Source of the DNA: Dehalococcoidia bacterium
Lineage (GTDB): Bacteria > Chloroflexota > Dehalococcoidia > DSTF01 > WHTK01
Assembly: GCA_035574915.1 (NCBI GenBank)
Contig: DATLYJ010000063.1
Span: 1 to 42,929, forward strand
Length of the DNA stretch: 42,929 nucleotides
Direction: 5' to 3'
This document shows positions 1-42,929 of this stretch, in pieces. Both the position numbers and the translations under genes were made by a program. A model generated the notes under the pieces. It saw only the letters and a list, made by a program, of their open reading frames with translations. It was not told where the DNA came from and searched no databases. Positions within the stretch are counted from its first letter, which is position 1; the number at the start of each line of letters is the position of its first letter.

Positions 1-1
1 C

Positions 2-484
2 ATCGTCACCTTCGTCGACGTTTCAGGCTACCTGCCCGGCACCGCCCAGGAGTACGCCGGCATCATCAACCACGGCGCCAAGCTGGTGTTCGCCTACGCC
101 GAGGCCACCGTGCCGAAGATCACCTGCATCCTGCGCAAGGCTTACGGCGGCGCCTACGTCGCCATGGGGTCGAAGCACCTCGGCGGCGACCTGAACCTGA
201 GCTGGCCCACGGGCGCTATCGCCGTCACGGGCCCCGATGCCGCTGCGCCCATCATCTTCCGCAGCCAGATCGAGCGCGCCGCCGACCCCGTAGCCGAACG
301 CGCAAAGCTGGTCCAGGAGTACGAGGCGCGTTTCGCCAACCCCTACATCTCCGCCTCCCGCGGTTTCATAGACGACGTGATCGACCCCCGCGACACGCGC
401 CCCAAGATCATCCGGGGCCTCGACATGCTCCAGAACAAGGTCGAACGCAACCCCGCGAAGAAGCACGGCAACATCCCTCTCTGA
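2..484 (+). CDS. Acyl-CoA carboxylase carboxyltransferase (beta) subunit, 3' end
   Basis: This is the C-terminal part of a biotin-dependent acyl-CoA carboxylase carboxyltransferase, which moves carboxybiotin CO2 to propionyl-CoA or acetyl-CoA. The reading frame is open from base 2, so the 5' part lies outside the window. Visible crotonase-fold features are the Gly-Ala-Lys-Leu segment, the AYGGAYVAMGSKHLGGD stretch and the conserved PccB-like end KHGNIPL. The segment after AYGGAYVAM, with WP and AVTGPDAAAPIIF, matches propionyl/acyl-CoA carboxylase beta chains. Substrate specificity cannot be read from this fragment. The biotin carboxylase partner is not in view. The stop is TGA at 482-484. 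Confidence 0.88.
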   Translation: MVTFVDVSGYLPGTAQEYAGIINHGAKLVFAYAEATVPKITCILRKAYGGAYVAMGSKHLGGDLNLSWPTGAIAVTGPDAAAPIIFRSQIERAADPVAERAKLVQEYEARFANPYISASRGFIDDVIDPRDTRPKIIRGLDMLQNKVERNPAKKHGNIPL

Positions 485-523
485 GAGCGGCCATCTATCC
501 GCTCCGCACTCCGCACCCCTGGC

Positions 524-563
524 GCGGACGCCAAACGGCACGGACGCGGCGCTTTGCGTCCGC
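524..563 (+). terminator. GC-rich hairpin after the carboxylase gene, weak terminator candidate
   Basis: CGGACGC at 541-547 pairs with GCGTCCG at 556-562 around an 8-nt loop. A second copy of GCGGACGC at 524-531 could compete for the same 3' arm. No T-tract follows, so intrinsic termination is doubtful. Confidence 0.3.
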
Positions 564-614
564 AATTGACATATCAGATCCGCATACCGAGTTAACCGCT
601 TCACTCACTCCAGC

Positions 615-643
615 GTTTTATCTAAGACGGACCACGGTATAAT
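615..643 (+). promoter_or_regulatory. Promoter of the first surface-protein gene
   Basis: A perfect TATAAT lies at 638-643 in otherwise GC-rich DNA, with a poor -35 match (GTTTTA, 615-620) 17 nt upstream. Transcription would start near 650, giving a leader of about 100 nt before the TTG at 754. A TTGACA at 566-571 is also present but lacks a good -10 at the right distance. Confidence 0.6.
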
Positions 644-649
644 CCGGTG

Positions 650-753
650 GCCTGTTGAGCCTCGATTTTGTAAGGTCGAGGAACGACTCAGTAGCCGAGT
701 CCGGTCTCGACGCCGGGAGCAGCAAGGAAGCCAACCTCGAAGGGAGTCGAGTC
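650..753 (+). promoter_or_regulatory. Structured 5' leader of the first surface-protein gene
   Basis: Three stems can be drawn: CCTCGA 660-665 with TCGAGG 676-681; GACTC 685-689 with GAGTC 697-701; and CTCGAC 706-711 with GTCGAG 746-751. The last one encloses and partly covers the ribosome-binding site GAAGGGAG (739-746) of the TTG start at 754, so it could gate translation. It matches no riboswitch class I recognise. Confidence 0.4.
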
Positions 754-2295
754 TTGCCTCAAAGCAAAAATCCCCGCCCGCCTGCCGACGCGTCACTTTC
801 GGAGTCCGGCCGAGCCGGCTTGAGCCTCGGCCTTTTTCTCGCCCTCGCTGGCGCCGTCGTTGTAGTGGCGGCCATGGCCGGCACCTCCCCGCTAGCGTCT
901 GGCGCCGACAACGCCTCCGTTCCGGTTTTCGAGCAATGCGCCAACGGGCAATCCCCCAGCATCGCTCTGGACTGCCCGGACGGCTGGATAAACGGCATCC
1001 TCAACCAGAACAACTCACATTACGGCGAAGATGAGTCCGTACCTCAGCACGCCCTGCTGGAGTTGGACAGCGGCACTTCCACCGGGCGCTCCTTCGAGAT
1101 CACCTACCAGACCCTCAAGGGCGGCATTCACGCATACGACTCGCTTGCGCGCTGGGATTACTCCCAGACTGGCCTGACCGCGAAGCCCTGCGACGGCATT
1201 AACCCATCCGTCTTCACGTGCTCGTCCTTCGTCGACGCACCGATCCCTCCGGGCAACGGCGGTTCGCACGAGCTCCCGGCAGGGGACCGGACGATCCGCT
1301 GCTACGGCTGCAGCAGCGTGAGCGTTTCGTTCGTTGGTCCCACCACCCTCGCCACCTCGGGCGACGAGCACGCGACGATGTTGGTCACGTACAGCGTTAG
1401 CCAGACGCCGACCAAGCAGAATCCCGTGCGCGTACTCTTCCTCTGGGGAGGCCACACGGCCGCCAGCGCCGGACCGCGCGGCTGGGGCGCAGGCCTGGGT
1501 TCTTCCTTCATCAGCGGCGGCCCTTACCACATGCGCATAACAGCAACCGATGGAGTCGCGGTCGGCAACCGCGACAACCAGATACAGGGCGCCGCCATCA
1601 GCACACCCACGCTTACGCCAACCAACACGAACACGGCCACGCCGACCAGAACCCCGACGAACACTCCCACCAACACCCCGACGAACACGCCTACCAACAC
1701 CGCGACGGCTACCCCTACGGACACGCCCACCAACACACCCACCAACACGCCGACGAACACTCCGACGAACACCCCGACGAACACTCCCACCAACACCCCG
1801 ACGAACACGCCTACCAACACCGCGACGGCTACCCCTACGGACACGCCCACGAACACGCCGACCCCGACAGCCACTAACACTCCCACCATCACGCCGACTG
1901 GCACCCCGCGGCCGACCGACACTCCGACCCCGACTGACACGCCCACCAACACGCCCACGAGCAGCCCCACTAACACGCCCACCAACACGGCGACCCCGAC
2001 GCGGACGAACACGCCCGTCAACACCAACACGCCCGCACCCAGCGAGACGCCAGTCATCGTGATCACGCCGACGAACACGCCGCCACCTACGAACACGCCA
2101 GCCCCGACCTTCACGGCCCAGGTGCTGGCGGTCCAGGCCACCCCGACGCCCGTCTCGCAGGTCGCCGGAGTGAGCGAACTGCCTCGCACCGGCGCGCCCG
2201 CTTCCAGTGGCGCGGGCGACGCGCTCCTGGCCCTCGGAGTGCTGATGCTCTTCGGTGGCGGCGCGCTCCTCGCCACAGCCCGGCGCCGCACCTAG
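754..2295 (+). CDS. Cell-surface protein with Thr-Pro repeat stalk and LPRTG-type sorting signal
   Basis: About 513 aa if started at TTG 754, chosen because GAAGGGAG lies 7 nt upstream. The frame stays open to a TTG at 655, but that is only about 12 nt after the TATAAT. The order is: a hydrophobic N-terminal export segment (about 18-45); a Cys-containing ectodomain (about 55-285) with the [20 protein letters not shown] motif; a stalk of TPTNTPTN repeats (about 285-455); LPRTG at 476-480; a hydrophobic stretch and an RRR tail. That end fits a sortase substrate or a membrane anchor. No sortase gene is in view. The ectodomain is related to that of the next gene. Its function is unknown; adhesion or an envelope role is inference. 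Confidence 0.8.
1606..2115 (+). repeat. 12-bp-unit coding repeat (TPTN stalk) with an 80-bp internal duplication
   Basis: Degenerate tandem repeats of a 12-bp unit of the AACACGCCCACC kind encode the TPTN stalk. The DNA at 1651-1730 recurs exactly at 1771-1850, an offset of 120 bp. This indicates a recent internal expansion by slippage or unequal crossing-over. Confidence 0.85.
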
Positions 2296-2314
2296 CCGCC
2301 GGTCACGCCCGACC

Positions 2315-2353
2315 CTGGAGCCCCTGGCCTCGCGCCGGGGGCTCCAGTCTTTC
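2315..2353 (+). terminator. Rho-independent terminator after the first surface-protein gene
   Basis: A perfect 10-bp stem (CTGGAGCCCC 2315-2324 with GGGGCTCCAG 2338-2347) and a 13-nt loop are followed by TCTTTC. It begins 20 nt after the stop codon. Confidence 0.75.
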
Positions 2354-2392
2354 TGCGACGGAGCGCCGTCACGCCGACGGCCCGGCGCCTTG

Positions 2393-2474
2393 ATCCGAGT
2401 ACTGGTGACCCCGACGCGCGTCCCGGAGATCGCTGGCGTCGCCGCACTGTCGCGCACCGGTCCGGCCGCGCCGC
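2393..2474 (+). pseudogene. Remnant of a third surface protein: decayed C-terminal sorting-signal region
   Basis: Translated in the frame starting at 2393, the DNA reads VTPTRVPEIAGVAALSRTG and then PAAP. This lines up with [19 protein letters not shown] of the preceding gene and [20 protein letters not shown] of the next. It lies outside any gene, after the terminator of the first gene, with no stalk upstream and no hydrophobic tail downstream. LPxTG has become LSRTG. It looks like the leftover of a deleted or recombined paralogue. The rest of the non-coding stretch 2296-2822 holds the terminator at 2315, a promoter near 2590 and a long leader. Confidence 0.6.
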
Positions 2475-2588
2475 GACCGCGGCCCGGCGGCCTCGGGCGT
2501 CACTCCGAAAGCCGCCCCATGAGCAAGTTCTGTGAAGTTATTCGCACTTGAAATGTCTTTCGGTTGCGCACGAAGCCCAGCGATCGTG

Positions 2589-2594
2589 TATACA
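2589..2594 (+). promoter_or_regulatory. Probable -10 element of the second surface-protein gene
   Basis: TATACA (in GTGTATACAT) stands in an AT-poor setting. The best -35 candidate is TTGCGC at 2564-2569 with a long 19-nt spacer. Transcription from here gives a leader of about 220 nt before the ATG at 2823. Confidence 0.4.
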
Positions 2595-2600
2595 TAAAGG

Positions 2601-2822
2601 GCCCGTGACAGCCGCTACGGCTGCTCGCGCACCGGCCGGATTCCGGACCCGGCCGGACGGCAACGACCCTTCTCCCGCCCCGGCGCGTCCCGCAGCGCCT
2701 TGAAAGAAGGCAGCCCCGCAGCAACCTGCGCGTAACGCAGGCTGTCTCAGGGCGTTAGTGATAGGTGAGACGCTGACCTAAACCGGCAGGGATCGCACTA
2801 CCCAGGACGAAGGGATTCGGCC
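2601..2822 (+). promoter_or_regulatory. Long structured leader of the second surface-protein gene
   Basis: The last 120 nt contain nested stems: CAGCC 2711-2715 with GGCTG 2740-2744, enclosing CCTGCG 2725-2730 with CGCAGG 2736-2741, then GTCTCA 2744-2749 with TGAGAC 2766-2771. A purine-rich ribosome-binding site GAAGGGA precedes the ATG. The spacing and stems resemble a cis-regulatory RNA, but I do not see the conserved cores of c-di-GMP-I or -II, c-di-AMP, SAM, cobalamin, TPP or T-box elements. Confidence 0.4.
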
Positions 2823-5567
<2,745 letters not shown>

Positions 5568-5590
5568 CTGGACAGGCCGACATCAATCAG

Positions 5591-5620
5591 GGAGGCGGGC
5601 CTCAGGGCCCGCCTCCTTTT
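5591..5620 (+). terminator. Rho-independent terminator after the second surface-protein gene
   Basis: A perfect 11-bp stem GGAGGCGGGCC / GGCCCGCCTCC (5591-5601, 5606-5616) with loop TCAG is followed directly by TTTT. It is the clearest terminator in the window. Confidence 0.92.
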
Positions 5621-5670
5621 GCATTCGCCGCGCGCGCCGGCGGCCGGGATCGCGACGCTGCCGCTGGGCG

Positions 5671-5676
5671 TATAAT
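5671..5676 (+). promoter_or_regulatory. -10 element upstream of aconitase
   Basis: A perfect TATAAT in the context GGCGTATAATCAGG. No convincing -35 lies 16-18 nt upstream. The predicted start is near 5683, leaving about 200 nt before the acnA ATG. Confidence 0.55.
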
Positions 5677-5682
5677 CAGGGT

Positions 5683-5820
5683 GCCGGTCCTCGAAGGCCT
5701 CAGCCCGGGCCCAACGGGTCGCCGCTGGCGACAGTCGCGGGCGAGGGGGACGGTCCGCCGCCGCGGGGTTTGATACCTAGTAAAGGGCCCTAGTCCTGCC
5801 GGACCGGGCCCTCCTGTTTT
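5683..5820 (+). ncRNA. Candidate small RNA or attenuated leader ahead of aconitase
   Basis: An RNA of about 138 nt is bounded by the TATAAT at 5671-5676 and a strong terminator hairpin at 5784-5820. No convincing ORF with a ribosome-binding site was seen inside it. It could be a free-standing small RNA or a leader whose terminator is conditionally read through into acnA. It does not show the conserved loop of SRP RNA or any riboswitch core I know. The non-coding stretch 5568-5884 is thus a terminator, this unit and about 65 nt of further leader. Confidence 0.4.
5784..5820 (+). terminator. Intrinsic terminator or attenuator upstream of aconitase
   Basis: AGGGCCC (5784-5790) pairs with GGGCCCT (5806-5812), continued inward by GTCC 5793-5796 with GGAC 5801-5804 around loop TGCC. 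CCTGTTTTCTC follows. It sits 65 nt before acnA and after the acnA-proximal promoter. Confidence 0.7.
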
Positions 5821-5884
5821 CTCTGGGCGCCGGGACCGACGGGGCAGGCAAGCCCGCGCAAGCGGGCCTGGAAGGGGGTCCATC

Positions 5885-8728
<2,844 letters not shown>

Positions 8729-8732
8729 GGAT

Positions 8733-9161
8733 ATGAGCGCGGAGCGGCCGGAGTACTCGGGCCTGGACCACGTGCAGCTAACCATCCCGCAGGGGTCAGA
8801 AAGCGTGGCGCGCCGGTTCTACGTTGGCATCCTTGGCATGGAGGAAATCCCCAAGCCCGAGTCCCTGACGGCCCGGGGAGGCCTATGGCTGCGCATCGGC
8901 GCGCACGAGCTGCATCTGGGCGTCGAGGAGCGCCAGCCGGAGTCGCGGAGGCATCCCGGCATCGTCGTCCGCGCCCTCGACCTCTTGCGCTCGCGCCTGA
9001 AGGCCGCCGGGATCGACCCGGACGTCGACAGGCCGCCGGAGCGGCCGGGATTCAACCGCATTCACTTTCGCGACCCCTTCGGCAACCGCCTGGAATTCAT
9101 GGAGCGCGCCCCGGTGATCGAGGCCCGCCCGGCTCCTGCTGGAGGCGAACATGGAGGCTAG
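8733..9161 (+). CDS. VOC-family (glyoxalase/dioxygenase-fold) protein
   Basis: 142 aa. It carries the vicinal-oxygen-chelate pattern: LDHVQL near the N-terminus gives a candidate metal His, a second His lies in ELHLGVE, and [13 protein letters not shown] ends the fold with the usual Glu ligand. This is the one-fold layout of small metal-dependent lyases, isomerases or resistance proteins, and the substrate cannot be told from sequence. It starts 4 nt after acnA, with GAGG close upstream, and its end overlaps the purE start by 11 nt, so it is probably co-translated with both. Confidence 0.8.
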
Positions 9162-9648
9162 CAAACCCCTCGTCGGCGTGATCATGGGCTCGAAGTCGGA
9201 CTGGGAGACCATGTCCGCCGCCTGCGAGGTGCTCGACGCCCTCGGTGTCCCTTACGAGACGCGCGTCGTCTCCGCCCACCGCACGCCCGACCTCATGTTT
9301 GAGTACGCCTCCACCGCTGAGGCCCGCGGTATCGAGGTCATCATCGCCGGCGCGGGCGGCGCCGCGCACCTCCCCGGCATGACGGCCGCCAAGACCCACC
9401 TCCCCGTCCTGGGCGTCCCGATCGAATCGAAGGCCCTCAAGGGCCTCGATTCCCTCCTCTCCATCGCCCAGATGCCGGGCGGCGTGCCCGTCGGCACGAT
9501 GGCCATCGGCCGCGCCGGCGCAACCAACGCCGCGCTCCTCGCCGCTGGCATCCTCTCGCTCAAGCACGAACGGGTCCGAGAAGCCCTCAAGGCCCACCGC
9601 GCCCGCCAGACGCAGGCCGTGCTCGAGAATCCTGACCCCAGGTCATGA
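9151..9648 (+). CDS. purE: 5-(carboxyamino)imidazole ribonucleotide mutase PurE
   Basis: 165 aa. It converts N5-CAIR to CAIR in purine synthesis. Class I PurE signatures are present: [10 protein letters not shown] (residues 12-21) for the phosphate site and SAHRTP (41-46) with the catalytic His43. [11 protein letters not shown] and a Pro-rich [11 protein letters not shown] end complete the small octameric fold. It overlaps the upstream VOC gene and is followed after 46 nt by purK, which makes the N5-CAIR substrate. Confidence 0.96.
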
Positions 9649-9694
9649 CGCCGCAGGCTCAGCAGCCTCCCGAGACCGGCCCGGGGAGCGGCGC

Positions 9695-10861
9695 TTGAAG
9701 GTCGGCGTCCTCGGCGGCGGCCAGCTCGGGCGAATGCTCGCCCTCGCGGGCTACCCCCTCGGCCTTCAGTTCCGGATCTTCGACCCGGCGCCGGACGCCT
9801 GCGCCGGGCAGGTGGTCGCGGACCACGTGGCTGCCGCCTTCGATGACCAGGCGGCCCTCAGGCGCTTCGCCGACGGCCTCGACGTCGTGACGTACGAGTG
9901 GGAGAACGTGCCCGTGGCGACGGTGCGCTTCCTGCAGCGCCTCGTCACCGTGTACCCGCCCGTCGAGGCCCTGGAGGTCGCGCAGGACCGCTTTCTCGAG
10001 AAGAGCTTGTTCCGCAAGCTCGGCATCGACACCGCGCCCTTCGCCGCCGTGGAGAGCCTCGCTGGCCTGCGCGACGCCGTGCGCGCGGTCGGCCTGCCCG
10101 CCGTCCTCAAGACGCGTCGCCTGGGCTACGACGGCAAGGGGCAGTACCGCCTGCAGTCAGAGGGCGACATCGCGGCGGCCTGGGAGGCGGTCGGCGGCGC
10201 GCCCTCGATCCTGGAAGGCTTCGTGCCCTTTCGCCGCGAGCTTTCGGTCCTGGCGGTGCGGAGCGCAGCGGTGCCTGCTCCTGACCTCGAGGGGACACGA
10301 CGCCATGCCGCGGCTTCGCCCGCGGCGCCGGCGGGCGAGTTCGAGTTCTACGCCCTCCCCGAAAACGTGCACCGCGATGGCATCCTGCGCGTCTCTCGCG
10401 CGCCTGCGCCGGGCCTGGACCCGGAGATGCAGGCCCGGGCGGAGGACATCGCCGCGCTGGTCATGGAGGCCACCGGGTACATCGGAGTGCTGGCCATCGA
10501 ACTCTTCGAGCACGCGGGCCGCCTGCTGGCCAACGAGATGGCGCCGCGCGTGCACAACTCCGGCCACTGGACCATTGAGGGCGCCGAGACGAGCCAGTTC
10601 GAGAACCACTTGCGCGCCATCTGCGGCCTGCCCCTTGGCCCCGTAGCGGCGAGGGGCCATTCGGCAATGGTGAACCTCATCGGCAGTGTGCCAGACTCGA
10701 AAGCGGTGCTTCGCATACCCGGCGCCCATCTGCACCTGTATGGCAAGGAGCCTCGCCCCGGCCGCAAGCTGGGCCACGTTACCCTCCGCGCCGATGACCC
10801 TGCATCTATCGAAGAATCCCTCAGTCAGTTGCTTGGACTGATAGAGAGCGTTGGGGGATAG
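9695..10861 (+). CDS. purK: N5-carboxyaminoimidazole ribonucleotide synthase PurK
   Basis: 388 aa ATP-grasp enzyme that carboxylates AIR with ATP and bicarbonate. It begins with TTG preceded by GGGGAG. GGGQLGRML at the N-terminus, KTRRLGYDGKGQ, the SILEGFVPF hinge and ELFEHAGRLLANEMAPRVHNSGHWTIEG are canonical. Compared with usual PurK, an Ala/Pro-rich insert of about 20-25 residues (about 190-215) interrupts the beta-strand that normally runs from ELSVLAVR straight into EFEFY. It is probably a surface loop. It is paired with purE as in most bacteria. Confidence 0.95.
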   Translation: MKVGVLGGGQLGRMLALAGYPLGLQFRIFDPAPDACAGQVVADHVAAAFDDQAALRRFADGLDVVTYEWENVPVATVRFLQRLVTVYPPVEALEVAQDRFLEKSLFRKLGIDTAPFAAVESLAGLRDAVRAVGLPAVLKTRRLGYDGKGQYRLQSEGDIAAAWEAVGGAPSILEGFVPFRRELSVLAVRSAAVPAPDLEGTRRHAAASPAAPAGEFEFYALPENVHRDGILRVSRAPAPGLDPEMQARAEDIAALVMEATGYIGVLAIELFEHAGRLLANEMAPRVHNSGHWTIEGAETSQFENHLRAICGLPLGPVAARGHSAMVNLIGSVPDSKAVLRIPGAHLHLYGKEPRPGRKLGHVTLRADDPASIEESLSQLLGLIESVGG

Positions 10862-10867
10862 GGTATC

Positions 10868-12415
10868 ATGGTGACAGCACAGACTTTCACGAGGTCTACG
10901 GCAATCACGGAAGGCACGACAAGCTTCTATGGTTTTGCTGAGCTCCCGTTCGACTTACCTGAGCAGCTGCATGAGTTAAACCCTTGGTGGGCAGGAAAGC
11001 CCGGGAGGGTTCTACCTAGCTACAGGCGTTGGGCGTTCCGTGAGGTAAAGTCGAAACTCCAAGCCGGACTCGCTCCTGCCGTGGTCGTCCGAGGCCCTCG
11101 CCAGGTCGGGAAGACGACGCTCCAGGAACAGCTCATCGAGGATCTGCTTGCTGAGGGTGTGCCGCCTACACACCTTTTCCGCGTTCAATTCGATGACATT
11201 CCGGCGCTAAGAGCCCTGAAGCAGCCGATTCTGACACTTGCAAGGTGGTATCAACGCTACATTCTCCGCGAAACTTTCAACGAGACAGCGAGACAAGGAA
11301 GACCAGCATACATCTTTCTTGATGAAGTTCAAAACCTAAGCGACTGGGCTCCCCAAGTAAAGGCCCTGGTCGATACATGGACGGTGAAGGTCTTAGTGAC
11401 CGGGAGTTCAGCTCTACGAATAGAGGCTGGGCGAGACAGTCTCGCTGGCCGTATCACGACAGTCGAAATGGGGCCTTTCCTGGTACGTGAAATTGCTGAG
11501 TTGAATTTTCAGACTTCTCTCAAGCCTCTTCTGGGATCAAACGGACTAGAAGACCTGAAAGAACCAGATTTTTGGCAGCACGTAGTTCAATTCGGCATTG
11601 AAAATCGTGAAGATCGAGATAGGGCTTTTTCCCTCTTTTCGGAGCGCGGGGGCTATCCTGTTGCGTATGTTTCTGGAGCCTCTGTCCCTTGGGCACAGGT
11701 AGCGGATCAGCTGAACGAGACGGTTATTCAGCGCGTTATCCAACATGACTTGCGTATGGGAGACAAAGGACGGAAGCGTGATGAACGCCTCCTCGAAGAG
11801 GTGTTCAGGCTGGTCTGCCGGTATGCTGGACAGGCTCCGGGGCAGGCCGTGTATGTGCAAGAGCTCCACCGCTCCATGGGCGCAAACATTGGCTGGCAGC
11901 GAGTGCTGAGCTATCTCAAATTCCTTGAAGGATCACTTCTCGTCGCCCTGATCGCACCGCTAGAGATACGCCTCAAGAGACGGCGAGGCAACTACAAGCT
12001 CTGCCTCAGCGACCACGGGCTACGGGCGAGCTGGCTCCAAGAGATCATTCCGCTCGATCCAGTGCAACTCGAAAAGTCATCGCACCTGACGGATCTGGCA
12101 GGCCACCTAGCCGAGAGTGTCGTCGGTTACTTCTTCAACGGCCTTCCTCACCTAGACGTCGCTCACTTCCCGGAAAGGGGGGCTGAGCCAGAGGTTGACT
12201 TTGTGCTCACTATTGGGGATCGCCGCATTCCGGTGGAGGTTAAGTACCGGCGCCACATAGACCAGCACCGGGATACGCTCGGACTGCGGTCTTTCGTCGA
12301 GAAGGCCGTGAACAATGCACCCTTCGGTGTCCTGGTAACTCAGATGGATGGTCCGCCACTATCGGATCCGAGAATCATTTCGGTTCCGCTTAGCTCACTC
12401 CTCTTAATGAGATAA
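10868..12415 (+). CDS. AAA ATPase with C-terminal DUF4143 domain (accessory island gene)
   Basis: 515 aa. The N-terminal P-loop ATPase has Walker A GPRQVGKTT (76-84) and Walker B YIFLDEVQ (148-155, D152/E153) plus the LVTGSSAL sensor segment. The C-terminal DUF4143 region ends with a PD-(D/E)xK-like pattern D444...E457-V-K459 (EVDFVLTIGD, IPVEVKYR), which is nuclease-fold related. Proteins of this build are widespread, variably distributed and of unknown role. The gene uses many A/T-ending codons unlike its neighbours and sits 6 nt after purK and 21 nt before the isocitrate dehydrogenase gene. It looks like a horizontally acquired insertion in the metabolic block. Confidence 0.85.
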   Translation: MVTAQTFTRSTAITEGTTSFYGFAELPFDLPEQLHELNPWWAGKPGRVLPSYRRWAFREVKSKLQAGLAPAVVVRGPRQVGKTTLQEQLIEDLLAEGVPPTHLFRVQFDDIPALRALKQPILTLARWYQRYILRETFNETARQGRPAYIFLDEVQNLSDWAPQVKALVDTWTVKVLVTGSSALRIEAGRDSLAGRITTVEMGPFLVREIAELNFQTSLKPLLGSNGLEDLKEPDFWQHVVQFGIENREDRDRAFSLFSERGGYPVAYVSGASVPWAQVADQLNETVIQRVIQHDLRMGDKGRKRDERLLEEVFRLVCRYAGQAPGQAVYVQELHRSMGANIGWQRVLSYLKFLEGSLLVALIAPLEIRLKRRRGNYKLCLSDHGLRASWLQEIIPLDPVQLEKSSHLTDLAGHLAESVVGYFFNGLPHLDVAHFPERGAEPEVDFVLTIGDRRIPVEVKYRRHIDQHRDTLGLRSFVEKAVNNAPFGVLVTQMDGPPLSDPRIISVPLSSLLLMR

Positions 12416-12436
12416 GAACCTGAAGGGGGATCGCCG

Positions 12437-13645
12437 GTGGTAAGTCAGGACGTCATCGAGCAGGCCAAAGAGCACTTCGGCAGGCTGGTCGAAGAGCAGC
12501 TCGCCCGCGTCGAGCGCATGAAGCAGGCCGACGACTGGATTGACTTCGCGAAAGTCAGCCCGATCATCATCGGCGTCTGCGGCGGCGATGGCATCGGCCC
12601 TTACATCACCGGCGAAGCCCGGCGCGTCCTCGAGACGATCCTCGAGCCCGAGGTCAAGGCCGGCAAGGTCGAGTTCCGGACCATAGAGGGACTCACGATC
12701 GAAAACCGCGCCGCCCAGCTCAAGGCGATTCCCGACGACGTACTCGCCGAGCTCAAGAAATGCCACGTCATCCTCAAGGGCCCCACCACTACACCGCAGC
12801 AGGGTGACCCCTGGCCGAACATCGAGAGCGCGAACGTCGCGATGCGGCGCGAACTCGACCTCTTCGCCAACGTCCGCCCTGTGCGCGTCCCCGAGAAGGG
12901 CATCGACTGGATATTCTTCCGTGAGAACACCGAGGGCGCCTACATCCTCGGCAGCAAGGGCATCCGCGTCACCCCCGACCTCGGCTTCGACTTCACCGTC
13001 GCGACCGCGCAGGGCAGCGACCGCCTCATCCGCCTTGCCTTCGAGCACGCGCGCAAGACCGGCATGAACAAGGTCACCATCGTCACCAAGTCGAACATCA
13101 TCAAAGTGACCGACGGCATGTTCCTGGAGGTCGCGCGCCAGGTCGCGAAGGACTACCCGGACGTTCAGTGGGACGACTGGATCGTCGACATCACTTCGGC
13201 AAAGCTACTCGACCCCAAGCGGCAGACCGAATTCAAGGTGCTCGCGCTCCCCAACCTCTACGGCGACATCCTCACGGACGAGGCCGCCGAGTTGCAGGGC
13301 GGCGTCGGCACTGCCGGCAGCGCTAACATCGGGAAGCGCTACGCCATGTTCGAGGCGATCCACGGCAGCGCGCCGCGCATGGTCAAGGAGGGCCGGACCC
13401 AGTACGCTGACCCCAGCAGCGTCATACGCTGTGGCGCCATGATGCTGGACCACATCGGCTTCGCCGACCGCGGCCGCAAACTCGCGATGGCGCTGGAAAT
13501 CTGCGGCCAGTACGAGAAGAAGCTGGTCATGACCGGCCGCGACACCGGCGCAACGGGCACCGAATTCGCCAACTACATCCTCGAGACCATGCAGGACCCG
13601 GACCTCGAGTCCCGCTGGCGCAAAGCTGCCGGAGTGGCCGCATGA
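12437..13645 (+). CDS. icd: Isocitrate dehydrogenase (isocitrate/isopropylmalate dehydrogenase family)
   Basis: 402 aa. It oxidatively decarboxylates isocitrate to 2-oxoglutarate. GTG start, GAAGGGGGA upstream. Family signatures are GDGIGPYI near the N-terminus, the RENTEGAYILG stretch, KSNIIKVTDGMF, and NLYGDILTDEAAELQGGVGTAGSANIG carrying the metal-binding Asp residues. EAIHGSAPRMV is the cofactor-loop start. Isopropylmalate dehydrogenase is an alternative, but the length and the neighbouring aconitase, malate dehydrogenase and fumarase favour isocitrate. NAD versus NADP use was not decided. Confidence 0.88.
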   Translation: MVSQDVIEQAKEHFGRLVEEQLARVERMKQADDWIDFAKVSPIIIGVCGGDGIGPYITGEARRVLETILEPEVKAGKVEFRTIEGLTIENRAAQLKAIPDDVLAELKKCHVILKGPTTTPQQGDPWPNIESANVAMRRELDLFANVRPVRVPEKGIDWIFFRENTEGAYILGSKGIRVTPDLGFDFTVATAQGSDRLIRLAFEHARKTGMNKVTIVTKSNIIKVTDGMFLEVARQVAKDYPDVQWDDWIVDITSAKLLDPKRQTEFKVLALPNLYGDILTDEAAELQGGVGTAGSANIGKRYAMFEAIHGSAPRMVKEGRTQYADPSSVIRCGAMMLDHIGFADRGRKLAMALEICGQYEKKLVMTGRDTGATGTEFANYILETMQDPDLESRWRKAAGVAA

Positions 13646-13691
13646 CTCAAGGCGGACGGCAACAGCCCCTGGCCGGATAAGAAGAAGGGCC

Positions 13692-13949
13692 ATGATCAGC
13701 GAACAGGAGCTGAGGCGGAAGCTGGACGCGCTCAAGGATGAGCTTGACCGGGCCCGGCAGGCCACGTCCGACATCAAGGTCCGCGAGTCCCTCGGTGCCG
13801 CCGAGGCAATCGTCGAAGAACTCCGGTCAAGCGCGGGGTCTAGCGGGAAGAAGCACAACATCATGGAATGGTGGGGTGTTGGGGCCGAATTCTGGCGGAA
13901 GATGGATGTAGATGACTATGTCCGAAAGGAGAGAGACTCCTGGCGTTGA
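13692..13949 (+). CDS. Putative antitoxin partner of the downstream PIN toxin
   Basis: 85 aa of unrecognised family. The N-terminal half is a charged, probably helical segment (ELRRKLDALKDELDRARQ), then a Ser/Gly linker and HNIMEWWGVGAEFWRKMDVDDYVRKERDSW, a Trp-rich tail of the sort that could bind a toxin groove. ATG start after AGAAGAAGGG. Its stop TGA overlaps the TTG start of the PIN gene by 3 nt. The antitoxin role is inferred from size, order and coupling only. Confidence 0.55.
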   Translation: MISEQELRRKLDALKDELDRARQATSDIKVRESLGAAEAIVEELRSSAGSSGKKHNIMEWWGVGAEFWRKMDVDDYVRKERDSWR

Positions 13950-14383
13950 TTGACGAACTCGCCCAGGTGACGACAGTCGCGCTCGACACTAGCCCCATAA
14001 TTTACGCCTTTGAAGACCACCCACAGTTTGGTCCTGTTGTTCGACCTGTTTTCGAGGCAATCGGTAGGCAACAACTGCACGCAGTCGCATCGTCAATAAC
14101 ACTCGTGGAGGTTTTGACTGCCCCGCTCAGGGCGGGGAACACGGATCTGAGTTCGATCTACCGCGAGTTTCTGCTGGAAACGGATCGGGTGACTACGATG
14201 CCGGTCACGACAGAGATAGCCCAGAGAGCGGCCCAATTGAGAGCGACTTACGGTCTCAGGACGGCCGACGCGATTGTTGCGGCCACGGCGATGGTTGCCG
14301 GCTGTGACGCAGTCCTGACCAACGACGAAGATCTCAAGGCCCTGGAGTCCATCAAGGTAATCTACGTGAACGATTTCTCCTGA
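13946..14383 (+). CDS. PIN-domain toxin, VapC-like
   Basis: 145 aa. The PIN ribonuclease acidic residues are in place: Asp14 (LDTSPIIY), Glu55 (TLVEVLT), Asp108 (RTADAIVAAT), Asp127/Asp129 (TNDEDL). VapC-type toxins cut tRNA or rRNA in known systems; the target here is unknown. TTG start overlapping the upstream stop, with AAAGGAG 14 nt before. The malate dehydrogenase gene starts 13 nt after its stop, using the AAAGGAGA that lies right at the stop, so the pair is embedded in the TCA gene run. Confidence 0.85.
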   Translation: MIDELAQVTTVALDTSPIIYAFEDHPQFGPVVRPVFEAIGRQQLHAVASSITLVEVLTAPLRAGNTDLSSIYREFLLETDRVTTMPVTTEIAQRAAQLRATYGLRTADAIVAATAMVAGCDAVLTNDEDLKALESIKVIYVNDFS

Positions 14384-14396
14384 AAGGAGACCCGAG

Positions 14397-15335
14397 TTGA
14401 GCGCGCGCAAGAAAGTAACCATCGTCGGCGGCGGCCAGACCGGAGGCATGATGGCCTATCGCCTCGCAGAGAAAAACATCTGCGACATCGTCATTAAGGA
14501 CGTACCAGAGTTCGCCCAGCACCACGGCAAGGCGCTCGACATCCTCCAGGGCGCCTCCGTCGCCGGCTTCGAGACCTCGCTCATCGCCACGGACGACTGG
14601 GAACCCACCGCCGGCTCCGACGTCGTCGTGATCACGTCCGGGGCGCCGCGAAAGCCCGGCATGAGCCGCGAAGACCTCCTGCGCGGCAATGCCGAAGTAG
14701 TCGGCGAATACGCCGCCAGGAACGCCGCCAGGCTCAGCCCCAACGCCGTCCTCATCGTCTTCGCCAACCCCATGGACGTCATGTGCCACGTCGCCATGAA
14801 CGCCTCCGGCTTCCCGAGAGAGCGCGTCATCGGCCAGGGCGGCATGCTGGACAGCGAGCGCTTCCGCACCTTCCTCGCCATGGAGCTCGGCGTCTCCCAG
14901 CGCGATATCCATGCCTACGTCCTGGGCGGCCACACCGACACGACGATGGTGCCCATCGTCAGCCAGGCCCGCGCAGGCGGCATACCAGTCGAGTCCCTGA
15001 TCCCGCCGGACCGGCTCCAGGAGATCGTGAAGCGCACGATGAACGGCGGCGCCGAGCTCGTGGCCCTCTACAAGACCGGCTCCGCCTTCTTCGCGCCCGC
15101 GGTCGCCACCATCGCGATGGTCGAGGCCATCCTCCTGGACGAGAAGCGGCTCATGCCCTGCGCCGTGCAGCTCAAGGGCGAATACGGCGTCAACGGCACC
15201 TTCTGCGGCACCATAGTGAAGCTCGGCGCCGGCGGCGCGGAACAGGTCTACGAGGTGCCCGTCTCGCCCGACGAGAAAGAAAGGATCGTTGCGGCTGCCA
15301 ACGCGACCGCGGAGCTTGTTAAGGTGGTTTCCTAG
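14397..15335 (+). CDS. mdh: Malate dehydrogenase
   Basis: 312 aa NAD-dependent LDH/MDH-superfamily enzyme. Rossmann motif GGGQTGG near residue 10 and Asp of the second strand (IKDV) favour NAD. The active-site loop APRKPGMSRED supplies substrate Arg residues, NPMDVM follows, and the catalytic His is in GGHTDTTMVP. It starts at TTG with AAAGGAGA 7 nt upstream. The fumarase alpha gene follows after 36 nt, so malate oxidation and fumarate hydration are encoded together. Confidence 0.93.
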   Translation: MSARKKVTIVGGGQTGGMMAYRLAEKNICDIVIKDVPEFAQHHGKALDILQGASVAGFETSLIATDDWEPTAGSDVVVITSGAPRKPGMSREDLLRGNAEVVGEYAARNAARLSPNAVLIVFANPMDVMCHVAMNASGFPRERVIGQGGMLDSERFRTFLAMELGVSQRDIHAYVLGGHTDTTMVPIVSQARAGGIPVESLIPPDRLQEIVKRTMNGGAELVALYKTGSAFFAPAVATIAMVEAILLDEKRLMPCAVQLKGEYGVNGTFCGTIVKLGAGGAEQVYEVPVSPDEKERIVAAANATAELVKVVS

Positions 15336-15371
15336 GCCAACGTCCCCACCATCACTTCAGGAGAAGCCGAT

Positions 15372-16223
15372 ATGCCTGTACGAGAGATACACGTCGACAC
15401 CATCCGCGACAAGGTCGCAGAGCTCTGCATCGAAGCCACGCACAAGCTGCCGGAAGACGTCGAAGCCGGCCTCAGGCGCGCGGAGCAGACTGAAAAAGCG
15501 CCGCTCGCGAAGCAGATCATCGTCGAGCTGCTTGAGAATGCGGAGTTCGCGCGCACCAATCTCGTGCCGCTCTGCCAGGACACGGGCACCACGGTCGTGT
15601 TCGTCGACCTCGGCCAGGACGTGCACGTCGTCGGCGGCTCCCTCGAAGATGCCATCAACCAGGGAGTAGGCAAGGGCTACACGGAGGGCTACCTGCGCGC
15701 ATCCGTAGTCGCAAACCCGTTGACTACGCGGGAGAACACGAAGAACAACACCCCCGCCGTCATCCATTACGAGGTCGTCCCCGGCGACAGGCTCCATCTC
15801 AAGATCATGCCCAAGGGCGCCGGCTGCGAGAACATGAGCCGTTTCGCGAACTTCCTGCCGCGCGCCGGCAAGGACGCGATCGTCGAGTTCCTCTTGCGCA
15901 CGGTCGAAGAATCGGGCGGCAATCCCTGCCCGCCGCTAGTCATCGGCGTCGGCATCGGCGGCACGGCGGAGTACGCGATGGCGCTGGCCAAGAAGGCGGT
16001 CACGCGCGGCGTTGGCAATCCGAACCCCGACCCGGAGGTCGCCGCGCTCGAGCGCGAAATGCTGGAAAAGGTGAATGCCCTGGGCATTGGGCCGCAGGCG
16101 GTAGGAGGCACGAACACCGCGCTCACGGTGAACGTCCTCACCTACCCCACCCACATCGCCTCGCTGCCGGTCGGCATCAACATCCAGTGCCATAGCGCCC
16201 GCCTCAAAGAAGCGACCCTCTAG
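15372..16223 (+). CDS. Class I fumarate hydratase, alpha subunit
   Basis: 283 aa, the iron-sulfur subunit of the two-component fumarase. Three Cys in the right contexts would bind the [4Fe-4S] cluster: Cys68 (PLCQDTG), Cys152 (GAGCENMS) and Cys186 (PCPPLVIGVGIGG). The C-terminal GTNTALTVNV and HIASLPVGINIQCHSARL segments are typical. The sister family, L(+)-tartrate dehydratase alpha, is hard to exclude, but linkage to malate dehydrogenase supports fumarase. CAGGAG precedes the ATG. The beta subunit is at 17517, with three genes in between. Confidence 0.92.
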   Translation: MPVREIHVDTIRDKVAELCIEATHKLPEDVEAGLRRAEQTEKAPLAKQIIVELLENAEFARTNLVPLCQDTGTTVVFVDLGQDVHVVGGSLEDAINQGVGKGYTEGYLRASVVANPLTTRENTKNNTPAVIHYEVVPGDRLHLKIMPKGAGCENMSRFANFLPRAGKDAIVEFLLRTVEESGGNPCPPLVIGVGIGGTAEYAMALAKKAVTRGVGNPNPDPEVAALEREMLEKVNALGIGPQAVGGTNTALTVNVLTYPTHIASLPVGINIQCHSARLKEATL

Positions 16224-16232
16224 GAGGCCGCG

Positions 16233-16727
16233 ATGGTCGAGTCACGCATGGTCAGCGAGAGCCTCGCCGCTGCTCTGAATGAGCAGGTCGGCAGGGAATT
16301 CGCCGCCAGTCTGCGCTACACCAGCATCGCTTCCTATTTCGCGGCCCGCGAGCTCCACCTCCTCGCCAAGCTCTTCCGCGAGCAGGCGGACGAGGAGCGC
16401 GGGCATGCCCTCAAGCTCATCGAGTACCTGGAGCAGGCCGGCGCCCCCGTGCGCATCCCGGCCATCCCCGCGCCAGAGCACGACTTCGCGAGCGCCGTCG
16501 AGGCCGTACGCGCCGCGCTACAGTGGGAGCTGGAGGTCACGGGCCAGTTCAACCGCCTCATGGAGCAGGCCTCCAGGGAAAATGACTACCTGGCCCAGGA
16601 GTTCCTCGGCTGGTTCGTCACCGAGCAGCTGGAAGAGGTGGCGAAGATGCGGCGGCTCTATCAGGTCGTGAGCACGGCCCGCAACAACCTCCTCATGGTA
16701 GAGGCGTACCTGGTGCACGGGGAGTAA
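16233..16727 (+). CDS. Ferritin (non-haem, bacterial type)
   Basis: 164 aa four-helix iron-storage protein. Ferroxidase-type ligands appear as Glu in LNEQVGREF, the EQADEERGHALKLIEYLE segment with Glu and His, and WFVTEQLEEV in the fourth helix. No haem-binding Met can be assigned with confidence. AGGAGG lies 5 nt before the ATG and the gene starts 9 nt after fumarase alpha. Its position between subunit genes of an iron-sulfur enzyme suggests co-expression of iron storage with Fe-S enzyme production. Confidence 0.9.
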   Translation: MVESRMVSESLAAALNEQVGREFAASLRYTSIASYFAARELHLLAKLFREQADEERGHALKLIEYLEQAGAPVRIPAIPAPEHDFASAVEAVRAALQWELEVTGQFNRLMEQASRENDYLAQEFLGWFVTEQLEEVAKMRRLYQVVSTARNNLLMVEAYLVHGE

Positions 16728-16731
16728 GGCC

Positions 16732-17088
16732 ATGGCAGTGCGCACCAACTACCGCTACATCCCACCCCTGGACCCGGGGGCCGAAAAGGCTTGCCGACTC
16801 ACCAGGGACACAGCGGCCGCCCGCGCCGAGCCGCCTGATGTGTTCTTCGCGACCGCAACGAGACAGGAGGTGCTTCCGGACGGTTACGAGCTCCGGTTCT
16901 CGGCCGGCCCCGGCATCGCCGAGCGAATCGACACCTTCATTAGTGAGGAGCAGGAGTGCTGTCCCTTCTTCGCCTTCGAGCGCTGGCGGGAAGACGGCGA
17001 CGAGGTCCTGCGCATTCTCCGTATCGACGACGACCCGGAGACGCCCGAGTCGCTTCCGGAAACCGTACTGCGTCCGAGGGGGGACTGA
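16732..17088 (+). CDS. Small protein with a conserved EEQECCPFFAFE motif, function unknown
   Basis: 118 aa. The middle reads as an alpha/beta unit with GYELRFSAGPG, then ERIDTFISEEQECCPFFAFE followed by a short beta-rich end. The Cys-Cys-Pro-Phe-Phe motif recurs in small uncharacterised bacterial proteins, sometimes near metal-related genes. That is recollection, not a search result. It starts 4 nt after the ferritin stop and ends one base before the cupin start, so the three are one transcript. A metal or redox role is inference. Confidence 0.7.
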   Translation: MAVRTNYRYIPPLDPGAEKACRLTRDTAAARAEPPDVFFATATRQEVLPDGYELRFSAGPGIAERIDTFISEEQECCPFFAFERWREDGDEVLRILRIDDDPETPESLPETVLRPRGD

Positions 17089-17089
17089 T

Positions 17090-17494
17090 ATGGCAGAGAT
17101 GCGGGTCGTCCGGCCCCACGAGCGCGACCGCAGCACCGCCCAGACCCCCGGCATGGACCGCGCCGAGGGTGTCGGCGCCTGCACCGTTGGCGCTTCTAGC
17201 ATCTGGGCCGGCCACGTCACGGTTGGCCCGGGCGTGAAGTCCGGCGCCCATCACCACGGGGAGACCGAGAGCGCGATCTACATCATCAGTGGCCGCGCCC
17301 GCTTTCGCTACGGCGACCACCTCGAGCACACGATCGAGGCGAACGCCGGCGACTTCATCTATGTCCCACCCTACATCGTCCACCAGGAGATCAACGCGAG
17401 CGACGACGAACCCGTCGAGATGATCGTCACCCGCGGCTCCCAGGAGAACATCGTCGTCAACGTCGATATCCCTGAAGCGAAGGGGCCGTCCTGA
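17090..17494 (+). CDS. Cupin-domain protein
   Basis: 134 aa. It has a single cupin barrel with motif 1 around GAHHHGETESAIYIISG (His cluster and Glu for metal) and motif 2 around NAGDFIYVPPYIVHQEIN. The ATG at 17090 is chosen because it follows the previous stop by one base with CGAGGGGGG upstream; the frame is open further back but overlaps the preceding gene. The substrate is unknown. It is co-transcribed with ferritin and the Cys-Cys protein and precedes the fumarase beta gene by 22 nt. Confidence 0.82.
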   Translation: MAEMRVVRPHERDRSTAQTPGMDRAEGVGACTVGASSIWAGHVTVGPGVKSGAHHHGETESAIYIISGRARFRYGDHLEHTIEANAGDFIYVPPYIVHQEINASDDEPVEMIVTRGSQENIVVNVDIPEAKGPS

Positions 17495-17516
17495 GCCTAG
17501 TCCAAGGAGTCTGAAC

Positions 17517-18143
17517 ATGGCAGTCGAGCGCATAAGCGATATGGAGGTCCTCCTCCGGCCTCCGTTCACTGACGAAGACGTCGAACAGCTGAAAATCGGG
17601 GACCACGTGCGCATAACCGGCACCATCTACACGGCGCGCGACGCTGCCCACAAGCGCATGGTCGATACGCTCGACGCCGGCGGCCAGCTGCCCATCGACA
17701 TCAAGGGCCAGCTCATCTACTACGTCGGCCCCACGCCCGCGAGGCCCGGTCGCGTCGTCGGTTCCGTCGGCCCGACCACCTCGATGCGCATGGACCCCTT
17801 CACGCCTCGCTTGCTGGCCGAAGGCATGAAGATCTGCATGGGCAAGGGCAACCGCGGGCCTGAGGTCCAGGAGGCCCTGAAGAAATACAAGGGGTGCTAC
17901 CTGATGGCCGTCGGCGGCGCTGGCGCCATGCTCTCCCAGTACGTCAAGAAGGTCGAAGTCGTCGCCTACGAGGACCTGGGCACCGAGTCCATCAAGCGCA
18001 TGGAGGTCGAGAACTTCCCCGCCGTGGTCATGGACGACTGCTACGGCCGCGACCTCCTGATGGAAGGCCGCAAGAGCTGGCGTGACCTCTCGAAGCTCGG
18101 CTCTTACAAGCCCAGCGAGAAGATCGTCATCGCCGCCGGGTAA
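17517..18143 (+). CDS. Class I fumarate hydratase, beta subunit
   Basis: 208 aa. It partners the alpha subunit to form the heteromeric fumarase. TARDAAHKRM carries the conserved Thr-Ala-Arg-Asp-Ala-Ala-His signature, GPTTSMRMDPFTP and MGKGNRGPEV contribute the substrate pocket, and GAGAMLSQYV and FPAVVMDDCYGRDLL complete the swivel fold. ATG after CAAGGAG. It is separated from alpha by the ferritin/Cys-Cys/cupin genes, whereas the two subunits are usually adjacent. Confidence 0.92.
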   Translation: MAVERISDMEVLLRPPFTDEDVEQLKIGDHVRITGTIYTARDAAHKRMVDTLDAGGQLPIDIKGQLIYYVGPTPARPGRVVGSVGPTTSMRMDPFTPRLLAEGMKICMGKGNRGPEVQEALKKYKGCYLMAVGGAGAMLSQYVKKVEVVAYEDLGTESIKRMEVENFPAVVMDDCYGRDLLMEGRKSWRDLSKLGSYKPSEKIVIAAG

Positions 18144-18303
18144 CCGGGCGCCGCTCGTCTCGCCTCAGGTCAGGCCGCACCTCAGCAGCCAGCCCGGCTC
18201 GTCACTGCGCCCTGCGAGCTCGTGCCGGACTCGCATCGCGTCAACAAGGCAGGCTGGTTCTGCCCGGCATCGGACCCCTTTCATCGCGGCTCTCCAGCCG
18301 CGG

Positions 18304-18309
18304 TATGAT
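18304..18309 (+). promoter_or_regulatory. Probable -10 of the DUF433/DUF5615 gene
   Basis: TATGAT lies 29 nt before the ATG at 18339. No convincing -35 is seen. The 195-nt gap after fumarase beta has no other recognisable element. Confidence 0.35.
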
Positions 18310-18338
18310 CGATGCCAGGAGTCTGAGGTCTAAGCCCT

Positions 18339-18954
18339 ATGGCCAGGGAACATCCAGGCTACAAAGAACGGATTGTGACGGATCCCAGAGTCATGGTCGG
18401 GAAGCCCGTCGTCAGGGGGACGCGCATTCCTGTCGAGGCCGTACTCGCCCACCTGGCAGACAACCCGGACCTCGATGACCTCTTCCAGGCTTATCCGCGA
18501 CTGACGAAGGAAGACGTCAAGGCCTACCTCGCTTTCGCCAGCGAGCGAGTGAGAGGGACTCCAGTCCGCGGTCCCGTGAGGTTCCTGCTGGACGAGAGCG
18601 TAGATGCCCGTCTCGCATACACCCTCAGAACCCACTCTCACGAAGCAACCGTGGTCGGAGTCGACCATCCGAACTCCATTACAGACGAAGACGTCCTCGC
18701 CATCGCCCGGCGCGAGGGCCGGATCCTCATCACCAACGATCGCGACTTCGGCGAGCTCGTCTTCAAGCAAGGCCGCCTGCACGCCTGCACGCAGGAGTAC
18801 CCTACTTCCGTCTCACCACCCGGGTCTTTCGACAAGTGGAGCAGGGCTACTTGATGTCCTCGGGCGCTACGGCGACAAAATCGAGGACTTCGTAGTAATC
18901 ACCGACCATCGAATACGCGTGCGACGGCAGACGGGCTCTCCTCATAGAGATTGA
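18339..18954 (+). pseudogene. Broken DUF433 antitoxin / DUF5615 PIN-like toxin fusion
   Basis: The open frame 18339-18854 encodes 171 aa: a DUF433-type antitoxin (about 1-75, with VMVGKPVVRGTRIPVEAVL) running in frame into a DUF5615 toxin (RFLLDESVDARLAYTLR, ILITNDRDFGELVF). An internal GTG at 18576 may be the original toxin start. After RLHA the frame is lost at an exact 8-bp tandem duplication, CTGCACGC at 18777-18784 and 18785-18792. Removing one copy restores HAGVPYFRLTTRVFRQVEQ, the expected continuation. The last part, LLDVLGRYGDKIEDFVVITD, is in the third frame (stop 18952-18954), so a second lesion, apparently one lost base near 18845, is needed. The toxin is probably inactive. Confidence 0.85.
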
Positions 18955-18996
18955 CTCACGCCTGCCCCGCGAGTCCGGCCCGGCGGGTCGAGCGGC

Positions 18997-20019
18997 CTAC
19001 GCGATCCCCAGCTCGGCCTTCACCCGCCGCACCGCCTCGATCATCACGCGGATCTTCGCCGCCGCTTCCTCCCAGGTGCGCGTCTTCAGCCCGCAGTCCG
19101 GGTCGACGTAGATCTTCTCCGGCGGCAGGACCTCCAGGGCGAGCTTGATGCCCCTTACGACCTCCTCCACCGTCTCCACTCTGTGCGTGTGCACGTCGAG
19201 CACGCCAAGGCCCAACTCGGCGTTGAACCCCTTGCGCTTCATTATGTCGATGAGGTCGTAGCCCGAGTTCGCCATTTCCAGGTCGAACTGGTCAACCGGC
19301 ATCTTGATCAGCTCGTCATACGCCGGGGCGAAGTCGCCGTAGCAAATGTGCGTGATGGTCTTCGCCTTGAGGTTCTTCGTAACGACCCCCATCGCCTCAT
19401 TCGCCAGGGCGATGTCTTCGAAGCGCGTCGAAACCGCAGGCTCGTCGATCTGGATATACTGCGCCCCGGCCGCATCGAGCGCCTCAGCCTCCTGGCGGAT
19501 CACCTCTGCCATCGCCATCACGGCCTCGCGGCGGCTCGGGTAGTACTCGTCGAAGGACCACTCGACCATGGTGTAAGGGCCCGTGAGCATGCCCTTCACC
19601 GGCTTGGAGGTCAGTGACTGCGCGTACTTCCACATGTCGACCGTCACCGGCTTCTCCCAGCGCAGCGCGCCGTCGATCACCGGCTTGTGGTAGTAGCGGT
19701 TGCCGTAGGAGCGCACGAGGCCCCCGATGTGCATGGACGGGAACTCCTCCGCGAAGTACGCGACCATGTCGCCGCGCTCCATCTCGCCGTGCACCAGGAT
19801 GTCGAGCCCAAGCTCCTCCTGCAGCTCGATGACCTCTTTCGTGGCCTGCAGCGTCAGGCGCTCCAGCTCCGCTTTGTCCAGCCGTCCCGCGGCGTACTCG
19901 TTGCGGGCCTTCTGGAGGTAGTCGGGCTTGCCAAACGAGCCTACGCTCGTGGTCAGGAGTCCCGTCCTGGCCCGCTGCGTGGCCTCCGGCGCCGGTTGCC
20001 TGTTCGCGGTTGTCGTCAT
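18997..20019 (-). CDS. Core-MetE-type methionine synthase (zinc-dependent methyltransferase domain)
   Basis: 340 aa, corresponding only to the C-terminal catalytic half of cobalamin-independent methionine synthase. All four zinc ligands are visible: His224 and Cys226 (THICYGDF), Glu248 (DLEMANSG), Cys309 (DPDCGLKTR). The homocysteine pocket is kept in TTSVGSF (Ser28) and IDEPA (Asp192). Short core-MetE proteins of this kind, described from Dehalococcoides and archaea, take the methyl group from a methylated corrinoid protein rather than folate. Use of such a donor here is inference. The start ATG overlaps the stop of the upstream paralogue (ATGA, 20016-20019), so the two are translationally coupled. 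Confidence 0.88.
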   Translation of the reverse strand: MTTTANRQPAPEATQRARTGLLTTSVGSFGKPDYLQKARNEYAAGRLDKAELERLTLQATKEVIELQEELGLDILVHGEMERGDMVAYFAEEFPSMHIGGLVRSYGNRYYHKPVIDGALRWEKPVTVDMWKYAQSLTSKPVKGMLTGPYTMVEWSFDEYYPSRREAVMAMAEVIRQEAEALDAAGAQYIQIDEPAVSTRFEDIALANEAMGVVTKNLKAKTITHICYGDFAPAYDELIKMPVDQFDLEMANSGYDLIDIMKRKGFNAELGLGVLDVHTHRVETVEEVVRGIKLALEVLPPEKIYVDPDCGLKTRTWEEAAAKIRVMIEAVRRVKAELGIA

Positions 20020-20987
20020 CCCAATGCCTCCCGGGCCTTCTTCACGCCCTCAACCAGGCGCACCAGTTTGTCGTACGCCTGCTCGCGCGGGAGGAACTCC
20101 AGGCCCATGTTTGGGTTCACATACAGGTTAGCAGAGCCGGCAACCTCCACCGCCTCCCGCACCCGCGCCACGATCTGCTCCACTGTCTCCAGGCGCGTGT
20201 TGCGCGAGTCGACCACCCCTGCCGCCAGCTTCCGCGGCCGCGGGCCGGCCCTGATCTGCTCGCTGCCCCTGGGGTCCACGTAGTCCACCCCCACGGTAGT
20301 GAACCCGGCCTCGATCGCGGGGCCCAGCGCGGCGCCCGGGACGCCAAAGTAGAAGTAGACGGCAGTCTCGGCGTTCACTCCGTCGAGGAGCCGCCGCCAC
20401 ACCTTAGCGGCGAAGGACGCGTCCTCCTGAAAGCGGCAGGCGGCGGGTTCGTTGAACTGCACGAGGGTCGCTCCCGCTGCCACCAGCGCCTTCGCTTCCC
20501 GGTTCAGCGCCTCTGCGAAGGCCAGCGCGACGCTGACCGTGTCGGCGTAATGCTCGTTCTTCGAGAGCCTCGCCAGAGTCAACGGGCCGGTCAGTACCGG
20601 CTTTACTGGCCTCTCGCTGTTCGCTTTCGCGAACTCGAAGTCCCGCACCGTGATCGGGCCCTTCCAGGCGATGGGGCCTTTGATCAGCGGCTCACGGTAG
20701 AAGGTGTTGGTGTCGAAAAAGCGGATCAGGCCAGTGATCTCGATGCCGGCCATGGCGCCCGCGAGATAGGTCTGCTCGTCGTCCCAGCGGATCTGGCCGT
20801 CGGTGACGAGCTCCACGCCGGCTTCGGCCTGCTCTTTGAGGACCTCGATGGTGACCTGATCCTGGACCTTCCTGACGTCCTCCCAGGTGATCTCGCCCCT
20901 GTCGAACCGGGCATAGGCGTTGCGAAGCCGCGCCGGCCGCGGCCGGTTAGGGATTTTCGGATAGTTACCGACGACGGTGATGATCAA
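20016..20987 (-). CDS. MetE-like paralogue lacking zinc ligands
   Basis: 323 aa, same fold and length class as the downstream core-MetE, but every zinc ligand is replaced on alignment: Tyr211 and Tyr213 for His/Cys (AVYFYFG), Asp235 for Glu, Met294 for Cys (NPNMGLE). The homocysteine residues also differ (GNY for GSF, NEPA for DEPA). TTG start with AAAGGAG 6 nt upstream. It is encoded first in the operon and overlaps the catalytic paralogue by 4 bp. Possibilities are a non-catalytic partner or regulator of a heteromer, or an enzyme with another methyl donor/acceptor. The function is unknown. Confidence 0.82.
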   Translation of the reverse strand: MIITVVGNYPKIPNRPRPARLRNAYARFDRGEITWEDVRKVQDQVTIEVLKEQAEAGVELVTDGQIRWDDEQTYLAGAMAGIEITGLIRFFDTNTFYREPLIKGPIAWKGPITVRDFEFAKANSERPVKPVLTGPLTLARLSKNEHYADTVSVALAFAEALNREAKALVAAGATLVQFNEPAACRFQEDASFAAKVWRRLLDGVNAETAVYFYFGVPGAALGPAIEAGFTTVGVDYVDPRGSEQIRAGPRPRKLAAGVVDSRNTRLETVEQIVARVREAVEVAGSANLYVNPNMGLEFLPREQAYDKLVRLVEGVKKAREALG

Positions 20988-21000
20988 GCCTCACTCCTTT

Positions 21001-21028
21001 GAGGGCCGCCGGCGGGCTCTTGGCCCTC
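21001..21028 (-). promoter_or_regulatory. Hairpin just upstream of the MetE-operon ribosome-binding site
   Basis: On the minus strand GAGGGCC and GGCCCTC (21022-21028 and 21001-21007) can pair. The stem ends directly before AAAGGAG (20994-21000), so it could affect initiation at the TTG 20987. Confidence 0.35.
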
Positions 21029-21074
21029 TGTCCTGTCTCAAAGGGAAGTCACCGAGGGTTCTGCTCTCGACGCG

Positions 21075-21100
21075 AAAAGCGAGGGCGCGGAGACCCTCGC
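21075..21100 (-). terminator. Terminator-like attenuator in the MetE-operon leader
   Basis: Reading the minus strand, GCGAGGG and CCCTCGC form a 7-bp stem (21100-21094, 21085-21079) followed by TTTT (21078-21075). It starts about 16 nt after the predicted transcription start and about 88 nt before the TTG start. A second ACCCTCG downstream on the same strand could compete for the 5' arm, giving an antiterminator. Confidence 0.5.
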
Positions 21101-21122
21101 TCACGTTACCAGCGGACGCCTG

Positions 21123-21152
21123 AGTCTAGCACTGGGCCAAAATTCCGATCAA
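21123..21152 (-). promoter_or_regulatory. Promoter of the MetE-like operon
   Basis: On the minus strand, -35 TTGATC (21152-21147) and -10 TAGACT (21128-21123) are separated by 18 nt. It lies between miaA and the MetE pair in the 236-nt intergenic region. Confidence 0.55.
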
Positions 21153-21223
21153 CGCGAGCCCCCCGCGGCTACTCCCATGATGCCCGCCCCGACAGCCCCC
21201 GCCACAGGCGGCCGGGCCAGGCT

Positions 21224-22150
21224 TCAGCCCTCCAGCCACTCTAGTGTCATCGAGACGCACCTGTCAGCTGCCCCGCCGCCGGCATCGAGCCAGTGGATCC
21301 TCGGGTCCGACTCTTTGAACCAGGCCGCCTGGTTCCGCGCCAGGCGATGCGTGGCGATCTTCGTGCGCGCGATCGCCTCCTCGAGGCTTATGACCCCGTC
21401 GAGATAGAGGCCGGCCTCCCTGTATCCGATGCCGGAGCGAACCGGACGCGCTTCGCCGTAGCCCGCGGCGCGTAGCCGCTCGACCTCCTGCACGAGCCCG
21501 GCGGCGTACATCTCCTCGACGCGGCGGTCGATACGCGCGTGCAGGTCGGCCCGCGGGCAGCGCAGGCCTAGCACCAGCACCTCCGCATCGACCGGATGGC
21601 GCGCCCGGCAGGCGGACAGGGGCCTGCCGTCCCGCTCGATGACCTCCAGGGCCCGCACGACCCGCCGGACGTTGCGGTAGTCGATGCGCGCGGCCGCGTC
21701 CGGGTCCGCCTGCGCGAGCCTGGCGTGCAGTGCCTCCGCCCCGTGCTCCGCCGCGAAGCGCTCCAGCGCCTCGCGCAGCTCCCTGTCCGGTGCCACGCGC
21801 GGCACTTCCCAGCCCTCCAGCAGCGCCCAGACGTACTGGCCGCTGCCTCCGCAGACGATGGGCACTTTATGTCTGGCCCAGATGTCCTCCAGGGCTGCCC
21901 GCGCCAGGTCCAGATAGCGGGCGAGCGAGAGCTCTTCGTCCGGCTCCAGCACGTCGACTAGGTGGTGCGGGACCAGGCGCCGTTGCGCCGGCGAGGGCTT
22001 TGCCGTGCCGATGTCCATCCCCCGGTACACCTGGAAGGCATCGGCGCCCACGACTTCGCCCCCGGCGGCGAGCGCGACCGCGACCGCCGCCTCGGTCTTG
22101 CCGGTGGCTGTCTGCCCCACGATGGCGACGAGCGGACGGCGGCGCGGCAT
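21224..22150 (-). CDS. miaA: tRNA dimethylallyltransferase MiaA
   Basis: 308 aa. It prenylates A37 of tRNAs reading U-starting codons. The N-terminal P-loop is GQTATGKT, then GADAFQVYRGMDIGTAKPS, HHLVDV, and GGSGQYVWALLEG, all family signatures. The C-terminal part has RSGIGYREAGLYL and KIATHRLARNQAAWF. It starts 2 nt after the tpiA stop and is the last gene of the minus-strand operon. The organism would need DMAPP. Confidence 0.96.
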   Translation of the reverse strand: MPRRRPLVAIVGQTATGKTEAAVAVALAAGGEVVGADAFQVYRGMDIGTAKPSPAQRRLVPHHLVDVLEPDEELSLARYLDLARAALEDIWARHKVPIVCGGSGQYVWALLEGWEVPRVAPDRELREALERFAAEHGAEALHARLAQADPDAAARIDYRNVRRVVRALEVIERDGRPLSACRARHPVDAEVLVLGLRCPRADLHARIDRRVEEMYAAGLVQEVERLRAAGYGEARPVRSGIGYREAGLYLDGVISLEEAIARTKIATHRLARNQAAWFKESDPRIHWLDAGGGAADRCVSMTLEWLEG

Positions 22151-22152
22151 TG

Positions 22153-22932
22153 CTAACGGCCGATCGCGGCCACCTTCCGCACCATCTCGACGAAGGAGGC
22201 CGCGACGAGCGACGCTCCGCCAACCAGCCCCCCATCGACGTCCGGCTGCGCCACGAAGTCGGCGATGTTGTCCGGCGTCACGCTGCCGCCGTAGAGGATC
22301 CGGACCTGGCTCGCGGCCTCGGCGCCAACTATGTCAGCAAGCTCGCCGCGGATGAACGCGATCGCCTCCTGGGCATCGGACGGCGTCGCCGCGACGCCCG
22401 TGCCGATGGCCCATACGGGCTCATAGGCGACCACTGTCGTCTCCGGAGGGACCGCCGGCTGGCCTTCGAAGGCTCCGCGCACCTGGCGCCGCAGCACGGC
22501 CTTCGTCTCGCCCGCCTGGCGCTGAGCCCCCGTCTCACCGACGCAGACGATCGGCTTCAGTCCCGCCGCCACGGCGGCCCGGAGCTTCTTGCTCACCGTC
22601 TCGTCGGTCTCGCAGAAGTACTGACGGCGTTCGGAGTGGCCGATGATAACGTACTCCGCGAGGCCCGCCAGCATTGCCGCGCTGACCTCGCCCGTGAAGG
22701 CCCCTTTCTCCTCCCAGTGCATGTTCTGCGCGCCCACCTTCACGGGCGAGCCCTCACATGCCTTCGCGACGGCGCCGAGGAAGACGAACGGCGGGCAGAC
22801 CACCTTCTCGATGCCGCCGGAGGCGTCGTCCGCTTCAGCAAGGGCCTCGCGGAGCGCCCGCGCCAGTTCGATGGCGCTGTCCGCGGTCGTGTTCATCTTC
22901 CAGTTCCCGGCGACGATCGGCGTTCGCGGCAT
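22153..22932 (-). CDS. tpiA: Triosephosphate isomerase
   Basis: 259 aa TIM barrel interconverting DHAP and glyceraldehyde-3-phosphate. Catalytic Lys is in GNWKMN, the electrophilic His in IGHSERR, the base Glu in AYEPVWAIGTG, and the phosphate loop in LYGGSVTPDN and GLVGGASL. It begins one base after the apgM stop and ends two bases before miaA, so coupling is tight. It belongs with pgk and apgM as a lower-glycolysis set. Confidence 0.97.
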   Translation of the reverse strand: MPRTPIVAGNWKMNTTADSAIELARALREALAEADDASGGIEKVVCPPFVFLGAVAKACEGSPVKVGAQNMHWEEKGAFTGEVSAAMLAGLAEYVIIGHSERRQYFCETDETVSKKLRAAVAAGLKPIVCVGETGAQRQAGETKAVLRRQVRGAFEGQPAVPPETTVVAYEPVWAIGTGVAATPSDAQEAIAFIRGELADIVGAEAASQVRILYGGSVTPDNIADFVAQPDVDGGLVGGASLVAASFVEMVRKVAAIGR

Positions 22933-22933
22933 C

Positions 22934-24136
22934 TCAGGCTCCGTACTTCATCAGCCGTCCCGCGTGCGCCAGCGCGAGCGGCATCACGTCCACCGCCGGG
23001 AAGATGCCGAGCGACCCCCGCGCGCAGTCGGGCTCGTTGAACTCGCGCACGGGGTCGGCGCGGATGAACTTCGACTTGATCATGAATGGCACCGGGTGCC
23101 AGCTGTGGGCCGCCATTATCGCCGGCGTCGAATGGTCGCCGGCAACGATGAGCACGTCCGGGTCGAGTTCCCGCAGGTCCGGCACCAGCTTGTCGAACTC
23201 CTCCAGCGCGTGCACCTTGGCATGGAAGTCCCCGTCCTCACCCGCGGCGTCGGCCTTCTTGAAGTGATAGAAGAAGAAGTCGAATTCATCCCAGCGCGAG
23301 CGCATCGCCTCCAGCTGACTCGCAGGCGTCCCGCCGCCCGGGGCCACGGTCATCCCCACCAGTTTCGCCAGCCCCCGGTACATCGGGTACACGGCGAAGG
23401 CGCCACAGCGCATCTGCGCGACCTCCGGGAGGGCGGGCCACGAGGGATAGCGCGCGAATCCCCGCAGCAGGATGCCGTTAGCCTGCGGATGGTCGCCGAT
23501 GACCTCGCGCGCCTTCCTGATGAACCGGTTAGCGAGGTCCGCGGTCGGCTCCGCCTCCGGCACAACCGCCCTCACGGGCAGTGGAGGTACGCCCTCGCGC
23601 TCAGGGTCCGTCTGCCGCAGACGGTCGTCCAGCCCCTCGCCGCGCAGGACGAGGACGAAACGGTGCTCCCGCACCGGCTCGACCAGCACTTCGACGCCCG
23701 GGAGGCGGATTTGCCGGAGCTTTTCGACGAGGCCCGCCGTCACCTCCGTTGACACGCGGCCGGCGCGCCGGTCCGTGATCCGCCCCTCAGCGTCCAGCGT
23801 GCAGAAGTTGCCCCTTGCCGCGACGTCCGACGGTTGCAGGTCGAAGTCAATGCCCAGCGCCTCGAGGACGCCGCGCCCGACCTCGTACTTCAGCGGCTCG
23901 TAGCCGAACAGGGCCAGGTGCCCCGGCCCGCTGCCCGGCGTTATCCCGGCCCCGACGGGCACCGTGAGGCCGCAATTCGAATCCTCCGCCAGCCGGTTGA
24001 GGTTGGGGATGGAGGCGGTCTCGAGCTCCGTGCGCTTGGTGTCCGGGTGAGGCAGCCCCCCGAGGCCGTCGATGACGCAGAGCAGGATCTTGGTGGAGGC
24101 GGGAGTCGCGAGCGACCGCAACAGCTCGATGTCCAT
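22934..24136 (-). CDS. apgM: 2,3-bisphosphoglycerate-independent phosphoglycerate mutase, archaeal type
   Basis: 400 aa alkaline-phosphatase-superfamily mutase converting 3- to 2-phosphoglycerate. The family signatures are CVIDGLGG at the N-terminus, GITPGSGPGHLALFGY around the Ser nucleophile, ARGNFCT, the YPMYRGLAKLVGM segment, and metal-site blocks FFYHFKKADAAGEDGD and AGDHSTP. The length fits ApgM rather than the longer GpmI. It is placed between pgk and tpiA, in line with function. Confidence 0.94.
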   Translation of the reverse strand: MDIELLRSLATPASTKILLCVIDGLGGLPHPDTKRTELETASIPNLNRLAEDSNCGLTVPVGAGITPGSGPGHLALFGYEPLKYEVGRGVLEALGIDFDLQPSDVAARGNFCTLDAEGRITDRRAGRVSTEVTAGLVEKLRQIRLPGVEVLVEPVREHRFVLVLRGEGLDDRLRQTDPEREGVPPLPVRAVVPEAEPTADLANRFIRKAREVIGDHPQANGILLRGFARYPSWPALPEVAQMRCGAFAVYPMYRGLAKLVGMTVAPGGGTPASQLEAMRSRWDEFDFFFYHFKKADAAGEDGDFHAKVHALEEFDKLVPDLRELDPDVLIVAGDHSTPAIMAAHSWHPVPFMIKSKFIRADPVREFNEPDCARGSLGIFPAVDVMPLALAHAGRLMKYGA

Positions 24137-24171
24137 GAGCCGATTCTAAGGTGCCTCCGCGCTGCGGGGAA

Positions 24172-25353
24172 TCAAGCGTCGTCCAGAGCGGCCACGCCGG
24201 GCAGGACCCGGCCTTCGAGGAACTCGAGCGAGGCGCCCCCGCCGGTAGAGACGTGCGTGTAGCGGTCCCGCAGTCCTGCCTGCTCTACGAGCGCGGCCGT
24301 CTCCCCGCCGCCGATGACCACTGTCGAGCGCAGGTCGGCGAGGTACAGCGCCAGCGAGAGGGACCCCTCCGCGAACGCCGGGAACTCCGCCACGCCCAGC
24401 GTCCCGTTCCAGAAGATGGTGCCGCAGTCATCCAGGGCGTCCCGAAACGTGCTGAGCGTGTCGTGCCCCACGTCCATAATCCGCCAGTTGGGCGGGATCC
24501 CCCCTACCGAGACCGTCATGTGCTCCGCGTCCGCCGCGAACTCCTCCGCGATGACCACGTCCGTCGGCAGCAGCACTGGCACGCCTCGCTGCTCGGCCTG
24601 CTTCAGGATGTCCCGCGCCGTCTCGATGTAGTCATCCTCCACCAGCGACTGCCCCACCGGCGTGCCCAGGGCCTTGAGGAAGGTCGAGGCAATGCCGCCG
24701 CCGAGCAGGAGGATGTCGATCTTGGGGAGGAGGTGCGTGAGCACCCCGATCTTGGTGCTGATCTTCGCCCCGCCGAGGATGGCCGCGAAGGGCCGCGCGG
24801 GATTGGTGAGCAACCGCCCCAGCACCTCCAGTTCCTTCATCATCAAGAAGCCCGCCACGGCCGGCAGCAGCCGCGCAACCCCTTCTGTCGAAGCGTGCGC
24901 GCGGTGCGCCGTGCCGAAGGCGTCGTTCACGTAGATATCCGCGAGCGACGCCAGCCGGCGCGCGAACTCCGGGTCGTTCTTTTCTTCCTCCGCGTGAAAC
25001 CTCAGGTTCTCGAGGAGCAGTATCTCGCCCGGCTTCAGTTCCGCGACGGCCGCCTCGACCTCAGGCCCCACACAGTCGGGCGCGGTCTTCACCGGCCGGC
25101 CGAGTAGCTGCGCCAGCCTCTCAGCCACCGGGCGCAGCCGCAGCGACTCCACCACCTTCCCGTCCGGTCGGCCGAGGTGCGAGCAAAGGATCACCGCGGC
25201 GTTCCGGTCCCGGAGATACTCGATTGTCGGCAGGGCGGCACGGATTCGGTTGTCGTCCGCAATCGCGCCCGTCCGGTCGAATGGGACGTTGAAATCGACT
25301 CGCACCAGGACGCGCTTGCCGTCGACGTTGACGTCCCTGACTGTCTTCTTCAT
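24172..25353 (-). CDS. pgk: Phosphoglycerate kinase
   Basis: 393 aa. It makes ATP and 3-phosphoglycerate from 1,3-bisphosphoglycerate. RVDFNVPFD at the N-terminus, the [10 protein letters not shown] loop, [31 protein letters not shown], and the nucleotide-site [13 protein letters not shown] with [13 protein letters not shown] are all present and in order. ATG start. It is preceded by 14 nt after the stop of the degenerate prenyl-synthase-like gene and followed by apgM after 35 nt. Confidence 0.97.
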
Positions 25354-25367
25354 CCAGGCCCTCCGGA

Positions 25368-26018
25368 TCAGCGCAGCAGCGCCGACAGTGCTTCGCGCTC
25401 GCCTTGGCTGAGGTTAGTGCCTTCCAGTGCTGCGCGCGCGCTCCCCAGTCTCGAAGTCTCGCCAGCCGCGGCCTCGCTGACCGCGGCCCCGAAGCGGCCC
25501 AGCGCGGCCACGGTTGCCTCGTCCTTGCCGGCCGCCCGGCCCGCCAGCTCGCCGGCCATGCGGCCAAGCGCTCCCCTTGCATCACCCGCCGCCAGCGCCT
25601 CCCAAACGCCCAGGGCTAGGGTGTCGAAAGCCGCCGCCAGCCCCGGCCGGCGCCCACCCTCGGAAGACTCGATTTCGGAAAGCGCGACATGCGCCAGGCC
25701 AAACAGCGCGTCGGCCGAGTTTAGCGCCAGCGGCAGACCGTGCTTGGCCTGCACCTGCCCGCCGCCTCGCTCCGCCTCGGGATCCAGCGACCGCAGTGCC
25801 GCCGAGGCAACCTCCGTGAGGGCCACCGCCAGCGCGACCCCGCGCGATAGCTCGCCGCCGACGCCCAAGGCCTGCCCGACCGCCGCGCACAGCGGCCCCG
25901 CACCCAGGCCTTCGCTGGCGCTCGCCACGTGCTCGAGCACCAGGGCATTCTGTGCCGCCTCGTGCCGGCGCACGAAGCGCTCTACTTCCGCCAGGACCTC
26001 GTCACCCAGCGCCTTCAC
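25368..26018 (-). CDS. Degenerate polyprenyl-synthase-like protein
   Basis: 216 aa, very Ala/Leu-rich and all-helical in appearance. I do not recognise a conserved motif outright. The order of segments follows trans-prenyltransferases: GAGPLCAAVGQALGV, a LAVALTEVASAAL helix where LHxxSLxHDD would be, KHGLPLALNSADALFGLAHVAL (compare the GxxxAxxAGDALFxLA helix), and ALGRFGAAVSEAA where the second Asp-rich motif should be. Both DDxxD motifs are missing, and the protein is about 100 aa shorter than active synthases. GTG start. It lies between rpiB and pgk, 14 nt upstream of pgk. The fold assignment is by eye and tentative. Confidence 0.5.
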   Translation of the reverse strand: MKALGDEVLAEVERFVRRHEAAQNALVLEHVASASEGLGAGPLCAAVGQALGVGGELSRGVALAVALTEVASAALRSLDPEAERGGGQVQAKHGLPLALNSADALFGLAHVALSEIESSEGGRRPGLAAAFDTLALGVWEALAAGDARGALGRMAGELAGRAAGKDEATVAALGRFGAAVSEAAAGETSRLGSARAALEGTNLSQGEREALSALLR

Positions 26019-26100
26019 CTCGCTGCCGCAGCCATGCTCCAGGGGCGCACCCTCACGCCGCGCCGGCCTGCTGCACGCGCCCCCGCTGCCCGGCCGCCGG

Positions 26101-26532
26101 TCATTGCGGCTCGATCTTTCCGATGCGCGCCGTATGCCGTCCGCCCTCGAAAGCCGTCGTCATGAACACCCGCACGACCTCCTTCGCCGTCTCCAGGCCC
26201 ACGACTCGTTGGCCGAGGGAGAGCATGTTCGCATCGTTATGCTGCCGTGCCAGGCGGGCCGTAGTCGCGTCCCAGCACAGCGCGCAGCGGATGCCCCTCA
26301 CCTTATTGGCCACGATCTGCTCCCCGTTTCCGGAGCCGCCGAGCACTATGCCCCGGTCGAATTCTCCCCGCGCGACCGCCTCGGCGACGGGCCGTATGTA
26401 GTCCGGGTAGTCGACCGCTTCCTCGCTGTTGGTGCCGAAGTCCGTCACCTCGTGCCCCATCTCCCGCAAGAGGTCCACGAAGACGGCCTTATAAGCCACC
26501 CCGGCGTGGTCGGACCCGATCGCTACCCTCAT
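26101..26532 (-). CDS. rpiB: Ribose-5-phosphate isomerase B
   Basis: 143 aa. It interconverts ribose- and ribulose-5-phosphate. GSDHAGVAYK at the N-terminus, DYPDYIRPVAEAV, GGSGNGEQIVANKVRGIRCAL and HNDANMLSLGQRVVG are diagnostic. The active-site loop reads GGSGNGEQ without the Cys found in E. coli RpiB, matching the actinobacterial type where a Glu acts as base. The start overlaps the tsaC stop (ATGA, 26529-26532). Confidence 0.95.
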   Translation of the reverse strand: MRVAIGSDHAGVAYKAVFVDLLREMGHEVTDFGTNSEEAVDYPDYIRPVAEAVARGEFDRGIVLGGSGNGEQIVANKVRGIRCALCWDATTARLARQHNDANMLSLGQRVVGLETAKEVVRVFMTTAFEGGRHTARIGKIEPQ

Positions 26533-27155
26533 CGGGAGGCCGGCGCCCCTGTTGCCGCGGCGATCTCGGGCGGAGGGATGGCTCCCTCGCGCAGCACCAC
26601 GGGCGGCGACACCGTGCAGTCGACGATCGTCGAAGGACGACCCTTCGGGCAGGCGCCGCCGTCGAGCACGAGGTCGACCGCCTCACCCAGCGCCTCCAGG
26701 ACGTCCCTCGCCGTGACCGGCTCCGGGCCGCCGCTGAGGTTCGCGCTCGTCCCCGTGACCGGCTTCCCGAGGCCCTTGACCACCGCCAGCGCGACCGGAT
26801 GGTCAGGCGCCCGCAGCGCTACCGTATCGCCGCCCGCGAGCGCCGCCGACTCGAAGTCCGGGCGCCGCTTCACCACGAGGGTCAGCGCCCCCGGCCAGTA
26901 GCGCCGCGCCAGCGCCTCGGCCTCAGGCGTCAGTTGGCCGTAGCGGGCTGCCATTTCCAGGCCGGACACGAAGAGCGGCAGCGGCTTGCCGCCCTCGCGG
27001 CCCTTCACGTCGAACACCCGCTCGACGGCCGCCGGGTTCGTGGCGTCCGCGGCCAGCGCGTACAATGTATCCGTGGGGAAGGCGACAACGCCGCCTTCCT
27101 TCAGCTTTTCGACCGCGAGAGCGACACCGGATTCGGCTTCGATTACGTTGCTCAT
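26529..27155 (-). CDS. tsaC: L-threonylcarbamoyladenylate synthase (TsaC/Sua5 family, YrdC domain)
   Basis: 208 aa. It makes threonylcarbamoyl-AMP for t6A37 of ANN-decoding tRNAs. The YrdC fold is shown by GGVVAFPTDTLYALAADA, KGREGGKPLPLFV with the conserved Lys/Arg, YWPGALTLVV, VALRAPDHPVA, GTSANLSGG and GGACPKGRPSTIVDC. It lacks the long Sua5 C-terminal domain, so it is the short type. It is the first gene of the seven-gene minus-strand operon, beginning about 16 nt after the predicted transcription start with no clear Shine-Dalgarno. Confidence 0.94.
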   Translation of the reverse strand: MSNVIEAESGVALAVEKLKEGGVVAFPTDTLYALAADATNPAAVERVFDVKGREGGKPLPLFVSGLEMAARYGQLTPEAEALARRYWPGALTLVVKRRPDFESAALAGGDTVALRAPDHPVALAVVKGLGKPVTGTSANLSGGPEPVTARDVLEALGEAVDLVLDGGACPKGRPSTIVDCTVSPPVVLREGAIPPPEIAAATGAPASR

Positions 27156-27169
27156 GAGCCGTCGGGAGC

Positions 27170-27198
27170 TTGACGCGAGTATATCACGGTGCTAGCCT
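27170..27198 (+). promoter_or_regulatory. Promoter of guaA
   Basis: -35 TTGACG (27170-27175), 17-nt spacer, -10 TAGCCT (27193-27198). It points to a start near 27205 and a leader of about 30 nt. Confidence 0.55.
27178..27186 (-). promoter_or_regulatory. Extended -10 promoter of the tsaC operon
   Basis: On the minus strand TGATATACT provides a TGn-TATACT extended -10 (hexamer 27183-27178). It falls inside the spacer of the guaA promoter, so the two divergent promoters overlap. Confidence 0.5.
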
Positions 27199-27233
27199 CT
27201 ACCCATCCCTGAACCGCGAATCCACCTAAGCAT

Positions 27234-28880
27234 TTGACTGGATCGGCGTCCCACCCCAGCACCTCCGGCGACCAGGAGGTTGCCGCCTACCTGGCGCAGG
27301 CCGAGGGCGGCGCCCGGGAGGCAGACGCCCATCCCCGGCCGCGCGAGTCCGTCGTCATCCTCGACTTCGGCTCCCAGTACAGCCTCCTCATCGCCCGCCG
27401 CGTCCGCGAGTGTGGCGTGTACTGCGAACTGCTCCCCCACGATGCCCCCTACGAGGAGGTAGCGCGCCTGAACCCGCGCGCCTTCATCCTCTCCGGCGGC
27501 CCCGCCAGCGTGTACGAGCCGGGCGCGCCCCAGGCGCCCGCTTACGTTTTCGAGTCCGGCCTGCCGGTCCTTGGCATCTGTTACGGCATGCAGCTGCTCG
27601 CTCACCAGCTCGGCGGCAAGGTGACACCGGGCCAGCGCCGGGAGTACGGCCCCGCCACCATAGAAGTGCACGAGCCAGCCGCGCTCTTCCGGTCACTGCC
27701 GACTTCCTTGCCGGTGTGGATGAGCCACGGCGATCACGTCAGCCAGCTTCCGCCCGGCTTCCGCCAGCTCGCCAGCTCCGCAAACTCGCCTTACGCCGCC
27801 ATCGGCGACGGCCGCGGACGCATCGGCATCCAGTTCCACCCGGAGGTAGTGCACACGCCCCAGGGGACCGAAATGCTCCGCAACTTCCTCTTCGACGTTG
27901 CCCATTGCGAGGGCGGTTGGACCGCGAAGTCCATCGTCGCCGCCGCCGTCGAGCAAGTCCGGCGCCAGGTCGGCGATGGCAAGGCGATCTGCGCCCTCTC
28001 CGGCGGCGTCGACTCTGCCGTGGCCGCCGCGATCACTTACGCCGCCATCGGAGACCAGCTCACCTGCGTCTTCGTGAACAACGGTGTCATGCGCCGCGGC
28101 GAGCCCGAGCAGGTGCGCGAGACCTTCGAGCGCCATATGGGCATGAAGCTCATCTTCCTGGACGAAAGCCGCCGCTTCTTCGAGCAGCTCCGCGGCGTCA
28201 CCGACCCGGAGACCAAGCGCAAGCGCATCGGCGAGACCTTCGTCCGCGTCTTTGAGGAGACCGCCGCCGAATTCGGCCACATCGACTTCATGGTCCAGGG
28301 CACAACATACCCGGACGTCATCGAGAGCGGGCAGACGGCATCGAAGGGCTCAGCCGCCCGCGTGATCAAGACCCACCACAACGTCGGCGGGCTGCCGGAG
28401 GACATGGTGCTGCAGCTCGTCGAGCCGCTGCGCTACCTCTTCAAGGACGAAGTCCGCAAAGCCGGCCTGGAGCTCGGCCTGCCCGAAGAAATCGTCAACC
28501 GTCATCCTTTCCCGGGGCCAGGGCTTGCGATCAGGATCATCGGCGAGGTCACGCCGGAAAAGGTCGCCACCCTCCAGGCAGCCGACGCGATCGTGATGGA
28601 GGAGGTCCGCGCCGCCGGCCTCTACGACGACCTCTGGCAAGCATTTGCCGTCCTTACCGGCACCCGCAGCGTCGGCGTCCAGGGGGACTACCGCACCTAC
28701 GGCAACGTCATCGCCCTCCGCGCCGTCACCGCGGACGACGCCATGACCGCGGACTGGGCCCGCCTCCCCTACGACCTCCTCGCCCGCATCTCGAACCGCA
28801 TCGTGAATGAGGTCCCGGACGTAAACCGTGTCGTCTACGACATCACCTCGAAGCCGCCCGGCACAATCGAGTGGGAGTGA
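27234..28880 (+). CDS. guaA: GMP synthase (glutamine-hydrolysing)
   Basis: 548 aa. It aminates XMP to GMP. The N-terminal class I glutamine amidotransferase has [12 protein letters not shown], the Cys nucleophile in GICYGMQLL, and [12 protein letters not shown]. The ATP pyrophosphatase has the PP-loop [12 protein letters not shown], and the dimerisation domain ends with KPPGTIEWE. About 35 residues precede the usual start of the amidotransferase domain. The TTG at 27234 has no clear ribosome-binding site, so the real start could be a little downstream. It is followed by the HTH/PIN pair and purD. Confidence 0.95.
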
Positions 28881-28881
28881 C

Positions 28882-28899
28882 GTTGTAGCATGCTACAAC
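28882..28899. promoter_or_regulatory. Perfect 18-bp palindromic operator upstream of the HTH/PIN pair
   Basis: GTTGTAGCATGCTACAAC is its own reverse complement over all 18 bases. It begins one base after the guaA stop and covers the -35 and half of the spacer of the predicted promoter of the next gene, the usual arrangement for autorepression by an antitoxin. Confidence 0.8.
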
Positions 28900-28911
28900 A
28901 TCACGTAGGAT
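28883..28911 (+). promoter_or_regulatory. Promoter of the HTH/PIN/purD operon, giving a leaderless mRNA
   Basis: -35 TTGTAG (28883-28888), 17-nt spacer, -10 TAGGAT (28906-28911). The GTG start at 28918 is 6 nt after the -10, so transcription would begin at the start codon. Confidence 0.6.
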
Positions 28912-28917
28912 CGCCTC

Positions 28918-29214
28918 GTGATCTCTACTGAAGGTATGCTTACCGTCCACGAAGCCGCAAAGCGTCTCAACAGGTCGACGGAGCAGGTCCGCCGCTACCT
29001 GCGGGAGGGCAAGCTCAAGGGCCAGCGCATCGGCAACCAGTGGTTCGTCGATGAAAAAGACCTGGGGAATGCCACCAGCGCGGCGAAGCATCGTCCCCTC
29101 ATTCCACTGGAGGTGCAGGAGCGGGCTCGCCAGAGTCGGGAGGCAATATTCAAGAGGACCGGCATCCTGTTTGACGTAGTTGCCGATCTTCACGCCGACA
29201 GAGAGGCCCGCTGA
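28918..29214 (+). CDS. Helix-turn-helix (excisionase/MerR-like) antitoxin
   Basis: 98 aa. The N-terminal winged-HTH of the HTH_17/excisionase type is clear: MLTVHEAAKRLNRSTEQVRRYLREGKLKGQRIGNQWFV. The C-terminal half is charged and helical, as expected for a toxin-neutralising tail. GTG start at 28918, which would be leaderless. An internal ATG (28936) has a too-close GAAGG. The perfect palindrome at 28882-28899 is the likely binding site. It is coupled to the PIN gene by a stop/start overlap. Confidence 0.8.
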   Translation: MISTEGMLTVHEAAKRLNRSTEQVRRYLREGKLKGQRIGNQWFVDEKDLGNATSAAKHRPLIPLEVQERARQSREAIFKRTGILFDVVADLHADREAR

Positions 29215-29630
29215 TCGAGTATTCCATCGACGCTAGCACCGTACTTGCCTACGTCCTGCGCGAGGCCCACACTCGGGCCGTGGCTGCCTTCTTAGAGGCC
29301 CTCGCCGACTCTGACCGGCTCTTTGCTCCCGGCCTCCTGCTCGCCGAGTGCACTTCTGTCCTCCGGAGAAAGGTCCACGGCAGGATACTCACTGACGAGG
29401 AAGCTGCGACCGCGCTCGAGGTCGCCCTGTCTCTGCCGATAACTACAGTCCTCGAAGTGGAACAGCACAGGCTAGCCATGACGTTCTCCGCCCGCCGGAA
29501 CAAATCCAGGGCCTACGACGAGCACTATCTTGCCGTCGCCGCCCTTTCCGGCACCGAGATAGTGACGATTGATGGCGGCATGTACCAGGGCGCAGTAGAG
29601 ATGGGGATACCGGCGAGGCTGCTTAGATGA
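29211..29630 (+). CDS. PIN-domain toxin, VapC-like, apparent CTG start
   Basis: 139 aa if started at CTG 29211, which overlaps the antitoxin stop as CTGA and has GAGAGG upstream. The first standard start in frame (GTG 29280) would delete the essential Asp7 (SIDAS), so the CTG start is favoured. Catalytic acids: Asp7, Glu46 (LAECTSVL), Asp103 (RAYDEHYLAVA), Asp121 (TIDGG). It ends with ATGA shared with the purD start (29627-29630), tying purD translation to the toxin. Confidence 0.82.
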   Translation: MIEYSIDASTVLAYVLREAHTRAVAAFLEALADSDRLFAPGLLLAECTSVLRRKVHGRILTDEEAATALEVALSLPITTVLEVEQHRLAMTFSARRNKSRAYDEHYLAVAALSGTEIVTIDGGMYQGAVEMGIPARLLR

Positions 29631-30940
29631 ACGTACTCCTCATCGGCGGTGGCGGCCGCGAGCACGCCATCGCCTGGAAGCTCCGTCAGTCCCCGAAGCT
29701 CACGGACCTGCACATCGCCCCCGGGAACGCCGGCACGGCCGCCCTCGGACACAACGTCGACCTGCCGATACCCAGGACCGGCTCGCCCCCCGAAGCCGTC
29801 GAACCATACCTCGAAGCCGCGACGAGGCTCGCCCGAGAGCTGCGAGCGGACCTCGTGTTCGTCGCGCCGGACGACCCCCTCTCCTGGGGCCTCGTCGACC
29901 GCCTCCTGGCTGCGGGCATCGCCGCCTTCGGGCCGACAAAGGCCGCGGCCGAGATCGAGGCCAGTAAGGCCTGGGCCGCCGGCTTCATGGCCCGCCACGG
30001 CATCCCCCACCCCTGGACCGCCACCTTTTCCGACCTCCAGCAGGCCCGGGCCTTCGTCCGCGAGCAGCGGGCGCAGGTCGTGGTCAAGGCCAGCGGCCTG
30101 GCCGCCGGCAAGGGAGCCATCGTTACGTCGACTACCGACGAGGCGTTGCGGGCGCTCGATGACCTCATGGAAGGCCGCGCCGTCGGCGACGCCGGCCGCA
30201 CCGTGGTCGTGATGGAGCGCCTCTTCGGCCCCGAGACCTCTGCCCACGCCTTCACGGACGGTAAGACGGTCCTCCACATGCCGCTGTCCTGCGACCACAA
30301 GACCGTGTTCGATGGCGGCGTCGGGCCTAACACCGGCGGCATGGGCGTCTACAGCCCGCCGCCCTGGGTCAGCGCCGATCTCGAGGCGCAGATCCAGCGC
30401 ACCGTCACCGAGGCCGCCGTCGCCGGCATGGCCGCGGAGGGCAGGCCCTACCGCGGTGTCATCTACCCCGGCATCATGGTCACAGCCGATGGCGTACGCG
30501 TGATCGAGTTCAATGCCCGGTTCGGCGACCCCGAGGCCCAGGCGCTCCTCCCCCGTCTCGAAGGCGACCTCCTCGAGGTCGCCTGGGCCTGCGCCAATGG
30601 CACACTGGCGCAGGTCGAGGTGCGCTGGCGGCAGGAAGCGTCGGTCTGCGTCGTACTGGCCTCAGGGGGCTATCCAGGCCCCTACGAGACCGGCCTCCCC
30701 ATCTCCGGCATCGAGGATGTCGACCCGGACGTCCTCGTGTTCCACGCCGGCACCAGGCGGTCTAACGATGCCATCGTGACGAACGGCGGCCGCGTGCTGA
30801 ACGTCGTCGCCCTGGGCGCGGACCTGGAGGAGGCCCGGCGTAAGGCATACGCCAACGTCGAGCGGGTCCGCTTCGAGGGCATGCATTACCGGCGGGACAT
30901 CGGGCTGGTGGAGAGGGCGGGCGCGCATGTTTCGAGCTAA
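29627..30940 (+). CDS. purD: Phosphoribosylamine-glycine ligase (GAR synthetase)
   Basis: 437 aa ATP-grasp enzyme of purine synthesis. GGGGREHAIAWKL at the N-terminus, KASGLAAGKGAIV in the ATP-grasp lobe, ERLFGPETSAHAFTDG, GPNTGGMGVYSPPPW, and VIEFNARFGDPEAQALLPRL are signatures. ATG start overlaps the VapC-like stop by 4 nt, and its own end overlaps the next gene by 14 nt. An Arg/Ala-rich stretch around residue 80-110 matches the usual glycine-binding region. Confidence 0.96.
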   Translation: MNVLLIGGGGREHAIAWKLRQSPKLTDLHIAPGNAGTAALGHNVDLPIPRTGSPPEAVEPYLEAATRLARELRADLVFVAPDDPLSWGLVDRLLAAGIAAFGPTKAAAEIEASKAWAAGFMARHGIPHPWTATFSDLQQARAFVREQRAQVVVKASGLAAGKGAIVTSTTDEALRALDDLMEGRAVGDAGRTVVVMERLFGPETSAHAFTDGKTVLHMPLSCDHKTVFDGGVGPNTGGMGVYSPPPWVSADLEAQIQRTVTEAAVAGMAAEGRPYRGVIYPGIMVTADGVRVIEFNARFGDPEAQALLPRLEGDLLEVAWACANGTLAQVEVRWRQEASVCVVLASGGYPGPYETGLPISGIEDVDPDVLVFHAGTRRSNDAIVTNGGRVLNVVALGADLEEARRKAYANVERVRFEGMHYRRDIGLVERAGAHVSS

Positions 30941-31247
30941 TGCCGAGGCGCAAGCAGTCGAGATGTTCCCCGGGGTCGTCCGCCGCACCCTGAACAGCGG
31001 CGACCGCACCACGCTGGTGGAGATCACGCTCGCGAAGGGCTCGTCCGTCCCAGTCCACACCCATCCCCATGAGCAGATCGGCTACGTCGTCAGCGGCCGC
31101 GTCCTCTTCCGCATCGGCGACGGCTCGCGCGAGCTGGCCGCAGGGGACAGCTACTGCGTCCCGGGCGGCGAGGAGCACGGCGTCGACGCCCTCGAAGATG
31201 CCATCTGCATCGACATCTTCTCCCCCGTCCGCGATGAGTATCTCTAG
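30927..31247 (+). CDS. Small cupin protein
   Basis: 106 aa. It has a single cupin_2 domain: motif 1 PVHTHPHEQIGYVVSG (three His and a Glu as metal ligands) and motif 2 AAGDSYCVPGGEEHG. Similar one-domain cupins have many possible roles, and none can be assigned here. It overlaps the end of purD by 14 nt and is probably co-translated. Confidence 0.85.
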   Translation: MFRANAEAQAVEMFPGVVRRTLNSGDRTTLVEITLAKGSSVPVHTHPHEQIGYVVSGRVLFRIGDGSRELAAGDSYCVPGGEEHGVDALEDAICIDIFSPVRDEYL

Positions 31248-31304
31248 GACCTCAGCAGCCCACTACTTCCAGGCCTGGTTATACCGCCAGTCTCCGCCTG
31301 CCTG

Positions 31305-31352
31305 TCCTGAAACGCTGAAGTGCTGAAAAGCTGAAATGCTAAAATGCTAACC
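31305..31352 (+). repeat. Six imperfect 8-bp tandem repeats before purB
   Basis: Units read TCCTGAAA, CGCTGAAG, TGCTGAAA, AGCTGAAA, TGCTAAAA, TGCTAACC. They are AT-rich in a GC-rich genome and end 3 nt before the purB start codon. Confidence 0.8.
31337..31345 (+). promoter_or_regulatory. Extended -10 element ahead of purB
   Basis: TGC-TAAAAT, an extended -10 (TGn, hexamer 31340-31345), lies inside the 8-bp repeat. The purB GTG is 9 nt after it and has no Shine-Dalgarno, which suggests a leaderless or near-leaderless start. Confidence 0.45.
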
Positions 31353-31354
31353 TC

Positions 31355-32662
31355 GTGATCCCCCGATACTCCCGTCCCGAGATGGCGCGGATCTGGTCGG
31401 ACGAGCACAAGTTCGACTCCTGGCTCCGCGTAGAGGTCGCCGCCGTCCAGGCCTGGGCGGACCTCGGCGTCGTCCCCCGCGCCGACGCGGAGCTCATCGC
31501 GCGTAAGGCCAGGGTCAACGTCGCCGACATCGAGCGCTACGAAGTCGAACTCCATCACGACATGACCGCCTTCCTGCGCTCGCTCTCGGACAGCCTCGGC
31601 GAGGAAGGGCGCTGGGTGCACCTCGGCCTCACCTCGTACGACGTCGAGGACCCTGCCCTGGCGCTGCGCATGGTCGAGGCCGCGGAGCTGCTCGAAGAGG
31701 ACCTGCGCCAGCTCGAGAGCGCCATCGCCGACCGCGCCATCGAGCACAAGGACACTTTGATGATGGGCCGCACCCACGGCATGCACGCCGAGCCCATCAC
31801 CTTCGGCCTCAAGCTCCTCAACTGGCTCGACGAAGTCCGCCGCCAGAAGGTGCGCCTAGCCGACGCCAAGTCTTCCATTGCCGTCGGCAAGCTCAGCGGG
31901 CCCGTCGGCAGCCACGCCACTGTCCCGCCCGAACTGGAGGAGATGGTCTGCCGCCGCCTCGGCCTCGGGGTCGACGCCGTAAGCACGCAGGTGGTCTCTC
32001 GAGACCGGCACGCCCACTTCATCCAGACCCTCGCCCTCATCGGCGCCTCCCTGGAGCGATTCGCCACCGAAATACGCCACCTCCAGCGCAGCGAGGTAGG
32101 CGAGGTCGAGGAGCCCTTCTCGCGCGGCCAGCAGGGCTCGAGCTCGATGCCGCACAAGCGCAACCCGGAGAAGTGCGAGCGCGTCTGCGGCCTTGCGCGC
32201 GTGCTCCGCGGCAACTCCATAGCGGCGCTGGAAAACGTGGCCCTCTGGCACGAGCGCGACATCAGCCAGTCCTCCGCCGAGCGCATCGTCATCCCCGACT
32301 CCTGCCTGGCGCTCGACTACGCCCTCGCGCTCTTCACCGAGATCGTGCGCGGCATGGCCGTCTATCCGGAGCGGATGCGCCGGAACCTGGACATCACCTG
32401 CGGCGTCGTCTTCTCACAACGCGTGCTCCTGGCCCTGGTGGAGAAGGGGATGTCCCGCCAGGAAGCGTATCCGGTCGTGCAGCGCGCCGGCCACATCGCC
32501 CTCGCCGAACGCCGTCCCTTCCGCGAGACCATCTCTGCCGAGCCGGAGGTCTCTTCCCGGCTCTCTCCCGACGAACTGGACGCCCTCTTCGACTACTCTT
32601 ACTTCGTGCGGGAAGTCGACAAGAGCTTCGCCCGCATGGGACTCCTTGCGCCAGCTAAGTAG
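31355..32662 (+). CDS. purB: Adenylosuccinate lyase
   Basis: 435 aa fumarase/aspartase-superfamily lyase acting twice in purine synthesis (SAICAR and adenylosuccinate). GRTHGMHAEPITFG, the signature GSSSMPHKRNPEKCE and WHERDISQSSAERIVIPDS are present. GTG start without a ribosome-binding site, just after the repeat and extended -10. A separate promoter between the cupin and purB is likely, with purC following through a membrane-protein gene. Confidence 0.96.
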   Translation: MIPRYSRPEMARIWSDEHKFDSWLRVEVAAVQAWADLGVVPRADAELIARKARVNVADIERYEVELHHDMTAFLRSLSDSLGEEGRWVHLGLTSYDVEDPALALRMVEAAELLEEDLRQLESAIADRAIEHKDTLMMGRTHGMHAEPITFGLKLLNWLDEVRRQKVRLADAKSSIAVGKLSGPVGSHATVPPELEEMVCRRLGLGVDAVSTQVVSRDRHAHFIQTLALIGASLERFATEIRHLQRSEVGEVEEPFSRGQQGSSSMPHKRNPEKCERVCGLARVLRGNSIAALENVALWHERDISQSSAERIVIPDSCLALDYALALFTEIVRGMAVYPERMRRNLDITCGVVFSQRVLLALVEKGMSRQEAYPVVQRAGHIALAERRPFRETISAEPEVSSRLSPDELDALFDYSYFVREVDKSFARMGLLAPAK

Positions 32663-32675
32663 CCCCGGGTCATCG

Positions 32676-33398
32676 ATGCGCCAGGCAACCCTGACCCTGA
32701 GACAGCGCCGGGACCTTGGCCCTATCCTGCGCGACGCCTTCGCCTACTACGCTCGAGACTGGCGCGGCTTTGCCGCCATTGGCTCGGCCACCATCCCCTT
32801 CGCCCTTGCTGGCTCCGCTATCTCCCTCGCCATCTCGGACCCCATCCTCGAACAGGTCGCGCTGCTCGGCTTCTTCCTCGTGTCCCTTGTCCCGGCGGTG
32901 CTCGTCGAAGGCGCCGTCATCGCCTACGTCGAGGCGCTCGACGCCGGCCGCGACGAGCACGAGACGGCCGCCTTCGCCCGCTCCCTCCGCCGCGCCAGGC
33001 CCCTGATCGGCAGCTCCGCAAGGATGGCGGCAGTCTGCTTTCCCCTGGCGGTAACAGTCATTGGCCTCCCGGTTGCCGTGTTCTTCTTCATCCGCTGGGT
33101 CTTTGCTCCCCAGCACGTGATCCTCGAGGGCTCCGACGCCGTCAACGCCCTGCGCTCGAGTGCGGCGCTGACGGCGGGCAGGTGGTGGGTCACCTTCGGG
33201 CGCGTCGCCGTGGTCGGCCTGCTGATCGTGGTCGTGAACATGACCATCCTCAGCCTGATCGTGTCGGCGAGCTACGTGCTCTATGCCCTCGTGTCAGCGA
33301 TCATCGGCGCCTTCACCGCGCCCTACTTCTCCATCGCGCTCACCCTGATGTACTTTGACCTCAAGCTGCGCAAGGCCGAGGAGGCCCTCCCCGCATGA
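32676..33398 (+). CDS. Integral membrane protein of unknown function
   Basis: 240 aa from ATG 32676 (a TTG at 32646 would overlap purB). Four or five hydrophobic helices are visible, in IGSATIPFALAGSAISLAI, VALLGFFLVSLVPAVLVEG, MAAVCFPLAVTVIGLPVAV, VAVVGLLIVVVNMTILSLIV and ALVSAIIGAFTAP. Between them is an amphipathic part with WVFAPQHVILEG and DAVNALRSSAALT, a pattern seen in glycerophosphodiester phosphodiesterase-associated and DUF975-like membrane domains. Its stop overlaps the purC start (ATGA). No role in purine synthesis is evident. Confidence 0.75.
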   Translation: MRQATLTLRQRRDLGPILRDAFAYYARDWRGFAAIGSATIPFALAGSAISLAISDPILEQVALLGFFLVSLVPAVLVEGAVIAYVEALDAGRDEHETAAFARSLRRARPLIGSSARMAAVCFPLAVTVIGLPVAVFFFIRWVFAPQHVILEGSDAVNALRSSAALTAGRWWVTFGRVAVVGLLIVVVNMTILSLIVSASYVLYALVSAIIGAFTAPYFSIALTLMYFDLKLRKAEEALPA

Positions 33399-34288
33399 CT
33401 GTCCTTACCGAGACCCACCTGCCTAATCTCCTGCACCGAGGCAAGGTCCGCGACACCTATGACCTCGGCGACGGCCGCCTCCTCATGGTCGCCACCGACC
33501 GCATAAGCGCCTTCGATGTCGTGCTGCCCAATGGCATACCTGACAAGGGTGCCGTCCTCACTCAGCTCTCCGCGTTCTGGTTCGAGCGCACGCGCGATGT
33601 CGTCCCCAATCACTTCATCCGGGTCGCCGACGGCACAGCCGCGGACGGCTTGCCCTTCGAGCTGCCGCCCGACCTCCGCGGCCGCTCGATGATCGTCAAG
33701 AAGGCCCAGCGCCTCGATGTCGAGTGCGTCGTGCGAGGCTATCTCGCCGGCTCCGCCTGGGCCGACTACAAGGAGACGGGCCGTGTCTTCGGCATCCGGA
33801 TGCCGCCCGGTCTGAAGGAGAGCGAAGCACTGCCCGAGCCCCTGTTCACGCCAACGACGAAGGCAGAGGTCGGCCACGACGAGAGCATCAGCTTCTCCGA
33901 CCTCATCCAGGAGATCGGGCCGGAGAACGCCACCGCCGTCCGCCTCCGCAGCCTCGCCCTGTACAAGTACGCGGCCATGTACGCCCGCGAGCGCGGCATC
34001 ATCATCGCCGACACCAAATTCGAGTTCGGCCTCCTGGACGGCGAGCCCATCGTGATCGACGAAATGCTCACGCCAGACTCGAGCCGCTTCTGGCCCGCGA
34101 GCGAGTACGAGCCCGGCCGGCCGCAACACAGCTTCGACAAGCAGTTCGTGCGGGACTGGCTCACCAACTCTGGCTGGAATCGCGAGCCTCCGCCGCCCGC
34201 CCTGCCGCCCGACATCGTCGAGAAGACTGCCGAACGCTACCGCGAAGCCTATCGCCGCCTCACCGGCGAGGACCTTCGCCGTTACTGA
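33395..34288 (+). CDS. purC: SAICAR synthetase
   Basis: 297 aa phosphoribosylaminoimidazole-succinocarboxamide synthase. GKVRDTYDLGDGRLLMVATDRISAFDV at the N-terminus, the LPNGIPDKGAVLTQLSAFWF loop, RGYLAGSAWADYKETG, IIIADTKFEFG and DEMLTPDSSRFWP are diagnostic. It has the longer (about 300 aa) form. ATG start overlaps the stop of the membrane-protein gene by 4 nt. The next gene, purS, starts 125 nt later. Confidence 0.96.
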   Translation: MTVLTETHLPNLLHRGKVRDTYDLGDGRLLMVATDRISAFDVVLPNGIPDKGAVLTQLSAFWFERTRDVVPNHFIRVADGTAADGLPFELPPDLRGRSMIVKKAQRLDVECVVRGYLAGSAWADYKETGRVFGIRMPPGLKESEALPEPLFTPTTKAEVGHDESISFSDLIQEIGPENATAVRLRSLALYKYAAMYARERGIIIADTKFEFGLLDGEPIVIDEMLTPDSSRFWPASEYEPGRPQHSFDKQFVRDWLTNSGWNREPPPPALPPDIVEKTAERYREAYRRLTGEDLRRY

Positions 34289-34413
34289 GTGGCAATGCCG
34301 TCACGCGAGTCTGTCCGGCGTGGAAGCAGGAGTGGCCGAAGGCGAGGAGTCTACGCCTTCCCCCCGAACCGGCGGCCAGTCACCCGGAGCGCACTACCAG
34401 GGGGCCGCACTGC

Positions 34414-34677
34414 ATGAGCAACTTCCTCGCCCGCGTCTACGTCTCCCTCAAGCCGACCGTCAACGACCCCCAGGGCCTGACCATTGCCGATGGCCTGCGC
34501 GCCCTGGGCTTCTCCGAGGTCGAGAGCGTGCGCGCTGGCAAGTACATCGAGGTCCGCCTGCAAGCCGAGAGCACCGAGGCTGCCCGCGCCCGCGTCGACT
34601 CGATGTGTGACCGTCTGCTCGCGAACCCCATAATCGAGAGCTACCGGTTCGACGTCGAAGAGGTCGTGCCGGCCTGA
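34414..34677 (+). CDS. purS: FGAM synthase subunit PurS
   Basis: 87 aa. PurS bridges PurL and PurQ in the three-part formylglycinamidine synthase. ARVYVSLKPTVNDPQGLTI and RALGFSEVESVRAGKYIEV match the family, and the beta-alpha-beta-beta layout and length fit. The ATG at 34414 is chosen because AGGGGG precedes it; the frame is open upstream but lies outside the homology. No purQ or purL follows in this window, which is unusual because purS is mostly next to them. Confidence 0.92.
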   Translation: MSNFLARVYVSLKPTVNDPQGLTIADGLRALGFSEVESVRAGKYIEVRLQAESTEAARARVDSMCDRLLANPIIESYRFDVEEVVPA

Positions 34678-34684
34678 GAGACAG

Positions 34685-34888
34685 ATGGACCTAAAGGACC
34701 CGGACCTGGTGCGCGCGCTCGAGGCCCGCGATGGCCCCCTCGGCTCGCGCTGGCGGCCGCACCGCCCGAGCCTGGACGCGCCCTGCCCCTACGCCGCCCT
34801 CTATCCCCAGGACGGCTGTCCCTGGTGCGCGGCCGAGCGCCGCCGCGCCGAGTCCGGCGCCCTGCCTTCACCGCGGCGCACCGCCTGA
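34685..34888 (+). CDS. Tiny Cys-containing protein downstream of purS
   Basis: 67 aa if real. It has three Cys in APCPYAALYPQDGCPWCAAE, with a CxxC pair that could be a zinc or redox site, and Arg-rich ends. The ATG is 7 nt after the purS stop with GAGAGACAG upstream. Its size and the absence of a recognised family make it uncertain. Confidence 0.4.
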   Translation: MDLKDPDLVRALEARDGPLGSRWRPHRPSLDAPCPYAALYPQDGCPWCAAERRRAESGALPSPRRTA

Positions 34889-34929
34889 GCGCCTGACCGG
34901 CAGCCTCAGTGCGCCGTGCTCCCGGGAGA

Positions 34930-35745
34930 CTATCCCGGCTGAACTTGCCTCGGAGGCAGAAGGAACCAGGGCACGCCCCGCGCGGCCCGCGGCGCATGCC
35001 TAAGCACTACGCCCGCGAGCCTCACCAGCGCGCGGGATGCCCTTTCCTGGCCCGCCGACCAGGCGAAACCGTAAGCGTCCCGCAGCTCCGGCTCCAGCAG
35101 CGCGACGGTCATTTGCCGCAGCGCCCACCCCCCGAGCCCCGACAGGCCTCGGCCCGAGAAGAGGTCGCGCGCGATCTCCCGCGCCTCCGGTGTCACCTCC
35201 AGCCGCGACGACGCCAGCGCCATGTACTCCCTGAACCCCCGCAGGTCTGGAGGCGAGAGATCCCGCCGCACGCCAAGCAGCCCGCCGGCGGCCAGCATGT
35301 CCTCGTAGTACGCCTCCGCCTCGGCCTCTGCCAGGGGGCGCAGGAAGCGCGAGTGCATGTACATGGCGGTGTCGATTAGCGTGGCCAACACCCAGAACAG
35401 CAGCTCAGGGTCGTCCGCGCGATAGCCGACGCCGGCCACGCCCGCGTGCACGCGGTTGATCGACCTCGCCGCCTCGTGCGCCTGGGTCTCCGTGCCGAAT
35501 ACGATCGCGAGCGTCGGGCGCAGGGTGCGCATGAGGCGCGCCCGCTTGCCCTGCCGGAAGCCGCTGTGCTCGGCCACGCCCTTCGCCACGGCGGGGTGCG
35601 CCACCTGCATCAGCAGCGCCCTGCCGCCGCCCAGCAGCACCACTCCCTCGCGGTGAACCCGCCGGATGGCCGCGCCATCGGGAAAGAACGGCCGCGACGG
35701 GCTCGGAGCCTCAATCACCTCGCTCGAAAGCCCCATCGCAGCCAT
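34930..35745 (-). CDS. DUF2236 (MpaB-like oxygenase family) protein
   Basis: 271 aa. The family hallmark LLMQVAHPAVAKGVAEHS is at about 43-60, followed by RTLRPTLAIVFGT and INRVHAGVAGVGYRADDPELLFWVLATLIDTA, then a helical C-terminal half with YMALASSRLEVTPEA. Members, including latex-clearing and MpaB-like proteins, are membrane-associated or soluble haem/iron oxygenases with few characterised substrates. The substrate here is unknown. It lies convergent with the purS side and downstream of the sigma factor gene. Confidence 0.85.
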   Translation of the reverse strand: MAAMGLSSEVIEAPSPSRPFFPDGAAIRRVHREGVVLLGGGRALLMQVAHPAVAKGVAEHSGFRQGKRARLMRTLRPTLAIVFGTETQAHEAARSINRVHAGVAGVGYRADDPELLFWVLATLIDTAMYMHSRFLRPLAEAEAEAYYEDMLAAGGLLGVRRDLSPPDLRGFREYMALASSRLEVTPEAREIARDLFSGRGLSGLGGWALRQMTVALLEPELRDAYGFAWSAGQERASRALVRLAGVVLRHAPRAARGVPWFLLPPRQVQPG

Positions 35746-35840
35746 CCTACGCCCGCGCCCGGGGCCGGGGACACACGCACCAAGGGCCTTCCGTGCCGCC
35801 CGCCTGCCGCCGATCCTCTCCCAGAGGCCCGCCTGCAGCG

Positions 35841-37145
35841 CTAGGCCGCCGAGCCGTTGCTCTTGATGTAGTCCAGCAGCGACCTGATCTCGGGCGAACC
35901 GCGTAGCCGGTGCAGTGCCTGCGACTCGATTTGCCGCGCGCGCTCCCGCGTTATCCCGAACGCCCTGCCGACCTCTTCCAGCGTGCGCGTGCGCCCGTCG
36001 TGCAGGCCATAGCGCATGATGAGGATCTCGCGGTCCCGCTGTGGCAGCACCTGCAGCGCCGTCTCCAGGTCGTCCTTCAGGAGCATCGACTCCGCCTCCT
36101 CGGCCGGCGAAGCGGCGACGATCTCGATCAGGTCTCCCAGCGTGCCCTCGCCCTCGTCGCCCAGCGGCCGCTCGAGCGAGATCGGCTGGCGCGCCAGCGC
36201 CTCCTGAAGCTGCTCGACCGAGGCCGTGTCCGTGCCCATCCGCTCGGCGATCTCGGCCGTTGTCGGCTCACGGCCCAGCTCGCTCAGCAGCTGGTCCAGG
36301 GCGCGCCGGTACTTGGTCGCCGTCTCGACCACGTGCACCGGCAGGCGCACGGTGCGAGACTGCTCGGCAAGGGCGCGCGTGACTGCCTGGCGGATCCACC
36401 AGGTCGCGTAGGTGCTGAACTTGAAGCCACGGCGCCAGTCGAACTTTTCGACGGCGCGGATGAGGCCGGTGTTGCCCTCCTGGATCAGGTCCAGGAACGG
36501 CAGCCCGCGGTCCTGGTAGCGCTTCGCAATCGAGACCACGAGGCGCAGGTTCGCCTGCATGAGGTGGTCCTTCGCCTCGCCCGCTCGCTTCTCGGCCAGG
36601 CGCAGCCTCTCCGCCAGGGAGCGGACCGCGCCTTCATCATTGGGGTCGGCGTCCACCTCCTCGGGCGTCAGAAGCCGCACGGCGACGCTCAGCTCCCAGA
36701 GGTCCTCCAACACCTGCTTGCCGGACGTGCCTATGACGTCGGCCAGCGCCTCCGCGAGGTCCTCGTCGATCTGGGCCTGGATCGCGTTCTGGAGGCGGCG
36801 CGAAAACAGGACGTCGGAGGGCTTGTCGCTCTCGATCTCCAGGATCGGCCGCAGCCTGTCCGCGCAGTGGCGGACGCGCTCCAGCATGTAGCGGGCCAGG
36901 TTCTCATAAGTCAGCTTCTCGCCGCGGGCGACCAGCTCGCGCTGCCAGCGGGCCAGCAGGCGCCCGTGCTCGATCTCCTTGGCCAGACGCACCTCGTCCG
37001 CGGCCGTAAGCAAGGGCACCGCGCCGATCTCGCGCAGGTACAATTGCACCGACCCCGGCAGCTCTTTCTCCAGCTCCGGCGTAAGCTCTTCCGGTTCTTC
37101 GTCCTCAATTAGCTCTGGCTCGTCTCGCAAGGTCGTCTCACTCAT
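35841..37145 (-). CDS. rpoD: Sigma-70 family RNA polymerase sigma factor, RpoD/SigA type
   Basis: 434 aa. Region 1.2 ([28 protein letters not shown]) is followed by a non-conserved block of about 130 aa. Region 2 contains [38 protein letters not shown] and the -10 recognition helix [13 protein letters not shown]. Region 3 follows, and region 4 has [15 protein letters not shown] and [20 protein letters not shown] for the -35. No long region 1.1 is seen, so group 1 or group 2 status is open. ATG start with AGGAG upstream. It is transcribed away from yajQ. Confidence 0.94.
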
Positions 37146-37312
37146 ATCGTCAGGCTCCTGGGCCGGTATGCCGTGTCCAGTACCAGTCTAACTCCGACGC
37201 CGACAAATCCCCATGAGCCGTAAGTATGCATTTCAGCCAACGGACCCTGCCCTCCTTCGCCATCCCCCGGCACCACTCGATCGCCCGCCCTGCCACCGCA
37301 CGCCTCATAGCC

Positions 37313-37396
37313 CCAGGCCGTAGTCGCGCGGCCGTAGTCCCAGGTTATGGTCGGAGCTTGCAGTCGCCGGTTGTAGTCGCAGGATTGAACTCGCGA
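37313..37396 (+). repeat. Degenerate 13-14-bp repeats between rpoD and yajQ
   Basis: The core GTAGTC recurs with drift at 37320, 37334, 37347 (ATGGTC), 37360 (GCAGTC), 37373 and 37387 (GAACTC), a period of 13-14 bp. It fills the end of the 270-nt divergent gap. A helically phased protein-binding array or a decayed tandem repeat are both possible. Confidence 0.55.
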
Positions 37397-37403
37397 CCCG
37401 CGA

Positions 37404-37409
37404 TACGAT
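37404..37409 (+). promoter_or_regulatory. -10 element of yajQ, probably leaderless
   Basis: TACGAT ends 6 nt before the yajQ ATG at 37416, placing the transcription start at or next to the ATG. No Shine-Dalgarno precedes the ATG. Confidence 0.45.
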
Positions 37410-37415
37410 AGGTAC

Positions 37416-37916
37416 ATGCCGAAAACCGAGTCCTTCGACATCAGCACCGGTGTCGACCTGCAGGAGGTCGACAACGCCGTCAACCAGGCGCGCCGCGAGC
37501 TCCAGAACCGCTACGACTTCAAGAAGGTCCTCGCCGAGATCGAGTACGACCACCATGCGCCGAGGCTGACGCTGCGCACCGAGTCCGAGTTCCAGATCAA
37601 CGCCATGTGGGAGGCGCTGGCGCAGCGTTTACGCGCGCGGCACGTCCCTCTCCAGAACCTGAAGCGCGGCAACATCGAGAAGGCCGGCGGCAACACCGTC
37701 CGCCAGGAGATCAAGATCGCCCAGGCGATCGACCCGGAGACCGCGCGCAAGATCGTCAAGTTCATCAAGGACCGCGGCTTCAAGAAGGTCCAGGCCCAGG
37801 TCCAGGGCGACGAAGTCCGCGTCTCCGCCCCGAGCCGCGACGACCTGCAGGCCGTCATCCGCGAAGTCAAGGCCGGAGACTGGGGCATCGAGCTCAAGTT
37901 CGGGAACTACCGCTGA
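37416..37916 (+). CDS. YajQ-family nucleotide-binding protein
   Basis: 166 aa with the two ferredoxin-like repeats of YajQ: MPKTESFDISTGVDLQEVDNAVNQARRELQNRYDFK at the start, then GGNTVRQEIKIAQAIDPETARKIVKFIKD and VQAQVQGDEVRVSAPSRDDLQAVI. Members bind nucleotides, and some (Xanthomonas) bind c-di-GMP and act with transcription factors. The role here is unknown. The ATG has no ribosome-binding site. A hairpin without a T-tract (CCCGAG 37994-37999 with CTCGGG 38006-38011) follows in the convergent gap. Confidence 0.94.
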   Translation: MPKTESFDISTGVDLQEVDNAVNQARRELQNRYDFKKVLAEIEYDHHAPRLTLRTESEFQINAMWEALAQRLRARHVPLQNLKRGNIEKAGGNTVRQEIKIAQAIDPETARKIVKFIKDRGFKKVQAQVQGDEVRVSAPSRDDLQAVIREVKAGDWGIELKFGNYR

Positions 37917-38044
37917 GCCCCCACGAAGGGGCGACCGGGCCGCACACGCAGGCCTGCATGAGGGCAGGGCCCATAGCCAGGGAAACCGCCTGACCCGAGG
38001 GTGCTCTCGGGCACTCAATGGGACGCGACCTAGGCGGGACGCCG

Positions 38045-38836
38045 TTAGCTCAAGAATCCCAGCACCGCCCGCTGGAACTCCTCCGGCTGCTCCAGCATCG
38101 GCAAGTGGCCCGCCTCCTCGAGGATCGCCAGCCTCGACCCCGCGATCATCTCGTTGAAGGCGTGCGCGTAGGCCAGTGGCACCAGGCCGTCGGACGTGCC
38201 CCAGACCAGCAGCGTCGGCGTCTTGATGCGGTGGATGCGCTTCTTCAAGCCCTTGTCGGGGATGGGCCACAGGAACTTGCCGGACGTCGTCAGCGCCTTC
38301 TGGCGCTCAAGCATCGCTCGCCGCTGCTCGTCCTCGTCCGTCGGCAGCGCCGGCACTAGCCCCTTCTCGCGCGCGGCCTCGACGTCGTGCCACGTGAGGC
38401 GCTGGATAGTCGAAGCGCCGCCCGCAAAGAAGTCCGGCGACGGCTGGTCATCGAGCCAGAGCCCGGTCGGCGCGATCAACACCAGCTTCGACACGGCGTG
38501 CGAGTCGTGCGCCGCGACCTCCGCCGCCAGGCAGCCGCCAAGGTCGAGCCCCATCAGCGCCGGCCGCTCCAGCCCCAGCGCCTCTATGTAGTCGAGCTGC
38601 AGGAACGCCAGGTCGTGGAAGTCCTCGACGTGCTCGAGGCCGGTCGAGCGGCCGACTCCCGGCAACTGCGGGGCGAACACCTGAAAGCGCGCCGTGAGGA
38701 AGTCGAGCCATGTGGGCCACGACAGCATCCCGTCGTAGCCGTGGAAGTAGACCAGCGGCGGCCCTGACCCCTGCACGAAGGTGTGGATCTGGAACTTCCC
38801 GTCCAGGACGGAGACAATTCGTTCTTCAGCCATCAC
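38045..38836 (-). CDS. Alpha/beta hydrolase with Asp at the nucleophile position
   Basis: 263 aa. Core-fold features are FHGYDG (oxyanion side), the nucleophile elbow LMGLDLGGCLAAE with Asp98 where most relatives have Ser, Asp216 (WGTSDGLVP) and His244 (EEAGHLPML). The surrounding sequence resembles serine hydrolases of the MhpC type. Asp at the elbow is found in haloalkane dehalogenases and epoxide hydrolases, which use an ester intermediate. Activity on such substrates is inference. It lies downstream of the LLM oxidoreductase, 110 nt away. Confidence 0.85.
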   Translation of the reverse strand: MMAEERIVSVLDGKFQIHTFVQGSGPPLVYFHGYDGMLSWPTWLDFLTARFQVFAPQLPGVGRSTGLEHVEDFHDLAFLQLDYIEALGLERPALMGLDLGGCLAAEVAAHDSHAVSKLVLIAPTGLWLDDQPSPDFFAGGASTIQRLTWHDVEAAREKGLVPALPTDEDEQRRAMLERQKALTTSGKFLWPIPDKGLKKRIHRIKTPTLLVWGTSDGLVPLAYAHAFNEMIAGSRLAILEEAGHLPMLEQPEEFQRAVLGFLS

Positions 38837-38946
38837 TCACCTCACGACCGGCCTGCCGGACACCCTCACGTCGAGCACCAGGCGGGCCAGCCGAATGCCG
38901 GGAGTGCACGCCTGTCCTCGGACTTTGAAAATCCGGATGTCCCCTG

Positions 38947-40227
38947 TTAGCTCCCCACCGGCGCTGGCCTCGCGCGCTCCTCCTGGGGGATGCCCGTCGG
39001 ATACCATTTGTCTTCCCAGTTGGAGAACTTGCCCTTCAGGTAGGGCATCACCTCCCTGGCGAACAGCTCCGTGCTCTTCTGCACCTTCTCCTTCGGCATG
39101 TCGCCCCACTGCATCAGCACCATCAGGTGGCCGACGTTGAGGCTCTCGATGCACTCCTCGAGGCGCTCGCGCACTGTCGCCGGGCTGCCAGCGATGATGC
39201 TTCCGGTCTCGAGGCGCTCCTTCCACGTGTTCTCCATCTCCAGCGCCAGGTCCGGGGCCGTGACGTTGCTCGCCCGCTGCTGCGGCGTCACCTGCGCCAC
39301 CAGCCGGTCGCGGAACTGGTCGAGGAAGCCGCGCTCGAGCGTCGCCTGCGTCCGGTAGCCGGGGGCCTGGAACCCGCCGCCGATGTGCAGGCACTTGTCG
39401 TAGAAGTAGTGCGCGTGCGCGGCGTAGTCCTTCTCCGCCTGCTCGTCCGTCTCCGCGACCGCGACAAGCTGCAGGAAGCCGGTGCGGTAGGGGTTGCGGT
39501 CCTTGCCCAGGCTGTCGACCGCGTTCCAGTAGCCCTGCACCGCCGCCTGGGCGCGGCGGTAGCCGCCGTAGCTCAGGTAGCAGTACACGTAGTCGTTCTG
39601 CGCCGACCACACCCAGGTCTCGATCGAGCCGCCGCCGGGGATCCAGACAGGCGGGTGCGGCTTCTGGATCGGGCGCGGCCAGATGTTCACGTACCGGAGC
39701 TGCGTGTACTTGCCGTTGAACGCGAAGATCTCCTCTTCCGTCCAGGCCCTCATGATCAGGTCATGCGCCTCGTAGTAGCGGTCGCGCAGCGTCGCCGGCG
39801 TCATCCCGTAGCAGTAGTTCGTGTCCATCGACGTCCCCACCGGGAAGCCGGCGACCAGCCGGCCGCCGCTGAGCACGTCGAGCATCGCGAACTCCTCCGC
39901 GACGCGGATCGGCGGGTTGTAGAGGGCGATGGAGTTCCCAAGGACGACCAGGGCCGCTCGCGACGTCCGTCGCGTCAGCGTTGCCGCCATGATGTTCGGC
40001 GAGGGCATCGTGCCGTAGGCGTTCTGGTGGTGCTCGTTCACGCAGATGCCGTCGAAGCCCATCTTCTCCGCGAATTCGAGCTCGTCGAGGTACTCGTGAT
40101 AGGCCTTGTGCATCACCTTGCCCTCGTACAGGTGCGCGGGCGGCGTCACCCATACGCTCGGGTACTTCTGGGAGAAGTCCTGGGGCAGTGCCGGGTACGG
40201 CATGAGATGAAACCAGTGGAACTTCAC
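38947..40227 (-). CDS. LLM-class flavin-dependent oxidoreductase (bacterial luciferase-like)
   Basis: 426 aa TIM-barrel monooxygenase-family protein using FMN or F420. Family features are FDGICVNEHHQNAYGTMPSPNIMAATL, LYNPPIRVAEEFAMLDVLSGGRLVAGFPVGTSMD, and the SIIAGSPATVRERLEE end. It is longer than usual members by an extended central region (about 200-330). The partner flavin reductase is not nearby. The substrate is unknown, and linkage with an Asp-nucleophile hydrolase suggests a degradation or detoxification pair. Confidence 0.9.
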   Translation of the reverse strand: MKFHWFHLMPYPALPQDFSQKYPSVWVTPPAHLYEGKVMHKAYHEYLDELEFAEKMGFDGICVNEHHQNAYGTMPSPNIMAATLTRRTSRAALVVLGNSIALYNPPIRVAEEFAMLDVLSGGRLVAGFPVGTSMDTNYCYGMTPATLRDRYYEAHDLIMRAWTEEEIFAFNGKYTQLRYVNIWPRPIQKPHPPVWIPGGGSIETWVWSAQNDYVYCYLSYGGYRRAQAAVQGYWNAVDSLGKDRNPYRTGFLQLVAVAETDEQAEKDYAAHAHYFYDKCLHIGGGFQAPGYRTQATLERGFLDQFRDRLVAQVTPQQRASNVTAPDLALEMENTWKERLETGSIIAGSPATVRERLEECIESLNVGHLMVLMQWGDMPKEKVQKSTELFAREVMPYLKGKFSNWEDKWYPTGIPQEERARPAPVGS

Positions 40228-40393
40228 CGTCGCAACCTCCCGAAACGATTCCCGTCTGGTGCCCGCACTTTACGCGAGGTGGAAGGTTTTCTCAAGACGG
40301 TGCACGTGGCCCGCTGACACCGAGGACCTGTAAGCGTTTCCCCTCGCCTGGCCCAGCCGCTATTCTGGCCTCGAAGTCGAGCGCGGAGGTTGG

Positions 40394-41101
40394 GTGCGAG
40401 GATACGCAATCTGCACGGCGCCGCGTTCGGGGAGCAACTGGCTCTGCCAGTTGCTCACGAGCACTGGCGTCCTCGGTAGGCCCCTTGAGTACTTCAACGG
40501 CCCCGCCCGCCGGGAGCTCGACGACCCTTCGTTCCCCGATGACCCGCGGCAGCAATTGGATCGCGTGTTCACACAGGGCGCGACCGCCAACGGCGTCTAC
40601 GGCCTCAAATTGTTCGCACAGCAGCGACGCCAGATCGAGCCGACGGTCGACCTGCTCCGCGACCTGCCTAACGTTTCCTTCGTGTTTCTCAGGCGCAGGG
40701 ATGTCCTGGGTCAGGCTATCTCCTGGGCCAAGGCGCTCCAGACGCTTCGATATCGCTCAACGCAGCCGCAGCGGGGTCAGGCCGCCTACAGCTTCGACGC
40801 CATCGCGGAGAGGCTGCGGAGCCTTGACCAGGAGTACGCTGACTGGGCCGCCTACTTCGGACGACACCCCATACGCCCACTGGAGGTGTACTACGAAGAC
40901 ATGTTGGTGGCTCCGCAGTCGGTGGTCGATAAGATTGCGAAGCTGGTCGGGGTGAATGAGTCTGCGATCGTGCGCCCAACACTCATCGACCTCGAGGTCC
41001 AGCGCGACGAGGCCACCGAGGAGTGGCGGCGCCGCTTTTTTGCCGATCAGAGACGGCGCTCCGGCTCAACTCTCTGGCGGAGACTGCTACGCAGGCGCTG
41101 A
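40394..41101 (+). CDS. Stf0-type sulfotransferase
   Basis: 235 aa. The PAPS 5'-phosphosulfate loop TAPRSGSNWL (8-17) and the FVFLRRRDVLGQAISWAKALQT 3'-phosphate motif are clear. YEDMLVAPQSVVDKIAKLVG and the short length match Stf0 (trehalose 2-sulfotransferase) relatives. The acceptor sugar is unknown. GTG start with CGGAGG 4 nt upstream. Its last 55 bases overlap the convergent glycosyltransferase gene, and the lysine/arginine-rich tail is encoded there. Confidence 0.88.
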   Translation: MRGYAICTAPRSGSNWLCQLLTSTGVLGRPLEYFNGPARRELDDPSFPDDPRQQLDRVFTQGATANGVYGLKLFAQQRRQIEPTVDLLRDLPNVSFVFLRRRDVLGQAISWAKALQTLRYRSTQPQRGQAAYSFDAIAERLRSLDQEYADWAAYFGRHPIRPLEVYYEDMLVAPQSVVDKIAKLVGVNESAIVRPTLIDLEVQRDEATEEWRRRFFADQRRRSGSTLWRRLLRRR

Positions 41102-42105
41102 CTGTTCAGGCCCAGCCGCTGCCGGATCTCCCACAGGTAGAGGGACACGGTCTCTCCTAGGCGCATCTTCTGCCCGGGGGGTCCCTGATGGAGGACCTCC
41201 TCGTACACGCCAAGAAGAAAGTCCACAGCGGCTTCCACGGTGGCCACGGAGCGGATGATGTCTCGGACTTGAGCGGCCTCCTCGGGGTCGTGGGCGTCCA
41301 TGGAGGCGAGCACAGCTTCGGGGGTGAGAGGCCCACTCAACGCCTGGAACCCGAAATTCATCCGGCGGAGGGCCCAAAAGTTCGAGGTATTGACCGCCGG
41401 CCCGACGCCCGCGTAGTCGCAGAGCACGACAGCCGTACCGACAGCCATGGCCTCGATCGCGCTCTTCGCCTTTGCGAAAACGAGGTCATATTGCCCGAGA
41501 AGCCTCTCGGGGGCGTCTACGGGGTTGCCATTCCACAGTCCGACCACATCGAGCTCTACCCGGGCCCGCCGGCATGCCTCGACAACCGCGGGGAGGTGAG
41601 TATCGCTCCTTGCATAGTTGCTGAAGACCAGGGCCCGTCGCGGTCGAGGCGGGAGCGGCGGCCGGGGCAGGAACCGCCGGGTGTCTACGAAGTTCGCCAG
41701 AAACTCCACGCGCCCCTCAGGTAGGCCATCTCTCACAAGGCGGTCGATGCACACCTGGCTCACGCCGAAGTAGCGGCGAATTGCCGGGTGCCTGGGCGCC
41801 TTGTCTTGGTCAGCATCGTGCGAATGGCTCACGAATATCGCTGGAGTCCTCGGAAAGCGCCGCACGGCAGCGAGTGTCTGCACGCAGTGGTGTCCGTGGA
41901 TGACATCCGGCGCGGCATCTACGTCAGCTAGCCTAGTAAAGACAGGTATGCCCAGGGCCTGGACCTCATCGCTGATCACTCCCGGGGCAGGTGTGTAAAT
42001 TAGTGGTTCGTGTCCGCGCGACTTCAATTCGGCAGCCAGGTCTCGGACGAATATCTCCGTGCCCGTGCGGTGGTTGAGCTGGATGTTGGTGATCAGGATC
42101 CGCAA
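41047..42105 (-). CDS. Glycosyltransferase (GT4-like)
   Basis: 352 aa. The GT-B fold is indicated by NIQLNHRTGTEIFVRDLAAELKSRGHEP, GHHCVQTLAAVRRFP and the C-terminal GQYDLVFAKAKSAIEAMAVGTAVVLCDYAGVGP with the conserved E-x-A-M-A-x-G-T nucleotide-sugar site. Donor and acceptor are unknown. It starts 14 nt after the stop of the acyltransferase gene and overlaps the sulfotransferase gene tail to tail. Together they suggest modified surface polysaccharide or glycolipid. Confidence 0.9.
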   Translation of the reverse strand: MRILITNIQLNHRTGTEIFVRDLAAELKSRGHEPLIYTPAPGVISDEVQALGIPVFTRLADVDAAPDVIHGHHCVQTLAAVRRFPRTPAIFVSHSHDADQDKAPRHPAIRRYFGVSQVCIDRLVRDGLPEGRVEFLANFVDTRRFLPRPPLPPRPRRALVFSNYARSDTHLPAVVEACRRARVELDVVGLWNGNPVDAPERLLGQYDLVFAKAKSAIEAMAVGTAVVLCDYAGVGPAVNTSNFWALRRMNFGFQALSGPLTPEAVLASMDAHDPEEAAQVRDIIRSVATVEAAVDFLLGVYEEVLHQGPPGQKMRLGETVSLYLWEIRQRLGLNSQRLRSSLRQRVEPERRL

Positions 42106-42119
42106 TGCGTCCTCTGGAC

Positions 42120-42641
42120 CTACACCACCTCGGATTCGGGTACATGGCCGATGACCCGGGCCGGGTTACCGGCAACGACCGCACGTTCGGGCACGTCCTT
42201 GCTTACGACGGATCCTGCGCAAACGAAAGCGTTGGCGCCCACCGTGACACCGGGTAGCAGGAAAGCGCCCCCGCCTATCCGCGCCCCGCGCCGGATCACT
42301 GGCGCCTCCCGCACGAACTCGACCCCTGGTCGGCGATAGCTCATGCGCCGGTCATTCATTGTCGTGACCCGCGGACCGCAGAAGACCTCATCTTCGATTA
42401 CAGTGCCGCGCGTTATGTAGCAGCCGCTCTGCAGGGATACGTTGTCCCCGATCCTCACGTCGCCTTCGATGTCCACGTAGGAGCCAATGGTGCAGTTGGC
42501 GCCAATGACCGTCTCGCTCCGGATCAGTACGAAGTTGCCGATCCGCGTGCCCTCCCCTATCCGGACATTCGGGAAGATTACGGAGTTCTGCCCCCAGAGG
42601 TCCTGTTCCCCCGAACGGACGATGTGACCCGTGTCCGCCAA
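42120..42641 (-). CDS. Left-handed beta-helix (hexapeptide) acyltransferase, sugar N-acetyltransferase-like
   Basis: 173 aa. About seven hexapeptide coils are visible: VRIGEGTRIGNFVLIRSETVIG, CTIGSYVDIEGDVRIGD, then the active-site NDRRMSYRRPGVEF loop, followed by RIGGGAFLLPGVTVGANAFVCAGSVVSKDVP. The NDR and GN-PARVIG features fit the WbpD/WlbB type of UDP-sugar amino acetyltransferase in O-antigen pathways, but the substrate is unproven. It is the first gene of a minus-strand pair with the glycosyltransferase. Confidence 0.88.
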   Translation of the reverse strand: MADTGHIVRSGEQDLWGQNSVIFPNVRIGEGTRIGNFVLIRSETVIGANCTIGSYVDIEGDVRIGDNVSLQSGCYITRGTVIEDEVFCGPRVTTMNDRRMSYRRPGVEFVREAPVIRRGARIGGGAFLLPGVTVGANAFVCAGSVVSKDVPERAVVAGNPARVIGHVPESEVV

Positions 42642-42790
42642 AATGCACCCCTGCTCGCCACCGGACCTGGCAGCTCAACGGCTCAGCCGCCTTCGGCCAC
42701 GAAACATCTTACTTTGCCAGGAGCCTCACGAAGCAGGGCAAAGATCCCCAACTGCTCTCGCAGGCGACACCACTGGCGTTTGTTCTCGCC

Positions 42791-42929
42791 CTACTCCCCC
42801 CACACCTCCCGCATCACCCGCAGCCAGTTCCCGTTGCAGATGCGCTCGATGCGGTCGTCCGAGTAGCCGCGCGCCTTCAGCGCCCGCAACACCAGCGGCA
42901 GCCCCGTCACGTCCTTTACGCAGGCGGGG
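42791..42929 (-). CDS. Membrane dipeptidase (peptidase M19) C-terminus, partial
   Basis: Only the last 46 residues are in the window. They read PLVLRALKARGYSDDRIERICNGNWLRVMREVW, the conserved end of M19 renal-dipeptidase-like zinc peptidases (GY-xD-x-I-xxI-xGNWLR). The catalytic metal ligands lie beyond the right edge. No substrate can be given. Confidence 0.8.
   Translation of the reverse strand, partial: PACVKDVTGLPLVLRALKARGYSDDRIERICNGNWLRVMREVWGE

Follow-up and report, generated by a model that had tools for sequence, protein, structure and literature searches.

Tandem MetE enzymes, such as those of E. coli and T. maritima (1XPG/1T7L), carry two barrels that lie face to face in one chain, with the N-barrel preceding the C-barrel and the zinc site present only in the second. 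The N-barrel of the T. maritima enzyme has long been known to be ligand-free, with Tyr232, Asp253 and an NEPA sequence, and Lys104 of the MetE N-barrel contacts folate (PMC539065). The majority of the folate-binding residues reside in the C-barrel. A DMV sequence joins the homocysteine site to the folate site. Arg493 of the T. maritima enzyme makes contact with the first glutamate of folate, and its Trp539 stacks on the pterin (PMC539065).

A split form of MetE was reported in 2021 by Price et al. in archaea and one bacterium (PMC7857596). Its members include PF1268/PF1269 of Pyrococcus furiosus, which are encoded by adjacent genes and form a complex, as well as proteins from Halobacteria, Thermoprotei and Sulfobacillus sp. 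hq2. In that study, the catalytic component was recognized as a protein of <400 aa with a phmmer score of at least 200 bits to PF1269, and the second component as a protein of <400 aa whose Meth_synt_1 score exceeds its Meth_synt_2 score (PMC7857596).

Single-barrel enzymes form the remaining comparison. The MesB or core-MetE enzyme of Dehalococcoides mccartyi is a zinc barrel that acts without a partner, uses methylcobalamin as methyl donor and occurs without metF (PMC7005905). MesA, MesC and MesD belong to the same Pfam family as the proteins examined here, but they also lack an N-barrel partner. MesA is said to resemble the catalytic component of split MetE (PMC7857596), and MesD needs MesX (DUF1852) and oxygen.

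The window analysed in this study is a stretch of 42,929 nucleotides from a Dehalococcoidia bacterium (contig DATLYJ010000063.1). Its minus strand carries two paralogous MetE-family genes, here called UP (upstream) and DN (downstream), and both ORFs were confirmed (Table 1). Very probably, the two proteins constitute a split cobalamin-independent methionine synthase in which the two halves of MetE are made separately. Their sequences align over 330 columns with 30% identity (E 9e-48), which is far above chance, and the ATGA overlap of their genes suggests translational coupling. A search of the entire window against Rfam gave no match. The surroundings of the pair show a single weak promoter-like match and nothing resembling a terminator, which says little about regulation.

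Table 1. Features of the UP-DN gene pair, with coordinates given as positions in the window.
Feature	Coordinates	Strand	Basis
UP, predicted N-barrel subunit of split MetE, 323 aa, TTG start	20016..20987	-	Pfam, tree, fold
DN, predicted catalytic zinc/homocysteine subunit of split MetE, 340 aa, ATG start	18997..20019	-	PRK04326, Meth_synt_2, tree, fold
ATGA, DN start (ATG) overlapping UP stop (TGA)	20016..20019	-	sequence
AAGGAG, Shine-Dalgarno-like, 6 nt before UP TTG	20994..20999	-	sequence
UP Tyr211-x-Tyr213, replacing zinc ligands His and Cys	20349..20357	-	alignment; Tyr213 = T. maritima Tyr232 (PMC539065)
UP Asp235, replacing zinc ligand Glu	20283..20285	-	invariant Asp; = T. maritima Asp253
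UP Met294, replacing zinc ligand Cys	20106..20108	-	alignment
UP Arg89-Phe-Phe-Asp-Thr-Asn94, counterpart of N-barrel K(W/F)F(N/D)TN motif with Lys104	20706..20723	-	alignment; Arg89 and Asn94 invariant
DN His224-x-Cys226, predicted zinc ligands	19342..19350	-	alignment to E. coli His641/Cys643; invariant in 24 DN proteins
DN Glu248, predicted zinc ligand (E. coli Glu665)	19276..19278	-	alignment
DN Cys309, predicted zinc ligand (E. coli Cys726)	19093..19095	-	alignment
DN Asp84-Met85-Val86 (DMV)	19762..19770	-	alignment
DN Arg108 = T. maritima Arg493	19696..19698	-	alignment
DN Trp154 = T. maritima Trp539	19558..19560	-	alignment; invariant among 24 DN proteins

On alignment with E. coli MetE, the columns of the zinc ligands His641, Cys643, Glu665 and Cys726 are occupied in UP by Y211, Y213, D235 and M294, and those of Ser433, Glu484 and Asp599 by N8, Q65 and N179. 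In DN, the latter three columns hold Ser, Glu and Asp, such that the homocysteine residues are kept. The original prediction, which was made from the sequence of the locus, had described two paralogs with an ATGA overlap, of which DN keeps His224, Cys226, Glu248 and Cys309 and UP has Tyr, Tyr, Asp and Met at these places and has lost the homocysteine-site Ser and Asp. All of this is borne out by the sequence comparisons, with Asn found in UP at both of the homocysteine positions.

The losses in UP are those already known for the MetE N-barrel rather than the marks of a new pseudo-enzyme. No UP protein among 24 aligned pairs has the full set of zinc ligands, and Asp occupies the Glu665 column in all 24 as well as in each of the 10 tandem N-barrels aligned. 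UP carries QFNEPA where the T. maritima N-barrel has NEPA, and a (K/R)xF(D/N)xN motif is common to UP and the tandem N-barrels. However, the basic residue of this motif has no diagnostic value by itself, since Arg occupies that column in DN too. The residues Arg89, Asn94, Asp235 and Glu297 are fixed among the relatives of UP. An alternative zinc site in UP, which the original prediction had named as a finding that would speak against it, was considered and rejected: the only His (H146) and the only Cys (C184) of the protein are both unconserved, and no Cys or His is conserved at >80% across the UP family.

When folded alone, each protein gives a confident barrel (mean pLDDT 92.7 for the AlphaFold2 model of UP, and pLDDT 88.9 for DN), and the best fold match for both is the T. 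maritima MetE structure 1XPG with zinc and methyltetrahydrofolate (TMq 0.86 for UP and 0.89 for DN). The fold search thus identifies a MetE barrel in both cases, but it does not tell which half of MetE is matched by UP.

The descent of the two proteins was examined with a tree of 67 rows, built by a quick method, in which long branches were flagged among the tandem N-barrels. A branch with support of 99 sets the UP proteins, together with the tandem N-barrels and another UP-like group that is divergent, apart from the DN proteins, the tandem C-barrels and the single-barrel proteins. On the latter side, DN and the tandem C-barrels group together with support of 97, and the sampled single-barrel relatives fall outside this group. 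Because of the long branches among the tandem N-barrels, the branching order on the N side of the tree is uncertain. With this caveat of long branches, UP is, as far as the tree indicates, orthologous to the MetE N-barrel and DN corresponds to the C-barrel. Stand-alone relatives with full ligands, which the original prediction had also named as evidence that would count against a paired function, do exist, but those found fall on the catalytic-barrel side and leave the paired reading standing.

Genes similar to UP are located directly before genes similar to DN at all 29 related loci (L005, L007-L028 and L050-L055, of which L005 and L054 may be one genome). A 4-base overlap is possible at 22 of these, and at the other seven a start codon for DN is found 2 to 7 bases past the stop of UP. 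The joint conservation of the pair and of the ligand loss, which had been proposed as a check, is observed. The UP proteins vary faster than their partners (mean column identity of 47% for UP and 62% for DN), which, along with the loss of every zinc ligand, might be expected if UP had arisen by a recent duplication and were now decaying or had become a regulator unrelated to catalysis. Yet no break in the reading frame of UP is seen at any of the 29 loci, and the four residues named above are fixed. Moreover, forcing UP and DN into a private duplication shared by the pair costs 108.6 log-likelihood units and is rejected (p-AU 1.65e-5). The fixed residues and this tree test led us to discard recent duplication or decay of UP, which we regard as highly improbable.

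DN scores 281.3 bits with Meth_synt_2 and 409.6 bits with NCBIfam PRK04326, a curated single-barrel 'methionine synthase' model (equivalog) with a cut-off of 406 bits. Its predicted folate site resembles that of tandem MetE in part. The Asp-Met of DMV and the counterparts of Arg493 and Trp539 are kept in 24 of 24 DN proteins, and the seven single-barrel relatives sampled lack all of these, save for Arg493 in one. Two positions differ, however. At the column of the pterin-anchoring Glu583 of T. maritima, each of the 24 DN proteins has either Thr or Ala (Thr in that of the window), and the column of Arg496 holds His in the DN protein of the window. Therefore, folate recognition must differ in detail, and the strongest objection to a folate site that is MetE-like throughout is the missing Glu583 of DN. 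The pair also departs from tandem MetE in comprising two chains without an inter-domain linker.

The original prediction had pointed to core-MetE enzymes, and had offered the acceptance of methyl from a corrinoid protein as one role for a ligand-free partner. Under such a scheme, DN would be a core methionine synthase of the Mes type that receives its methyl group from a corrinoid protein, with UP serving as a pseudo-enzyme for docking or regulation. The size of DN (~340 aa) is that of a core enzyme, D. mccartyi of the same phylum has a methylcobalamin-dependent core-MetE (PMC7005905), and Glu583 is not conserved in DN. However, DN groups with the tandem C-barrels, core-MetE falls outside the DN clade among the sequences tested, and DN retains DMV, Arg493 and Trp539 and passes the PRK04326 cut-off. 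Because of this tree position and these MetE folate-site residues, the pair is not a core-MetE with an extra partner.

The gene content of the genome bears on the same question. Searches of it revealed neither CdhD nor a corrinoid iron-sulfur protein (CoFeSP), and neither a MetH activation domain (Met_synt_B12) nor a B12-binding_2 (MetH cap) domain, although these absences are not absolute because the genome is 96% complete. A corrinoid donor is unlikely because none of these domains was found. The one MTHFR domain that the genome encodes is part of a PRK08645 fusion protein of 647 aa, which also has a homocysteine S-methyltransferase domain (L004 427-2370, contig C42). By contrast, Dehalococcoidia with core-MetE have been reported to lack metF (PMC7005905). 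Unlike core-MetE or MesB, which stand as single barrels in genomes with the corrinoid iron-sulfur protein, UP and DN form a conserved pair in a genome without CdhD. On the basis of tree position, folate-site residues and the lack of CdhD and MetH cap domains, we set aside a core-MetE with a corrinoid donor as very unlikely.

The UP-DN pair is the sole match to PF01717 in its genome, which has no tandem MetE. A second S-methyl_trans protein is present, for a total of two such domains of a type different from MetE and MetH, and these homocysteine S-methyltransferase domains could also allow methionine to be made from other donors. Among relatives, the MetH activation domain was not found in any of the 29 genomes that bear the pair, but it occurs in 5 of the 11 genomes of the same order that lack the pair (G277, G291, G303, G305 and G306), a difference with p ~7e-4 by Fisher's exact test when kinship is ignored and some incomplete genomes are included. 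The presence of MetH in pair-less relatives suggests that one type of methionine synthase has been replaced by another within the order, with split MetE standing in for MetH.

The conserved pairing suggests that UP and DN form a heteromer. Most likely, this is a heterodimer that passes a methyl group from a methylated folate to homocysteine bound at the zinc of DN, where the complex, the donor and the activity are all inferred. The zinc barrel of DN would bind and activate homocysteine and would hold most of the folate-binding residues. UP, having neither a zinc nor a homocysteine site, would pack face to face with DN, close the cleft for the methylated folate and add a small number of basic contacts. 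Transfer of the methyl group would then be direct, from folate to the zinc-bound thiolate with no need for B12, and the overlapping start and stop codons would couple translation so as to favour equal amounts of the two proteins.

Both proteins might instead act on a thiol other than homocysteine or on a pterin other than tetrahydrofolate. Price et al. proposed alternative pterins for the split MetE of thermophilic archaea (PMC7857596), and the pterin-contacting Glu583 differs in DN. This reading is improbable, however, given the conserved homocysteine-site Ser, Glu and Asp of DN, the presence in the genome of a Pterin_bind protein of the FolP type with a FolK-like ORF (named from its sequence) after it, and the lack of MetH in pair-bearing genomes. 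A related view is that the Chloroflexota split enzyme has diverged in its methyl donor, where the missing Glu583 would reflect another pterin or a non-folate donor and UP would be a donor-specific subunit. We consider this shift unlikely as well.

Under the preferred reading, a split MetE, UP and DN are not a new system but a further case of an arrangement that has already been described in archaea. As in the published description of those cases, two adjacent MetE-family proteins of <400 aa are encoded, one with a zinc site and one without, and usually they are the only MetE/MetH-type methionine synthase of the genome. DN, at 340 aa and with His/Cys/Glu/Cys ligands, agrees with the description of the catalytic component, where closeness to PF1269 was gauged by proxy from its PRK04326 score. 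UP falls outside the literal rule for the second component because its Meth_synt_2 score (100.6 bits) exceeds its Meth_synt_1 score (71.5 bits), the latter being above the gathering cut-off of 27 bits. That rule is a search filter and not a biological definition; its authors admit that it misses such proteins, and the same situation occurs in an accepted-looking pair from Methanonatronarchaeum (PMC7857596). Other differences from the described split enzymes are the Chloroflexota host and the common 4-base overlap.

Of the original interpretation, what stands is a catalytic zinc barrel paired with a ligand-free paralog and, as suggested by the conserved pairing, a heteromer. The proposal of an undescribed two-protein system is not supported, since a report of split MetE appeared in 2021 (PMC7857596). 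A search of the open-licence literature for 'split MetE' gave no further relevant paper, and its occurrence in Chloroflexota may, within such papers, be unreported so far. These findings extend split MetE from the one bacterial example named by Price et al. to many Chloroflexota, and they explain a pair that is otherwise open to misreading as a core-MetE with a mystery partner. UP and DN also offer natural two-chain material for asking why MetE needs a second, inactive barrel.

Among the best matches, the pair was found in 22 of 300 sampled genomes of the phylum; within the order, 6 of a further 17 genomes carry it. Of the named relatives, the Chloroflexi MAG SZUA-185 is the closest, and a scan of genome contigs with UP gave a single relative. 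A search of plasmid proteins gave matches of <60% identity only, and metE is named in those of the listed matches that carry an annotation.

Two variants were observed among the relatives. The catalytic subunits of eight loci (L020, L021 and L023-L028) carry Ala at the column of the zinc ligand Glu665, giving His, Cys, Ala, Cys with the motif LDLAMAN or LDLAMSN, and have PHPDCG in place of (V/I)DPDCG. If the donor shift considered above were true, this clade would represent a further functional step. In addition, genomes of one family (f42; L046 253-2309, L047 and L048) carry a normal pair plus a second, divergent MetE-like pair, whose catalytic member keeps the zinc ligands and has lost the DMV Asp, Arg493 and Arg496. 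The genes of the second pair at L046 again overlap by 4 bases.
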